In this document: positions 1 to 51,495 of the stretch, piece by piece | How positions within the stretch are numbered: position 1 is the first letter of the stretch | Layout of the letters: the number at the start of each line of letters is the position of its first letter | Origin: Desulfogranum japonicum DSM 18378 | GTDB taxonomy: Bacteria > Desulfobacterota > Desulfobulbia > Desulfobulbales > Desulfobulbaceae | Direction: 5' to 3' | DNA length: 51,495 bases | NCBI RefSeq assembly: GCF_000429945.1 | Contig: NZ_AUCV01000047.1 | Span: 1-51,495, forward strand | Notes under the pieces: generated by a model | The model's input: the letters and a program-made list of their open reading frames with translations, nothing else | Databases searched by the model: none | Told to the model about the DNA's origin: nothing | Made by a program: the position numbers and the translations under genes

Positions 1-254
1 ATGTCATCACGAGATTTGAAATCAATTTTGACTTCAGCGATAGGAGTTTCACCTATTCTTAATTGAGGATGTTTTGTTTGTCTCATGCTATGATTCAGAT
101 TGAAGATTTTGGTACACAGCCTGCTTTTTGGCGCAGACAATCGAAATGAATTCCACACAAATTCCATATTTTCGGCATGTTAACGTAGTCCGTCGGCATT
201 TGTCAAAATGAATATAGCTTGTAATACAAAAATCTTCGCCTACTCACATATGAG

Positions 255-626
255 TTATTTGGCTGTATTTACTGTGTAAATTGGTTTTCGGTCAGGCACT
301 ATATATCCTTTTTCTGCCAATCTTTGAGCGTATAATCCTGCAACTTGCTCTTTTACCCCACCATTCGGATGAGCAACGACAACTGCCGGGTAAGTATTTT
401 TTGGGTCATAGCCAGCAGGTGTATAGACATTGGCGGCAATTTCCAGACCATTGAGTTTATAGCTGACAGGGTGGATATTTACTTTACCCTCTACATTTTC
501 AGTGATAGCACCCTGATACGTCAACGTATATGGGTTCAGTTTATAATCTGCTGCCAGAGCAGCGGTTCCTACCGAATTGATTGTAACAGCAGCCATTAGT
601 GCTGCACCTAAAATACTCTTTTTCAT
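255..626 (-). pseudogene. Truncated secreted alpha/beta hydrolase (N-terminal fragment)
   Basis: The 123-residue product starts with a clear signal peptide (cleavage near Ala-Leu-Ala-Ala, residues 23-26). It then matches the start of dienelactone-hydrolase/YcjY-like alpha/beta hydrolases: a VYTPAGYDP strand, the VVVAHPNGG oxyanion-loop segment, and KEQVAGLYAQRLAEKGYI. Such proteins normally run past 300 residues. Here the similarity stops at about residue 109 and is followed by an unrelated 14-residue tail, so the nucleophile elbow and catalytic His are missing. The start is well supported by GGAGAAG 7 nt upstream. It is the last gene of the run that begins at 5262. I infer a decayed 3' end; a short secreted protein is possible but could not be a hydrolase. 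Confidence 0.7.
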
Positions 627-663
627 CTTTGAACTTCTCCAAATGTAATTATTGATTTTCTAT

Positions 664-1701
664 TTAATTATAGTTGTTTATCCAAAATCTGATCGCATCA
701 TTTACCCAGCCCTCTGCATCAGTCCCAACACCAGTCCCGAAACCATGCCCAGCATGCTTGAACCTGTGATACTCAACAGTAACCCCTGCACGCTTCAGGT
801 TTTGAACACGTCTGTCTACGACTGATGCGCTGGCGATGGGATCATCAGCACTAACCGTAATGAATGTCGGGGGAAAGCCTGGGGAGTATGTTGAGTGCCC
901 GGTATAGGCAATGATCACGGCACCGGGTTTTGGCAGATCAAGACCGCCATAGTAAGCTGTTTCGTTTAATGCGATATCGCCTACCATCCGTGCTCCGGCA
1001 GAGCTTCCCCACAGTGAATAGCCTTTTGTTGATACGCCCAGAGTATTTGCATTTTCGACAATATAAGAAGTCGCTGCAGCCAGGTCTTCAGAAGCTTTCA
1101 GACCACTTCCTGCCCTGTATTTCAGGACAAATGCGTTGAGTCCTTTTTTGCTGATTTCGACTGCATGTGGAAACCCTTCATGAAATGATCCTACATAGGA
1201 AAAGCCTCCTCCTGGACAGATCACCGCAAATGGAGCTCCCGGTTTGCCTCTAAAGAAAAAGAGACCGGCATATTCTTTGGCAGGATCTTGTCTCTTTTGC
1301 TGCTCAGTGTAAAAGTCGTAAAAAATCTTGTGACCAGAGGCTACTTCATCGATCATATGATTAACTGCTCCAACAACAACGTCAGAATTCACATGGCTAT
1401 GATACGGGAGAAGTGACCCGACATTACTCAAATTCACATCAAGCTGCTGCGGCCTGTCATCCCAGGGGAGAAGGTATTGACCAAACTCTTTAAACGCAGG
1501 ATGTTCAACAATAGATCGAACAGCGTCTCCGGTAGTGACATGCTGATAGTGCGAATGTGTATTCACGCTCGTTACTCCACCGTTATGTTGATCCGGGACA
1601 TTCTGGTTTCCAATTGCATAACTGGAAAAACATCCAATGGTAAAGGCAGCCGTGAAGAGCAGTGCTACTGTATGGCACCCAGTAATTCTCTCATTTTTCA
1701 T
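664..1701 (-). CDS. Secreted alpha/beta hydrolase, acetylesterase/BD-FAE-like
   Basis: This is a 345-residue esterase-like protein. Residues 1-29 form a hydrophobic export signal. The hydrolase core begins near residue 145, with an oxyanion-type PGGG at 163-166, the nucleophile elbow GSSAG (Ser234), an acidic pair Asp286-Asp287 and the catalytic His319 in HAGHGFG. Serine, acid and histidine are in the right order, so it should be active. The family cleaves carboxyl esters such as acetylated sugars or small acyl esters; the substrate cannot be read here. The 110 residues before the core are not recognised. It lies 66 bp downstream of the aldo/keto reductase gene and 37 bp before the truncated hydrolase, consistent with one operon. 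The start has only a weak ribosome site. Confidence 0.85.
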   Translation of the reverse strand: MKNERITGCHTVALLFTAAFTIGCFSSYAIGNQNVPDQHNGGVTSVNTHSHYQHVTTGDAVRSIVEHPAFKEFGQYLLPWDDRPQQLDVNLSNVGSLLPYHSHVNSDVVVGAVNHMIDEVASGHKIFYDFYTEQQKRQDPAKEYAGLFFFRGKPGAPFAVICPGGGFSYVGSFHEGFPHAVEISKKGLNAFVLKYRAGSGLKASEDLAAATSYIVENANTLGVSTKGYSLWGSSAGARMVGDIALNETAYYGGLDLPKPGAVIIAYTGHSTYSPGFPPTFITVSADDPIASASVVDRRVQNLKRAGVTVEYHRFKHAGHGFGTGVGTDAEGWVNDAIRFWINNYN

Positions 1702-1767
1702 AGGTTGATTATCTGCTGAAATCCGTTAGCGATTCTATATCCATACATTGAGTGCGGCTGAGATCTT

Positions 1768-2952
<1,185 letters not shown>

Positions 2953-2963
2953 TTTAGTATTCC

Positions 2964-4103
2964 TCATTTGTTATATTGTTCGTCACTAACATGTTCCATC
3001 CACTGAACACCTGAGCCATTCAAAGGCTCAGAAATAGCCACATGAGACATCGCGCTGTCAGGTGCCGCACCATGCCAGTGACGTTCATTTGCTGGAATCC
3101 AGACGACATCACCGGGCAGTATCTCCTGAACAGCTTCTCCTTCGGACTGCACCAGGCCGCGTCCGGAAATAACAATAAGGGTTTGTCCAACAGGGTGTGT
3201 ATGCCAGGCTGTCCGTGCACCTGCTTCAAAATTAACAGTACCGCCGCCATAACTGCCTGTTGCTTTTGAGGTAAACCTTGACTCAACTGTAGCCCTACCG
3301 GTGAAATATTCGGATGAAGCAACGACAGGAGACGTTTTTCTCGTCACTTCAAGAGCCTTTGAGATTGTCTTGGGATTTGTGGTTTTCAGCGCTTCCGCAA
3401 GTACCAGAGCACTCCTGTCAGCAACGTGCCCACTGACTCTTTCTCGCAGCACCTCGATGAAGTCTTCAAGCTGCGATTCGCTGTAGCCCATTCTCATGGC
3501 TATTCCAAGGTGCCCTTTGAACATCGGTTCTGTCCCCGGTAGAGCTGATAACGTGCTGATGGTCACAAGTTCTCGCTGCTTGTGGTTTAAGACATCACGA
3601 ACAAAAATGTCCGCAAAGAGATGCTCGACGAGAAACTTGTCGATAATTGGCGTAAACACGGGATAGCCACTGGTACGGTTCGATATATCCCTGCCAACAA
3701 GTGTATTTCGAACCTTATGGCCATATGCATTCTGGTCGAAATCATCAGGCAGTGCTGATGCTTCTTTACCAGCTTTATCAATCTTACCTTGTGACTGACG
3801 TTCATCCATAACGGCTATAAACGTGTTGATCCCTATCAAGGATCGTGGGAACCCTGCATAGGCATAGATATGAACAAGGGCTTCCTTTATTTCGTTGATA
3901 GTCAGTCCGTCATCAAGCCCTTGATGCAGAGATTCTTTTAGTTTGGAAATGTTGCCACTCGCAGTAAAGGCAGCGATGGGAACGAGTGCTTTTTCTGCCT
4001 TACTCAACTCTTCTGAAATGGCATCTTCTGCAAAAGCGGTGTTAGTCATATTGAAAGAAGTGAAGAGTATGGTCGTTATAACTATGAACAGTTGTTTTTT
4101 CAT
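2964..4103 (-). CDS. Secreted carboxymuconolactone decarboxylase-cupin fusion
   Basis: This is a 379-residue protein with a signal peptide (residues 1-25, ending TAFA). Two carboxymuconolactone-decarboxylase/AhpD-type helical repeats follow (about 30-105 and 150-225). The C-terminal cupin (about 265-365) resembles the manganese-dependent hydroxynitrile-lyase cupins, with likely metal ligands His301, His303, Gln307 and His342 or His344. No CxxC pair of AhpD peroxidatic type is visible, so a peroxidase role is not supported. The start has CGGAG 7 nt upstream. The gene lies between the lipoprotein hydrolase (67 bp gap) and the Tat reductase. Fusions of this type are often encoded beside aldo/keto reductases. 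The reaction is unknown; small lactones or carbonyls are plausible substrates. Confidence 0.87.
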   Translation of the reverse strand: MKKQLFIVITTILFTSFNMTNTAFAEDAISEELSKAEKALVPIAAFTASGNISKLKESLHQGLDDGLTINEIKEALVHIYAYAGFPRSLIGINTFIAVMDERQSQGKIDKAGKEASALPDDFDQNAYGHKVRNTLVGRDISNRTSGYPVFTPIIDKFLVEHLFADIFVRDVLNHKQRELVTISTLSALPGTEPMFKGHLGIAMRMGYSESQLEDFIEVLRERVSGHVADRSALVLAEALKTTNPKTISKALEVTRKTSPVVASSEYFTGRATVESRFTSKATGSYGGGTVNFEAGARTAWHTHPVGQTLIVISGRGLVQSEGEAVQEILPGDVVWIPANERHWHGAAPDSAMSHVAISEPLNGSGVQWMEHVSDEQYNK

Positions 4104-4170
4104 AATGTCTCCGGTCGTGATACTATTCTGCAGTATCTCTTTTAGATGAAATGCTGCAGAGAATTCTTAT

Positions 4171-5262
4171 TTAATCCAATCCTTTCTCTTTCAGGAAACC
4201 ACTCATCAAGTTAGCGATTTCAAGATTGTTCAGATCGGAGAAGGGGAAGTGTGTGTTGCCGTGAATTCCTATTTCAGGCAGATGTACTACAGTAGCATCA
4301 CCACCATGACGGTTGATTGCCTGAGCCCACAACTTTGCCATATCAAGACGGATTCTCCACTGATCTTGACCAGGGTTATCCATGGGTTCTGATGGGATAT
4401 TGTCCCCGTAATAAATGATGATCGGAATTTTCGTGAGCTTTTGGAAATCTTCAAGCTGTACGCTTACTGCTTTAAGGGTTCCACCGGAACTGGGCATCGG
4501 AGCAGGGACTTCACCTTCTGGAAAGATAAAATTGGAACCCGGTTCATAAGACACAACCCCCTTGATATTATTGCTTTTCAATACTGCTGCCCAACCCATT
4601 CCACCGCTATGTGAATGCGTAACAAGAACACCAGGACCAATCTTGTCAAACAATGCTGCTACGGCTTCAGCATTGACATCAATGTTGATTGGTGCGGTAT
4701 CAGGTGTCATTTGACGGAAGTATTGATTGAGGCTTTCTGGTTCCCTAGAGAATTGAACCCCAGGAAAAAACTCAGGCCAGATACCGACACGGAAAATATT
4801 GAACCACTTCTGTTCATCCGGTACAGCAGCTATGGCACCCGGTTGAATGCTTCGCCCTGCGTTGCCTCGACGGGGTTGGTCAATCAGATAAACCGGAAAG
4901 TTGCGACGAAGAAAAATATTCTGGAATCCCTCGCGTCCATCGGGGGTCGTTTCCCATGTCTTTGAGAACTGTCCATAACCATGCCAGAAAACCAGGGGGA
5001 GTTGACGACCATTTTCCGGGATCTGGTAAAAAGTGTAGAGATGGTCGCCATGAAGGGTTTGCCCTCCTGATGCAGAAAGGTTTTTTGAATCAAATTCACC
5101 GGGACTGGTGATGACTGTACCACCAGCTGCAAAACTTCCCTGTTCCTTGATTGACATTGTTCCGTTTTGTGTGCTCCCACCGTTCATAGCGCATGATGAC
5201 GCAAGCATACTGATGAGAATCAGCACTTGAGCATAAAGCATCCTGGGTTTATTCAGTTTCAT
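4171..5262 (-). CDS. Alpha/beta hydrolase, probable lipoprotein
   Basis: The 363-residue protein opens with a lipoprotein-like signal (LASSC, Cys24). The hydrolase core contains LVFWHGYGQ near residue 90, the nucleophile elbow THSHSGG with Ser219, an acidic loop YYGDNIP and a late His in GIHGNTHF, giving a full triad. It belongs to the broad alpha/beta hydrolase superfamily; the substrate is unknown. The start has CAGGAG 7 nt upstream. It is the first gene of the minus-strand run ending at 255, and its promoter region holds one copy of the 29-bp motif (5385-5413) and a TATAGT -10 hexamer (5360-5365). Membrane attachment together with exported neighbours suggests an envelope-located pathway. 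Confidence 0.85.
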   Translation of the reverse strand: MKLNKPRMLYAQVLILISMLASSCAMNGGSTQNGTMSIKEQGSFAAGGTVITSPGEFDSKNLSASGGQTLHGDHLYTFYQIPENGRQLPLVFWHGYGQFSKTWETTPDGREGFQNIFLRRNFPVYLIDQPRRGNAGRSIQPGAIAAVPDEQKWFNIFRVGIWPEFFPGVQFSREPESLNQYFRQMTPDTAPINIDVNAEAVAALFDKIGPGVLVTHSHSGGMGWAAVLKSNNIKGVVSYEPGSNFIFPEGEVPAPMPSSGGTLKAVSVQLEDFQKLTKIPIIIYYGDNIPSEPMDNPGQDQWRIRLDMAKLWAQAINRHGGDATVVHLPEIGIHGNTHFPFSDLNNLEIANLMSGFLKEKGLD

Positions 5263-5359
5263 ATTTGCACTCCTGTTAATTCAATGTTTTGATTTCATGG
5301 TAAGCGTGCTGGATTTCTGCCATATAAGTAAACTGTAAAAGCTCACTCTATAATGGATA

Positions 5360-5413
5360 ACTATAGTATGTGGGGTGCAGATAGCGGTAGATCGATACTA
5401 TGGAATAATTGCC
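5360..5413 (-). promoter_or_regulatory. Regulon motif copy A with -10 box
   Basis: Read on the minus strand, the 29-bp motif runs from 5413 to 5385: GGCAATTAT, a spacer, then GATCTACCG. Twenty nt after CTACC lies TATAGT (5365-5360), a five-of-six match to the sigma70 -10 box. The TCTACC end of the motif falls roughly where a -35 box would be, as expected when an AraC-type activator replaces a poor -35. It heads the operon 5262-255. From 5394 to 5433 the sequence is identical to the corresponding stretch of copy B. Confidence 0.75.
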
Positions 5414-5436
5414 CAATAATGCGAACAACGTCATTT

Positions 5437-5484
5437 TTTGCCTGATCAAGTGTTCAAATGCGCTCCAGATCTTCATCACTCTTT
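5437..5484 (-). pseudogene. Relic of an aldo/keto reductase 3' end
   Basis: On the minus strand this stretch reads S-D-E-D-L-E-R-I-stop-T-L-D-Q-A-K. It aligns with [15 protein letters not shown] near the C-terminus of the reductase at 7048-7905 (coding bases about 7117-7165), with high base identity including GATCAGGCAAA. An in-frame TGA interrupts it. The identity resumes just beyond it as motif copy A, exactly as motif copy B follows the intact gene, but with about 110 bp missing. The stop codon of the DUF4405 gene (5476-5478) lies inside this relic. Confidence 0.7.
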
Positions 5485-6135
5485 AACCAGGCGGGTTAGC
5501 CAATGGGTCAGAATGGCATAAAAGGAAAAAATTGACAGATTCAGTAGACAAAAGGTTACCACTGTCTGATGCGGTAGATAGTAATTCTCACTTGGCAGCA
5601 TAAAGAGCTTGGAAGCCATCTCTCGTGAAAAAGATGCATAGACCCCACCTCCAACAAGCAATAGCCGTGAAATAGCGTTTATTCCTCTACGCTTGTCCCA
5701 GGACATCGTTGGTATCAGGCGACAGAGCCAGTTCTGGATACGCTTCCAAAACAGGCCGACATGCATGCCTGCCATCACTAAGAGCCAGCTGGAGAGGGTG
5801 GCATGGATGAACAATATGCGCTTACTGCCCTCTATGCTGTCAAAGGTAAATACGGTCCGGGAGATAAAGAATGCGCACCATAGAACGGCTAGAAAAATTC
5901 CAGCAAGAGCAAGGATTATAAGAAGATTAAGCCAACGCCTGAAAGAGTAGTTCCCTTTAAAATGAGTAAGAAACCAGTGCCGGTTAAGGCCAATGTGAAC
6001 CCCAATAAAAAGCACCATGATGGTTCCATTCCACTCATGAAAACGATTGCCAGTATAGAGGTTGGCCTGGGAGAGTATAAAAGTGATAAGCAAAATCAGA
6101 TCAACAATCAGACGAAGTGCTATTTTACTTCTCAT
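5476..6135 (-). CDS. DUF4405 membrane protein, cytochrome b-like
   Basis: This is a 219-residue integral membrane protein with about five hydrophobic helices. Helices two and three carry the paired motifs GVHIGLNRHW and GMHVGLFWKR. Such paired His residues are typical of DUF4405, a family related to b-type cytochrome domains, so haem binding and transmembrane electron transfer are likely but not shown. The start has a good ribosome site (GGAG 7 nt upstream). It lies 32 bp downstream of the exported flavodoxin gene, so the two probably form an electron-transfer pair across the membrane. The last codons run into the reductase relic (5437-5484), so the natural C-terminus may have been altered by that recombination. 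Confidence 0.8.
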   Translation of the reverse strand: MRSKIALRLIVDLILLITFILSQANLYTGNRFHEWNGTIMVLFIGVHIGLNRHWFLTHFKGNYSFRRWLNLLIILALAGIFLAVLWCAFFISRTVFTFDSIEGSKRILFIHATLSSWLLVMAGMHVGLFWKRIQNWLCRLIPTMSWDKRRGINAISRLLLVGGGVYASFSREMASKLFMLPSENYYLPHQTVVTFCLLNLSIFSFYAILTHWLTRLVKE

Positions 6136-6167
6136 TGCAATCTCCAGAAAAGAACTTGATTGGCCAT

Positions 6168-6833
6168 CTACGCTGTCTTTCTAACCCAGCGGGTGACTTC
6201 TGGAGCAGCCTCTGCCACCACGTCCCGGCTGACAGTATACCCATTCCGCACTACCTCTGCCTTTGGCTGTAGATCAGCAATGGTGCGAATGGTGCCGGAG
6301 AAGCCGCTGCCACCATGGGTGCTAAACGGAATTATTCGCTTGCCAGAGAAGTCATATGATTCCAGAAAGGTATAGAGAATCATTGGCAGATCAGCCCACC
6401 AGTTAGGATAGCCAAGGAAAATGGTGTCGTAATCCTGAAAGTTTTTCAACGGTTTTGCGATGGCAGGACGATAATCTCGCATTTGCTCGATTTTAGCCTG
6501 GGCTATGAGTGGCTTATGATCCAGGGGCCATGGTTTTACTGGTTCGATACGGAAGAGGTCGGCACCAGTTGCCTCGGCAATCACCATGGCCACATACTGG
6601 GTGTTTCCCAGCACGTTGCCGTTAATGACCACCGTGCTGTTTGCCTCGTCATCGCTCATGTTATGTGGATTCAGGGTCTCGGGCCAAGAGAAGTAGACTA
6701 CCAGGGGTTTCCCACTACCTGACACTGCGGCCAATGCATGGTTTACGCTTTTGGGAACGGCACAGGCAGCAATGCCCAATGCCATGGTTTTTAGAAAAGT
6801 ACGACGTGATTGGATGACATTTGTTTCTTTCAT
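6168..6833 (-). CDS. Tat-exported flavodoxin
   Basis: The 221-residue protein has a twin-arginine signal (SRRTFLK, residues 9-15, with a hydrophobic stretch ending ALAA). After it comes a flavodoxin fold: VVYFSWPE as the start of the phosphate-binding loop, NTQYVAMVIAEATGADLF, the FLGYPNWWADLP flavin-contact loop and the PFSTHGGSGF loop. These indicate FMN binding. Flavodoxin-like proteins of this group are commonly encoded beside aldo/keto reductases and AraC regulators. Tat export fits a protein that folds with FMN in the cytoplasm. It is first in a two-gene unit with the DUF4405 protein, behind motif copy B. The start codon has only a weak ribosome site. Confidence 0.88.
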   Translation of the reverse strand: MKETNVIQSRRTFLKTMALGIAACAVPKSVNHALAAVSGSGKPLVVYFSWPETLNPHNMSDDEANSTVVINGNVLGNTQYVAMVIAEATGADLFRIEPVKPWPLDHKPLIAQAKIEQMRDYRPAIAKPLKNFQDYDTIFLGYPNWWADLPMILYTFLESYDFSGKRIIPFSTHGGSGFSGTIRTIADLQPKAEVVRNGYTVSRDVVAEAAPEVTRWVRKTA

Positions 6834-6932
6834 AGTATTTGTCTTGCCGGTATCTTAATGGTCGAATTCATCGTTAGTTAGCTGGTAATTGCAATATCCA
6901 GCCATTTTAGAAAGCTCTCTTTATGGTGAACT

Positions 6933-6986
6933 ATTCTAGAGCCTGGACCGCTGACAGCGGTAGATTGATACTATGGAATAATTGCC
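6933..6986 (-). promoter_or_regulatory. Regulon motif copy B with -10 box
   Basis: Minus-strand 29-bp motif 6986-6958 (GGCAATTAT, spacer, AATCTACCG), followed after 20 nt by TAGAAT (6938-6933). It stands upstream of the flavodoxin gene. The motif differs from copy A at one position only, and a flanking stretch reaching 7006 is also identical. Confidence 0.75.
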
Positions 6987-7047
6987 CAATAATGCGAACA
7001 ACGTCACTTTTCTCTTTCAAGAGAAACTATGGTAAGCTATGAAGTTG

Positions 7048-11096
<4,049 letters not shown>

Positions 11097-11236
11097 TGAT
11101 TATATGAAGACCGCGAAATATGTCGGGGAACCTAGAAAAACAGGAATGATAATCATTGAGGAGTGGTGGAAAGCTACAGTCTGGACAGATAGAAGGATAG
11201 AAAAGGAGACTTTAATTATCACCCTTCGGAGAATCA

Positions 11237-11289
11237 GGCAATAATGTAGGAGTATTGGTCTACCACTGATTTATGAAAAGCCATATACT
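11237..11289 (+). promoter_or_regulatory. Regulon motif copy D with -10 box
   Basis: Plus-strand 29-bp motif 11237-11265 (GGCAATAAT, spacer, GGTCTACCA), followed after 19 nt by TATACT (11284-11289), a five-of-six match to the -10 consensus. It faces the phosphatase gene at 11356 and the AraC gene beyond it, so the regulator probably controls its own synthesis. Confidence 0.7.
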
Positions 11290-11355
11290 GGAATAGTAGG
11301 AGAACAGGTACCCCGGCTTCTTGTCGGTTATAGGGATTCGAATAAATACCAATAG

Positions 11356-12993
11356 ATGAAGAACAGATCAAATTCTATGAAAACACTACACTTCATTCCT
11401 GAGATTTTTAGCTTCAGCAAGCTTTCGCTGTCAAGCAAGATCACACTATATTTCGCTGTTTTTGGCCTGCTTATTTTTTACTTTACTTCTATTGCATGGC
11501 TTTTCGTGTCACAAAAAAACCTAGCGGATTCAATTACCCGTATTGTTCGTACAGAGATTTCGGAGATCAATGTCAATGAATCAGGTGATGTGTGGTGGAG
11601 ATTTATCAATAAAGAGCATCATGAACTGAGAGCCCTCTCGAGGACTTTGGCAAATCTTACCTCAAGTTCTCACACTATTTTAGATACCTCGATCTATGGA
11701 CGCGCTGCCAATGATGCTCCCTGGCAGAGATTACAACTCGATGACGATGATGTTATGAGAGTGATCCCCATCGATCAGGCAAAGGTTAAGGACATTTCTT
11801 CCCATTATGAAAAGCGACTTGTAGGCTCAGATTCGAATCTGTTTTTGAGCTCCCACAAGATCGCCTTATTTGTCAACATTACCTCTCCGGCAGACAGGGG
11901 AGAATACTTTTATAAAGTTACTATTGATAAGCAGGGAATCTCATGCCTTTTGAGGAATGGGGTTCTAAATTTCTTTTTCATCTCGTTGGGAGCATTAATC
12001 GTTTTCCGAATAGCTGCACATTTATTTGCAGGCAAGCTTGTCAGGCCGGTAGAACAACTTTCTCGGGCTGCCACCAGAGTAGCAGAAGGCGATTTCAGCT
12101 TCCAGGTTCCTCCGGTTGGTGAGTCTGAAGTAGGAGAACTCAGAGAAAATTTCAATAAAATGATCATCGGTTTAAGAGATATACACCGAATGAGGCAATT
12201 GGAGGTCGATGTTGAAAGGGCACGGGAGTTCCAGCAGAACTTCCTTCCAAGGGAAATTCCATACCTTGCGAATTGGGATATTGCCACCTGTTTTGATCCT
12301 GCTAAGAACGTGTCCGGTGATTTTTACGATGTCTTTGAGCTGCCAGGCAAAAGACTGGGGCTTGTCATAGCCGATGTGGCTGACAAAGGTGTCGGCCCGG
12401 GGCTCTACATGGCTCTTATACGCAGTCTCATACGCTTGTATTCTGAACAATCCTTTGAAAGTGAGACAGATGTGATTTCCACGAATTTTCGTCACCTCGG
12501 TCTCAATCCTCAAGGGTTTCAAAGCAGAGAACAACGAGTTGTACAATTGACGAACGAATATTTTGTACGTCATCATGGAATGGAGGGGATGTTTGCAACG
12601 CTGTTTTTCGGCGTACTGGAGGTGGAGAGCGGTGATCTCGTCTATATCAACGGAGGGCATGAACCGCTCTATATAATAGGCAAGAATGGTATCAAACAGG
12701 AACTCGCTCCGACAGGACCTGCGGTGGGCGTGATGCCCGATATCAATTACAAAACCGGTAAACTCCAATTGGCCCCTGGCGACACTCTTTTCGGTTTTAC
12801 AGATGGAGTGACAGAAGCCATGAATTCAAGAGACGAGCTGTTTAGCCGGTCGCGTGTGCAGGAAATTCTTGGTCAGCCCATTAACTCATCAAGAGAGTTG
12901 CTCGAAAAAATTAGGCAGCAGGTATTCTCTTTTGAAGGAGATACGTCACGTTCAGACGATCTGACCATGTTAGCTATTCAACGTCTTGTATGA
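11356..12993 (+). CDS. Membrane PP2C-type (SpoIIE) serine phosphatase with HAMP domain
   Basis: A 545-residue inner-membrane protein. A first helix (about 28-50) and a second helix (about 195-220) bracket a roughly 145-residue periplasmic sensor region of no known family. A HAMP domain follows (about 215-270, with LVRPVEQLSRAATRVAEGDF). The C-terminal half is a SpoIIE-type PP2C phosphatase: VSGDFYDVFEL, VIADVADKGVGPGLYMALI, TDGVTEAMN and a final SDDLTMLAIQ hold the metal-binding Asp residues. Such enzymes dephosphorylate STAS anti-anti-sigma proteins. No STAS or kinase gene is adjacent; the nearest candidates are at 44040-46590. Neither ATG at 11356 nor 11377 has a clear ribosome site. It probably forms an operon with the AraC gene 98 bp downstream. 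Confidence 0.88.
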   Translation: MKNRSNSMKTLHFIPEIFSFSKLSLSSKITLYFAVFGLLIFYFTSIAWLFVSQKNLADSITRIVRTEISEINVNESGDVWWRFINKEHHELRALSRTLANLTSSSHTILDTSIYGRAANDAPWQRLQLDDDDVMRVIPIDQAKVKDISSHYEKRLVGSDSNLFLSSHKIALFVNITSPADRGEYFYKVTIDKQGISCLLRNGVLNFFFISLGALIVFRIAAHLFAGKLVRPVEQLSRAATRVAEGDFSFQVPPVGESEVGELRENFNKMIIGLRDIHRMRQLEVDVERAREFQQNFLPREIPYLANWDIATCFDPAKNVSGDFYDVFELPGKRLGLVIADVADKGVGPGLYMALIRSLIRLYSEQSFESETDVISTNFRHLGLNPQGFQSREQRVVQLTNEYFVRHHGMEGMFATLFFGVLEVESGDLVYINGGHEPLYIIGKNGIKQELAPTGPAVGVMPDINYKTGKLQLAPGDTLFGFTDGVTEAMNSRDELFSRSRVQEILGQPINSSRELLEKIRQQVFSFEGDTSRSDDLTMLAIQRLV

Positions 12994-13091
12994 AAATAAC
13001 TTGGAAATGTTTAGTATATTGATTGGATCAACCCATTTTTAAACATGGTGAAGCCAATGATAGATAATCCTTATACTGAAAGGTGATCTAA

Positions 13092-14021
13092 ATGAGAGCT
13101 GGAACAGCAAATGAGAAAAATGAAGATCTAACCGCACAACTGGGCCGGAGTATTGCTAAATGGACCGATGGCGTGGATCGCCTTGAAACCTCAGTCCCAG
13201 GCCTGGCCCTATTCAAACGATTTGAACCAACCGACCCAATGCCCGGTATGTATGAACCGGGCGTTTGTTTAATAGCTCAGGGAGAAAAACGTATACTGCT
13301 TGGGAATGAAACATATATATACGATGAGGATCACTATCTGCTCACAGCTGTACATCTCCCGACGATTGCGGAAATCACCAGGGCCAGTGAGGATAGACCG
13401 TACCTTGGGCTTCGATTGAAATTTAATCTCCAGGATCTTTCACAATTGATGGCAGACAATAAGCTGCCGCCGCCAAGTGTCCAGCAGTCGCCGCGCGGAA
13501 TCGCAATCGCTAAAAATACCTCGCCGTTGCTTTCATGCTTTATACGGCTTATCGACTTGCTTGAAAACGAGGAAGATATTCCGTTCCTTGCCCCTGGCAT
13601 TATGAGAGAGATCACCTATCGCCTTCTTACCGGGGAACAAGGAAAACGTTTGCGACAGATAGCTGCCGTTTTCAGCAAGGGACGCCAGATAGCACAAATA
13701 ATTGATTGGATAAAAGAAAATATTGCTGAACCAATACGTATCGAAGATCTTGCAAAGCAGGTCAATATGAGTGTTTCGACTTTTCACCATCATTTCAAGT
13801 CGCTAACCGCAATGACCCCACTACAGTTTCAGAAAAACCTGAGATTAAATGAAGCACGGAGATTAATGCTTGCCGAACCGACAGATGCAGCTACGGCTTC
13901 ATTCCTTGTCGGTTATGAAAGTCCGTCTCAATTCAACCGTGAATACAGCCGGTTGTTTGGTGCTCCGCCGTTACGCGATATCAAAAACTTGAGGGATAAC
14001 ACAGTTGATAGGAGTGCGTAG
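13092..14021 (+). CDS. AraC-family transcriptional regulator, YqhC-like
   Basis: A 309-residue regulator. Residues about 25-180 form the AraC_N domain of the YqhC group (PGLALFKRFEPTDPMPGMYEPGVCLIAQGEK), thought to sense aldehydes. The C-terminal part carries two helix-turn-helix motifs: IRIEDLAKQVNMSVSTFHHHFK and the AraC signature around SFLVGYESPSQFNREYSRLFG. In Escherichia coli, YqhC activates yqhD and dkgA in response to reactive aldehydes; here three aldo/keto reductase genes lie next door. It is the obvious candidate to bind the four 29-bp motifs. The start has AAGGTG 6 nt upstream. Confidence 0.92.
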   Translation: MRAGTANEKNEDLTAQLGRSIAKWTDGVDRLETSVPGLALFKRFEPTDPMPGMYEPGVCLIAQGEKRILLGNETYIYDEDHYLLTAVHLPTIAEITRASEDRPYLGLRLKFNLQDLSQLMADNKLPPPSVQQSPRGIAIAKNTSPLLSCFIRLIDLLENEEDIPFLAPGIMREITYRLLTGEQGKRLRQIAAVFSKGRQIAQIIDWIKENIAEPIRIEDLAKQVNMSVSTFHHHFKSLTAMTPLQFQKNLRLNEARRLMLAEPTDAATASFLVGYESPSQFNREYSRLFGAPPLRDIKNLRDNTVDRSA

Positions 14022-14418
14022 TACCTCTAGCTGCTGAATTAAGCGGAATTGAAGATTAATCTTGCCATTCCCAAGCTCACGAGCTTCATAATTTTCTAAA
14101 ACTTTATATAGCTTCTATTGTAGAAAATTTCTTTAGCCACGAAACCTAACAGCCATAAAAGATTTTGAGAGAATAGATTGTCCATGACTCCCTATGTCTA
14201 AGCATGTTAATGTCTTCTCTTTTTAATGTTAGGAAAATGCGAATATTGTACAGTGGCCTTGTCTTGGAAGTTGCTCCATTTTCGATACTGACCGTGCTGC
14301 ATACTACTTCTTCTGTGTATGGTTTGATTTGAGGTAAAGGCGGTAGATCCTTGTCCCACGTTATTTGAGATAAAAAGTTGAATCGTTGATGGAGGGACAG
14401 TTTTTTCTGAAGGTGATT

Positions 14419-14482
14419 TTTGAACAGAAACTTACGGTTTGAGATAGGCCAGCGAGGGTGAAACCGTAAGTTTCTGTTCAAA
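14419..14482. repeat. Perfect 22-bp inverted repeat, 20-nt loop
   Basis: The left arm 14419-14440 (TTTGAACAG...TACGGTTT) pairs without mismatch with the right arm 14461-14482. The loop is 14441-14460. There is no T-run after either arm, so it does not look like an intrinsic terminator. It may be a cruciform, a processed RNA hairpin or a remnant of a small mobile repeat. Confidence 0.8.
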
Positions 14483-14500
14483 TGCCCCCGCTACCCCTAT

Positions 14501-14597
14501 TTGTAACTGATCACAGACTCCACGGAGTTTTCCGCTGGTCGCGTACCTGCGAAAAACAGCGCTTGCACAAATTTGAAGCACCTGTGACCAGTTACAA
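14501..14597. repeat. 16-bp inverted repeat enclosing a structured loop
   Basis: The arms are TTGTAACTGATCACAG (14501-14516) and CTGTGACCAGTTACAA (14582-14597), with 15 of 16 pairs. Inside, CCGCTGG near 14532 and CAGCGC near 14557 can pair again, giving a branched structure. The left arm shares 17 bases, in reverse, with 50795-50811. It lies just beyond the stop of the MASE3 gene. Confidence 0.65.
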
Positions 14598-14616
14598 CTC
14601 AGAACTCATGGAAAGG

Positions 14617-15744
14617 TCAGCCTTTCTTACTTTTTAATTGCTGCATGACTTTCTCGTAACATTCAGGGCAAATACCGTGGCTGAACTCAGCGGTAGAATG
14701 ATCGCGTAGAAATTGTTCCAGCTGTTGCCAGTATCCTTCATCATCCCGCAGTTTTTTGCAGTATGAGCAAATAGGGATAATTCCGGTAAGGGTTTTGACC
14801 TGCTCCAGTGCTTCTTTCAACTCAAGTTCTGTCGTTTTGCGAGTGTTGACTTCGCGTTGTAGTTGATTGTTGGAGGCTTCCAGTTCACGGAAAAGCAAGG
14901 CAAACGGCTCCCGAATTCCAGTTTCAATAATTGCCTGATAAATAAGATAGTAGGAGAAAATTTTGAAGTAGTGTCCGACAAGATTGGAAAAGCCATAATT
15001 GCTGATATAAAAGGTGAAGGACAATTCTGATACGATAGTGCAGCCCAGGGAACCGAGCAGAAGCAGAAAGATCTTACGGTCGAAGTACTCGCGACTAAGA
15101 TGAAATAACAGAGCGGTCACTGCGAGTATGGCGCATATGATATACTCGCTGATCTTCTTGAATGGAGTTAATCCCTGTTCAGCGATAAAACACTCCGGAA
15201 AGATTTTCCACCAGAAGATACTGGCAATCAGAATAAATGTAACCAGTGAATAAGAAATGGAAATTCGAACAAGCTGAAGCTGTTTATTACTCAACAGATA
15301 GTTAAACGCAATCAGCAAAGTGAAACTTTCAAGATACCGGGCGGCGATCCATAGCTGATTAGCATAATAGTCATAATCGGTGAATATCGGCATGCCCTTG
15401 TAGGCAAGTGTGTGCAGCAGGTCAAGCAAAGCAATGAATAAATACCCAATACCAATAAACATAAGGTACTGGTTTTTTATATAAGCCCTTGCATTCCAGG
15501 CAATCATGCTGAGACAACAGGCAACAACAATACTGAATAGTTCTGCGAGGGTATGGAAGAGGAGGTAGTTGATCCTGCTGGTCAGATACAAGCCGATCAG
15601 CAACAAAGGAGCCAGGAAGACTGTCGTCGTCTGCCTGCGCTTGAGAACATTCTGCTCAATTCGGTCAATGAAATCCTGAGGTAACAAATCGCTCTTATCC
15701 TTACCGGTAACAAGTTTTCCTGGATTCCCCGACAAGTTTTTCAA
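14617..15744 (-). CDS. MASE3 membrane sensor with coiled coil and C-terminal CxxC tail
   Basis: A 375-residue protein. Residues about 35-275 hold seven to eight hydrophobic helices of the MASE3 type, a membrane sensory domain usually fused to histidine kinases or cyclases. A coiled coil follows (about 285-320, ELEASNNQLQREVNTRKTTELELKEA shortened here as a heptad-like run). Then comes a short tail with CSYC, a His and CPEC (about 328-368), a tail known from many Desulfobacterota signalling proteins and possibly zinc binding. No catalytic domain is present, so the output is unknown. The frame opens with a TTG at 15744 without a good ribosome site; no early ATG exists. A possible promoter lies upstream (TTGTGG, 17 nt, TATATT near 15825-15800). 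Confidence 0.8.
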   Translation of the reverse strand: MKNLSGNPGKLVTGKDKSDLLPQDFIDRIEQNVLKRRQTTTVFLAPLLLIGLYLTSRINYLLFHTLAELFSIVVACCLSMIAWNARAYIKNQYLMFIGIGYLFIALLDLLHTLAYKGMPIFTDYDYYANQLWIAARYLESFTLLIAFNYLLSNKQLQLVRISISYSLVTFILIASIFWWKIFPECFIAEQGLTPFKKISEYIICAILAVTALLFHLSREYFDRKIFLLLLGSLGCTIVSELSFTFYISNYGFSNLVGHYFKIFSYYLIYQAIIETGIREPFALLFRELEASNNQLQREVNTRKTTELELKEALEQVKTLTGIIPICSYCKKLRDDEGYWQQLEQFLRDHSTAEFSHGICPECYEKVMQQLKSKKG

Positions 15745-15997
15745 CCGCTACTGTACATTTTGCCGGTCTGCAAGCCGGAAGTGCTTACGGTTATAATATA
15801 TTTTAATCATGGCATACCCACAATGAAAGGTCAAACGCTGCATTCTCTCGCGGCCAGACCAACTGGCTGGTATCAGCGTTATCTTGACCTCGAGAAAACG
15901 AGCCCATTGTAAGTCTCACCAGGTATTGTATGAGGTAATGCACCAAAATCAATAAAGCTTCAGTAGAATTGAACCTTGCCTACAGCTCTCCCTTCTT

Positions 15998-18900
15998 TCA
16001 GGCTGAATTGTCCGTGTCTGTTTCAGTTTTGAGCTGATCAAGCCTTTTTTGTGCTTCGGCAAAATTAAGTTTAGCCATGGCTTCATCGAGCCCTTTGAAG
16101 GCCTCTTTTGTCATCAGGGAATGCAGGGCAGGCTGTAGTGTCCGGTAGAGTTTTATCGCTGATATTTTTTTCTGCTGCAGCGCATCGCACAGCTCATTAA
16201 GCTGTGCATCTTCCATCTGTATCGGTTCAGAGTTCCTGCTTCTTTGCTTGTAATCCTGGAGAACAGGGGTAATGGCGTTCTGTAGTTTGCAATACCCTTC
16301 TCGCAGCTTATCCAACAGTGAGGGAATATCCCCTGATTCGCCGTCACGCAGACAGTGTTCTATCCGTCTGGCCAGGTCGGAGAGAACACTGGCCCCAATC
16401 AGCCCGGAGCTACCCGCAAATTTATGAATACGAGCCTGCAGCGCATCTTTTCCTGACTGCTCCGGCTCCAGCGCGACGGGCTGCAACAGATCCCGATTAT
16501 CGTCTGTGAATCGATCCAGAAGGTCTATGAAGAGCTCTACGTCATCATTGATGCGTTCTTTTACCCCTTTTGCATCTATCCCCTCGATGACCGGCCAATC
16601 ATCATGTTTGACCTTTTGCCCCTGTTTTTCCTGGACAGGAACGGGAATGGATCGAGAGATGCCGACAAGCCTGCGGATCTGACGGACTATCTTTTCGGCA
16701 TCAAAGGGTTTGGTCTGGTAATCATCCATGCCGGCTTCCAGGGATATTTTACGTTCGCTGGCAAGAGCTGCTGCTGTCAGGGCGATTACCGGCAGTTTTT
16801 TGAGTGATTCAATCCGGCGGATTTCCTGTACTGCCGTGTTCCCGTCCATCACCGGCATCTGGATATCCATGAGAACGACATCGGCCTGATGAGCTGGATC
16901 TTGAAGCCATTTCAGCGCCTCTGCTCCATTCATGCACGTATAGACAATAGCTCCTTCACGTTCCAGCAGTCTGGTGGCAAGATCCAGATTAACCTGTGCA
17001 TCATCCACTACCAGTATCTTTACACCAGGCAGCCATGCCAGGTGGGAGAAATCCAGTATGGAACTTCTGAGTACCAGGTCGATATCGTTGAAATGTTTGC
17101 TGAATACAAGGCCCAGCCCATTGATCAGAGCAGAGACAGTGATTGGCTTTTTCAAAATGAGGTCAGCGATCTCCGCATGGGGGGACTTCCGCAGCTGTTC
17201 TGTTTCATATCCGGTAACCACCAGAACCCCCGGCATCCCATCAGTGCCGTATCTTTTTTTAAGCTCATACAGGGCCGCAAGCCCGTCCAGTTCCGGCATC
17301 TGCCAGTCAACGACCAGGCTATCGATCTGTTGTCCCTCCTCAAGTATCTTTTCGTAGCGTTCCAGCAGTTCCCTTCCATTCTCCACTGCTTCCACATTCC
17401 AGCCGAGCTGCTTGAACATGGCAACCAGGCTCTCACGATGATCCGGGTCGTCTTCGGCCAGCAAAATACTCAAATGTTTCCTGTAGAGTCCGGCGTCTTT
17501 TATTTCTTCCTCTGTGGCAATACGAAAAGGAAGTTCAACGGTAAAGCTGCTTCCCACACCATCTGTGCTTTCTACATGAACCTCGCCTCCCATCTCTTCA
17601 CACAGTTGTTTGACAATCGCCAGGCCCAGGCCTGTACCACCGTGCTTACGAGTGATCGAACTGTCGGCCTGCCTGAAAGCATCGAACAGGGTCGGCAGGA
17701 GATCCTCAGGGATGCCTGAACCGGTATCCTTAACCAGAAAACGCAGCCGTTTATGTCGGGTTCCATCATCTGAAATATGTATAGAACCGGCAGGTTCTAC
17801 CGAAAGCGAGACAATACCACTGCCAGTGAACTTGATTGCATTGTTGAGCAGGTTGAGCAATATCTGGCGAAGCCTGGTCGGGTCACTTATAACGTAGCCG
17901 TTGATTGTTGCAGGCAAAGAATCAATGATCAGGCCAATTCCTTTTTGCCGTGCCTGGGTAGTGAGCAGAGCTGCAAGCTCGCTGAGAACCGAATCAAGTT
18001 GGAACGGAACCATCTCAATATTGATCTCTCCAGCCTCTATTTTGCTTAGATCCAGAATATCGTTCACCAGGGAGAGCAGCATCTGGCCGGCAATATGAAT
18101 TCTGTCGACGTCTTCCTTGATTTCAGGATTCAAATCCTGCCGCTGGGTTACGATTCGGGTCAAGCCGATGATACTGTTCAGTGGTGTACGGAACTCGTGA
18201 CTCATGTTGGCCAGGAACCTTGACTTTGCAAAGCTGGCACTGTCGGCCTGCCGTCTTGATTCAACGAGTTCGGCTTCAGTATTTTTTCGCACGGTAATAT
18301 CTGTACCGATGGAGATGAATCGCTCGGGTCGATTGTCTTTGCCAATAAGGGGTACAATGGTTGTATCTACCCAGTAGTATTCTCCATTTTTTTTCCTGTT
18401 ACAAATTTCCTGATTCCATGTCCGGCCTGAGCTGATTGTTTGCCAGAGATCGTCGTAAAATTCAGGTGAATGAACACCGGATTGCAGTATACGATGATTT
18501 TTCCCCAGCAATTCAAGCTTATCGTAGCCGGTTGTATGAAGAAAATTCTCGTTGATATACGTTATATTCCCATTGGCATCGGTTATACTGACAATGGCAT
18601 GCTGATCTAGAGCACGTTGTTTAAAGGAGAGTTCCTGTGCCATAAAGGCAAAGGAGTTCGTTAATACACCTACCTCATCCTTGGTAGCTTCCGGTAACGT
18701 TATCTCCAGGTTTCCATCTGCAATTTTTCTTGCCGCGTCACCCAATCTGACAAGAGGGCGGACAATAATTCGTAATTGAATGATTAAAATGACGAGTAGC
18801 GAGAACATGACCATGCCCAGAAGCATGTTTCTCACGGTTGCAATATCTTGTTGAATTCTTTCTCTTTCCCTGGACCAGTCAATGTCGACTACCAGGTTGC

Positions 18901-19273
18901 CGATATAACTGTTTGCCAGCTTGAGGGGATGATCTTTATGGATAAAGTCATGTTCCTCCGTATTGGAGATTTTTATCCGGTCAAATAGTGGATACAGACG
19001 GCTTCCGTCATCTGCAAATATTTCCATGTTTAACCAGACACCTTCCTGTTTTTTTTCAAGATATTCAATGTTGGCTATCAGGGCTGCAAGATTTCCTTCC
19101 AGTACATCGCGGATAAGTGCGGATTCGGCGGCGTCCAGCAGGGCCTGATTGTGGAGTTCAAAAACCGCCTTACCTTTATCCAGCTGTCGGGGTTCCCAGT
19201 GGAAATGAAGATACCCCATTGCAAACAGCAGCCCTGCCAGTATGGGTAATGAAAGCTTAAGTGTCAGATTCAT
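15998..19273 (-). CDS. Hybrid histidine kinase (HAMP-PAS-HisKA-HATPase-REC-REC-HPt)
   Basis: A 1091-residue membrane kinase. Two helices (about 5-22 and 148-168) flank a periplasmic region of no known family. Then come HAMP (170-225), a PAS domain with PAC tail (225-345), HisKA with the phospho-His in NMSHEFRTPLNS, a HATPase domain, a first receiver (AEDDPDH; acceptor Asp in VVDWQMP), a second receiver (VVDDAQVN; acceptor in LMDIQMP) and an HPt domain with HKFAGSSG. The last about 60 residues form an extra segment shared with the kinase at 21173 (39 of 58 identical by eye). The gene begins 6 bp after the binding-protein gene at 19280, so ligand sensing through that protein is likely. No strong ribosome site is visible. 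Confidence 0.92.
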   Translation of the reverse strand: MNLTLKLSLPILAGLLFAMGYLHFHWEPRQLDKGKAVFELHNQALLDAAESALIRDVLEGNLAALIANIEYLEKKQEGVWLNMEIFADDGSRLYPLFDRIKISNTEEHDFIHKDHPLKLANSYIGNLVVDIDWSRERERIQQDIATVRNMLLGMVMFSLLVILIIQLRIIVRPLVRLGDAARKIADGNLEITLPEATKDEVGVLTNSFAFMAQELSFKQRALDQHAIVSITDANGNITYINENFLHTTGYDKLELLGKNHRILQSGVHSPEFYDDLWQTISSGRTWNQEICNRKKNGEYYWVDTTIVPLIGKDNRPERFISIGTDITVRKNTEAELVESRRQADSASFAKSRFLANMSHEFRTPLNSIIGLTRIVTQRQDLNPEIKEDVDRIHIAGQMLLSLVNDILDLSKIEAGEINIEMVPFQLDSVLSELAALLTTQARQKGIGLIIDSLPATINGYVISDPTRLRQILLNLLNNAIKFTGSGIVSLSVEPAGSIHISDDGTRHKRLRFLVKDTGSGIPEDLLPTLFDAFRQADSSITRKHGGTGLGLAIVKQLCEEMGGEVHVESTDGVGSSFTVELPFRIATEEEIKDAGLYRKHLSILLAEDDPDHRESLVAMFKQLGWNVEAVENGRELLERYEKILEEGQQIDSLVVDWQMPELDGLAALYELKKRYGTDGMPGVLVVTGYETEQLRKSPHAEIADLILKKPITVSALINGLGLVFSKHFNDIDLVLRSSILDFSHLAWLPGVKILVVDDAQVNLDLATRLLEREGAIVYTCMNGAEALKWLQDPAHQADVVLMDIQMPVMDGNTAVQEIRRIESLKKLPVIALTAAALASERKISLEAGMDDYQTKPFDAEKIVRQIRRLVGISRSIPVPVQEKQGQKVKHDDWPVIEGIDAKGVKERINDDVELFIDLLDRFTDDNRDLLQPVALEPEQSGKDALQARIHKFAGSSGLIGASVLSDLARRIEHCLRDGESGDIPSLLDKLREGYCKLQNAITPVLQDYKQRSRNSEPIQMEDAQLNELCDALQQKKISAIKLYRTLQPALHSLMTKEAFKGLDEAMAKLNFAEAQKRLDQLKTETDTDNSA

Positions 19274-19279
19274 CGGTAA

Positions 19280-20113
19280 TTAAGGTTGTTTGTAATAACG
19301 TTCCAGTCCCATGTGTAAAAGAGGTGTGTAATCGTCCAGAGAGGCTACACCAATTTTTTTTATAGGAACCTTTTCCAAAAGAATTCGGCCCGCCTCTTCC
19401 TTTCCCAATGATAAAAACGCTTCCTGCACACGCTGCTGTATTTCCAGAGGTACGCCTGGAAGGACGGCAAAAGGATGAGGTGGAACCCTGGTGGTAGTAT
19501 GGATGATTTTTAGATTATTCTGGTACTTCTGCTTCTGACTTTGCAGGGTTTTCTGCACCCCTCCACCTGCCGCAGCCGCACCTATAAGTACATTCAGGTA
19601 AACCGAGTCATGTGTCTTGACATATTTGGGTTTAACGGTAACTCCGAATTTGTCATGTAATTCCTGACGCATCTGCAAACTCGCGCCCAGAGCATTTGGT
19701 GCGGGAAAAACAACAGTTTTTCCATTAAGTTCCGTGGGATCATTGATGCCACTGTTCTTGGCAACGACCAGGATGCCGAAAAGTTCGCGGCCAACGTCTC
19801 GAACCAAGGGGATGTAACCGGCTTTTTGATTCGCGATAACCAGGTGATATGGATTCATATAGGCAAAATCGAACTTGCCCTGGATAAACTCGATCTCAAA
19901 ATCCGGAATGGTTTGTGAACCTATCAGTCTGAACTGATACCCTGTTCTGGTTTCCACCTGATCGAGAATTGGCCTCCATATGCTATGCAGTTTTCGCGCT
20001 TCAAATTGGGGTACAATACCGACGGTGAAAACCTGTTCGGATTGTCCGGCATGGGAGATGCTATGAAAACAAATACAACAAAACACAAACAATAGTACTG
20101 ATAATCGTCTCAT
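19280..20113 (-). CDS. PhnD-like periplasmic substrate-binding protein
   Basis: A 277-residue protein with a signal peptide (residues 1-22, ending SHAG). It matches the PhnD/phosphate-phosphite-phosphonate binding family: VGIVPQFEARKLHSIWRPILDQVETRTGY at the start of the mature protein, FDFAYMNPYH, the TVVFPAPNALGAS hinge and a VYLNVLIGAAAAGGG segment. No ABC permease or ATPase gene is nearby. Its partner is instead the hybrid kinase 6 bp downstream, so it most likely presents a ligand to that kinase. The ligand may be an oxyanion or another small molecule. The start has AAGGGAG well placed. Confidence 0.88.
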   Translation of the reverse strand: MRRLSVLLFVFCCICFHSISHAGQSEQVFTVGIVPQFEARKLHSIWRPILDQVETRTGYQFRLIGSQTIPDFEIEFIQGKFDFAYMNPYHLVIANQKAGYIPLVRDVGRELFGILVVAKNSGINDPTELNGKTVVFPAPNALGASLQMRQELHDKFGVTVKPKYVKTHDSVYLNVLIGAAAAGGGVQKTLQSQKQKYQNNLKIIHTTTRVPPHPFAVLPGVPLEIQQRVQEAFLSLGKEEAGRILLEKVPIKKIGVASLDDYTPLLHMGLERYYKQP

Positions 20114-20253
20114 ATAATCTCCCTTGTATTTCAGGGTTTCTGGTCTTGTACAATATCCGGGAAAAGGATTGAGCGTGGCAGGGTTTTTTCCCGGTTACTT
20201 TGTTCTGACGTGGTGTGCTCGTGTGTTTCACCCCGGCATTCAGGCTGTGAATA

Positions 20254-21147
20254 TCAGAGAAAGACCACTCTGTTTCTGCCCTGTTCCTTGGCCTGATACA
20301 GGCTGTCGTCAGCCTTTTTTAATAGTTTGGCAGACGTCTGATCAATAAAGTGGTCCTCGCAGGCGCCACCTACGCTGATACTGACAGTATCAGCAATAAT
20401 CGAAGCAGTATGGGGAATCGCCAATGCCTGGACAGCTGCGCGGATTTCCTCAGCAACATGCTGTGCAGCCTGAACATTGGTTTCCGGCAGCAGGCAGACG
20501 AACTCCTCACCTCCGTAACGCGCAACACGATCACGTCCTCGTTTGAGCTGGTTACGGATGGCGGTGGCCACTGATTGCAGACATCTGTCACCTTCCAGGT
20601 GACCGTAGGTGTCGTTATACAGCTTGAAATGGTCAATATCTATCATCAGGATGGAGAGCTGTTTTTTAGCCCGTTGGCAGGCGCGCCAATCGCGGTCCAG
20701 CTGGAAGTTGAATTCTCGGCGGTTGAAAAGCCCGGTCAGGCCATCCCTGGTTGCTTGAAATCGCAGCAGATCTGCCTGCTGTTTAAGACGAACCTGGGTG
20801 GTGACCCGGGAGCGTAAAACGATGGGAGAGAAGGGCTTGGTAACAAAATCAACGCCGCCAACCTCAAAACAGCGGACCTCGTCTTCCTGGCGGTTCAGGG
20901 ATGTGAGGAAGATGATGGGGATATCTTTCAGTGTTTCGTCCTGTTGCAGCCGTCTGCAGATTTCAAACCCGTCCATATCCGGCATCATGATATCAAGGAG
21001 AATGAGATCAGGGTGCAGTTCAGCCACCAGGGGCAACCCTTCTTTGCCGGATGTCGCCACTCGAATATCGTAGTCTTGTTCAAGGGTTGCGCCAATAGAC
21101 AAAAGAACTTCAACACTGTCGTCAATGGCAATGATGGTTGCGGACAT
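20254..21147 (-). CDS. Response regulator with GGDEF diguanylate cyclase
   Basis: A 297-residue receiver-cyclase. The receiver (1-120) has the acidic pair Asp9-Asp10, acceptor Asp52 and the TKPF switch lysine. The GGDEF domain (about 135-295) has an intact active site GGEEF at 212-216 and an intact inhibitory-site RxxD (RGRD, 203-206), so it should make c-di-GMP and be product-inhibited. The frame reaches back to 21240, but the ATG at 21147 is preceded by GAGGAAAC and starts the receiver properly, leaving a 25-bp gap to the kinase gene upstream. Its receiver is about 72 percent identical over the first 60 residues (43 of 60) to the receiver of the PP2C protein at 39491. Confidence 0.93.
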   Translation of the reverse strand: MSATIIAIDDSVEVLLSIGATLEQDYDIRVATSGKEGLPLVAELHPDLILLDIMMPDMDGFEICRRLQQDETLKDIPIIFLTSLNRQEDEVRCFEVGGVDFVTKPFSPIVLRSRVTTQVRLKQQADLLRFQATRDGLTGLFNRREFNFQLDRDWRACQRAKKQLSILMIDIDHFKLYNDTYGHLEGDRCLQSVATAIRNQLKRGRDRVARYGGEEFVCLLPETNVQAAQHVAEEIRAAVQALAIPHTASIIADTVSISVGGACEDHFIDQTSAKLLKKADDSLYQAKEQGRNRVVFL

Positions 21148-21172
21148 AGTTTCCTCAAGAGTTTTATGGTGA

Positions 21173-24100
21173 TCAGGGGTACTGCGATTTTTCATCCTGC
21201 CTGCCTGAATCAGCTGTATCCATGGCTGCAGCCAGTTCATTCAATTGTTTCTGCACCTCGACAAAATTAAGTTTTGCCATGGCCTCGTCGAGTACTTTGA
21301 AAGCCTCTTTCGGTATCAGGGAGCGTAACGCCGGCTGTACTTCCTGGTACAGTTTCATTGCTGATATTTTCTTTTGTGCCACTGCCTTGGAGAGCTCATC
21401 CAGCTTTGCACTGTCAAGCACCGCGCTCTGGTCTGGCTTGGTTTTTTGCTCATATTCCTGAAGCACTGGCATAATGGCTTCTCTCAGGTTCTGGTATTGG
21501 GTTGCCAGTTCTTCGAGCAGCCTTGCCATGTCCCTGGGAGTGTTGTCCTGCAGGCAGTTTTCAATGTGTTTGGCAAGGCGAAATAAAGCATCGGCTCCTA
21601 TGAGCCCGGCGTTTCCTGCAAATTTGTGCAACTGCGCATGCAGGACGGTTTTGTCTTGCTGGGAAATCGGCATTGGCAGTGGCTGTTCCAGTTTCCGATT
21701 GCCGTCGACAAAACGGCGCAGCAAGTTCATGAACAGCGGCAGGTCTCCCTGGGTTCGGTGGCGTGCACTGTTGCCGTTTATCCCTTTGATCCTGGGCCAG
21801 CTTATCGAGCTGCCAGAGGATGAGTCCCGTTTCACAACAGGGATGGGGATACCCCTGGCAGCCTCCACATGCCTGCGGATCATCTGGATCATCTGTTCTG
21901 GTTCAAATGGTTTGGTCAGATAATCGTCCATGCCGGCCTGGATTGATTTCTCCCGTTCACTGGAGAGGGCCGAAGCGGTCAGTGCAATGACCGGCAGTCC
22001 CTTCAGGGAATCGATGCAGCGAATGTTTGCAACGGCAGTATTGCCGTCCATCACCGGCATCTGTACATCCATCAGAACAATGTCAACAAGGTTACCCGGT
22101 GCCTGCAGCCAGGTGAGGGCCTCGGCGCCATTCGAGCAGGTGGCAACCGACGCCCCCTCGCGCCTGAGAATGCCGCTGGCCACGTCAAGATTCATGGAAC
22201 TGTCGTCGACCAGCAGGATATGCAGGCCGCTGAGCCACATCTGCTCGGCGCTCAGGTCCAGGGGGGCCTGATACAAGGCGGCCTCTTGATTTTCCTTCTC
22301 CGTGGCAATCTGAAAAGGCAGTTCCACCGTAAAACAGCTGCCTTGTCCTGGCGTGCTTTCGACACTGACCTTCCCACCCATGGCCTGGGTCAGTTTCCTG
22401 ACAATGGCCAGGCCCAGGCCGGTGCCTCCGTAGACACGGGTAATGGAACTGTCAGCCTGGTGGAAGGGGGTGAAGAGCTTGGGGAGTACCTCGGGAGAAA
22501 TACCGCTGCCGGTATCTTCCACACGAAAGCGTAACCGTTGGAACGTGTCACCATCTTCGGTATGGCACAGCGGGCCTGCCGTTTCAACGGAGAGCGAGAT
22601 ATGGCCACTGGTGGTGAACTTTATGCCGTTGTTGAGCAGGTTAAGCAGCACCTGTCGCAGCCGGGTGGGATCACATATAACGTTATTTGCAGCACCCCTC
22701 GGCAACGTACCAATGTTTAAATCAAGGCCTTTGGCCTGGGCCTGGAAGGTGAGCAGCGACTCCAGTTCTTTGAGCAACCCTTCCAGACGCATTGGAACCA
22801 TCTCCAGGCTGATTTCGCCAGCCTCTATTTTGCTCATGTCAAGGATATCGTTGACCAGTGAGAGCAACATCTGGCCTGCTGAGTGGATTTTGTCAATCTC
22901 CTGCTGTACCTCAGGTGTAATATCGTCGCGTTGTCCCAGCAGCCAGGTCTGGCCAATGACACTGTTGAGCGGGGTGCGGATTTCATGGCTCATGGTGGCC
23001 AGGAACTGGCTCTTGGCCTTATTGGCTGCTTCAGCTGCTTCTAACGCGAATTTGAGCTTGGAGATGTCTGTTCGTATGCCGACAACACTGCCATCTTCAG
23101 ATTTCCGTTCTGCGATTTTTACCCAGCGGCCGTTGGGCAGTTTCTGTTCAATGCTGATGTCACCCCCCTGGTGGCAGGCCAGCCGTTCGGCTATCCACTC
23201 TTCCTCACGTCCCAGGGCGTCAAGATATTGGCCTCTTTCCACCCCCTTGCGGATAACTTCCTCGAAGTCCACGCCCTGTACCAGCAAATCAGCTGACTCC
23301 TTATAGATTTCCAGATATTTTGCATTACACAGGTTCAATCTGTCTTCTGAGTCATAAATGACAAAACCTTCGTCAATGGCATCGATGGCAGCGTGCAGCC
23401 TGTTTTGAGCTATTTCAGCCTGTTCTTTTGCATCGCGCAGTTTTTTGTACATGCGGTGGCGTTCCTGTTCCGCCTCCTTGCGCTCGGCAATTTCTCGCAA
23501 TAACCTGCGGTTCCAATACGCAATGAGGAGTAGAACTACAGTAAAAACAGCTGCCAATTTCCAGCTCAGGGAGTAATCCGTCCTGGTGAGTACCTTGTAC
23601 ATCATCCATTTTTCCCTGATTTTTGCTCTTTCGGCAGGTGTTATGGCTGAAATGGCCCGGTTGAGGAGGGGAACAAGCCTGGCATGTTCCTTTCTCACCA
23701 TGATCTGTACCGGGAAAACCACCTGGGTCACGCCTGAGAGCTTGAGCTCTTCACTACCGAGACTATTGAGCTGAAACTGCAATGCCGGGAGGCAGTCGAT
23801 AGCTGCAAAAGCGCCACCATCACGAACGAACTCAAGCGCCTCCTTTGTATCCTTTACCTGAATAAAATCAATCGCCGGGTATCGTTGTTTCATCAGATAA
23901 TAGGCGCTGTAATCTTTACCGACAGATACCCTTCTTCCGTTCAGCACCGAGGGGTCAAAGATGTAGTCCGTTGCTTTGTGGGTTGCAATGGCGATGGGAA
24001 ATTCTTCGTAGCTGTCAGTGAAAACCGCGAATTCTTCCCGGTCAGTGGTTTTTGATGTGGAGGCATAAATATCTATTTCCCCTTCCTGCATTCTACCAAG

Positions 24101-25114
24101 TATGGATATGAATGCCAGGGCATGGGGGGCAATGGTTTCCTGTAAACCCAGCTTATTTCTTATCAGGGCCCAGTAATCTTCTGATACGCCGATGATCTGT
24201 CCCTCCGTATTTGTAAAACTGAACGGCATCCAGCCGCTGGACTGCTGCCTCCGGAAGGTATGTGCATCAAGATATGCTTTTTCTTCTTCAGAGAGATACA
24301 TTTCGCCGGTTGTCGTCAATGCCGGCCTGGTAAACCAACGGTTCCATATTTCCTGTTTTACTGCGGGAGGCAGGTTCTGCTGGGCCTTGTTCAGGATTGA
24401 GGCCAGGAGTGGTTCATTGCGTGAAACAGCGTAATAATGGGCTGCCATTTCCTTTTGTGTTCCAAAAAACGCAACGCCTTTGGAGGAAACATCGCCGATC
24501 AGGGCGCGACGGAGAATCCACTGGCCTGAATGGAATTCCTGTATGGCCGCGTCCGCCTGTTTTGTTGCAACCAGGCGGAACATATCTTCGGCATTATCTG
24601 CCATGACGATCGTGGCATCAGGAAGATGTTTTTTAAAGAGAGAGTTCAGCGAATATTGCTGGTAGGAGGCAATCCGTTTTCCTGCCAAATCTTCAATGCC
24701 CTGTACGTCATATCTGTCTGAGTGCATAAAGATGTGGAGAACTACCGGGAAATATTCTTTTGAAAAGAAGAGTTTTTCCGCTCGTTCCGGCGTATGGATC
24801 AGCCCCATGGTGGCATTGATTTCACCGCTTTCGGTCTTGATCAGGGCTTCGGCAAGGGACATAAAATGAAATCGAGGGGAGATACCTGCCTGTTTGATAA
24901 TCCTGGCCACAATATCGGTAAAGTAGCCGGTTACCTTCCCCTCTTCTTCATAAATGAACGGATCCAGTTTAAAACCGGCCACATCAATGGTGGGGTGGTC
25001 ATGTATCCACTGCTTTTCCTCGTCCGTGAACGCAATGCCTGCAAAAGCATATCCTGAAAAAAGGATTAGCACTGAAGTTACGAGGATATGGAAGAGGATT
25101 TTCCGGTTCATCAT
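21173..25114 (-). CDS. Hybrid histidine kinase with two periplasmic solute-binding domains
   Basis: A 1313-residue kinase. After a signal sequence come two tandem SBP_bac_3 domains (about 30-265 and 275-505), a membrane helix (about 515-535), a PAS domain (about 560-680), HisKA ([12 protein letters not shown]), HATPase, one receiver (VDDSSMN; acceptor in LMDVQMP) and an HPt domain (HKFAGNAG). The C-terminal about 70 residues match the tail of the kinase at 15998. The architecture is EvgS/BvgS-like: ligand binding outside steers phosphorelay inside. Its natural output is the receiver-cyclase gene 25 bp downstream, and perhaps the related receiver-PP2C at 39491. It follows the polysaccharide genes by 54 bp and may share their transcript. 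Confidence 0.93.
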
Positions 25115-25168
25115 CGAGGGAAATCACCAGGTGTCTGGTTTTTCATAACAGTTCCTTTGATCATAATG

Positions 25169-26254
25169 TCAGGTCGCCTTGGTATGGGGTTTGTGTTTGC
25201 CGGGAGTATTGCGCAAGGGGCTTTTGGCAATTTTACCCAGATAATAGCGAAGTACCCCCAGAATATCAGGAAACACCACCAGCGAGCAGTGCCAGGCATA
25301 AACACGGGCCTGTTGTTCGGTGAGGTCCATGGCATCCCTGAAGGCATTTACCCTGAACAGCCTTGGCCAAAATAGCAGTACAAGGGCCAGAAGCGTTGAA
25401 ATAAAACAGGGAATGAAAAAGAGGGAATGGAGAAAAAAGGCCATGATCAACAGGCAGATGGCAGTGACGAAAAAGAAAAGCGTGCCCCCGCCCCGCACAA
25501 TAATGCGTCGAAACTCGATAAACCAGAATCTCCTTTCCCTGCCCGCACCCTTGTCGATGACCGCGGCAAATCCGTAACCTGAGCGAAAGGCCCGTTTGAA
25601 GTATTGTGAGATTTTGAACATGGCAATATCATGGTGGGTCATCACCGTATCCAGTTGCAGAATCCGCCATCCTTTATCCCTGACTCTCTGGCTCAACTCC
25701 GGATCTTCACCTCCCACCATTATTTCATCATAGCCTCCTGTCTCTTCCAAAATTTTCCGGCGGATAAGAACATCGCCGCCAAATGCTTCGGCCTCTCCGG
25801 CAGGGCCGTTCCACTCTAGGCTGGTGAGCCAGTTAAAGACTGTTGTATCAGGGTGCATTTCCTTTCTGTATCCCTGAACGGCCCCTGTTTTTTCACTGTA
25901 TATTGCCTGAACACCTTTTGTCAGCCAATCCGGTTCCAGGACGGTATCTGAATCGAGAAACTGAATCAGCGGCGAGTGGCCAGCTCTCCAGCCAGCGTTT
26001 CTTCCCCTTCCCGGAGTAGGGTGACGGTCTCCCAGACTGATAACCTGAATATCTGCGGTTGATTTGGCGATTTCGACACTTCTATCCATGGAGCCGCCGT
26101 CCACATAGATCACATGCAGCTTTTCCCATGGATACTCACAGTCCCTGATTGATTGCAGACATCTGGTCAGGGTCGCCTCGGTGTTGACGCCGATGACCAC
26201 GCAATCTATGTCTGGCAGGCTGGAGGGGTCTATGTTGTTGATGGTACGAAGCAT
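25169..26254 (-). CDS. Family 2 glycosyltransferase with C-terminal membrane helices
   Basis: A 361-residue GT2 protein from the ATG at 26254. It shows the GT-A start CVVIGVNTEATLTRCLQSI, the DGGSMDRS loop, the metal-binding FLDSDT motif, and GGEDPELSQRVRDKGW near the acceptor site. About three hydrophobic helices near the C-terminus anchor it to the inner membrane. The frame extends to 26392 but that part overlaps the phosphoesterase gene; the ATG at 26254 has GAAGGA 6 nt upstream and leaves an 11-bp gap. It probably adds one sugar to the lipid-linked repeat unit. It is the most downstream polysaccharide gene. Confidence 0.88.
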   Translation of the reverse strand: MLRTINNIDPSSLPDIDCVVIGVNTEATLTRCLQSIRDCEYPWEKLHVIYVDGGSMDRSVEIAKSTADIQVISLGDRHPTPGRGRNAGWRAGHSPLIQFLDSDTVLEPDWLTKGVQAIYSEKTGAVQGYRKEMHPDTTVFNWLTSLEWNGPAGEAEAFGGDVLIRRKILEETGGYDEIMVGGEDPELSQRVRDKGWRILQLDTVMTHHDIAMFKISQYFKRAFRSGYGFAAVIDKGAGRERRFWFIEFRRIIVRGGGTLFFFVTAICLLIMAFFLHSLFFIPCFISTLLALVLLFWPRLFRVNAFRDAMDLTEQQARVYAWHCSLVVFPDILGVLRYYLGKIAKSPLRNTPGKHKPHTKAT

Positions 26255-26265
26255 GCTGTATCCTT

Positions 26266-27216
26266 CTATTTTCTGCGCAGGGTATGCACTGCAATCTCGG
26301 GCGGACAGTTGAAACGCACCGGCACACCACTGGAACCGGTACCAAAGGAAGTATAGCCCTGCATATTCTGAAACTTCCATCGGCCGGCACAAAAACGCCT
26401 GGGACAGGAGGCGTTTGTTATCACCGGAATACCTCCGGGAAGACAGATCTGTCCGCCGTGAGTGTGGCCGCAGAGGAAAAAATCCACTTCTTCCAGGGCG
26501 GCTTTTTTGTAGAGTTCCGGGGTGTGTGAAAGGAGGATGACTGTGTCCTCTGGTGGAACATGCAGGAGTGTCTTGCCAAGGTCGGCGCAGTGAAAGAGAT
26601 GGTCGTCATCAACACCGGCCAGCCAGATTCTGGAACCATTCTGATCCAGGCTCACAGCCTCATTCAGGAGCATGGATAACCCCGCTTCTTCAAGGGGCGA
26701 AACGAATTCAATGAAGTCATGGTTGCCCAGTATGCCCCAGGTACCCATGGAGACGTTGATGGCCTGAAGAATTTTTGCCATAATCCGTACCGTTTCCCGG
26801 TGCGAGGAATGGGTCTTGAAACGGTAATCACCAGTGATGACGCAGACATCGGCCCTGATGGTTTCCAGCAGTTTGCACAATTCCACCGCCTCGCTGGCAA
26901 TGCCGTCTGCATGAATATCAGAAAGATGCAGGATGCGTAGTCCGTCAAAGGCAACGGGAAGATTACGCAGGGTAAATTCATGTTCACGCACCTTGTAGGT
27001 GAGAGCGTTTTTTGCCCCTCGGCCATAGCAGAATGCACCCTTGAGCACCACGGTAACCAGTGTGTTGAAGAGGCTGCTGTTTTCATAGTGAAAAGTTTTC
27101 AGCGAGTCGTTGCGGACAAACATTCTATCTGCATAGTTGACCTGAATGCGCAGTCGTTTGCCCAGGTGACGCTCACCGATTCTCTTTTTTAAGTCTGCAA
27201 AGACGTGGGCTTCCAT
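26266..27216 (-). CDS. Metallophosphoesterase, calcineurin-like
   Basis: A 316-residue protein with all dimetal phosphoesterase motifs: LSDIHADG, a GDY motif, GNHDF, the LLSHTPE segment and GHTHGGQI. It resembles the YaeI/YkuE-type group, some of which act on lipid-linked or glycerophospho substrates. No clear membrane helix is present. The gene lies 3 bp after a glycosyltransferase gene and 11 bp before another, so it belongs to the polysaccharide operon. A role in removing phosphate from a lipid carrier or a precursor is possible but unproven. Confidence 0.88.
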   Translation of the reverse strand: MEAHVFADLKKRIGERHLGKRLRIQVNYADRMFVRNDSLKTFHYENSSLFNTLVTVVLKGAFCYGRGAKNALTYKVREHEFTLRNLPVAFDGLRILHLSDIHADGIASEAVELCKLLETIRADVCVITGDYRFKTHSSHRETVRIMAKILQAINVSMGTWGILGNHDFIEFVSPLEEAGLSMLLNEAVSLDQNGSRIWLAGVDDDHLFHCADLGKTLLHVPPEDTVILLSHTPELYKKAALEEVDFFLCGHTHGGQICLPGGIPVITNASCPRRFCAGRWKFQNMQGYTSFGTGSSGVPVRFNCPPEIAVHTLRRK

Positions 27217-27219
27217 TGT

Positions 27220-28416
27220 TCAGTCGTCCTGCTGTTTTAATTCTGATTTGCGGATGGTCCGAGTCCACTTGCCGCCCCTGCCTGAAAAGGCCATTTTCAG
27301 GTACAGTACAAGCTTCCATACGATGTAGAGAGGTGCAGTCGCCAGATAGCACCAGAGTCGCAAAGGGGCTTGCATCAGGAGTTGCCCGGAGGCAACATAG
27401 AACATGATAATGACCAGGCAGATCAGGGGGATGGGAAGGGTTGCCGGCAAGAGCAGCCAGGAAATTGCCAGGGTAGCCATGACAGTCACTATGAGCAGGG
27501 AAAGAGGAGGTACAGCCAGGTCCATGAGGGCCTGAAAGTAGCGAAACTCTCCACCCAGGCACTTTGCAGCCAGATGCGGGATCAGTTTTCTGGCCAGGGA
27601 AAAGCGTCCGCCTTCCCAACGCTGTCGCTGGCTCGATGCCTGGGAGTGACTGATTGCCATTTCACTGCGAATAACCGCCTCTGGATTGTAATGAACATTG
27701 ACCCAGTCTCTGAGCAGCAGCAGGGAAAATTCCACGTCCTCCACCACGCTGTGGGCCGGCCAGCCGTAGGTTTCCAGTATTTCTTTTCTGAAGGCCATGC
27801 CGTTGCCCTTGAGGGTGGCTGTGCCGAAAAGCCGGGTACTGCCGGCCATTCGCAGATGATTGAAGACGTTGAATGCGGCTGACATCAGGGCCGTCCGCCA
27901 GGAATCATAGGGGTTGGCCACCCCGTTGTAGGCCTGTACCACCTGAACTTCAGGGTGGGAGAGGCTGCTGTTCAACTCTTTGAAGTAGTTCTGTTCAGGG
28001 ACCACGTCGGCGTCGATGATGGTGAGCAGGTTACAGGAGCTGTAGAGTTCCTGGTAACTGGTGAGAAACCAGTCCAGTGCCTGGCCTTTTCCCGGCATCT
28101 CCGGATTGTGACGTTCAGTTACTGTCGCGCCGCTGTTTTTTGCCACCTTGGCTGTGTTGTCAGTGCAGTTGTCTGCGATTACAAATATTTTAAGCAACTC
28201 TTTGGGGTAACGACAGCGTCGAACAGCGGCGATGGTCTCTTCCATCTGCAGTTCCTCGTTGTGTGCGGGGATCAATACTCCCATCATGAAAAATGGAGCA
28301 TCCTCAATCTTTTTCGGTTGAAACAGCCAGGCTCCCACTGTGAGAAGGAGCAGCCAGAGGCAGGCCAGGATCTGGAAAAAGAGAAAGAGGATGTACAATG
28401 TCTGCAGGATCACCAT
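27220..28416 (-). CDS. Family 2 membrane glycosyltransferase
   Basis: A 398-residue processive-type GT2. An N-terminal helix is followed by the GT-A core with LIPAHNEE, ADNCTDNT, the IDADVVPE metal-binding motif and the QRQRWEGGR motif typical of cellulose/chitin/poly-GlcNAc synthase relatives. Three or four C-terminal helices follow. It may transfer one sugar or extend a short stretch. It lies 21 bp after the upstream glycosyltransferase gene. The ATG start has only a weak ribosome site. Confidence 0.9.
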   Translation of the reverse strand: MVILQTLYILFLFFQILACLWLLLLTVGAWLFQPKKIEDAPFFMMGVLIPAHNEELQMEETIAAVRRCRYPKELLKIFVIADNCTDNTAKVAKNSGATVTERHNPEMPGKGQALDWFLTSYQELYSSCNLLTIIDADVVPEQNYFKELNSSLSHPEVQVVQAYNGVANPYDSWRTALMSAAFNVFNHLRMAGSTRLFGTATLKGNGMAFRKEILETYGWPAHSVVEDVEFSLLLLRDWVNVHYNPEAVIRSEMAISHSQASSQRQRWEGGRFSLARKLIPHLAAKCLGGEFRYFQALMDLAVPPLSLLIVTVMATLAISWLLLPATLPIPLICLVIIMFYVASGQLLMQAPLRLWCYLATAPLYIVWKLVLYLKMAFSGRGGKWTRTIRKSELKQQDD

Positions 28417-28437
28417 ATCACCACCCCAAAACGAGCC

Positions 28438-29643
28438 TTACGGAAGTTGTTTAAAAATATCCGCCAGGGCCCTGTTATTTTTTTCAGTGTTGTACAGTTG
28501 TTTTACTTTCAGCCTGCCCGCCTTTCCCAGGCGCTCCCGAAGGTCTGCATCTTCAAGGAGAGTGGAGATCTGGGCGGCAAGATCGTTCACGTCGCCGGGA
28601 GTGGCCAGAAGGCCGTCATGGCCATGTTCGATCAGTTCCGGGATACCGGTAATCCTGGTGGAAATAACCGGTATCTCCTTGGCCATGGCTTCCATGAGAA
28701 CCACGGGGACTCCTTCGGCAAAACTGGGCAAAACAAAGATATCAGCCCGGTCATAGTAGCTGCGCACCTTGTCCTGGCCCATGGATCCGGCAAAGGTGAC
28801 GCTGTCGGTCATGAGCAGGTTCTGGCTCAGCTGCTGCAGAGACTCCAGATCTTGTCCGCCGCCGACAAAATTGAGATGGAGTCTTTTCCCCCTTTTCAGG
28901 AGTTGAGAGCAGGCCTCTATGAGTATGTGCTGGCCCTTGGCCGGCACCAGACGACCAACGCAGAGCAGTTGTATGACGTCGTTTCCCGGAAGAGGACGAC
29001 CTGTGTAGACAGTCGGATCTATGCCACAGCGAATGATGTGGAAATTGGACCAGAGATCATGGCTGGTCAACCTCATCAGCTGGCTGGAACAGTAGTGACT
29101 GATGGAGCGGACAAACGTGGCTCCCTCAATCTTTTCTTTGAGAAGATTGGATTCCACGCCGTAGAAAATATCTGGGCCGTGAACGGAGAAGCTGTAACGT
29201 ACAGTCCCATACTGCTTGCCCAGCATCGCCACCAGTACAGTGGAATCTCCGAAATGTTCATGGATATGCTCTACGTCGTTCTCCCGCATCCAATCCATCA
29301 GGATTCCGGCCTCAATAAGGTAGCCAAGGGCCTTGACCGGGCTTTTCGGTCCCTTGAAGAGGTAGGATACGGCTGTAAACGCCATTCGCAGGTAACCAGC
29401 TGGCGAACGAAGAAAACACTTGAGATGGGCGGAAAGGATTTTCAGGGGTGACAAGGTCTTCATGACCATGGTTTCAGCTGCCTCTTTCTGCTCCGCTTCT
29501 GTCATGATATCCACCTGTGGAGGAGGATTCACAGAGGCTGTCACCACCTCTATACCCTCCTGGCGCAGGGAGCAGATCTCCCTGAAAATAAAGGTGTGGC
29601 TGAGGGCCGGGTATATACTGCACAGGTAGGCAACACGTTTCAT
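28438..29643 (-). CDS. Family 4 glycosyltransferase (WcaL-like)
   Basis: A 401-residue GT-B enzyme. The C-terminal nucleotide-sugar site is visible: VGRLVPAKGQHILIEA, FVLPSFAEGVPVVLMEAMA (the EX7E motif) and DGLLATPGDVNDLA. The N-terminus MKRVAYLCSIYPALSHTF resembles colanic-acid type transferases. I chose the ATG at 29643: it has GGAGG 7 nt upstream and overlaps the stop of the VanZ gene as ATGA, while the longer frame starts at a TTG (29649). Probably uses an activated sugar in the cytoplasm to extend the repeat unit. Confidence 0.9.
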   Translation of the reverse strand: MKRVAYLCSIYPALSHTFIFREICSLRQEGIEVVTASVNPPPQVDIMTEAEQKEAAETMVMKTLSPLKILSAHLKCFLRSPAGYLRMAFTAVSYLFKGPKSPVKALGYLIEAGILMDWMRENDVEHIHEHFGDSTVLVAMLGKQYGTVRYSFSVHGPDIFYGVESNLLKEKIEGATFVRSISHYCSSQLMRLTSHDLWSNFHIIRCGIDPTVYTGRPLPGNDVIQLLCVGRLVPAKGQHILIEACSQLLKRGKRLHLNFVGGGQDLESLQQLSQNLLMTDSVTFAGSMGQDKVRSYYDRADIFVLPSFAEGVPVVLMEAMAKEIPVISTRITGIPELIEHGHDGLLATPGDVNDLAAQISTLLEDADLRERLGKAGRLKVKQLYNTEKNNRALADIFKQLP

Positions 29644-30035
29644 GCGCAATCCTCCGGGGGAGCGAAGTATTTGGTTTTTATCCGGATGATACAGCCAATG
29701 AACAGCCCCAGGAGAGCGCCCAGATTGTTGGCGATGAGATCATGGGCACTGAATTCGCGGCCCGGCACCGATCTCTGCATAAACTCTAGGAGGTATCCGT
29801 ATGGTGCAACCGACAGTGCCAGGAGAAGGGCTGTCTTGCGATCAGGAACTCCGAAGAGAGGCAGGGCGGCAAGGAGAAGGAAAAAGAAGGCATGAAGGAG
29901 CTTATCTACGCCAAACTGTTCGCCGGGAGGACTCATCTTCGGCAGCAGGGAGCCCACAGTGATGACAGCCAGAATCGCTAACCAGAGCACCATACTGAGC
30001 CTTTCCGATTTTGTTTTCGGCAGTTGAATATTCAC
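29640..30035 (-). CDS. VanZ-like small membrane protein
   Basis: A 131-residue protein with four predicted helices and the VanZ-family pattern SLLP...DKLLHAFFFLLLA...EFMQRSVPGREFSAHDLIANNLGALLG, given here in part. Such proteins often sit in polysaccharide or exosortase loci; their function is not known. Translation starts at a GTG with AGGAGG 6 nt upstream and overlaps the polymerase stop codon by 4 bp, so the two are translationally coupled. Confidence 0.85.
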   Translation of the reverse strand: MNIQLPKTKSERLSMVLWLAILAVITVGSLLPKMSPPGEQFGVDKLLHAFFFLLLAALPLFGVPDRKTALLLALSVAPYGYLLEFMQRSVPGREFSAHDLIANNLGALLGLFIGCIIRIKTKYFAPPEDCA

Positions 30036-31444
30036 CCCTCACCTCCTATCAAACGGGTACGGAATCCTTCATCCATGCTGTCCTCTACGTCCATTAATAC
30101 CTCACCGTCAGGCTCTTTTACCCCTGTGGTCAGCATGGTATTGATACCGCCGGCAAAGAGCATGAAGATCGGATTCACCATTGCGTTGAGCAGATTGTCG
30201 ATCATGTAAATGGTCAGCATGGTGGCGAAAACAGAGGCTGCAGCATATCTGGGGCTGGCCCACTCCCTGAGTGGAACCTTGACCAGCATGAGGAGCATGG
30301 GCAGAATAATGGTTACAGTCATGAGTACGATGCCGTAGATACCCCGGACCCCGTATGCTATGATCCACAACCCGTCGGTAATGGTCAGGTCTTTGCCGTC
30401 GTCATCATACACCCTGGATCGGCCCCATCCGGCCCAGCCGAAAAAACTGCCTTCCTGGGCCTTGTCTATGAGCATTTCTTCGTTGTCAAAACGAAATTGC
30501 AGGGACTGGGCTCTTTCCGCACTGTAGTTTCGCTCCACCCAGCTGGAAAGGTTTGTACCATTCCAGTAGCCGGTGCTTCTCGTGATCATATAGGCCGGGG
30601 GAATAAGGAGCAGGATGATGAAGAGAATTGGAATTTTTGTACGTTGGGCCGTAAAAAGGGTGAACATCCCGAGAATAAAGAGGCCAAGGGCACCGCTGGA
30701 TTTCATCAGCATGGTTGTTATGAGCAGGGGCGGAATAAACCACACGGCTGGAATGGGGATCAACGGCAGTTTTTTCGGCAGCAGTTTGGCATAGTGCAGC
30801 CATATCCCGAAAAAGGAGGCGGAAACCATCCACATGGCAACCATCAGGCCGTGCTGCATGTAGACCACTGGCCGGAAGCCACCGGCCCGCATGGATTGCA
30901 GAATGTTTGCCTGGCTGAACCCATAGGTCATCCGGTGCAGCTGGGGGCTGATTGCCATTTCGATGAAACAGAAGGGAATGTAGAGAATGCCGCCGATGAA
31001 GATGGCCAGAGCAAGGGTCTTCAGGCCTTCCGGATCGGCGAAATAGACCTTGGCTACAAAATAGGGCAATCCCCAGGTAACGGTTTGTTGCAGGGTCTCG
31101 GACATGCCATCGTAGGCACCAATGCCATTGGCCAGGGATGAAAAAAATGGACAGGTGCACCAGAGAAGCATGGGAAGGTCCATCACGCTCAGCCGAACCG
31201 ACAGCAGGGTCCGGCGGTCAAAAATAAAAGCCCCCCCAAGAACGGCGACACACGTGGCAAACATTTTGGACAGGTCCGGCAAGCCAGGTATGGGAATCGT
31301 TGCCTCGGGCAGAAACATCCAGCCGAGAACAAAGGCGCCGGCAACGACAACTCTCTTCTCAAACCTGGAAAAAGCCCAGACCACCAGCGGCATCCAGGAA
31401 ATCAGGGCCAAAGGCACCAGTGCATTTCCACGCGCCCCAAGCAT
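30032..31444 (-). CDS. O-antigen polymerase/ligase-like membrane protein (Wzy candidate)
   Basis: A 470-residue protein with about ten to twelve hydrophobic helices and a large polar loop in the second half (about 290-370), the usual shape of Wzy polymerases and O-antigen ligases. Conserved sequence in these families is poor, so the call rests on shape and place: it is the only such protein in a locus that also has a flippase, a chain-length protein and an export channel. It overlaps the glycosyltransferase gene upstream by one base (TGATG), implying coupled translation. Confidence 0.75.
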   Translation of the reverse strand: MLGARGNALVPLALISWMPLVVWAFSRFEKRVVVAGAFVLGWMFLPEATIPIPGLPDLSKMFATCVAVLGGAFIFDRRTLLSVRLSVMDLPMLLWCTCPFFSSLANGIGAYDGMSETLQQTVTWGLPYFVAKVYFADPEGLKTLALAIFIGGILYIPFCFIEMAISPQLHRMTYGFSQANILQSMRAGGFRPVVYMQHGLMVAMWMVSASFFGIWLHYAKLLPKKLPLIPIPAVWFIPPLLITTMLMKSSGALGLFILGMFTLFTAQRTKIPILFIILLLIPPAYMITRSTGYWNGTNLSSWVERNYSAERAQSLQFRFDNEEMLIDKAQEGSFFGWAGWGRSRVYDDDGKDLTITDGLWIIAYGVRGIYGIVLMTVTIILPMLLMLVKVPLREWASPRYAAASVFATMLTIYMIDNLLNAMVNPIFMLFAGGINTMLTTGVKEPDGEVLMDVEDSMDEGFRTRLIGGEG

Positions 31445-32640
31445 CAGAGAATACCCTCAACAGCGAGTTTCATTTTTGCCCGCCAGCTGTTTTCCTGGTC
31501 ATAGAATTGTTGCTGAACCCTTTGGCAGGCTGAGAGCTTATCCTGGTAAAAAACGGAATCTTCGACCAACCGTTCCACACCCAGGCGGTAGTCGTCAACG
31601 TTGTCCGGCCTTGCTTCGACCACTGCCGGCCGGACATCGTCAATGGCCGGGCAGACTGCGGAAGTAAGGACCGGCCGGTTATTGAGGATGGATTCGGCCA
31701 CCACCTTGTTAAACCCCTCTTCAAAATCAGACCTTGTGGGAACTATGAAGGCATGGGAGTGGCGGATGAGTTCAAGCATTTTCGGGCGATGGCAATACCC
31801 GTGGACACGGAAGATGTGGCCAATCCCTCTGTCGGCCACCATCTGGCGCAGCTTACCCTCCTGGGAACCGTCGCCGGCAATGTCCCAGATGACCTTGTTT
31901 TTGATCGCTGCCTTCAATCGGGTACAGATCTCGATCAGATCAAATATTCCCTTGTTTGTCTCCAACCTGCCTGCAAAAAGAATATGAAATGTATCACTGT
32001 CATGTACCGGCATGGGGACGGATTCAAAAGTCTCCCTGCGGTAGCAGGGGCGAAACCGATGCACAGGTCGCAGGCGACTTCCGCCTATCAGCTGCAGTTG
32101 CCGGCGGATATCTTCTGAAATACACAGTATCCCCAGGGCCCTTCTGGTGAACAGACTGCGGTTGAAAAAATTGAGAATCCGTTGTTTTGTATCCAGGGGT
32201 TTGAATTTGGGCCAGAGCGTGCAGTGAATGGTGGGGATGAGTGCCAGTTGCGGCGGCGCGTACCAGCCAAGGCTGAAGAGATGGCCGGTACTTTCGGCAG
32301 CAACCAGTACGTCAGCCCCCTCTTTTGCGGCAATTTGGATCAGCCCCTTTGCGTAGGCGAGTTGCTGCCGGTGGTAACTGATACCGCTCGCCATGGCTCC
32401 TTTGGGCCTGTTTTCGACGACGAACTGATCATTTTTCAGGATGTCGGCTCTCGGGTTGAAGGAAACAGCCACCCCCCTGACGCCCAGTTCTCTGCAGACC
32501 TGAAAGAATTGGCCTGAATAGGTGACCGCAACCTGGTGAGGGTCATCTACGCCCGAGTCCCAGGCCTGGAAGGTCTTGACCACGTCTCCGGGACCGGCTG
32601 CGTACAGGATACATATGTCCTTTCGTTTTCTCTCAGCCAT
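31444..32640 (-). CDS. Family 4 glycosyltransferase
   Basis: A 398-residue GT-B enzyme. Visible motifs are FHILFAGRLETNKGIFDLIE, the DGSQEGKLRQM loop, HAFIVPTRSDFEEGFNKVVAE (EX7E) and SACQRVQQQF near the end. The N-terminal half is less typical and shows the nucleotide-side sequence YAAGPGDVVKTFQAW. A ribosome site AGGGAA precedes the ATG. Its first codons overlap the end of the acetyltransferase gene by 8 bp. Confidence 0.88.
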   Translation of the reverse strand: MAERKRKDICILYAAGPGDVVKTFQAWDSGVDDPHQVAVTYSGQFFQVCRELGVRGVAVSFNPRADILKNDQFVVENRPKGAMASGISYHRQQLAYAKGLIQIAAKEGADVLVAAESTGHLFSLGWYAPPQLALIPTIHCTLWPKFKPLDTKQRILNFFNRSLFTRRALGILCISEDIRRQLQLIGGSRLRPVHRFRPCYRRETFESVPMPVHDSDTFHILFAGRLETNKGIFDLIEICTRLKAAIKNKVIWDIAGDGSQEGKLRQMVADRGIGHIFRVHGYCHRPKMLELIRHSHAFIVPTRSDFEEGFNKVVAESILNNRPVLTSAVCPAIDDVRPAVVEARPDNVDDYRLGVERLVEDSVFYQDKLSACQRVQQQFYDQENSWRAKMKLAVEGIL

Positions 32641-33154
32641 TGGGTTCCCTGTTATTTCCTATGATGCGTGCCGGTATGCCTACAGCCGTTGTTCCTGACG
32701 GTATATCCTGGAGGACTACAGCGTTGGCCCCGATTTGTGCATGGTCGCCGATAACCACTCCCCCGAGGATTTTAGCTCCGGCCCCGATATCGACATGGCC
32801 GCCGATTCTGGGAAGCCCTGGTTTGGGGCCGGTTCCCAGGGTTACCTGCTGCAGGATTAAACAGTTGGGCCCAACCACTGCATCGGGGTGGATGACCACA
32901 CCTTGCGGGTGGAGAATGATGACTCCCCCGCCGAGCTGCGCGTTGATGGGAATATCACTGCCGCAGACCACAGACCAGAAACGATGCCGGAGAATGATCA
33001 ACGGTCTGGTCAGCTTTGTAAGGCGGCCCTGGTTGGTCTGGTATTGGCGAATGGTGCGGATCAGCCTTTTCCAGGGTTCATAGCGGCCAGGTGTGACCGA
33101 TTCCCTCGACCAGTCGGGTACGTCAGCTGAAACTGTCTGGATATTTTTTTTCAT
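32633..33154 (-). CDS. Hexapeptide acetyltransferase, serine acetyltransferase-like
   Basis: A 173-residue left-handed beta-helix acyltransferase (CysE/WcaB-like). Hexapeptide repeats run through the second half: IPINAQLGGGVIILHPQG, VVGPNCLIL, IGGHVDIGAGAKILGGV and IGDHAQIGANAVV. In polysaccharide loci such enzymes usually O-acetylate sugars rather than serine. It shares its organisation with the acetyltransferase at 42504. Confidence 0.87.
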   Translation of the reverse strand: MKKNIQTVSADVPDWSRESVTPGRYEPWKRLIRTIRQYQTNQGRLTKLTRPLIILRHRFWSVVCGSDIPINAQLGGGVIILHPQGVVIHPDAVVGPNCLILQQVTLGTGPKPGLPRIGGHVDIGAGAKILGGVVIGDHAQIGANAVVLQDIPSGTTAVGIPARIIGNNREPNG

Positions 33155-33155
33155 A

Positions 33156-34295
33156 TCAGCGCCACAGACTTGGATATTTTTCCTTCAGCAGGCCCGCTCT
33201 TTGGGCGGCCGTCATCTCCCAGGTGAATCCACCGGCCCGAACCCTGGCCTGTTCACCAAGATGAAGACGCAAATCATTATCAGCAGCTATGTTGCGCAGG
33301 GCCTCCACCCAGGTCTGGACGTTTTGATCAGGAAGCACAAATCCGTCTTTTTGATCCCTGGCAATGGCCCCCGCACCCATCCGGGTGACCAGTACCGGCA
33401 TGGAGTGAGCCATGGCCTCGTAGGTGACCATCGGCCCGCCTTCCTCCAGGGTTGGGAAAACAAAGACATCTGCCTGTCTGTACAGTGTGCCTATATCTGT
33501 AGTATAGGGCAGGTAGCTGATGTTTTCAAATTGAAGCAGGTGGGCGAAATGTTGTCTGATTTCGTCATCCATTGCCCCGCACAGAATGAGCTTGCCGTCG
33601 ATGTTGGCCTCCTGCCAGGCTTTCAGGAGAAGAGGGACCCCCTTACGCACACAGAGAGTGCCGACAAAAAGAAAGGTGGGCTGTCTTTGTTGAGCAGGTC
33701 GCCTGTCACGTCCGGGGAAGCGGGCAGGGTCCCAGCCGTAACTGGTTGAGAGAAGTTTTTCCCCGGAAACACCGTTTTCAAGCATTGTCTGCCTGACCAT
33801 GGGGCTCGGGCAGAAAACAGCATCGCAGATGGAGAGTTTCTCCATCTCCTGCTCGATATCCTTTTCGCTGATGGAACAGGTATCTGGCAGACCGAGATGC
33901 TCGTAGGCGGCGCGGAGGATATCCCGTGAGCTTTTCCGGTGGCAGTTGATTCGCTCGATGATAATCTGTGCTCCTTTTTCTTTGAAAAAATAAAAAACTT
34001 CAATGGGCAATGCCGCCCACAGATAGACGATGTCTGCCTCCCCTTCTTTCTGTTCAAAGAGTCTGATTACAGCCTTTTGCGGGCTCTTTTTCCCGCCGAA
34101 ACGATACAGGAGAGTTTTTCTGATGCCACTGGCGGCAGGAATTATCCATGGGTGTTGATGAACTTTATCCAGGCTCGGTACGTAGAGTCTGGTCGGCAGT
34201 TGCATTGCATTCCACCAGCGGCACAGGGACAGCGGAACATGGCTGTTGCCGAGATTGCTTGCATGAAAGCCGAAAAGAACCGGGAGATGTTTCAT
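33156..34295 (-). CDS. Family 4 glycosyltransferase
   Basis: A 379-residue GT-B enzyme. The C-terminal half has FLFVGTLCVRKGVPLLLKAW, a DVFVFPTLEEGGPMVTYEAMA (EX7E) segment and GFVLPDQNVQTW. The ATG start has GGAG 7 nt upstream. The gene lies one base upstream of the acetyltransferase gene and 3 bp after the chain-length gene, in the core of the operon. Confidence 0.9.
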   Translation of the reverse strand: MKHLPVLFGFHASNLGNSHVPLSLCRWWNAMQLPTRLYVPSLDKVHQHPWIIPAASGIRKTLLYRFGGKKSPQKAVIRLFEQKEGEADIVYLWAALPIEVFYFFKEKGAQIIIERINCHRKSSRDILRAAYEHLGLPDTCSISEKDIEQEMEKLSICDAVFCPSPMVRQTMLENGVSGEKLLSTSYGWDPARFPGRDRRPAQQRQPTFLFVGTLCVRKGVPLLLKAWQEANIDGKLILCGAMDDEIRQHFAHLLQFENISYLPYTTDIGTLYRQADVFVFPTLEEGGPMVTYEAMAHSMPVLVTRMGAGAIARDQKDGFVLPDQNVQTWVEALRNIAADNDLRLHLGEQARVRAGGFTWEMTAAQRAGLLKEKYPSLWR

Positions 34296-34298
34296 GTT

Positions 34299-36497
34299 TT
34301 ACTCCGTATTGCCGCGCGTTGTTTTCTGTTTTCTTTTTCGGGCCATGAGCGGCGTGAGGTACCTCAGGGAGGTCTCAATAAGTGTGGTAACCATATCTTT
34401 TTCCTTTTTTCCGCCCCAGTTGAGAACAGGGGCCAGCGCCTTGATCTTAAAGCGAAAGAATAATGATGCAGCCCTGTACAGTTCGTTGTACAGGGTTTTG
34501 TCTCCTTTGCTGACCAGAACTGCTGCGTCGGCTACTCCGCAAAGCAATTCTGTCAGGTCACTGCTCAGGATGGGATCGGTATACACAAAGATCACGTCGT
34601 ACATGTCCCGTTGCTCATGTACCATGTGAATGAATTTGCGGCTGGCTGCCTCGGAACCACTGACAGGCTTGCCGAAAGTGATGATGTCCAGGCCCCTTTC
34701 TTTATCCTTGAGGAGGCAGTTTTCGAGGCTGTCTCTGCCGGTAAGGAAATTTTCCAGGCCATGGGGATGATCCACTGGCAGATCCAGCATTCTGGACAGG
34801 TTGCTGCCGGTATGATCACCGTCTATAAGCAGGATGCGGGAAACTTGCTTTTTCATGGCATGTGCAGTGTTGAGCATGATTGAGCAGGAGCCCACATTCC
34901 GGCTCACTCCCGTGAAGAGAAAGACTTTGGCCTGGTGCTGCTCATGTTCACCAAGCAGGTTAACGGCCAGGCTCCTGATAGCCTTGGAGGACCGGTGGTC
35001 TGGAGCTTCACTGAGTATCTTGAGAAAATCGACTCCTTCAGGGGCCATGGATATGGGCCACAGGGGCTTGCTTCCCACTGCAAATTCAATGTCCTTGGGA
35101 CGGTGGATTCGGTTATCAAGGAGTTCAATGAGGACGAAAATACCGCTTGGCAGGGCGAACGCCAGCACCATGCAGGCCATCAGCAGCTTCTTCAGGTTTG
35201 TGCCGGAGGGTGATTCGGGAAAACGGGCCCTGGACTCGATGGTAACCCGTTGGGGAGCTTTGGACTCGGATTCCAGCTCCAGAATTCTGGTGCTGAGGCG
35301 AAAAAGGGTATCCCGCTTGTTGTAGAGGTCTTTTTCGAGGGAACTGCCCTTGAGGATGCCTAAAGAAACCTCATCGGCCTGAACTCTGGTTTCTTCCAGC
35401 TGGTTTCTGATCTGATCCTCGCTGTCCTTCGCAGCCTGGTACTGGGCCCGGCTGTCGAGAATCTCCCGCTCTATTTCATAATCCCTCTTGCCGGTGAGAA
35501 TCCGTTCGGCGTTGTCTCGTATCTCTTCCCCCAGTTTGGCCTCGTACTCCTTCATGGCCGCCATCCGCTGTTCAACATACTGCCGGTCTTTGTTATTTTT
35601 GGTAATGCCGTCGATGGAGGCACGCAACTCCTGGAGTTTCTGATAGGTCCAGGAGGTGGTGAAGTCCAGGGACTGGTCATTGAGGACCACCTCATCGATC
35701 ATGGGATCAAGGGAGATTTCTGCAAGAGCCTTTCCTTTTTTCAGGGCCTGGTTGTAATTGCTCTCCTTTTCAATGCGGATTGCCATCTGTTGAAGATAAA
35801 TTTTTTGCAGCTGTTCCACCTGCTTCTGCACCATGTTGTAGTCTTCGACAAAGGCTGAAGAGTGAATCTCCTGGGTTACCTGATTGATTTTTTTCTCCAA
35901 TGCGATAACCTCGTGTTCAATGTCATTCCTCTTTTCCCGGAGAAATTCGAGACGGGAGAGATACTTGCTCTCATCCTCTTCTTTGAGTTTGTCGATATAT
36001 GCGTCCATGACACTGTTCAAGGCTCCTGCCAGGCCGGACTGCTTGTCTCCCTCCAGGATAAGCTGAATGAGATGGGTGCGTGATACAGGTGTGATGCGCA
36101 CCCGGCCACGGAGCATATTCATGCGGCCGACATCGTCAATAAAGGGCGGGAAAAAGGCTGCCTGTTCCTCTTCGGTCATCTTGCTTATTGCCGCTTCGAC
36201 CACACTGTCATCCCGCATCCGTTCCACCTGGGTGCGGGCGTAATCATGGAAGAAGTTGATGATTGAAGGGTCTTCAGACTTGGTGATCAGGGAAGGTGTC
36301 ACCGGGGTGATCATTAATTTGCCTGCAACGGTGTAGGTTGGGCGCTCGGCCAGCAGAGCCAGCGGTGCCACCATGGTGAAGATAAACAGAGCACAGACTA
36401 CGATGCTGAAGGCGTACCTCTTGATAAAACCGAAAATGTCTATGGGCTTGATCGCCTTCCTTTCTGGCTTTTTTATTCCATTGGCAGTGGTGTTCAA
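34299..36497 (-). CDS. Wzz/GNVR chain-length determinant with decayed tyrosine-kinase domain
   Basis: A 732-residue polysaccharide co-polymerase. An N-terminal helix (about 28-50), a Wzz domain, a long periplasmic coiled coil (about 190-400), a GNVR-type region and a second helix (about 435-457) are followed by a BY-kinase fold. The kinase signatures are broken: the Walker A site reads GVSRNVGSCS (530-539), with no GK[S/T]; Walker A' is LLIDGD but lacks the usual Arg; the Walker B Asp is displaced (FVYTD, 637-641); and no C-terminal Tyr cluster exists. It should set chain length and link to the export channel but is unlikely to autophosphorylate. Translation starts at a TTG with AGGGGG upstream and overlaps the flippase stop as TTGA. 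Confidence 0.88.
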   Translation of the reverse strand: MNTTANGIKKPERKAIKPIDIFGFIKRYAFSIVVCALFIFTMVAPLALLAERPTYTVAGKLMITPVTPSLITKSEDPSIINFFHDYARTQVERMRDDSVVEAAISKMTEEEQAAFFPPFIDDVGRMNMLRGRVRITPVSRTHLIQLILEGDKQSGLAGALNSVMDAYIDKLKEEDESKYLSRLEFLREKRNDIEHEVIALEKKINQVTQEIHSSAFVEDYNMVQKQVEQLQKIYLQQMAIRIEKESNYNQALKKGKALAEISLDPMIDEVVLNDQSLDFTTSWTYQKLQELRASIDGITKNNKDRQYVEQRMAAMKEYEAKLGEEIRDNAERILTGKRDYEIEREILDSRAQYQAAKDSEDQIRNQLEETRVQADEVSLGILKGSSLEKDLYNKRDTLFRLSTRILELESESKAPQRVTIESRARFPESPSGTNLKKLLMACMVLAFALPSGIFVLIELLDNRIHRPKDIEFAVGSKPLWPISMAPEGVDFLKILSEAPDHRSSKAIRSLAVNLLGEHEQHQAKVFLFTGVSRNVGSCSIMLNTAHAMKKQVSRILLIDGDHTGSNLSRMLDLPVDHPHGLENFLTGRDSLENCLLKDKERGLDIITFGKPVSGSEAASRKFIHMVHEQRDMYDVIFVYTDPILSSDLTELLCGVADAAVLVSKGDKTLYNELYRAASLFFRFKIKALAPVLNWGGKKEKDMVTTLIETSLRYLTPLMARKRKQKTTRGNTE

Positions 36498-38263
36498 GGT
36501 GTCCCCCTGCCTTTTTTGAGAAATGCGGGTATGAGGTCGAAGGCCACCTTTCGTTCGTCATCAGCCAGAACTATTTTCCAGACAAGGGGGAGGGTGAGAC
36601 CAAGATAGAAGAGACCGCTGATAATGACAGTGAAAGCATCGACTACTCTTCCGGAATAGGGATAAAAGGTAAGCAGTAGATATATAACCAGGGCCGAAGC
36701 TCCGGGGATCAGACCAGGGAGTAAGGTTTTTCGGGAGAATTCGATCCAACTTACCTGAAAAACAAAGTTGCTGCGCCAGAAGAAAAAGAGGGAGGCTGTC
36801 AGGGTCGAGGCCATGATGGCAAGAGCTGTTCCCGTCAGCCCGTACTGCAAGGTGGCGGTTGGAAGCCAGGCAAGGACAAGGATAAGCTGGACAAGCAGGT
36901 ATTCAAGTTCCCGCCCTGAGCGGTCGATACCCCTGAATATCAGACCTATCGGGCCTGTACCCTGGTGGATCATATAGGTCAGGGCGAGAAAGATCATCAC
37001 AGGCACTCCAGCTTCATACCCTTCACCTACCCAGGCCCTGATCAGAATCGGAGCAACGGGCAGGAGAAAGAGAAAAAGGATGAAGTTGAGAATATTGATG
37101 TGGCGAATCCCCTGGATATAGAGCCTTCGCATTTCCTGATCTGTGATGCGGTCCTGGGCAAGGGACTTGTTGCGGATCCTCACCCCCAGAATGCAGGCAA
37201 CCACGGTCACCGATGCTGCCAGAAAAAAGCCCAGGGATGGCGCAAGTATCTGTGTTCCAGACCCACACCATACGAGAACCGGGCCGGCGGCGAGAAAAAG
37301 AGCAAAAAAAATGATTTCCAGGTAGTTCCTGAAACGCTGGGACGGGGTAATAATCTCTTCCCGTTCCCAACTGCCTCCCAGTTGAGCTGCTCTGGGAAGA
37401 AAGGCACCGAATGCTGCTCCAGAGACGCTTTTGGCGGTGTAGGGAAACTTGCGGCCTATTTCAAATAAACCGGCAGCTGAAAGACCAATGATGGAAGAAA
37501 TGATCATCCGGTCAAGGGAGGAGAGAAACATGGCAATGCCGCCGAGAATCTGCACCTTTCCTCCGTAAATGAAAAGCTGGCGGAAGTGTTCGCTGCTGAA
37601 CAGGGCAGGGGACAGACGTAGCGAAGGGAGAAGGCGGAAGGCGGTAACCATGCAGAAGAGCAGGGTACAAAGGGTGCGGAGAACATAGGCGTAGAGCATA
37701 CCCTTCAGTCCCATACCGGTGTAGAGGAGAATGAGGATGGCCGCAATTTCGAAAAATGAAGCCAGCGTGGTGACTTTATTGACGATCACCAATCGCTGCA
37801 TACCTTCAAGCAGACTGCGGAAACAGCCGGCAGTCATATCAAGGCAGAAGATCAGGGCGGTACCGATGAACATGAAAGAGGAAAGAGGCCTGAGAGTCTG
37901 CTCCACGTTGAAAAGCTCATGGAGGAAGGGCAGGAGAAGGTAGAGGCAGAGGATGAAAAGGGAACTGAGGCAGGACATACAGATGATGCCGGTTGAAAAA
38001 AGGGAGTTGATCTTGTCGTATTGCCCGGCGTGCAGGTATTGGGCGCAATATCTGATATAGGCGGTATTGACACCGAAGGCTCCCAGTGCCGCATACGAGA
38101 GGATGACAAAACAGATGGACCAGAGGCCGAATTCTTCCAGGCTCAGATAGCTAAGGACATAGGGGGTAAGAAGCAGGCGACTCGCCAGGTAGATTGCGGT
38201 GGCGATAAGGCCTGCCGCAGAATTGCGGACCATGGAGTCTTGAGTGATTTTTTTCTGATCCAT
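36494..38263 (-). CDS. Polysaccharide flippase (Wzx/MATE-like)
   Basis: A 589-residue membrane protein with about fourteen hydrophobic helices, starting with NSAAGLIATAIYLASRLLL, typical of the MVF/polysaccharide transporter superfamily. It is longer than usual Wzx proteins (about 420-500 residues); the extra length is in the middle and C-terminal helices. It should move the lipid-linked repeat unit across the inner membrane. It is followed, with 4 bp overlap, by the chain-length gene. Confidence 0.88.
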   Translation of the reverse strand: MDQKKITQDSMVRNSAAGLIATAIYLASRLLLTPYVLSYLSLEEFGLWSICFVILSYAALGAFGVNTAYIRYCAQYLHAGQYDKINSLFSTGIICMSCLSSLFILCLYLLLPFLHELFNVEQTLRPLSSFMFIGTALIFCLDMTAGCFRSLLEGMQRLVIVNKVTTLASFFEIAAILILLYTGMGLKGMLYAYVLRTLCTLLFCMVTAFRLLPSLRLSPALFSSEHFRQLFIYGGKVQILGGIAMFLSSLDRMIISSIIGLSAAGLFEIGRKFPYTAKSVSGAAFGAFLPRAAQLGGSWEREEIITPSQRFRNYLEIIFFALFLAAGPVLVWCGSGTQILAPSLGFFLAASVTVVACILGVRIRNKSLAQDRITDQEMRRLYIQGIRHINILNFILFLFLLPVAPILIRAWVGEGYEAGVPVMIFLALTYMIHQGTGPIGLIFRGIDRSGRELEYLLVQLILVLAWLPTATLQYGLTGTALAIMASTLTASLFFFWRSNFVFQVSWIEFSRKTLLPGLIPGASALVIYLLLTFYPYSGRVVDAFTVIISGLFYLGLTLPLVWKIVLADDERKVAFDLIPAFLKKGRGTP

Positions 38264-38336
38264 CCCTGTCCCTTGCTCTCTTTGTTACCCTGATGGCTGG
38301 TATGTATACTTGATATTTCCGAGCTTGCTTCCTCGC

Positions 38337-39446
38337 CTATGGTGTTCCGCTTGTGCTGGTAGTGGTGCTCGTGCTGGTCTCGCTGGATTCAGCCGGTGTT
38401 ATATAGTGGTAGTCCTTGAGTGCGGAATTGGTAAGAAAGAGAACCTGAAAAGCGGGCAGAATTTCTTCCATGAGATAGCGGAACTTATGCAATCCCTTGG
38501 GGCTGAGATAAATAATGTCCTCATTCTGGAGGGCAAAATTTTCAGCAAACTGCGCGTTTTCAATCATCTGACTGAGATTTATCTGACGAACGGTTCCCTG
38601 TGGCAGACCGCGGCGGATCAGGTAGACCTGCTCGAGATTGGCATGGTTGGTGAACCCGCCGGCCCGCATAATGGCGTCGATGAGGTTGATTCCAGGCTGT
38701 ATCTGGACTGTACCTGGTTTTTCCACCTCGCCCATGACGTAAACCATGGCCTCTTCAGCTGCTGGGATAAAGATTATATCGTTATTCTGGATGGCACAGT
38801 TGAGTGCCATATTGCCGTTCTGGAGGAGATCCATGAGGTCGATCCAGATGACCAGGTCATTCCCCCTGATGATGGCGCATTTCGTGAGAAAGGTCTCCTT
38901 TCCCTGGTAAGGCAGGCCACCGGCCAGGGCCAGGGCCTCCAACAGGGTGCCGTCCCCTGGAAATCTGACGACCCCGGGTTTGACAACGCGTCCAAGGACA
39001 AAGGCTTTGTTGTTGTTGTACTCGCTGATGGTAATATGTACCTCGGGACTGTCATAGAGGCGGGCAAGTTTTTGTGAGACCTCCTGGGTGACGTCCTCGA
39101 TACTGCGTTTTTTCACGGCAATGATGCCGATTCTGGGCAGGGATATTGTTCCGTCCGGTGAAACCACGATTCCCTCCAGGTTCAGTTCGGGCCGTCGCCA
39201 TACCTTGATCGAGAGGACATCGCCGGGACCCATGAGATAGGTTGTATTTTTGCTCTCAGTGAACTGGCGGATAACTTCTGCAGAGGCGAAGGTTTTGGTT
39301 TTTTTCAGGGGAGAGGTCTCAAAGGAGGCAGCCGACGATGGCTGGCCAGACTCGTCGGGCACCGTCGGTTGAGGGTTCAATCCCACACACCCACAGAGGT
39401 GGAAGAGGAAAAAGAGGATCAGAAGTGTGCTGAATAGACGTTTCAT
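38337..39446 (-). CDS. Wza-like outer-membrane polysaccharide export lipoprotein
   Basis: A 369-residue export protein. The first residues form a lipoprotein signal (LFHLCGC). The Poly_export domain follows (GPGDVLSIKVWRRPEL, VSPDGTISLPRIG), then two SLBB-type repeats (KAFVLGRVVKPG, VYVMGEVEKPG). A C-terminal Thr/Ser-rich tail (about 340-369) is present. The ATG at 39446 gives a normal signal peptide; the frame also opens at 39491, where ATG overlaps the upstream stop as TGATG, so a 15-residue longer form is possible. It forms the outer-membrane channel for the polymer. Confidence 0.9.
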   Translation of the reverse strand: MKRLFSTLLILFFLFHLCGCVGLNPQPTVPDESGQPSSAASFETSPLKKTKTFASAEVIRQFTESKNTTYLMGPGDVLSIKVWRRPELNLEGIVVSPDGTISLPRIGIIAVKKRSIEDVTQEVSQKLARLYDSPEVHITISEYNNNKAFVLGRVVKPGVVRFPGDGTLLEALALAGGLPYQGKETFLTKCAIIRGNDLVIWIDLMDLLQNGNMALNCAIQNNDIIFIPAAEEAMVYVMGEVEKPGTVQIQPGINLIDAIMRAGGFTNHANLEQVYLIRRGLPQGTVRQINLSQMIENAQFAENFALQNEDIIYLSPKGLHKFRYLMEEILPAFQVLFLTNSALKDYHYITPAESSETSTSTTTSTSGTP

Positions 39447-39490
39447 GAGCCTGCAACTATGTGAACGTTCAACGTTTTGCAATGCATTCA

Positions 39491-40702
39491 TCAGGGCTCT
39501 GCTTCTGAGCCGCTGTTACCCAGATATCTGACTGCAAGCAGCGTAATATCATCCTGGGGTGGGTTGCCGGCACCAAATTCAGAGGTGACGGCCTTGACCA
39601 CAGCCTCTGCCGCTTCTTTTGCTGTAGCGCCTGTTTGCTCTCTGATTACAGCTTGAAAACGTTTGTCTGAAAAAAATTCTCCTTCACTGTTTCTATACTC
39701 GGGCAGACCGTCGGTATAAAGAAAGAGGATATCACCGGGCTCCAGTTGTATTTTTCCCTCCTCAAAGGGGAGAACGCCGCCCATGCCGATAATGGTGCCG
39801 CCTTCTTTAAGCGGGAGCAGTTCTCCGCTGTTTTGTAAAAGAAGGGGCGGTGGATGACCAGCGCTGCTGTACAGAACCTGACCGCTGACAATATTGAGTA
39901 AAAAGTAGGAGATGGTGAAATACCTGTCAAAACGTTCCAGGGGAAAGTTCTGGTCGAGATTGGCCAGTACCTTTGCAGGAGAGGTGATTTCATAATGTGG
40001 TGCTGAATCAGTACTCTTTTTGAGAATCATTCCGATATTTGGCTGCAGCTGTTGTTGAACAGAGGCTGTAACCATGGCTGCCGGAACCCCATGACCGCTG
40101 ACGTCAAGGATATAAAAGGCGTAGTGGTTTTCATCTATCCGGAAAATATTGACAATGTCACCACCTACGGCATCACAGGGCTGAAACTGCCAGGCCACAT
40201 CGATGGTCGTACTCTCTGGGGCTTCGTGAGGCAAAAAGCTTTTCTGAATTTCTGCCGCAGCCCTGAGGTCGTTTTCGAGCAAGGCCTGTTTGCGTCGAAG
40301 ATCATGGTTGGCTTTCATGATCTGTTTGGTGAGGGTCCTGATTTCCAGCTGGGTATTTATCCTGGCCAGCAGTTCCCCTTTGCTGAAAGGTTTGGTGATG
40401 TAGTCTCTTCCTCCTAATTCCAGCCCTTTAATCTTGTCAGTGGAATCATCCATGCTGGTGAGAAAGATAATGGGAATGTCGCTGGTTTCCGGATTTGCCT
40501 TTATTTGGGCACAGGTCTGGTATCCATCGATGTCTGGCAGCATGATATCAAGGATGATCAGGTCTGGAGTCAGGTCTTTGGCCAGGGCCAGCCCTTCCGT
40601 ACCCGAGGTCGCTATACGGACATCGTAATATGGTTCAAGTGTCGCACCTATTGACAAGAGCACCTCGGTACTATCGTCAATTGCAAGAATTGTAGTCGCC
40701 AT
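39491..40702 (-). CDS. Response regulator with PP2C (SpoIIE) phosphatase
   Basis: A 403-residue protein. The receiver (1-120) has acceptor Asp52 and TKPF. A short coiled coil (about 125-160) leads to a SpoIIE-type PP2C domain (about 165-398) with AVGGDIVNIF, LDVSGHGVPAAMV, YTDGLPEYRN and QDDITLLAVRY. It is a typical RsbU-like output: phosphorylation of the receiver should switch dephosphorylation of a STAS protein. Two STAS proteins and an RsbW-like kinase are encoded in the same locus (44040-46590). The receiver is closely related to that of the cyclase at 20254. Confidence 0.93.
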   Translation of the reverse strand: MATTILAIDDSTEVLLSIGATLEPYYDVRIATSGTEGLALAKDLTPDLIILDIMLPDIDGYQTCAQIKANPETSDIPIIFLTSMDDSTDKIKGLELGGRDYITKPFSKGELLARINTQLEIRTLTKQIMKANHDLRRKQALLENDLRAAAEIQKSFLPHEAPESTTIDVAWQFQPCDAVGGDIVNIFRIDENHYAFYILDVSGHGVPAAMVTASVQQQLQPNIGMILKKSTDSAPHYEITSPAKVLANLDQNFPLERFDRYFTISYFLLNIVSGQVLYSSAGHPPPLLLQNSGELLPLKEGGTIIGMGGVLPFEEGKIQLEPGDILFLYTDGLPEYRNSEGEFFSDKRFQAVIREQTGATAKEAAEAVVKAVTSEFGAGNPPQDDITLLAVRYLGNSGSEAEP

Positions 40703-40806
40703 AACTCACACGTTTCTTTTTGGAGGGTATAGTATGGAGTATCAGGACTACCCTGAGGATATTGAACAATTCATTACACTGTTTGTAACTGATAAGAATT
40801 AATACT

Positions 40807-40835
40807 ATTATACATTCAGCCCGTGTTGGCCTCAA
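40807..40835 (-). promoter_or_regulatory. Sigma70-type promoter for the export half of the polysaccharide locus
   Basis: On the minus strand TTGAGG (40835-40830) is followed by a 17-nt spacer and a perfect TATAAT (40812-40807). The predicted start point lies about 100 nt before the PP2C gene at 40702. It falls in the only sizeable gap (210 bp) inside the locus and would let the genes from 40702 down be expressed separately. Confidence 0.6.
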
Positions 40836-40912
40836 GGATTTATCTGCTGTTGCTGTAATTACCCGGATATGAAGGTTACTTTATGATACCGGTAATTTGG
40901 CCGTGTTCATGC

Positions 40913-42478
40913 TTAATGTTGCCGACACCCCCCTTCAAGCTTACCACTGTCAGATCTGATTCTGGTAAGGAAGGCCTTTAACTTAGGAGAATTTTCCACT
41001 TCGTCGTCATAATACTCAGCAAGGCCCCAGCTGCCCCATTTTGACCAGATTTCAGTGGAGAGCCAGAGACAGATCATACCGTCCGAGCTGATCCTCTGCC
41101 ATTGATCGAGGTAGAGGTCATAGAGTCTGCCCATCTGGGGAGCATGGTTGGCCTGCTGGAACAAACGGGTTAATTGTCCGTCGTTTTCTGCACCCAGCAT
41201 GCCTACAAGGTGTTGTCCTCCTTCATAAGCGATAAGCGAAACACCGTACTGTTTTGCTGTCTTCTCTCCATTCATCATCCATACTGTGCTCCTGGGCAGG
41301 ATATTTTCTGCCAGTTCGCGCTCAAGACGTTTAAGCGACCAGTTTCGCACCGCAGCAAGTGGAGGTGTAGAATCCGGAGAGACAGTGAGCATGAGATACG
41401 GGGCAATGGCCAGGGCATCCGTTGTTCGCCAGGCGTTGCGATATTTGAGTCTTTCCTCGTTGACTGCTGGGGCTGCCGCCTGACCGCCAATCACCCTGAT
41501 CAGTTTCCTGGTGGGGCCAAGTACTTCCTCCCAGATATGAAAAATTTCCAGGGACCGGTGAACCGCATAGCGATGTCCGGCCTGGACCGGATTGTGGCTG
41601 AGCTTTCTTGCCATCCCTTGTTCACGACAGTACAGCGTCTGGCTGAACATGGGGTTCCACGTTTCGTTTGAATACTCGATATAAACCGGAAGGTTCGGGT
41701 TCAGCCTCTCCCTGACCAGTTGGGCAAAATGCCGGACATAGTCGTTATCTGCCATGTGAGGGATGGAAAACCAGGGCGCGGCATGAAGACTGTTGGCTAT
41801 TGTCACCGCCACTTCCACGGGAGCACCATGGGTGGTCCAAGTGGCGTCGTTGATTTTGGCCCGTTGATGCCAGAATTGTTCCCCGGAGTTGTTGATTGCC
41901 ATAAATTCCATGAAACGGACCGCCTTAACCCCTAGCCAGCGATGGAGAAAACCGAGACGAAGCAGGCCGTCTTTTTCAGAGGAACCCGGCGGATATACCC
42001 GGATATTCCTGATGTAATCCGCAGGATCGGTCTCTTTGACCTGTATCCAGATGATATTTTCATCGCCGGTGACCTCAAACACGACTCTGTTTCCGATCTG
42101 TCTGAAGGCTCCGTCCACATTATTGATATCTATTTTGCCCTTTCCATCATAGAACAGGTTGTAGGTGCCATGGGGATAGTGCCCACCACGAATATTGAGA
42201 ATGCAGGTTTCCACCCAACAGCCGGGGGCAAGTCTCTTTACCCATCCCTGTTGATCGAGTTCAAGGGCAGGGCCCTTGCCCCAAGGTTTTCCGTTCTCCT
42301 GACTGACCCAGGAACGGGAAAGACGGAAAAAGTCGACAAAGGGAAGTTCGGAGTTCCAGTCATGCAGTCCTGCCAGGTTGATACCCAGCTGTTGGCAAAA
42401 CGCAAGGCTCGGTATTAGCATGAGTACGGAAAAGCAAAGCATCCGGGGAGAGCGGAAATGTCGCAGGAGTTGCCGCAT
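40913..42478 (-). CDS. Secreted glycoside hydrolase-like protein, clan A-type
   Basis: A 521-residue protein with a signal peptide ending LAFC or AFCQQ. I recognise no exact family. The second half has features of a clan GH-A (beta/alpha)8 hydrolase: VYIEYSNETWN, with a likely acid/base Glu (Glu272 from the ATG at 42478), and LIAYEGGQHL, with a likely nucleophile Glu419. The first part may be a beta-rich domain. It probably cuts the exopolysaccharide made by this locus, for release, trimming or clearing the periplasm. The frame also opens at a GTG (42496); the ATG gives a normal signal peptide. Confidence 0.72.
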   Translation of the reverse strand: MRQLLRHFRSPRMLCFSVLMLIPSLAFCQQLGINLAGLHDWNSELPFVDFFRLSRSWVSQENGKPWGKGPALELDQQGWVKRLAPGCWVETCILNIRGGHYPHGTYNLFYDGKGKIDINNVDGAFRQIGNRVVFEVTGDENIIWIQVKETDPADYIRNIRVYPPGSSEKDGLLRLGFLHRWLGVKAVRFMEFMAINNSGEQFWHQRAKINDATWTTHGAPVEVAVTIANSLHAAPWFSIPHMADNDYVRHFAQLVRERLNPNLPVYIEYSNETWNPMFSQTLYCREQGMARKLSHNPVQAGHRYAVHRSLEIFHIWEEVLGPTRKLIRVIGGQAAAPAVNEERLKYRNAWRTTDALAIAPYLMLTVSPDSTPPLAAVRNWSLKRLERELAENILPRSTVWMMNGEKTAKQYGVSLIAYEGGQHLVGMLGAENDGQLTRLFQQANHAPQMGRLYDLYLDQWQRISSDGMICLWLSTEIWSKWGSWGLAEYYDDEVENSPKLKAFLTRIRSDSGKLEGGCRQH

Positions 42479-42503
42479 TGTTTGGAGTTTCCCCACTTTC
42501 TGG

Positions 42504-43028
42504 TCACCGAAACACGAACTGTTTTTTTCTTTTTTTTGAAATGATACGGGCCGGAATCCCTACGGCAATGGAGTTGTCCGGAACATCACTGAGTACCACC
42601 GTGTTTGCACCGATATCAACGTTGTCTCCAATGGTTATCGGCCCAAGTATTTTGGCACCTGCGCCGATGTTTACCCGGTTGCCGATTCTGGGTGCTGCCG
42701 TGATGTCCACATTCTTGAGGCCGACAGTAACTCCGTTGCGGAGAACACAATCATCTCCAAAGCTTGCGTAGCCGGAGATAATAATGTCGCCGAAATGGTC
42801 GATGCGGAAATTCCTCCCCACCGGAACTTCGCAGGGCAGTTCAATACCTGTGATAATCTGGATGAGTTTGAAACAGAATTTGTATAGAAAGGAGAAAATT
42901 TTGCGTATGATCAGAGGCTTCAGGCCATAGCGCCATCTGCCAAAGCGGTAGACTACCATCACCCAGAAGCCCTGGCAGCCCCAGTCACCCTGATATGTCT
43001 GTAAGTCCTGGCGGATATTGTCAAACAT
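42504..43028 (-). CDS. Hexapeptide acetyltransferase, serine acetyltransferase-like
   Basis: A 174-residue left-handed beta-helix acyltransferase. The N-terminal QTYQGDWGCQGFWVMVVYRFGRWRYG pattern (shortened) and repeats GYASFGDDCVLRNGVTVGL, IGNRVNIGAGAKILG and IGDNVDIGANTVV identify it. It lies 6 bp after the GT2 gene and next to the hydrolase gene. It probably O-acetylates a sugar of the repeat unit. Confidence 0.87.
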   Translation of the reverse strand: MFDNIRQDLQTYQGDWGCQGFWVMVVYRFGRWRYGLKPLIIRKIFSFLYKFCFKLIQIITGIELPCEVPVGRNFRIDHFGDIIISGYASFGDDCVLRNGVTVGLKNVDITAAPRIGNRVNIGAGAKILGPITIGDNVDIGANTVVLSDVPDNSIAVGIPARIISKKRKKQFVFR

Positions 43029-43034
43029 AATCTT

Positions 43035-44012
43035 TCACCATGGTGCAGGCGGCGAGACGCTGCCAAATTGTGTTTCTTGCAGAGAAGTCTGGATCTTTGC
43101 CATGATGGTGGCCGAGGATTTTCTTTTGGCTGCCCTGTTGTTCCTGCCGGGTATACAGTTGGCAAGATAGCGCAACGCGTGCCAGCACCATTCGACTCCG
43201 GCATTGGCCAGAACAGCTAGCAGACCATAATTTTTTCGGAAGTAGAGCCACTCGCTGCGCATTCTGAAAATCAGAACCTGGGAAGCTGCGGGATCATAAT
43301 CCTTGTCTGTTCGTGTTTTGCTGCAGGCTCCGCCAATGTGGAGGACCTCGGCTTCCGGAATAAAACAGACCTTCCAACCGTCTCTTTTTGCGTTGAGACA
43401 GAGGTCGGTTTCTTCGTAGTAGATGTAAAATCGTTCATCAAACAGACCCGTCTTTTCCAGGAGTTCCCGGCGATACATGGTAAAGGTGCCGGGAACCCAG
43501 TCTACCTCTATAGCGTGGTCGTGGGCAAACCCTCCGAAGTTGTAACGGTTAAGGATATTGGAATCAGGAAACCTGGCACTGATCCCGGTGAGCGTGAGAA
43601 GCTTGTACCAGGCAGTGGGAAAGCGGCGTGCAGATGGATCCAGGTCACCGTCCAGGTTTATCAGCCTGCCGCCACAGATTCCGCACTCCGGACGGGATTC
43701 GAGAAACCTGCGGACGATATAGACCGCATTGTGTTTGATATAGGCATCCGGGTTGAGCAGGAGAATAAAATCTCCGGTCGCTTTTTGCCATGCCTGGTTG
43801 TTGGCGGCTGCGAAACCGCGATTTTCCTGGTTGGCAATGAGCTGTATCTGGGGAAAATCCCTTGCCACCATGTCGGCGGATTTGTCTGCTGAACAGTTGT
43901 CGACGACAAAAATTTCCATTTCCTCTTCGCCGGATTTATCGAGCAGTTCCTGCAGGCATTTGGCTAATATATCCCTGGTATTGTAACTGACAATGATGAC
44001 AGATACTTTCAT
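43035..44012 (-). CDS. Family 2 glycosyltransferase, rhamnosyltransferase (WbbL)-like
   Basis: A 325-residue GT2 enzyme beginning MKVSVIIVSYNTRDIL, with VDNCSADKSADM, LLNPDAYI (metal-binding region), VDWVPGTFTMYRRELLEKTGLFDERFYIYYEETDL (shortened) typical of WbbL-like transferases. The ATG at 44012 has GGAG 6 nt upstream; the frame also opens at a GTG (44018). No membrane helix is obvious except a weak hydrophobic stretch near residue 250. Confidence 0.9.
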   Translation of the reverse strand: MKVSVIIVSYNTRDILAKCLQELLDKSGEEEMEIFVVDNCSADKSADMVARDFPQIQLIANQENRGFAAANNQAWQKATGDFILLLNPDAYIKHNAVYIVRRFLESRPECGICGGRLINLDGDLDPSARRFPTAWYKLLTLTGISARFPDSNILNRYNFGGFAHDHAIEVDWVPGTFTMYRRELLEKTGLFDERFYIYYEETDLCLNAKRDGWKVCFIPEAEVLHIGGACSKTRTDKDYDPAASQVLIFRMRSEWLYFRKNYGLLAVLANAGVEWCWHALRYLANCIPGRNNRAAKRKSSATIMAKIQTSLQETQFGSVSPPAPW

Positions 44013-44039
44013 TGGCACTCCGTTTTTTGCGGTGAATCC

Positions 44040-44492
44040 TTAATTGGTGTGCTCGTTTCTTGTTTCCTGTATCGGCTTCTTTTTGACCATGGTAATGCAG
44101 TTCCACCCATCCTCGTGATTGTAGCTTACCTCATCCATGAAGCTGCGCATGAGAAAGATACCGTACCCGTTTTCCGGGTGACTCTCCAGATCAGGCTCTT
44201 TGATATTGCTGAAATCGAAAGGCTCATTGAAGTCTTTGACTTTGACTATCATGGCTTCTTCATTGAGACTGATCCGTATGATCACATCTTTTTTGCTGTC
44301 TGGATTGGAGCCGTGTTTAACGGCATTGGTGCAGGCCTCGCTGACCACAAGTTCAAGAACAGACAGGAATTTTTTGACTGTCTCTGGTTCTGTTATGTCA
44401 CTGCAGAAGATAGAGCCTGTATTGGCAGCGAATTGGGCTGCAACCCGCACATACCTGGTGGAGGGAGGAAAAGTCAGTTCCAAGGTCTCCAT
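44040..44492 (-). CDS. RsbW-like serine kinase (anti-sigma factor type)
   Basis: A 150-residue HATPase_c_2 protein. The N box is ELVVSEACTNAVKHG (48-61, catalytic Glu52 and metal-binding Asn56), followed by the G1-like VKDFNEPFDF and the G2 box ENGYGIFLMRSFMDEV. Such kinases phosphorylate STAS proteins and bind either them or another partner. The ATG at 44492 has AAGGAGG 6 nt upstream, a perfect site; the longer frame begins at TTG (44513) and is rejected. It directly follows the STAS gene at 44506, its likely substrate. No sigma factor gene is nearby. Confidence 0.92.
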   Translation of the reverse strand: METLELTFPPSTRYVRVAAQFAANTGSIFCSDITEPETVKKFLSVLELVVSEACTNAVKHGSNPDSKKDVIIRISLNEEAMIVKVKDFNEPFDFSNIKEPDLESHPENGYGIFLMRSFMDEVSYNHEDGWNCITMVKKKPIQETRNEHTN

Positions 44493-44505
44493 ACTGGCCT
44501 CCTTC

Positions 44506-44841
44506 TCAACCAAAACTTTTCACGGCCTCTTCTGCGGAGTCGTAGATATCAAAAACCCTGTGCAGGCGGACTATCTCTATCAGGGGACGAATATTGTCCG
44601 TGATGCAGGCCAGTTTGATATCACCCTCATACTGGCGGAACTGGCGCAAAGCTGAGACAATGCACCCCAGTCCGCTACTGTCGACAAAAGAAACATTGCC
44701 GAAATCAAGCACTATCTTGATGTTTCCCTCATCTGCGAGTCGGGACATGGCATTGCGAAATTCCTGGACAGTGTCAGCCTCCAGACGGTCATCGATTCTG
44801 ACCCGGGTGACGTCTCCAACCTGACTGCTTTGTATGGGCAT
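44506..44841 (-). CDS. STAS-domain protein (anti-anti-sigma type)
   Basis: A 111-residue STAS protein with the phospho-acceptor segment VDSSGLGC (Ser55 or Ser56). Family members are inactivated by RsbW-type kinases and reactivated by PP2C phosphatases; the gene for such a kinase follows 13 bp downstream, and the PP2C regulator is at 39491. The start has AGGAG 8 nt upstream. Confidence 0.92.
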   Translation of the reverse strand: MPIQSSQVGDVTRVRIDDRLEADTVQEFRNAMSRLADEGNIKIVLDFGNVSFVDSSGLGCIVSALRQFRQYEGDIKLACITDNIRPLIEIVRLHRVFDIYDSAEEAVKSFG

Positions 44842-44857
44842 GATTTTTCTCCTATGG

Positions 44858-46234
44858 TTACCAGCGGTTGATAAGGGTTTTGCAAATAACCTTGATATCC
44901 CCGACTAGGCTGCGGTTGGCTGCAAAGAAGCGCTCGGTTATCTCCTCCTGGAAATCTCCCTCCGCAATATTTTCGGCTTCGGAAAAATAAAAAATTCCTG
45001 GCAGGTAGTTGGCAAAGTCGTCAAAGAGTATTTTGCCCTCTGCCGTCGCCTGCAGGGGTTTGTTGCCAACCAGGTCAAGTCTGCCGTTGAGAACCTGGGG
45101 AAGGAGAAAAACCTTGTCCATGGCAAGTCCCCTGGCGATTTTGGCAAGAAACGATGCCGTTGTAACGGTATATCGGTCAACTGTCAGCGCTTTTCCATCG
45201 GCCAGGAGGATACTGTTTTTCTCCTGATACCAGTTGCCGCTGTTTTTCAGCAAAAGCCGTAACAGAGTGGCCGGAAGAATGGCCAGAACATAGAGAATCA
45301 GGGATAAACACCAGTGAAGCACCATTTTGAGCGGCTGATTCCTTTTTGTGTTGCGGATGCCAGAAAGAAGATGCTGGTCCACGAACTGGAACGCTTTGCC
45401 GCTTTCCGCCGAAATGGCCATATTACTCTGGATGATCTTTTCCCTGATGGTCAGGTCTGCACCAATGTAGGTGTTATCAAGTATGATGGAGTGTGAAATC
45501 ACGGTGCCGGAATCAATGATGACATTATTGCCCATAATAGCCATCGGACCGATCTCACATCCTTTTCCGATCTGCACGTTGTTGCCCAGGAGGATGGGTT
45601 TGCTGATTTTGGCAGTTTTCGGTATGGCGACGTTTCTCCCTATATACACGCCCTCTTCATTGTTGTAGCCCGGCAGAATGTATTGGTGGGCATCCTGGGA
45701 GAGAATATCCATGGACAAGGTCAAAAGATTACTGATTCCCTGAAGTGGATTGATGCTCAGATGCAGCCCCTCAGCAGCTTTGAGGATGACTGGAGGACCA
45801 CTCTCCCCCTGGAAGCGTATCGCACCACTGTCGCAGCATAGTTCGGTTGTACCGCCTTGGGGATCAAACAACTTTTCATACGTACCATTCTTGTCAAATC
45901 TGACAAAGAAGAAACCATCCAGGATCAGCAGGGGGGAGCCACCGGAAAACCCGCTGTTTTTCTTGAGAATATCCTCCAGACAATCGTTTTCCTTCATCGC
46001 GCTGTAGGAGATTTCCACCCCCCAGCGGTTGCCGGTGCTGAAGTAGTCTTCTATTGTGTTATCAGGGCAGTCAAAGACAAATCGCACCTTGTCTGCTCCG
46101 CATAGAATGCAGAACTCCAACAGATATTCAAGCAGGGGCTTGTTGCAGAGCGGGATCATGGCTGGATGGTACACCGGCACCAGCTCGCGCAACCAGCTGC
46201 ATTTTGCCTCGCTGATACGTATAAGTCCTTTCAT
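44858..46234 (-). CDS. Nucleotidyltransferase-like/beta-helix/decayed sugar-transferase fusion
   Basis: A 458-residue multi-domain protein. The N-terminus (1-125) resembles sugar-phosphate nucleotidyltransferases (PLCNKPLLEYLLEF) but lacks the GxGxRxxPxT signature, so catalysis is doubtful. Hexapeptide repeats follow (about 195-290, YIGRNVAIPKTAKIS, IGKGCEIGPMAIMGNN). A membrane stretch (about 310-330) leads to a C-terminal part that mimics the end of polyisoprenyl-phosphate sugar transferases: LLPQVLNGRLDLVGNKPL against the family's LPQLxNVLxGxMSLVGPRP. The catalytic core of that family is absent. The ATG at 46234 is preferred over a TTG at 46255. It lies between the two STAS genes. Confidence 0.75.
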   Translation of the reverse strand: MKGLIRISEAKCSWLRELVPVYHPAMIPLCNKPLLEYLLEFCILCGADKVRFVFDCPDNTIEDYFSTGNRWGVEISYSAMKENDCLEDILKKNSGFSGGSPLLILDGFFFVRFDKNGTYEKLFDPQGGTTELCCDSGAIRFQGESGPPVILKAAEGLHLSINPLQGISNLLTLSMDILSQDAHQYILPGYNNEEGVYIGRNVAIPKTAKISKPILLGNNVQIGKGCEIGPMAIMGNNVIIDSGTVISHSIILDNTYIGADLTIREKIIQSNMAISAESGKAFQFVDQHLLSGIRNTKRNQPLKMVLHWCLSLILYVLAILPATLLRLLLKNSGNWYQEKNSILLADGKALTVDRYTVTTASFLAKIARGLAMDKVFLLPQVLNGRLDLVGNKPLQATAEGKILFDDFANYLPGIFYFSEAENIAEGDFQEEITERFFAANRSLVGDIKVICKTLINRW

Positions 46235-46251
46235 TGTGATAGTTCCGTTGA

Positions 46252-46590
46252 TCAATTTTCGGAAAAGGAATCGATCGCTTCCTCCGTGGTGGAGAAGAGC
46301 TGGAAGATCTGATCTGCCCTGGTGATCTCAAAGAGCATGCGTACCTGGTCATTGACGGCTGCCAGTCTGATGTCTTTGCCTGCACTGATGGTCCGTTTCA
46401 GGATGCGCAGCAGAATACCGAGGCCGGAACTGTCGATGAACTCAAGGTCGGTGCAGTCAAAGACAAAATTCGGTTTACTGTCCATCCAGGTGTCAAAGGA
46501 CTGCAGCAGTTCATATTCCGCCTCCATATCCAGCCGCCCGCTGAGGCCGACCACCAGAACTGTACCAACACGTTGCTCCGAGTATTGCAT
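46252..46590 (-). CDS. STAS-domain protein (anti-anti-sigma type)
   Basis: A 112-residue STAS protein with FIDSSGLGIL (Ser54 or Ser55 as phospho-acceptor). It differs clearly from the STAS protein at 44506 and is not a simple recent duplicate. It may be a second substrate of the kinase at 44040, or act on the neighbouring biosynthetic enzymes. An AGGA site lies 8-9 nt before the ATG. Confidence 0.92.
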   Translation of the reverse strand: MQYSEQRVGTVLVVGLSGRLDMEAEYELLQSFDTWMDSKPNFVFDCTDLEFIDSSGLGILLRILKRTISAGKDIRLAAVNDQVRMLFEITRADQIFQLFSTTEEAIDSFSEN

Positions 46591-46608
46591 GACAGAATCC
46601 TGTTAAGG

Positions 46609-48705
46609 TTAATAGGCTCCCTTTCCGGTGAGAACTGCCGGAATGGTTTTGAGAAGAATAATGATATCTTTGAAAAAGCTGGAACTCTGGATGTACTCCA
46701 TGTCCAGCTGCACCTGACCGGAAAAGGGGATGTCACTTCTCCCCGAGACCTGCCATATACAGGTGATTCCAGGGGTTATATGCAGCCTTTTTCGTTGTTC
46801 CAGGGTATATTCCGCAACTTCGACAGGCAGTGCCGGTCTCGGACCGACCAGGCTCATGTCGCCTTTGAGGACGTTGACCAGTTGAGGTAACTCATCTATG
46901 GAGAATTTGCGGATAAACCTGCCTATTCTGGTTACCCTCGGGTCGTTTTTCATCTTGAAGATAACACCGTCTCCGGATTCGTTATCAGCCATGAGTTCTT
47001 CCTTTATTTTGTCGGCGTTCATCACCATGGAGCGAAACTTGAAAAAAACAAAATGTCGGCCGTCTTTTCCCACTCTGATCTGGCTGTAGAAGATCGGTCC
47101 GGGATCTTCCCTGTAAATCAGGGCAGCAACAATCAGGAAGAGAGGGGAGAGGAGAACCAGCATGAGTACGGAGACGGAGATATCCAAAAGACGTTTGAGA
47201 AAATAGGAAAAACCGACGGTAAACCGCCAGACCGCCATTTTCGCCCGACGCGGACTGGAAGGATGGTGGGTGGTGGCAGCCTCTATCCGCTCAATCAGCT
47301 GTTTTCTTTTTTCAGCATCATTGATCACCGGTTCTCCATTGACCGGCTCAGTGGAATCCTCAGCAGAGAGCCGGCCCGGATAGATTTTCCAGCGCATGAC
47401 CCGAAAGAGGAAGAGGGGGTTGCCTATTACATAACGTCTCCACATCCTGCCTGGTTCCTGGAGCATGCGATACACCCACTCAAGGCCGATTTCTCTCAGC
47501 CATCGAGGGGCTCTCTTTGTTCTTTCCGAGTAGAAGTCGAAAAGGCCGCCCACGCCCATGAGGATATTGGGTGTAAGTTGTTCCCTGTGCGTACTGATCC
47601 ATTTTTCCTGGAGCGGAGCCCCAAAGGCAACCAGGAGAATTTCAGCTCCTGAGTCATTGATGGCCGCGATGACCTTTTCACTCTCTGTCTCCCTGTCGAA
47701 ATAGCCGTGGTGGGTGCCGGCAATGCTCACCCTGTACACCTCGGCAAGTCTGGCAGCCATCTGTTCGGCGACCTGGGGCCTCCCCCCGAGAAGGAACAGG
47801 GAATATCCATTGGCTGCTGCCATTTCGCAGAGATAAGGGAGCATGTCGGTGCCGTTGACATTTTCCTTCAGTGGGGTTTGCAGCATGTTACCGGCAAGAA
47901 CGAGGCCGATGCCGTCCGGAAGTACCAGATTTTCCCTGTGTAAAATCTGAAAGTAGTCGCGGTCGCTGAAGATTTTGTTGAGGCAGTCAGCATTGACGAA
48001 AAAAATGGATCGTCTTTCTTTGTTTGTGATCGTCTCTTGGATTGCTCCAATGGCTTCAACCATGGTCATGTTGGCGATCTTCAGACCAAAGAGTTCAAGC
48101 GTGTCGAGTTCAATCCTTTCTTTACTCTGGAAAAAGATTGCCGGTATGGTTCGCAGGAGCAGGAGCATATCAAACACAGGGCTCTTTTTGAACATATACT
48201 CCCATTCAATTGCCTCTTCTCCTTCGTGTGCAATTTTACTTGCCCGCCTCACGTAACTGAGAGAAAAAACACCGGGATTGATGGTGCTGATATAGGCCTG
48301 TTTCTGCCCCCTGGGACCCCCGGATAATTTTCTGCTTTCCGGACCTACCAGAGCCAGTTGTCCAGAGAGGACGTGATAAAAAAGAGCCAGTTTTTTCAGC
48401 AATGGCCGGGGGGTATTAAAGGTGTAGATGGTCAGCGGTTTTGCGTTGGCTCCGGCAACCGTTTGCGGGTGAAAAACCCTTTTGCCGCGGGTAATTTTGC
48501 GGATGAGGAAAACAACGTGGACCGGCAGGGTGAAGAAGAGCAGAACCGGAATGGTGACAAGCAATTCCACAAAGCGGTTGAGGAGCAGGCCGAAAAGGGC
48601 AATGCTTCGAAAGAGAAAACGCCGCCTCTTCGCTTTTCTTGCATCCTGGGCACCACTGTGGCGCTTGATTAGCCGTTCAAGTTTTTTGATACGCTTCTGT
48701 GTCAT
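46609..48705 (-). CDS. Fused sugar transferase: decayed PGT-WecG/TagA-active PGT
   Basis: A 698-residue fusion. Residues about 30-205 resemble a polyisoprenyl-phosphate sugar transferase (membrane stretch, LSGQLALVGPESRKL, INPGVFSL, LLLLRTIPAIFF) but lack the catalytic Asp-Glu region. Residues about 210-400 are a WecG/TagA/CpsF glycosyltransferase (FVNADCLNKIF, LPDGIGLV, FLLGGRPQVAEQMA, VAFGAPLQEKWI, VGGLFDFYSERTKRAP). Residues about 490-698 form a complete PGT: a membrane helix, FKFRSM, KFSIDELPQLVNVLKGDMSLVGPRP (shortened) and ITPGITCIWQVSGR. The C-terminal unit should load the first sugar-phosphate on undecaprenyl phosphate and the middle unit the second sugar. Confidence 0.9.
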   Translation of the reverse strand: MTQKRIKKLERLIKRHSGAQDARKAKRRRFLFRSIALFGLLLNRFVELLVTIPVLLFFTLPVHVVFLIRKITRGKRVFHPQTVAGANAKPLTIYTFNTPRPLLKKLALFYHVLSGQLALVGPESRKLSGGPRGQKQAYISTINPGVFSLSYVRRASKIAHEGEEAIEWEYMFKKSPVFDMLLLLRTIPAIFFQSKERIELDTLELFGLKIANMTMVEAIGAIQETITNKERRSIFFVNADCLNKIFSDRDYFQILHRENLVLPDGIGLVLAGNMLQTPLKENVNGTDMLPYLCEMAAANGYSLFLLGGRPQVAEQMAARLAEVYRVSIAGTHHGYFDRETESEKVIAAINDSGAEILLVAFGAPLQEKWISTHREQLTPNILMGVGGLFDFYSERTKRAPRWLREIGLEWVYRMLQEPGRMWRRYVIGNPLFLFRVMRWKIYPGRLSAEDSTEPVNGEPVINDAEKRKQLIERIEAATTHHPSSPRRAKMAVWRFTVGFSYFLKRLLDISVSVLMLVLLSPLFLIVAALIYREDPGPIFYSQIRVGKDGRHFVFFKFRSMVMNADKIKEELMADNESGDGVIFKMKNDPRVTRIGRFIRKFSIDELPQLVNVLKGDMSLVGPRPALPVEVAEYTLEQRKRLHITPGITCIWQVSGRSDIPFSGQVQLDMEYIQSSSFFKDIIILLKTIPAVLTGKGAY

Positions 48706-48723
48706 GGCATTCCCAGGGGGACC

Positions 48724-50100
48724 TCAGTCGGTAAGAACGGTATCTGCAGGAATGCGGAATTCTCCTGCACCGGTCTGCTTCACCTTCACCCGACCCCGAA
48801 CCGTGACCCCTTTCTCAAAAAAGACCCTGCCTTGAATCTCGAGGGATTCTGCATCGACAAGGGAGAGAGAGGCTGGATCGGCGAACCAGTTTTTTAACTC
48901 GTTGTCAGCCATGAATCCCCCTCTGAACGATACCTCTGGGAGGAAGGGAAGTTTGGCCGGGCGCTGCGGATTGGGAAGAATCTCAAACTCTTGGTTGAGG
49001 AGAAATGCATCTGACTGCAGGATTAAAAGATCCTTCATTTTTTTCACAGGGAAGAAACGACTTCTGGGAACTCTTATGGCTGCCGGTTTCCTGAATGAGC
49101 CCATGGCGGCACCCATTGCCGTCTCTATCTGGATGACAGGGTGGCCGAGGACGGTCTTGGGATTGAGGATGGTGGGAATATGCAGGCTGTTGCTTGTGAT
49201 CAGATCCCGAATTGCCTCCATGTCGATCCACAGGTTGTTGGTGTTGAAATAGCGAAAGGTGTTGATGTCCTGGAATTCCGCCTCATGTTCCGGTTCCACC
49301 TGGGCAATTTCCAGCAGGCCGGGGTGCCCATTGATAAAGGCAGGAGCCCCACCCTTGATATCAACCGGCGTTTTACGGGTCACTTCCATCATAAAGTCGT
49401 GGCCATTGTCGATCATCATGCCAAGAATGGCCGGAGAAATGTCGGCGCAGAGGTTGTCGATGTTGGAGATAAAGACCCAGCGATAACCCAGCTGAAGCAG
49501 CTTGTCGAGAAGTCCTGATTCGTAGAAGCTGATATAAAAGTCTCCGTGTCCGGCCGGGCACCAATCTTCTTCTCCACCCGTATCCAGTGGAGACATCCCT
49601 TTGACCAGCAGACGGGGGTACTCGTTCTGGATGAAGTTGAGAATCATCAGCGGGGTGCGACCGACTATTTCCTTAGTCACTTCGTTGGTGAAAAAGGAAT
49701 TCATCAGAACCAGCGGAATTTCTACCTTAAAACAATCGTTAAGGTGCATGATCCGCTGCATGCAGATGTCAAGAAAACTGCGTCCGTTTTTGGCTTCCAC
49801 AAAGCACTTCGGTATTGCACCGCCCATGGAGGTGGAACGTCCTCCATTGAGTTTGATTACAACTGCATGCTCCAGATGGTTTTCGCCGATTTTCTTATAC
49901 TGACGGAAGGTATCCTGATTCTCATCTATCTGTTGTACATCTGCATCACCAAAGGGAATGATATCATTCCAGCGCAGTTGTTCTGTATTGACGACCCCGT
50001 CAATGATTGATTCCCTGCAGGAGAGAAAGTGGGCGATAGCTCCGGGAGAAACGCCTCTCTCTGCCATCTTTTTTTTGATCTCTTCGGTGTTCATGGCCAT
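48724..50100 (-). CDS. UTP-glucose-1-phosphate uridylyltransferase, UDPGP family
   Basis: A 458-residue enzyme of the eukaryotic-type UDPGP family. The nucleotide-binding loop is KLNGGRSTSMGGAIPKCFVE, a variant of LNGGLGTSMGCxGPKS; FISNIDNLCADI holds the metal-binding region; NTNNLWIDMEAI and RVPRSRFFPVKKMKDLL are family-typical. It makes UDP-glucose from UTP and glucose-1-phosphate, the activated sugar for the locus. It is the first gene of the polysaccharide run. The start has a poor ribosome site; the second ATG two codons on is equally possible. No clear promoter was found upstream. Confidence 0.88.
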   Translation of the reverse strand: MAMNTEEIKKKMAERGVSPGAIAHFLSCRESIIDGVVNTEQLRWNDIIPFGDADVQQIDENQDTFRQYKKIGENHLEHAVVIKLNGGRSTSMGGAIPKCFVEAKNGRSFLDICMQRIMHLNDCFKVEIPLVLMNSFFTNEVTKEIVGRTPLMILNFIQNEYPRLLVKGMSPLDTGGEEDWCPAGHGDFYISFYESGLLDKLLQLGYRWVFISNIDNLCADISPAILGMMIDNGHDFMMEVTRKTPVDIKGGAPAFINGHPGLLEIAQVEPEHEAEFQDINTFRYFNTNNLWIDMEAIRDLITSNSLHIPTILNPKTVLGHPVIQIETAMGAAMGSFRKPAAIRVPRSRFFPVKKMKDLLILQSDAFLLNQEFEILPNPQRPAKLPFLPEVSFRGGFMADNELKNWFADPASLSLVDAESLEIQGRVFFEKGVTVRGRVKVKQTGAGEFRIPADTVLTD

Positions 50101-50492
50101 CTGCTGTATACCTTGTTGTGGGCTGTCAGGTGCAGATTACGTTGCATGGGTGCTTGAAGTGTTCAGAAAGAGGCCTCCCGTGGGTCCGAATACTCAAGAG
50201 TAAAGCGAATCTTCAAGAAGGTTTCAGTTGCCTGAAAATAAAGTACAAAAGGGAGGGCCTTGAAAAACTGTATCACATGGAGGAACAATCGTACAAGGAA
50301 TAAAACGATGGCCGTCTTTCCTGTTAAGGATTTGAAAAGACTGTTTAATTTGATTGTGGGTTGGAATTCACTCCAGGGGGCTAAGTCAATTTTTGCAGGG
50401 AGGGTAGTGATTGTTTACTGTGCGCAGCAATGCGAGCTTTTTAGGGGCGCGGAAAATAATAAATATCCAAAAATTGCGTAGGATATCGGTTT

Positions 50493-50557
50493 GGTAACAT
50501 CGTCGCGTCAATGGTTCCATACTGACCGTATTGAGCCAATGGCGCGACGATGTTACC
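50493..50557. repeat. 65-nt near-perfect palindrome
   Basis: The first 15 bases GGTAACATCGTCGCG pair perfectly with CGCGACGATGTTACC at the other end. Continuing inward, about 28 of 31 positions can pair (two of them G-U), up to a tiny loop around 50525. No T-run follows on either strand, so it is not a normal terminator. Confidence 0.8.
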
Positions 50558-50794
50558 GAGTTGAGAGACAAGCAAGATTGGAAAATGTATTTTTTTCGTG
50601 ACCCTAAGTTCAGCTGACAGCATTTGTGTGTAGTTACCCAGCGCATATGCATTGACACTGACTCGTCACTGGTCTGTATTTTCTTGGTGTCACTCCAAAC
50701 TGGCAGGACAGGCAGGGACAGAATATCTGGCTTCACTCTTTGGAAGACTCTGTTAGGATATCTACTTGGGAAACCGCGATTATGCAAAGATGGG

Positions 50795-50811
50795 GTCTGT
50801 GATCAGTTACA
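50795..50811 (+). repeat. Dispersed repeat GTCTGTGATCAGTTACA
   Basis: These 17 bases equal the reverse complement of 14502-14518, the left arm of the inverted repeat beside the MASE3 gene. No second arm is visible nearby. Confidence 0.4.
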
Positions 50812-51014
50812 TGTTTTTTGATCTGAGTCGAAGAAAGCACTTATTATAGAGAAGAAAAATAGAGGAAACAATCACTTCCCGGATATACTATTTGGCACAT
50901 TCAGCCTGATCTATAATGGTGAGGTGATACAGGTAGCTGGATAAAGGGGCTTAGCCTGACTGCTATACACCAAATAACGGTAATAATTGTTGTGAGAATG
51001 AGGTGTCAAAATAG

Positions 51015-51320
51015 ATGAAATTTAATTCCAACTCAACGATCAAAATTTTGTTATGGGTATATGGTATAACGATTGGTTTGTCGGTTATTGTTGCTAATCT
51101 TGTATTTGGCTCATTCGTTTCAGGAGAAGTATTTAGCTTTTTTGATCGTATTCTTTTGCCCATGATATGTGGTATTATTGTAGGGCCTCTGGGTTGCTTA
51201 ATTGTCAGTCTAATGTTGAAAGTAATGAAGAAATATCGAGTTTTACCTGCCATGTTCTCAGCATTATTGGTGAATATAGGAATTCTTTTTATAGTATTTA
51301 CCCTTTTCGTAGGCGGATGA
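51015..51320 (+). CDS. Small three-helix membrane protein, unknown
   Basis: A 101-residue protein with three hydrophobic helices (about 9-31, 43-68 and 78-99) and little else. I recognise no family. The composition, with Lys/Arg on the expected inner side and a GAGGTG about 11 nt upstream, supports a real gene. The neighbourhood is gene-poor and AT-rich, so it may be recently acquired. Confidence 0.6.
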   Translation: MKFNSNSTIKILLWVYGITIGLSVIVANLVFGSFVSGEVFSFFDRILLPMICGIIVGPLGCLIVSLMLKVMKKYRVLPAMFSALLVNIGILFIVFTLFVGG

Positions 51321-51495
51321 AAAAATGGGGACACCCATTAAAAGGCAATTGTCAAGGGAATATACTCCTCCGTTAAGGTAAAATACCTTGTCAAAATACG
51401 GACTGTTCGCTGTTTGTTGTAAACTTTCTTCCTCTCTACGCCCGTTATTTCTCAGGGTACGTGCTCTCTTGTTACTAGCTGCACCAGACACCCAT

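Follow-up and report, generated by a model that had tools for sequence, protein, structure and literature searches.

What is the function of a protein that resembles two enzyme classes, carries the catalytic motifs of neither and is encoded between two STAS genes? The question is raised by an open reading frame in a stretch of 51,495 nucleotides from Desulfogranum japonicum DSM 18378 (contig NZ_AUCV01000047.1), hereafter the window. A sequence-only reading had taken the product for a second decayed sugar-transferase end fused to a nucleotidyltransferase-like and beta-helix protein, and had suggested a regulatory or scaffolding role, possibly as the STAS target. We use FAM for the protein encoded at 44858-46234 and for its family, and PGT for monotopic phosphoglycosyl transferase.

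FAM joins three domains and lacks the catalytic motifs of both enzymes

FAM is a pseudo-nucleotidyltransferase followed by a left-handed beta-helix, a predicted membrane helix and a PGT domain without catalytic core, with the following layout:

44858..46234, minus strand: FAM, 458-aa triple-domain pseudoenzyme ORF (ATG start, 458 aa plus stop)
45695..46234, minus strand: residues 1-180, nucleotidyltransferase-like domain in which GxGTR and PK are absent (Pfam below cut-off, signature alignment, motif tally)
45365..45694, minus strand: residues 181-290, left-handed beta-helix of hexapeptide repeats (Hexapep above cut-off)
45245..45337, minus strand: residues 300-330, one hydrophobic helix, proline at its centre, where PGTs have their membrane helix (hydropathy)
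44861..45346, minus strand: residues 297-458, PGT-like domain with the catalytic block missing and the G(x)LxLVG turn kept (C-terminal profile, PGT alignment)

An alternative TTG start, 21 bases upstream of the ATG, would overlap the stop codon of the preceding STAS gene. The beta-helix named in the sequence-only reading is borne out by Pfam, with Hexapep scoring 37.1 bits against a cut-off of 27. The LbH_EIF2B model matched at E 0.001 in all 16 members scanned, window FAM reaching 46.2 bits against a cut-off of 54. That the N-terminus has no nucleotidyltransferase signature also holds: NTP_transferase (PF00483) scores 14.1 bits against a cut-off of 21.2 (E 0.037), and 'MKGLIRISEAKCSWLRELVPVYHPAMIPLCNKP' stands at the site where intact nucleotidyltransferases carry GxGTR and the PK lysine. 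Positions 1-282 of the family profile (16-row alignment) still match nucleotidyltransferase/beta-helix proteins, with 8x7s_B at 6e-42, as well as eIF2B epsilon and other eIF2B subunits, GMPPB, GMPPA and archaeal sugar-1-phosphate transferases. FAM thus matches the beta-helix sugar-1-phosphate nucleotidyltransferases (GMPPA/GMPPB, eIF2B gamma/epsilon) over its N-terminal part and beta-helix, and differs from them by the lost loop, the fused PGT-like membrane domain and its linkage to a PGT rather than to a nucleotidyltransferase. Among these enzymes GMPPA offers a precedent for a non-catalytic, regulatory member.

The C-terminal domain was correctly described as sugar-transferase-like without the core catalytic motifs. 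Bac_transf (PF02397) reaches 22.7 bits against a cut-off of 27, matching the C-terminal half alone (residues 364-455, model positions 80-175 of 179). At the profile level the fold is covered along the whole domain, a C-terminal family profile of 19 rows aligning with residues 7-187 of 205 in PglC (8e37_B) at 7e-22 and with WbaP (8t53_A) at 4e-18. FAM therefore aligns with monotopic PGTs (PF02397; PglC 8e37, WbaP 8t53) over nearly their full length, membrane helix included. Alignment with intact PGTs shows that KFRSM, the acidic-dyad block, DE, RP, PGxT and WQxxGR are absent from the window FAM C-terminus, which reads 'LLPQVLNGRLDLVGNKP' in place of the 'DELPQLxNVxxGxMSLVGPRP' of the linked intact PGTs. 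The marks of a PF02397 enzyme (a score over the cut-off, KFRSM with the acidic dyad, DExPQ, PGxT and WQxxGR) are all lacking. FAM is predicted to be placed in the membrane, possibly by a re-entrant helix; hydropathy peaks at 2.2 at residues 310-311, and all 19 aligned members have a hydrophobic peak in the corresponding position. No NCBIfam model exceeds its cut-off for FAM among the best 25 listed, and acyltransferases are among the weak matches. AlphaFold2 gave a pLDDT of 34 and a pTM of 0.25 for the window protein, from an alignment that held one homologue (L032).

The same motifs are missing throughout a family under purifying selection

The same fusion had been proposed as something to look for in related loci, and it was found in 30 relatives. 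In the motif tally of all 31 family proteins, window included, GxGTR, KFRSM, DExPQ, G-x-RP, PGxT and WQxxGR each occur in none, the nucleotidyltransferase loop itself being aligned for 19 members, and, in the alignment with intact PGTs, the family has no counterpart to the segment running from KFRSM to the DPR region. The G-x-LxLVG-like turn is retained in 30 of the 31. Looser patterns appear only outside their expected places: (A/G)GxG(T/S)(R/K) in two proteins, at residue 373; PK in one, at residue 159, outside the loop; and the GD-strand pattern in five, at residues 214-274, within the beta-helix. By comparison, KFRSM, DExPQ, PGxT and WQxxGR were each found in 27 of the 28 PGT ORFs from the family loci, the misses being KFRSM in the truncated ORF of L132, DExPQ and WQ in an unlinked second PGT of L063, and PGxT in L066. 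GxGTR was present in nine of nine intact-nucleotidyltransferase controls, only four of which are independent because five were chosen by that motif. Some members lie nearer to the enzymes: at E 0.001, NTP_transferase is matched by nine of the 16 members scanned and Bac_transf by 14 (best 8e-15).

Against the homologue of Desulforhopalus vacuolatus (Desulfobulbales), FAM is 71% identical, with a dN of 0.190, a dS of 1.22, which is near saturation, and a dN/dS of about 0.16. The three domains have dN values of 0.197, 0.157 and 0.205 and are all constrained, and seven other genes of the locus fall between 0.11 and 0.20. FAM is under purifying selection; as its relatives also lack the same motifs, the word 'decayed' misleads.

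The sampled members share a common descent. In a tree of 19 members with three proteins of nucleotidyltransferase-like domain, beta-helix and PGT (NTase-like-LbH-PGT) and nine intact nucleotidyltransferases, the pseudo-nucleotidyltransferase/beta-helix part forms one clade (99/98). The PGT-like part also forms one clade, with support of 93/88, which is not strong; the N-terminal pseudo-PGTs of WecG proteins fall outside it, in two groups of six and four.

Distribution

Window included, we counted 31 copies in 28 genomes of 18 genera, in searches that covered relatives of the window's genome within its phylum. Full-length relatives were found in six of 257 genomes of the order (G000, G524, G065, G545, G513 and G525) and in 13 of 395 genomes of the phylum sample, including that of the window; both counts may be low because three to six candidates were scored per genome. 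A seventh match in the order, G034, is an intact nucleotidyltransferase protein without the C-terminal part. Within the phylum sample, two orders have full-length relatives in 6 of 24 and 9 of 18 genomes, and in the window's own genus FAM occurs in one of seven genomes, that of the window. The phylum search listed matches in 114 of the 395 genomes, from which the 13 with full-length matches were kept; the remainder cover one or two domains and are nucleotidyltransferases (many in frames of about 830-930 aa), PGTs and NTase-like-LbH-PGT chains, from which seven matches were retrieved for inspection and twelve PGT matches became control loci. An earlier family search at E 0.001 had listed matches in 54 of 73 genomes, and those beyond G000, G065 and two nucleotidyltransferase-like G034 loci, one of them L004/L072, were dropped as short beta-helix or nucleotidyltransferase matches. 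A scan of genome contigs returned one relative, that of D. vacuolatus. The six plasmid records with matches hold nucleotidyltransferase or beta-helix fragments alone, none spanning 80% of the query. We found no paper on the family among open-licence papers. In summary, the family is real and conserved, has a well-defined genomic partnership and is, as far as we could find, unnamed.

FAM lies within a partner-switching gene set in an exopolysaccharide locus

The genes around FAM that bear on its role are:

46609..48705, minus strand: pseudo-PGT, WecG/TagA glycosyltransferase and intact PGT in one 698-aa chain
48106..48621, minus strand: N-terminal pseudo-PGT of the 698-aa protein (BLASTP against FAM, PGT alignment)
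46630..47196, minus strand: intact PGT domain with KFRSM, DELPQL, GPRP and PGITCIWQVSGR (PF02397, 223.8 bits)
46252..46590, minus strand: STAS protein 1 (STAS1), anti-anti-sigma type, DSSGLG (PF01740 4e-19, TIGR00377 above cut-off)
44506..44841, minus strand: STAS protein 2 (STAS2), DSSGLG (PF01740 8e-17, TIGR00377 above cut-off)
44040..44513, minus strand: RsbW/SpoIIAB-like HATPase, likely start ATG 44492 behind AAGGAGG (PF13581 8e-25, junction sequence)
39491..40702, minus strand: response regulator-SpoIIE (PP2C) phosphatase (PF00072 and PF07228)

The two STAS genes do flank FAM as described, at 46252-46590 and 44506-44841. STAS1, FAM, STAS2 and the HATPase gene are closely spaced and run in the same direction behind 46609-48705: the FAM ATG lies 17 bases past the STAS1 stop, STAS2 starts 16 bases past the FAM end and the HATPase ORF is directly next. 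The surroundings form an exopolysaccharide locus, in which Pfam recognizes a UDPGP-type uridylyltransferase, several glycosyltransferases, an acetyltransferase-like protein, an exporter and a flippase; from their Pfam matches the latter two would be of Wza and Wzx type. The 'first' transferase end implied by the sequence-only reading exists as well: about 170 aa at the N-terminus of the 46609 product align with the FAM C-terminus (BLASTP, 26% identity over 148 aa, E 0.001 for a single comparison).

The window contains the parts of a partner switch, with DSSG in both STAS proteins, a PF13581 HATPase and a PF07228 phosphatase. We take the phosphorylated serine of the STAS proteins to be the one typical of the STAS family, and the response regulator-SpoIIE phosphatase is likely the input of the switch. 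The window HATPase has its N box and GYG box; its G1 box reads DFNEPF instead of DxGxG, so its kinase activity is uncertain. Similar D-x-N changes occur in L069-L071, and L055 retains DPGPGF. All six loci of the order (the window and L067-L071) have STAS1 between the PGT and FAM, and STAS2 and the HATPase gene follow FAM in five of them, L068 having an opposite-strand gene and then the contig end. STAS1 and STAS2 might have separate roles. The loci resemble SpoIIAA/SpoIIAB/SpoIIE and RsbV/RsbW/RsbU in bringing together a STAS protein with a DSxG serine, HATPase_c_2 and SpoIIE in one region, and differ from such modules by the exopolysaccharide locus, the two STAS genes and the absence of a SigB/F/G factor over the cut-off (18 carriers).

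Three further proteins of the region were without Pfam assignment at the limits used. The product of 40913-42496 (527 aa) has no Pfam or NCBIfam match, and homologues occur in L032/L067, L056, L058 and L064. The products of 34299-36497 (732 aa) and 30032-31444 (470 aa) have no Pfam match at 0.001; homologues of both lie near the family in L056, L058 and L064, and those of the former additionally in L032, L071 and L072.

FAM is linked to one PGT subfamily and to STAS genes

Leaving the window aside, we examined gene context within 5 kb at the 30 loci that hold a full-length relative. Scored with profiles that were trained on the family loci themselves, an intact PGT was present in 26, STAS in 23, HATPase in 19 (including L053, where the gene is a distant, opposite-strand, histidine-kinase-like one) and SpoIIE in 15. 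As controls we used 17 PGT loci: five belong to the genome of the window itself, and the other twelve, chosen because their PGT matched family profile A2, come from further genomes in the phylum; STAS, HATPase, SpoIIE and a further PGT were each found within 5 kb in 0 of the 17. For STAS, 23 of 30 family loci against 0 of 17 control loci gives a Fisher value of 1.6e-7, with ten of the 30 loci coming from one genus and with less than 5 kb available on one side in 11 family and four control loci. Counted by hand per genus, STAS occurs in 13 of 17 genera; for L058 and L133 a tblastn check covered both STAS and PGT. FAM is thus linked to intact PGT and STAS genes.

STAS was not seen within 5 kb in seven of the 30 loci (L059, L060, L065, L066, L132, L138 and L140), three of which (L059, L132 and L140) lie no more than 1.3 kb from a contig end. 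An intact PGT was not seen within 5 kb in L059, at a contig edge, or in L065, L138 and L140, where a pseudo-PGT-WecG protein is encoded instead. Since neither is seen in L065, L138 and L140, STAS and an intact PGT may be dispensable for the family. A pseudo-PGT-WecG protein stands beside the family in nine of the 30 relative loci (L065-L071, L138 and L140) and in the window, three of the nine having no intact PGT nearby. It is fused to the intact PGT in the window and L067, and the two are separate genes in the same order in L068-L071.

In a tree with the 17 control and three fused PGTs, the 26 linked PGTs, that of the window among them, group together in a single clade (100/99). A search of the order with the window PGT at E 1e-60 gave six matches of 68-100% identity, which are the six FAM genomes, at the same loci and side by side with FAM. 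The other 40 PGT matches listed in the order have at most 58% identity, and 39 of them lie in frames of 471-545 aa. Most PGT ORFs in the family loci are short, 22 of 28 having 236-278 aa; the remaining six are a truncated one of 119 aa, the 218-aa window domain (cut from the 698-aa protein) and ORFs of 354, 614, 663 and 736 aa, the last two of which also carry WecG. Short PGTs without FAM are found among the controls too, three of 17 having frames of 256, 204 and 199 aa. Since the family-locus PGTs are short compared with the 471-545 aa found elsewhere in the order, we cautiously infer that FAM may replace in trans the missing N-terminal half of long PGTs.

Fusions and related loci

Several loci join these components covalently. 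In L053 and L054, of one genus, the gene between the PGT and FAM encodes a WecG protein that ends in a STAS domain (Pfam over cut-off), and in L056 a response regulator, SpoIIE and HATPase form a single chain. The NTase-like-LbH-PGT chains of L111 (8686-10446), L112 (8017-9780) and L114 (8553-10325), with L113 cut by a contig end, have the three-domain order of FAM. They differ in that their PGT is intact (Pfam 217-236 bits), that NTP_transferase exceeds its cut-off even though GxGTR is absent, and that they form a clade separate from FAM. L111 lies near CsgE- and CsgF-like genes.

Intact nucleotidyltransferase signatures with a beta-helix are also found near SpoIIE, STAS or HATPase genes, at L072 (7307-8473), where the STAS gene is visible in the overlapping L004, and at L115 (7957-9120), with SpoIIE and STAS. 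Because the same genes adjoin intact nucleotidyltransferases, the link to STAS, HATPase and SpoIIE is not specific to the pseudoenzyme, and a nucleotidyltransferase/partner-switch link may be wider.

Output of the switch

A SigB/F/G-type sigma factor (TIGR02980 over cut-off) was found in none of the 18 carrier genomes tested, of 28 known, and in one of 14 control genomes. Sigma-70-family genes below that cut-off are present in all 18 carriers, so other sigma classes are possible. Within the window, the 20 proteins scanned from 25 to 50 kb include no sigma factor. The absence of a SigB/F/G factor over the cut-off and the STAS-WecG fusions together argue for a switch target within the polysaccharide machinery; partner switching may instead have its effect outside it, by way of a different sigma factor or enzyme.

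Some biofilm polysaccharides are under the control of STAS-based switches. A review of STAS proteins gives the target of Vibrio fischeri SypA as unknown (PMC8256260). SypA/SypE and the Nostoc HmpU/V/W proteins are STAS switches tied to polysaccharide or biofilm, as at the FAM loci; the sections of the review on these systems mention no FAM-type protein (PMC8256260), and the likeness drawn here is one of description. Anabaena all4160, a glycosyltransferase with an N-terminal STAS domain (PMC8256260), parallels the L053 and L054 proteins in that STAS is covalently joined, at the opposite end; the account of all4160 there mentions no pseudoenzyme subunit.

A proposed pseudoenzyme subunit of exopolysaccharide initiation

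With all 31 members lacking the catalytic motifs, with purifying selection, and with an intact PGT linked in 26 and STAS in 23 of the 30 loci as opposed to none of the 17 controls, the proposal of a regulatory or scaffolding protein has held up; from its gene context, FAM is likely regulatory. The reading we favour, to which we give somewhat better than even chances, is that FAM would be a membrane-bound pseudoenzyme belonging to a complex that initiates exopolysaccharide synthesis, and that the STAS/HATPase/SpoIIE switch would act through FAM post-translationally. FAM would be a fixed, non-catalytic part of this complex. Its pseudo-PGT, with the membrane helix and LVG core and no active site, would pair with the adjacent intact PGT in a heteromer at the membrane and, in this order, additionally with the pseudo-PGT-WecG protein. 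The pseudo-nucleotidyltransferase and beta-helix would present a cytosolic docking face for the phosphorylated or unphosphorylated STAS proteins. The HATPase would phosphorylate both of these, the response-regulator SpoIIE phosphatase would reverse this, and the phosphorylation state would decide binding to the complex and so turn the first polysaccharide step on or off without a sigma factor, in whichever direction the control may run.

FAM as the STAS target is plausible, with STAS binding suggested by the gene arrangement; STAS might instead have the PGT, the WecG protein or another molecule as its target. The stronger version, that the partner switch has direct control of the first, committed step in exopolysaccharide synthesis, with phospho-controlled STAS proteins binding FAM to gate the short intact PGT while transcription is unchanged, is tentative, and we would put it well short of even.

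The closest competitor, which we consider unlikely though still to be taken seriously, makes FAM a structural scaffold or membrane tether that joins the PGT and WecG, with STAS, HATPase and SpoIIE acting elsewhere, e.g. on transcription or chain export. Loci in which FAM accompanies a pseudo-PGT-WecG protein with no STAS, HATPase, SpoIIE or intact PGT within 5 kb (L065, L138 and L140) fit it well, as do L060 and L066, which have a PGT and no STAS. However, STAS genes accompany 23 of the 30 family loci and none of the 17 controls, and STAS is fused to WecG inside the cluster in L053 and L054, which points to the complex itself as what STAS works on.

A GMPPA-like ligand sensor is less likely still. 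In such a sensor the pseudo-nucleotidyltransferase would bind a nucleotide sugar or sugar phosphate and feed back on the PGT, in keeping with the profile matches to GMPPB, GMPPA and eIF2B subunits. GMPPA, however, retains much of the nucleotidyltransferase signature loop, and in FAM GxGTR occurs in 0 of 31 proteins and PK in one, at residue 159 rather than in the loop.

It is very improbable that FAM would be an enzyme with a different or residual activity: the conservation along its entire length, a beta-helix of the kind common to acyltransferases and the weak NCBIfam matches would suit one, but the catalytic motifs sought are absent and no NCBIfam model reaches its cut-off among the best 25 listed; a putative beta-helix acyltransferase function was set aside for want of supporting evidence. 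The loss of catalytic motifs would also fit a decaying pseudogene or a chance fusion by assembly error, a reading that we reject as next to impossible given the intact ORF, the short gaps to both STAS genes, a dN/dS of about 0.16 and the same architecture in 31 proteins of 18 genera.

In FAM, two retired enzyme classes make up a protein that selection has long maintained. The family is a concrete candidate for a STAS target that travels with one PGT subfamily, and with STAS genes in most of the loci found. If the partner switch does act through it, FAM would be a new kind of STAS target and a model for SypA-like systems, and the controlled step would be the one at the membrane where sugar is committed to the polymer.
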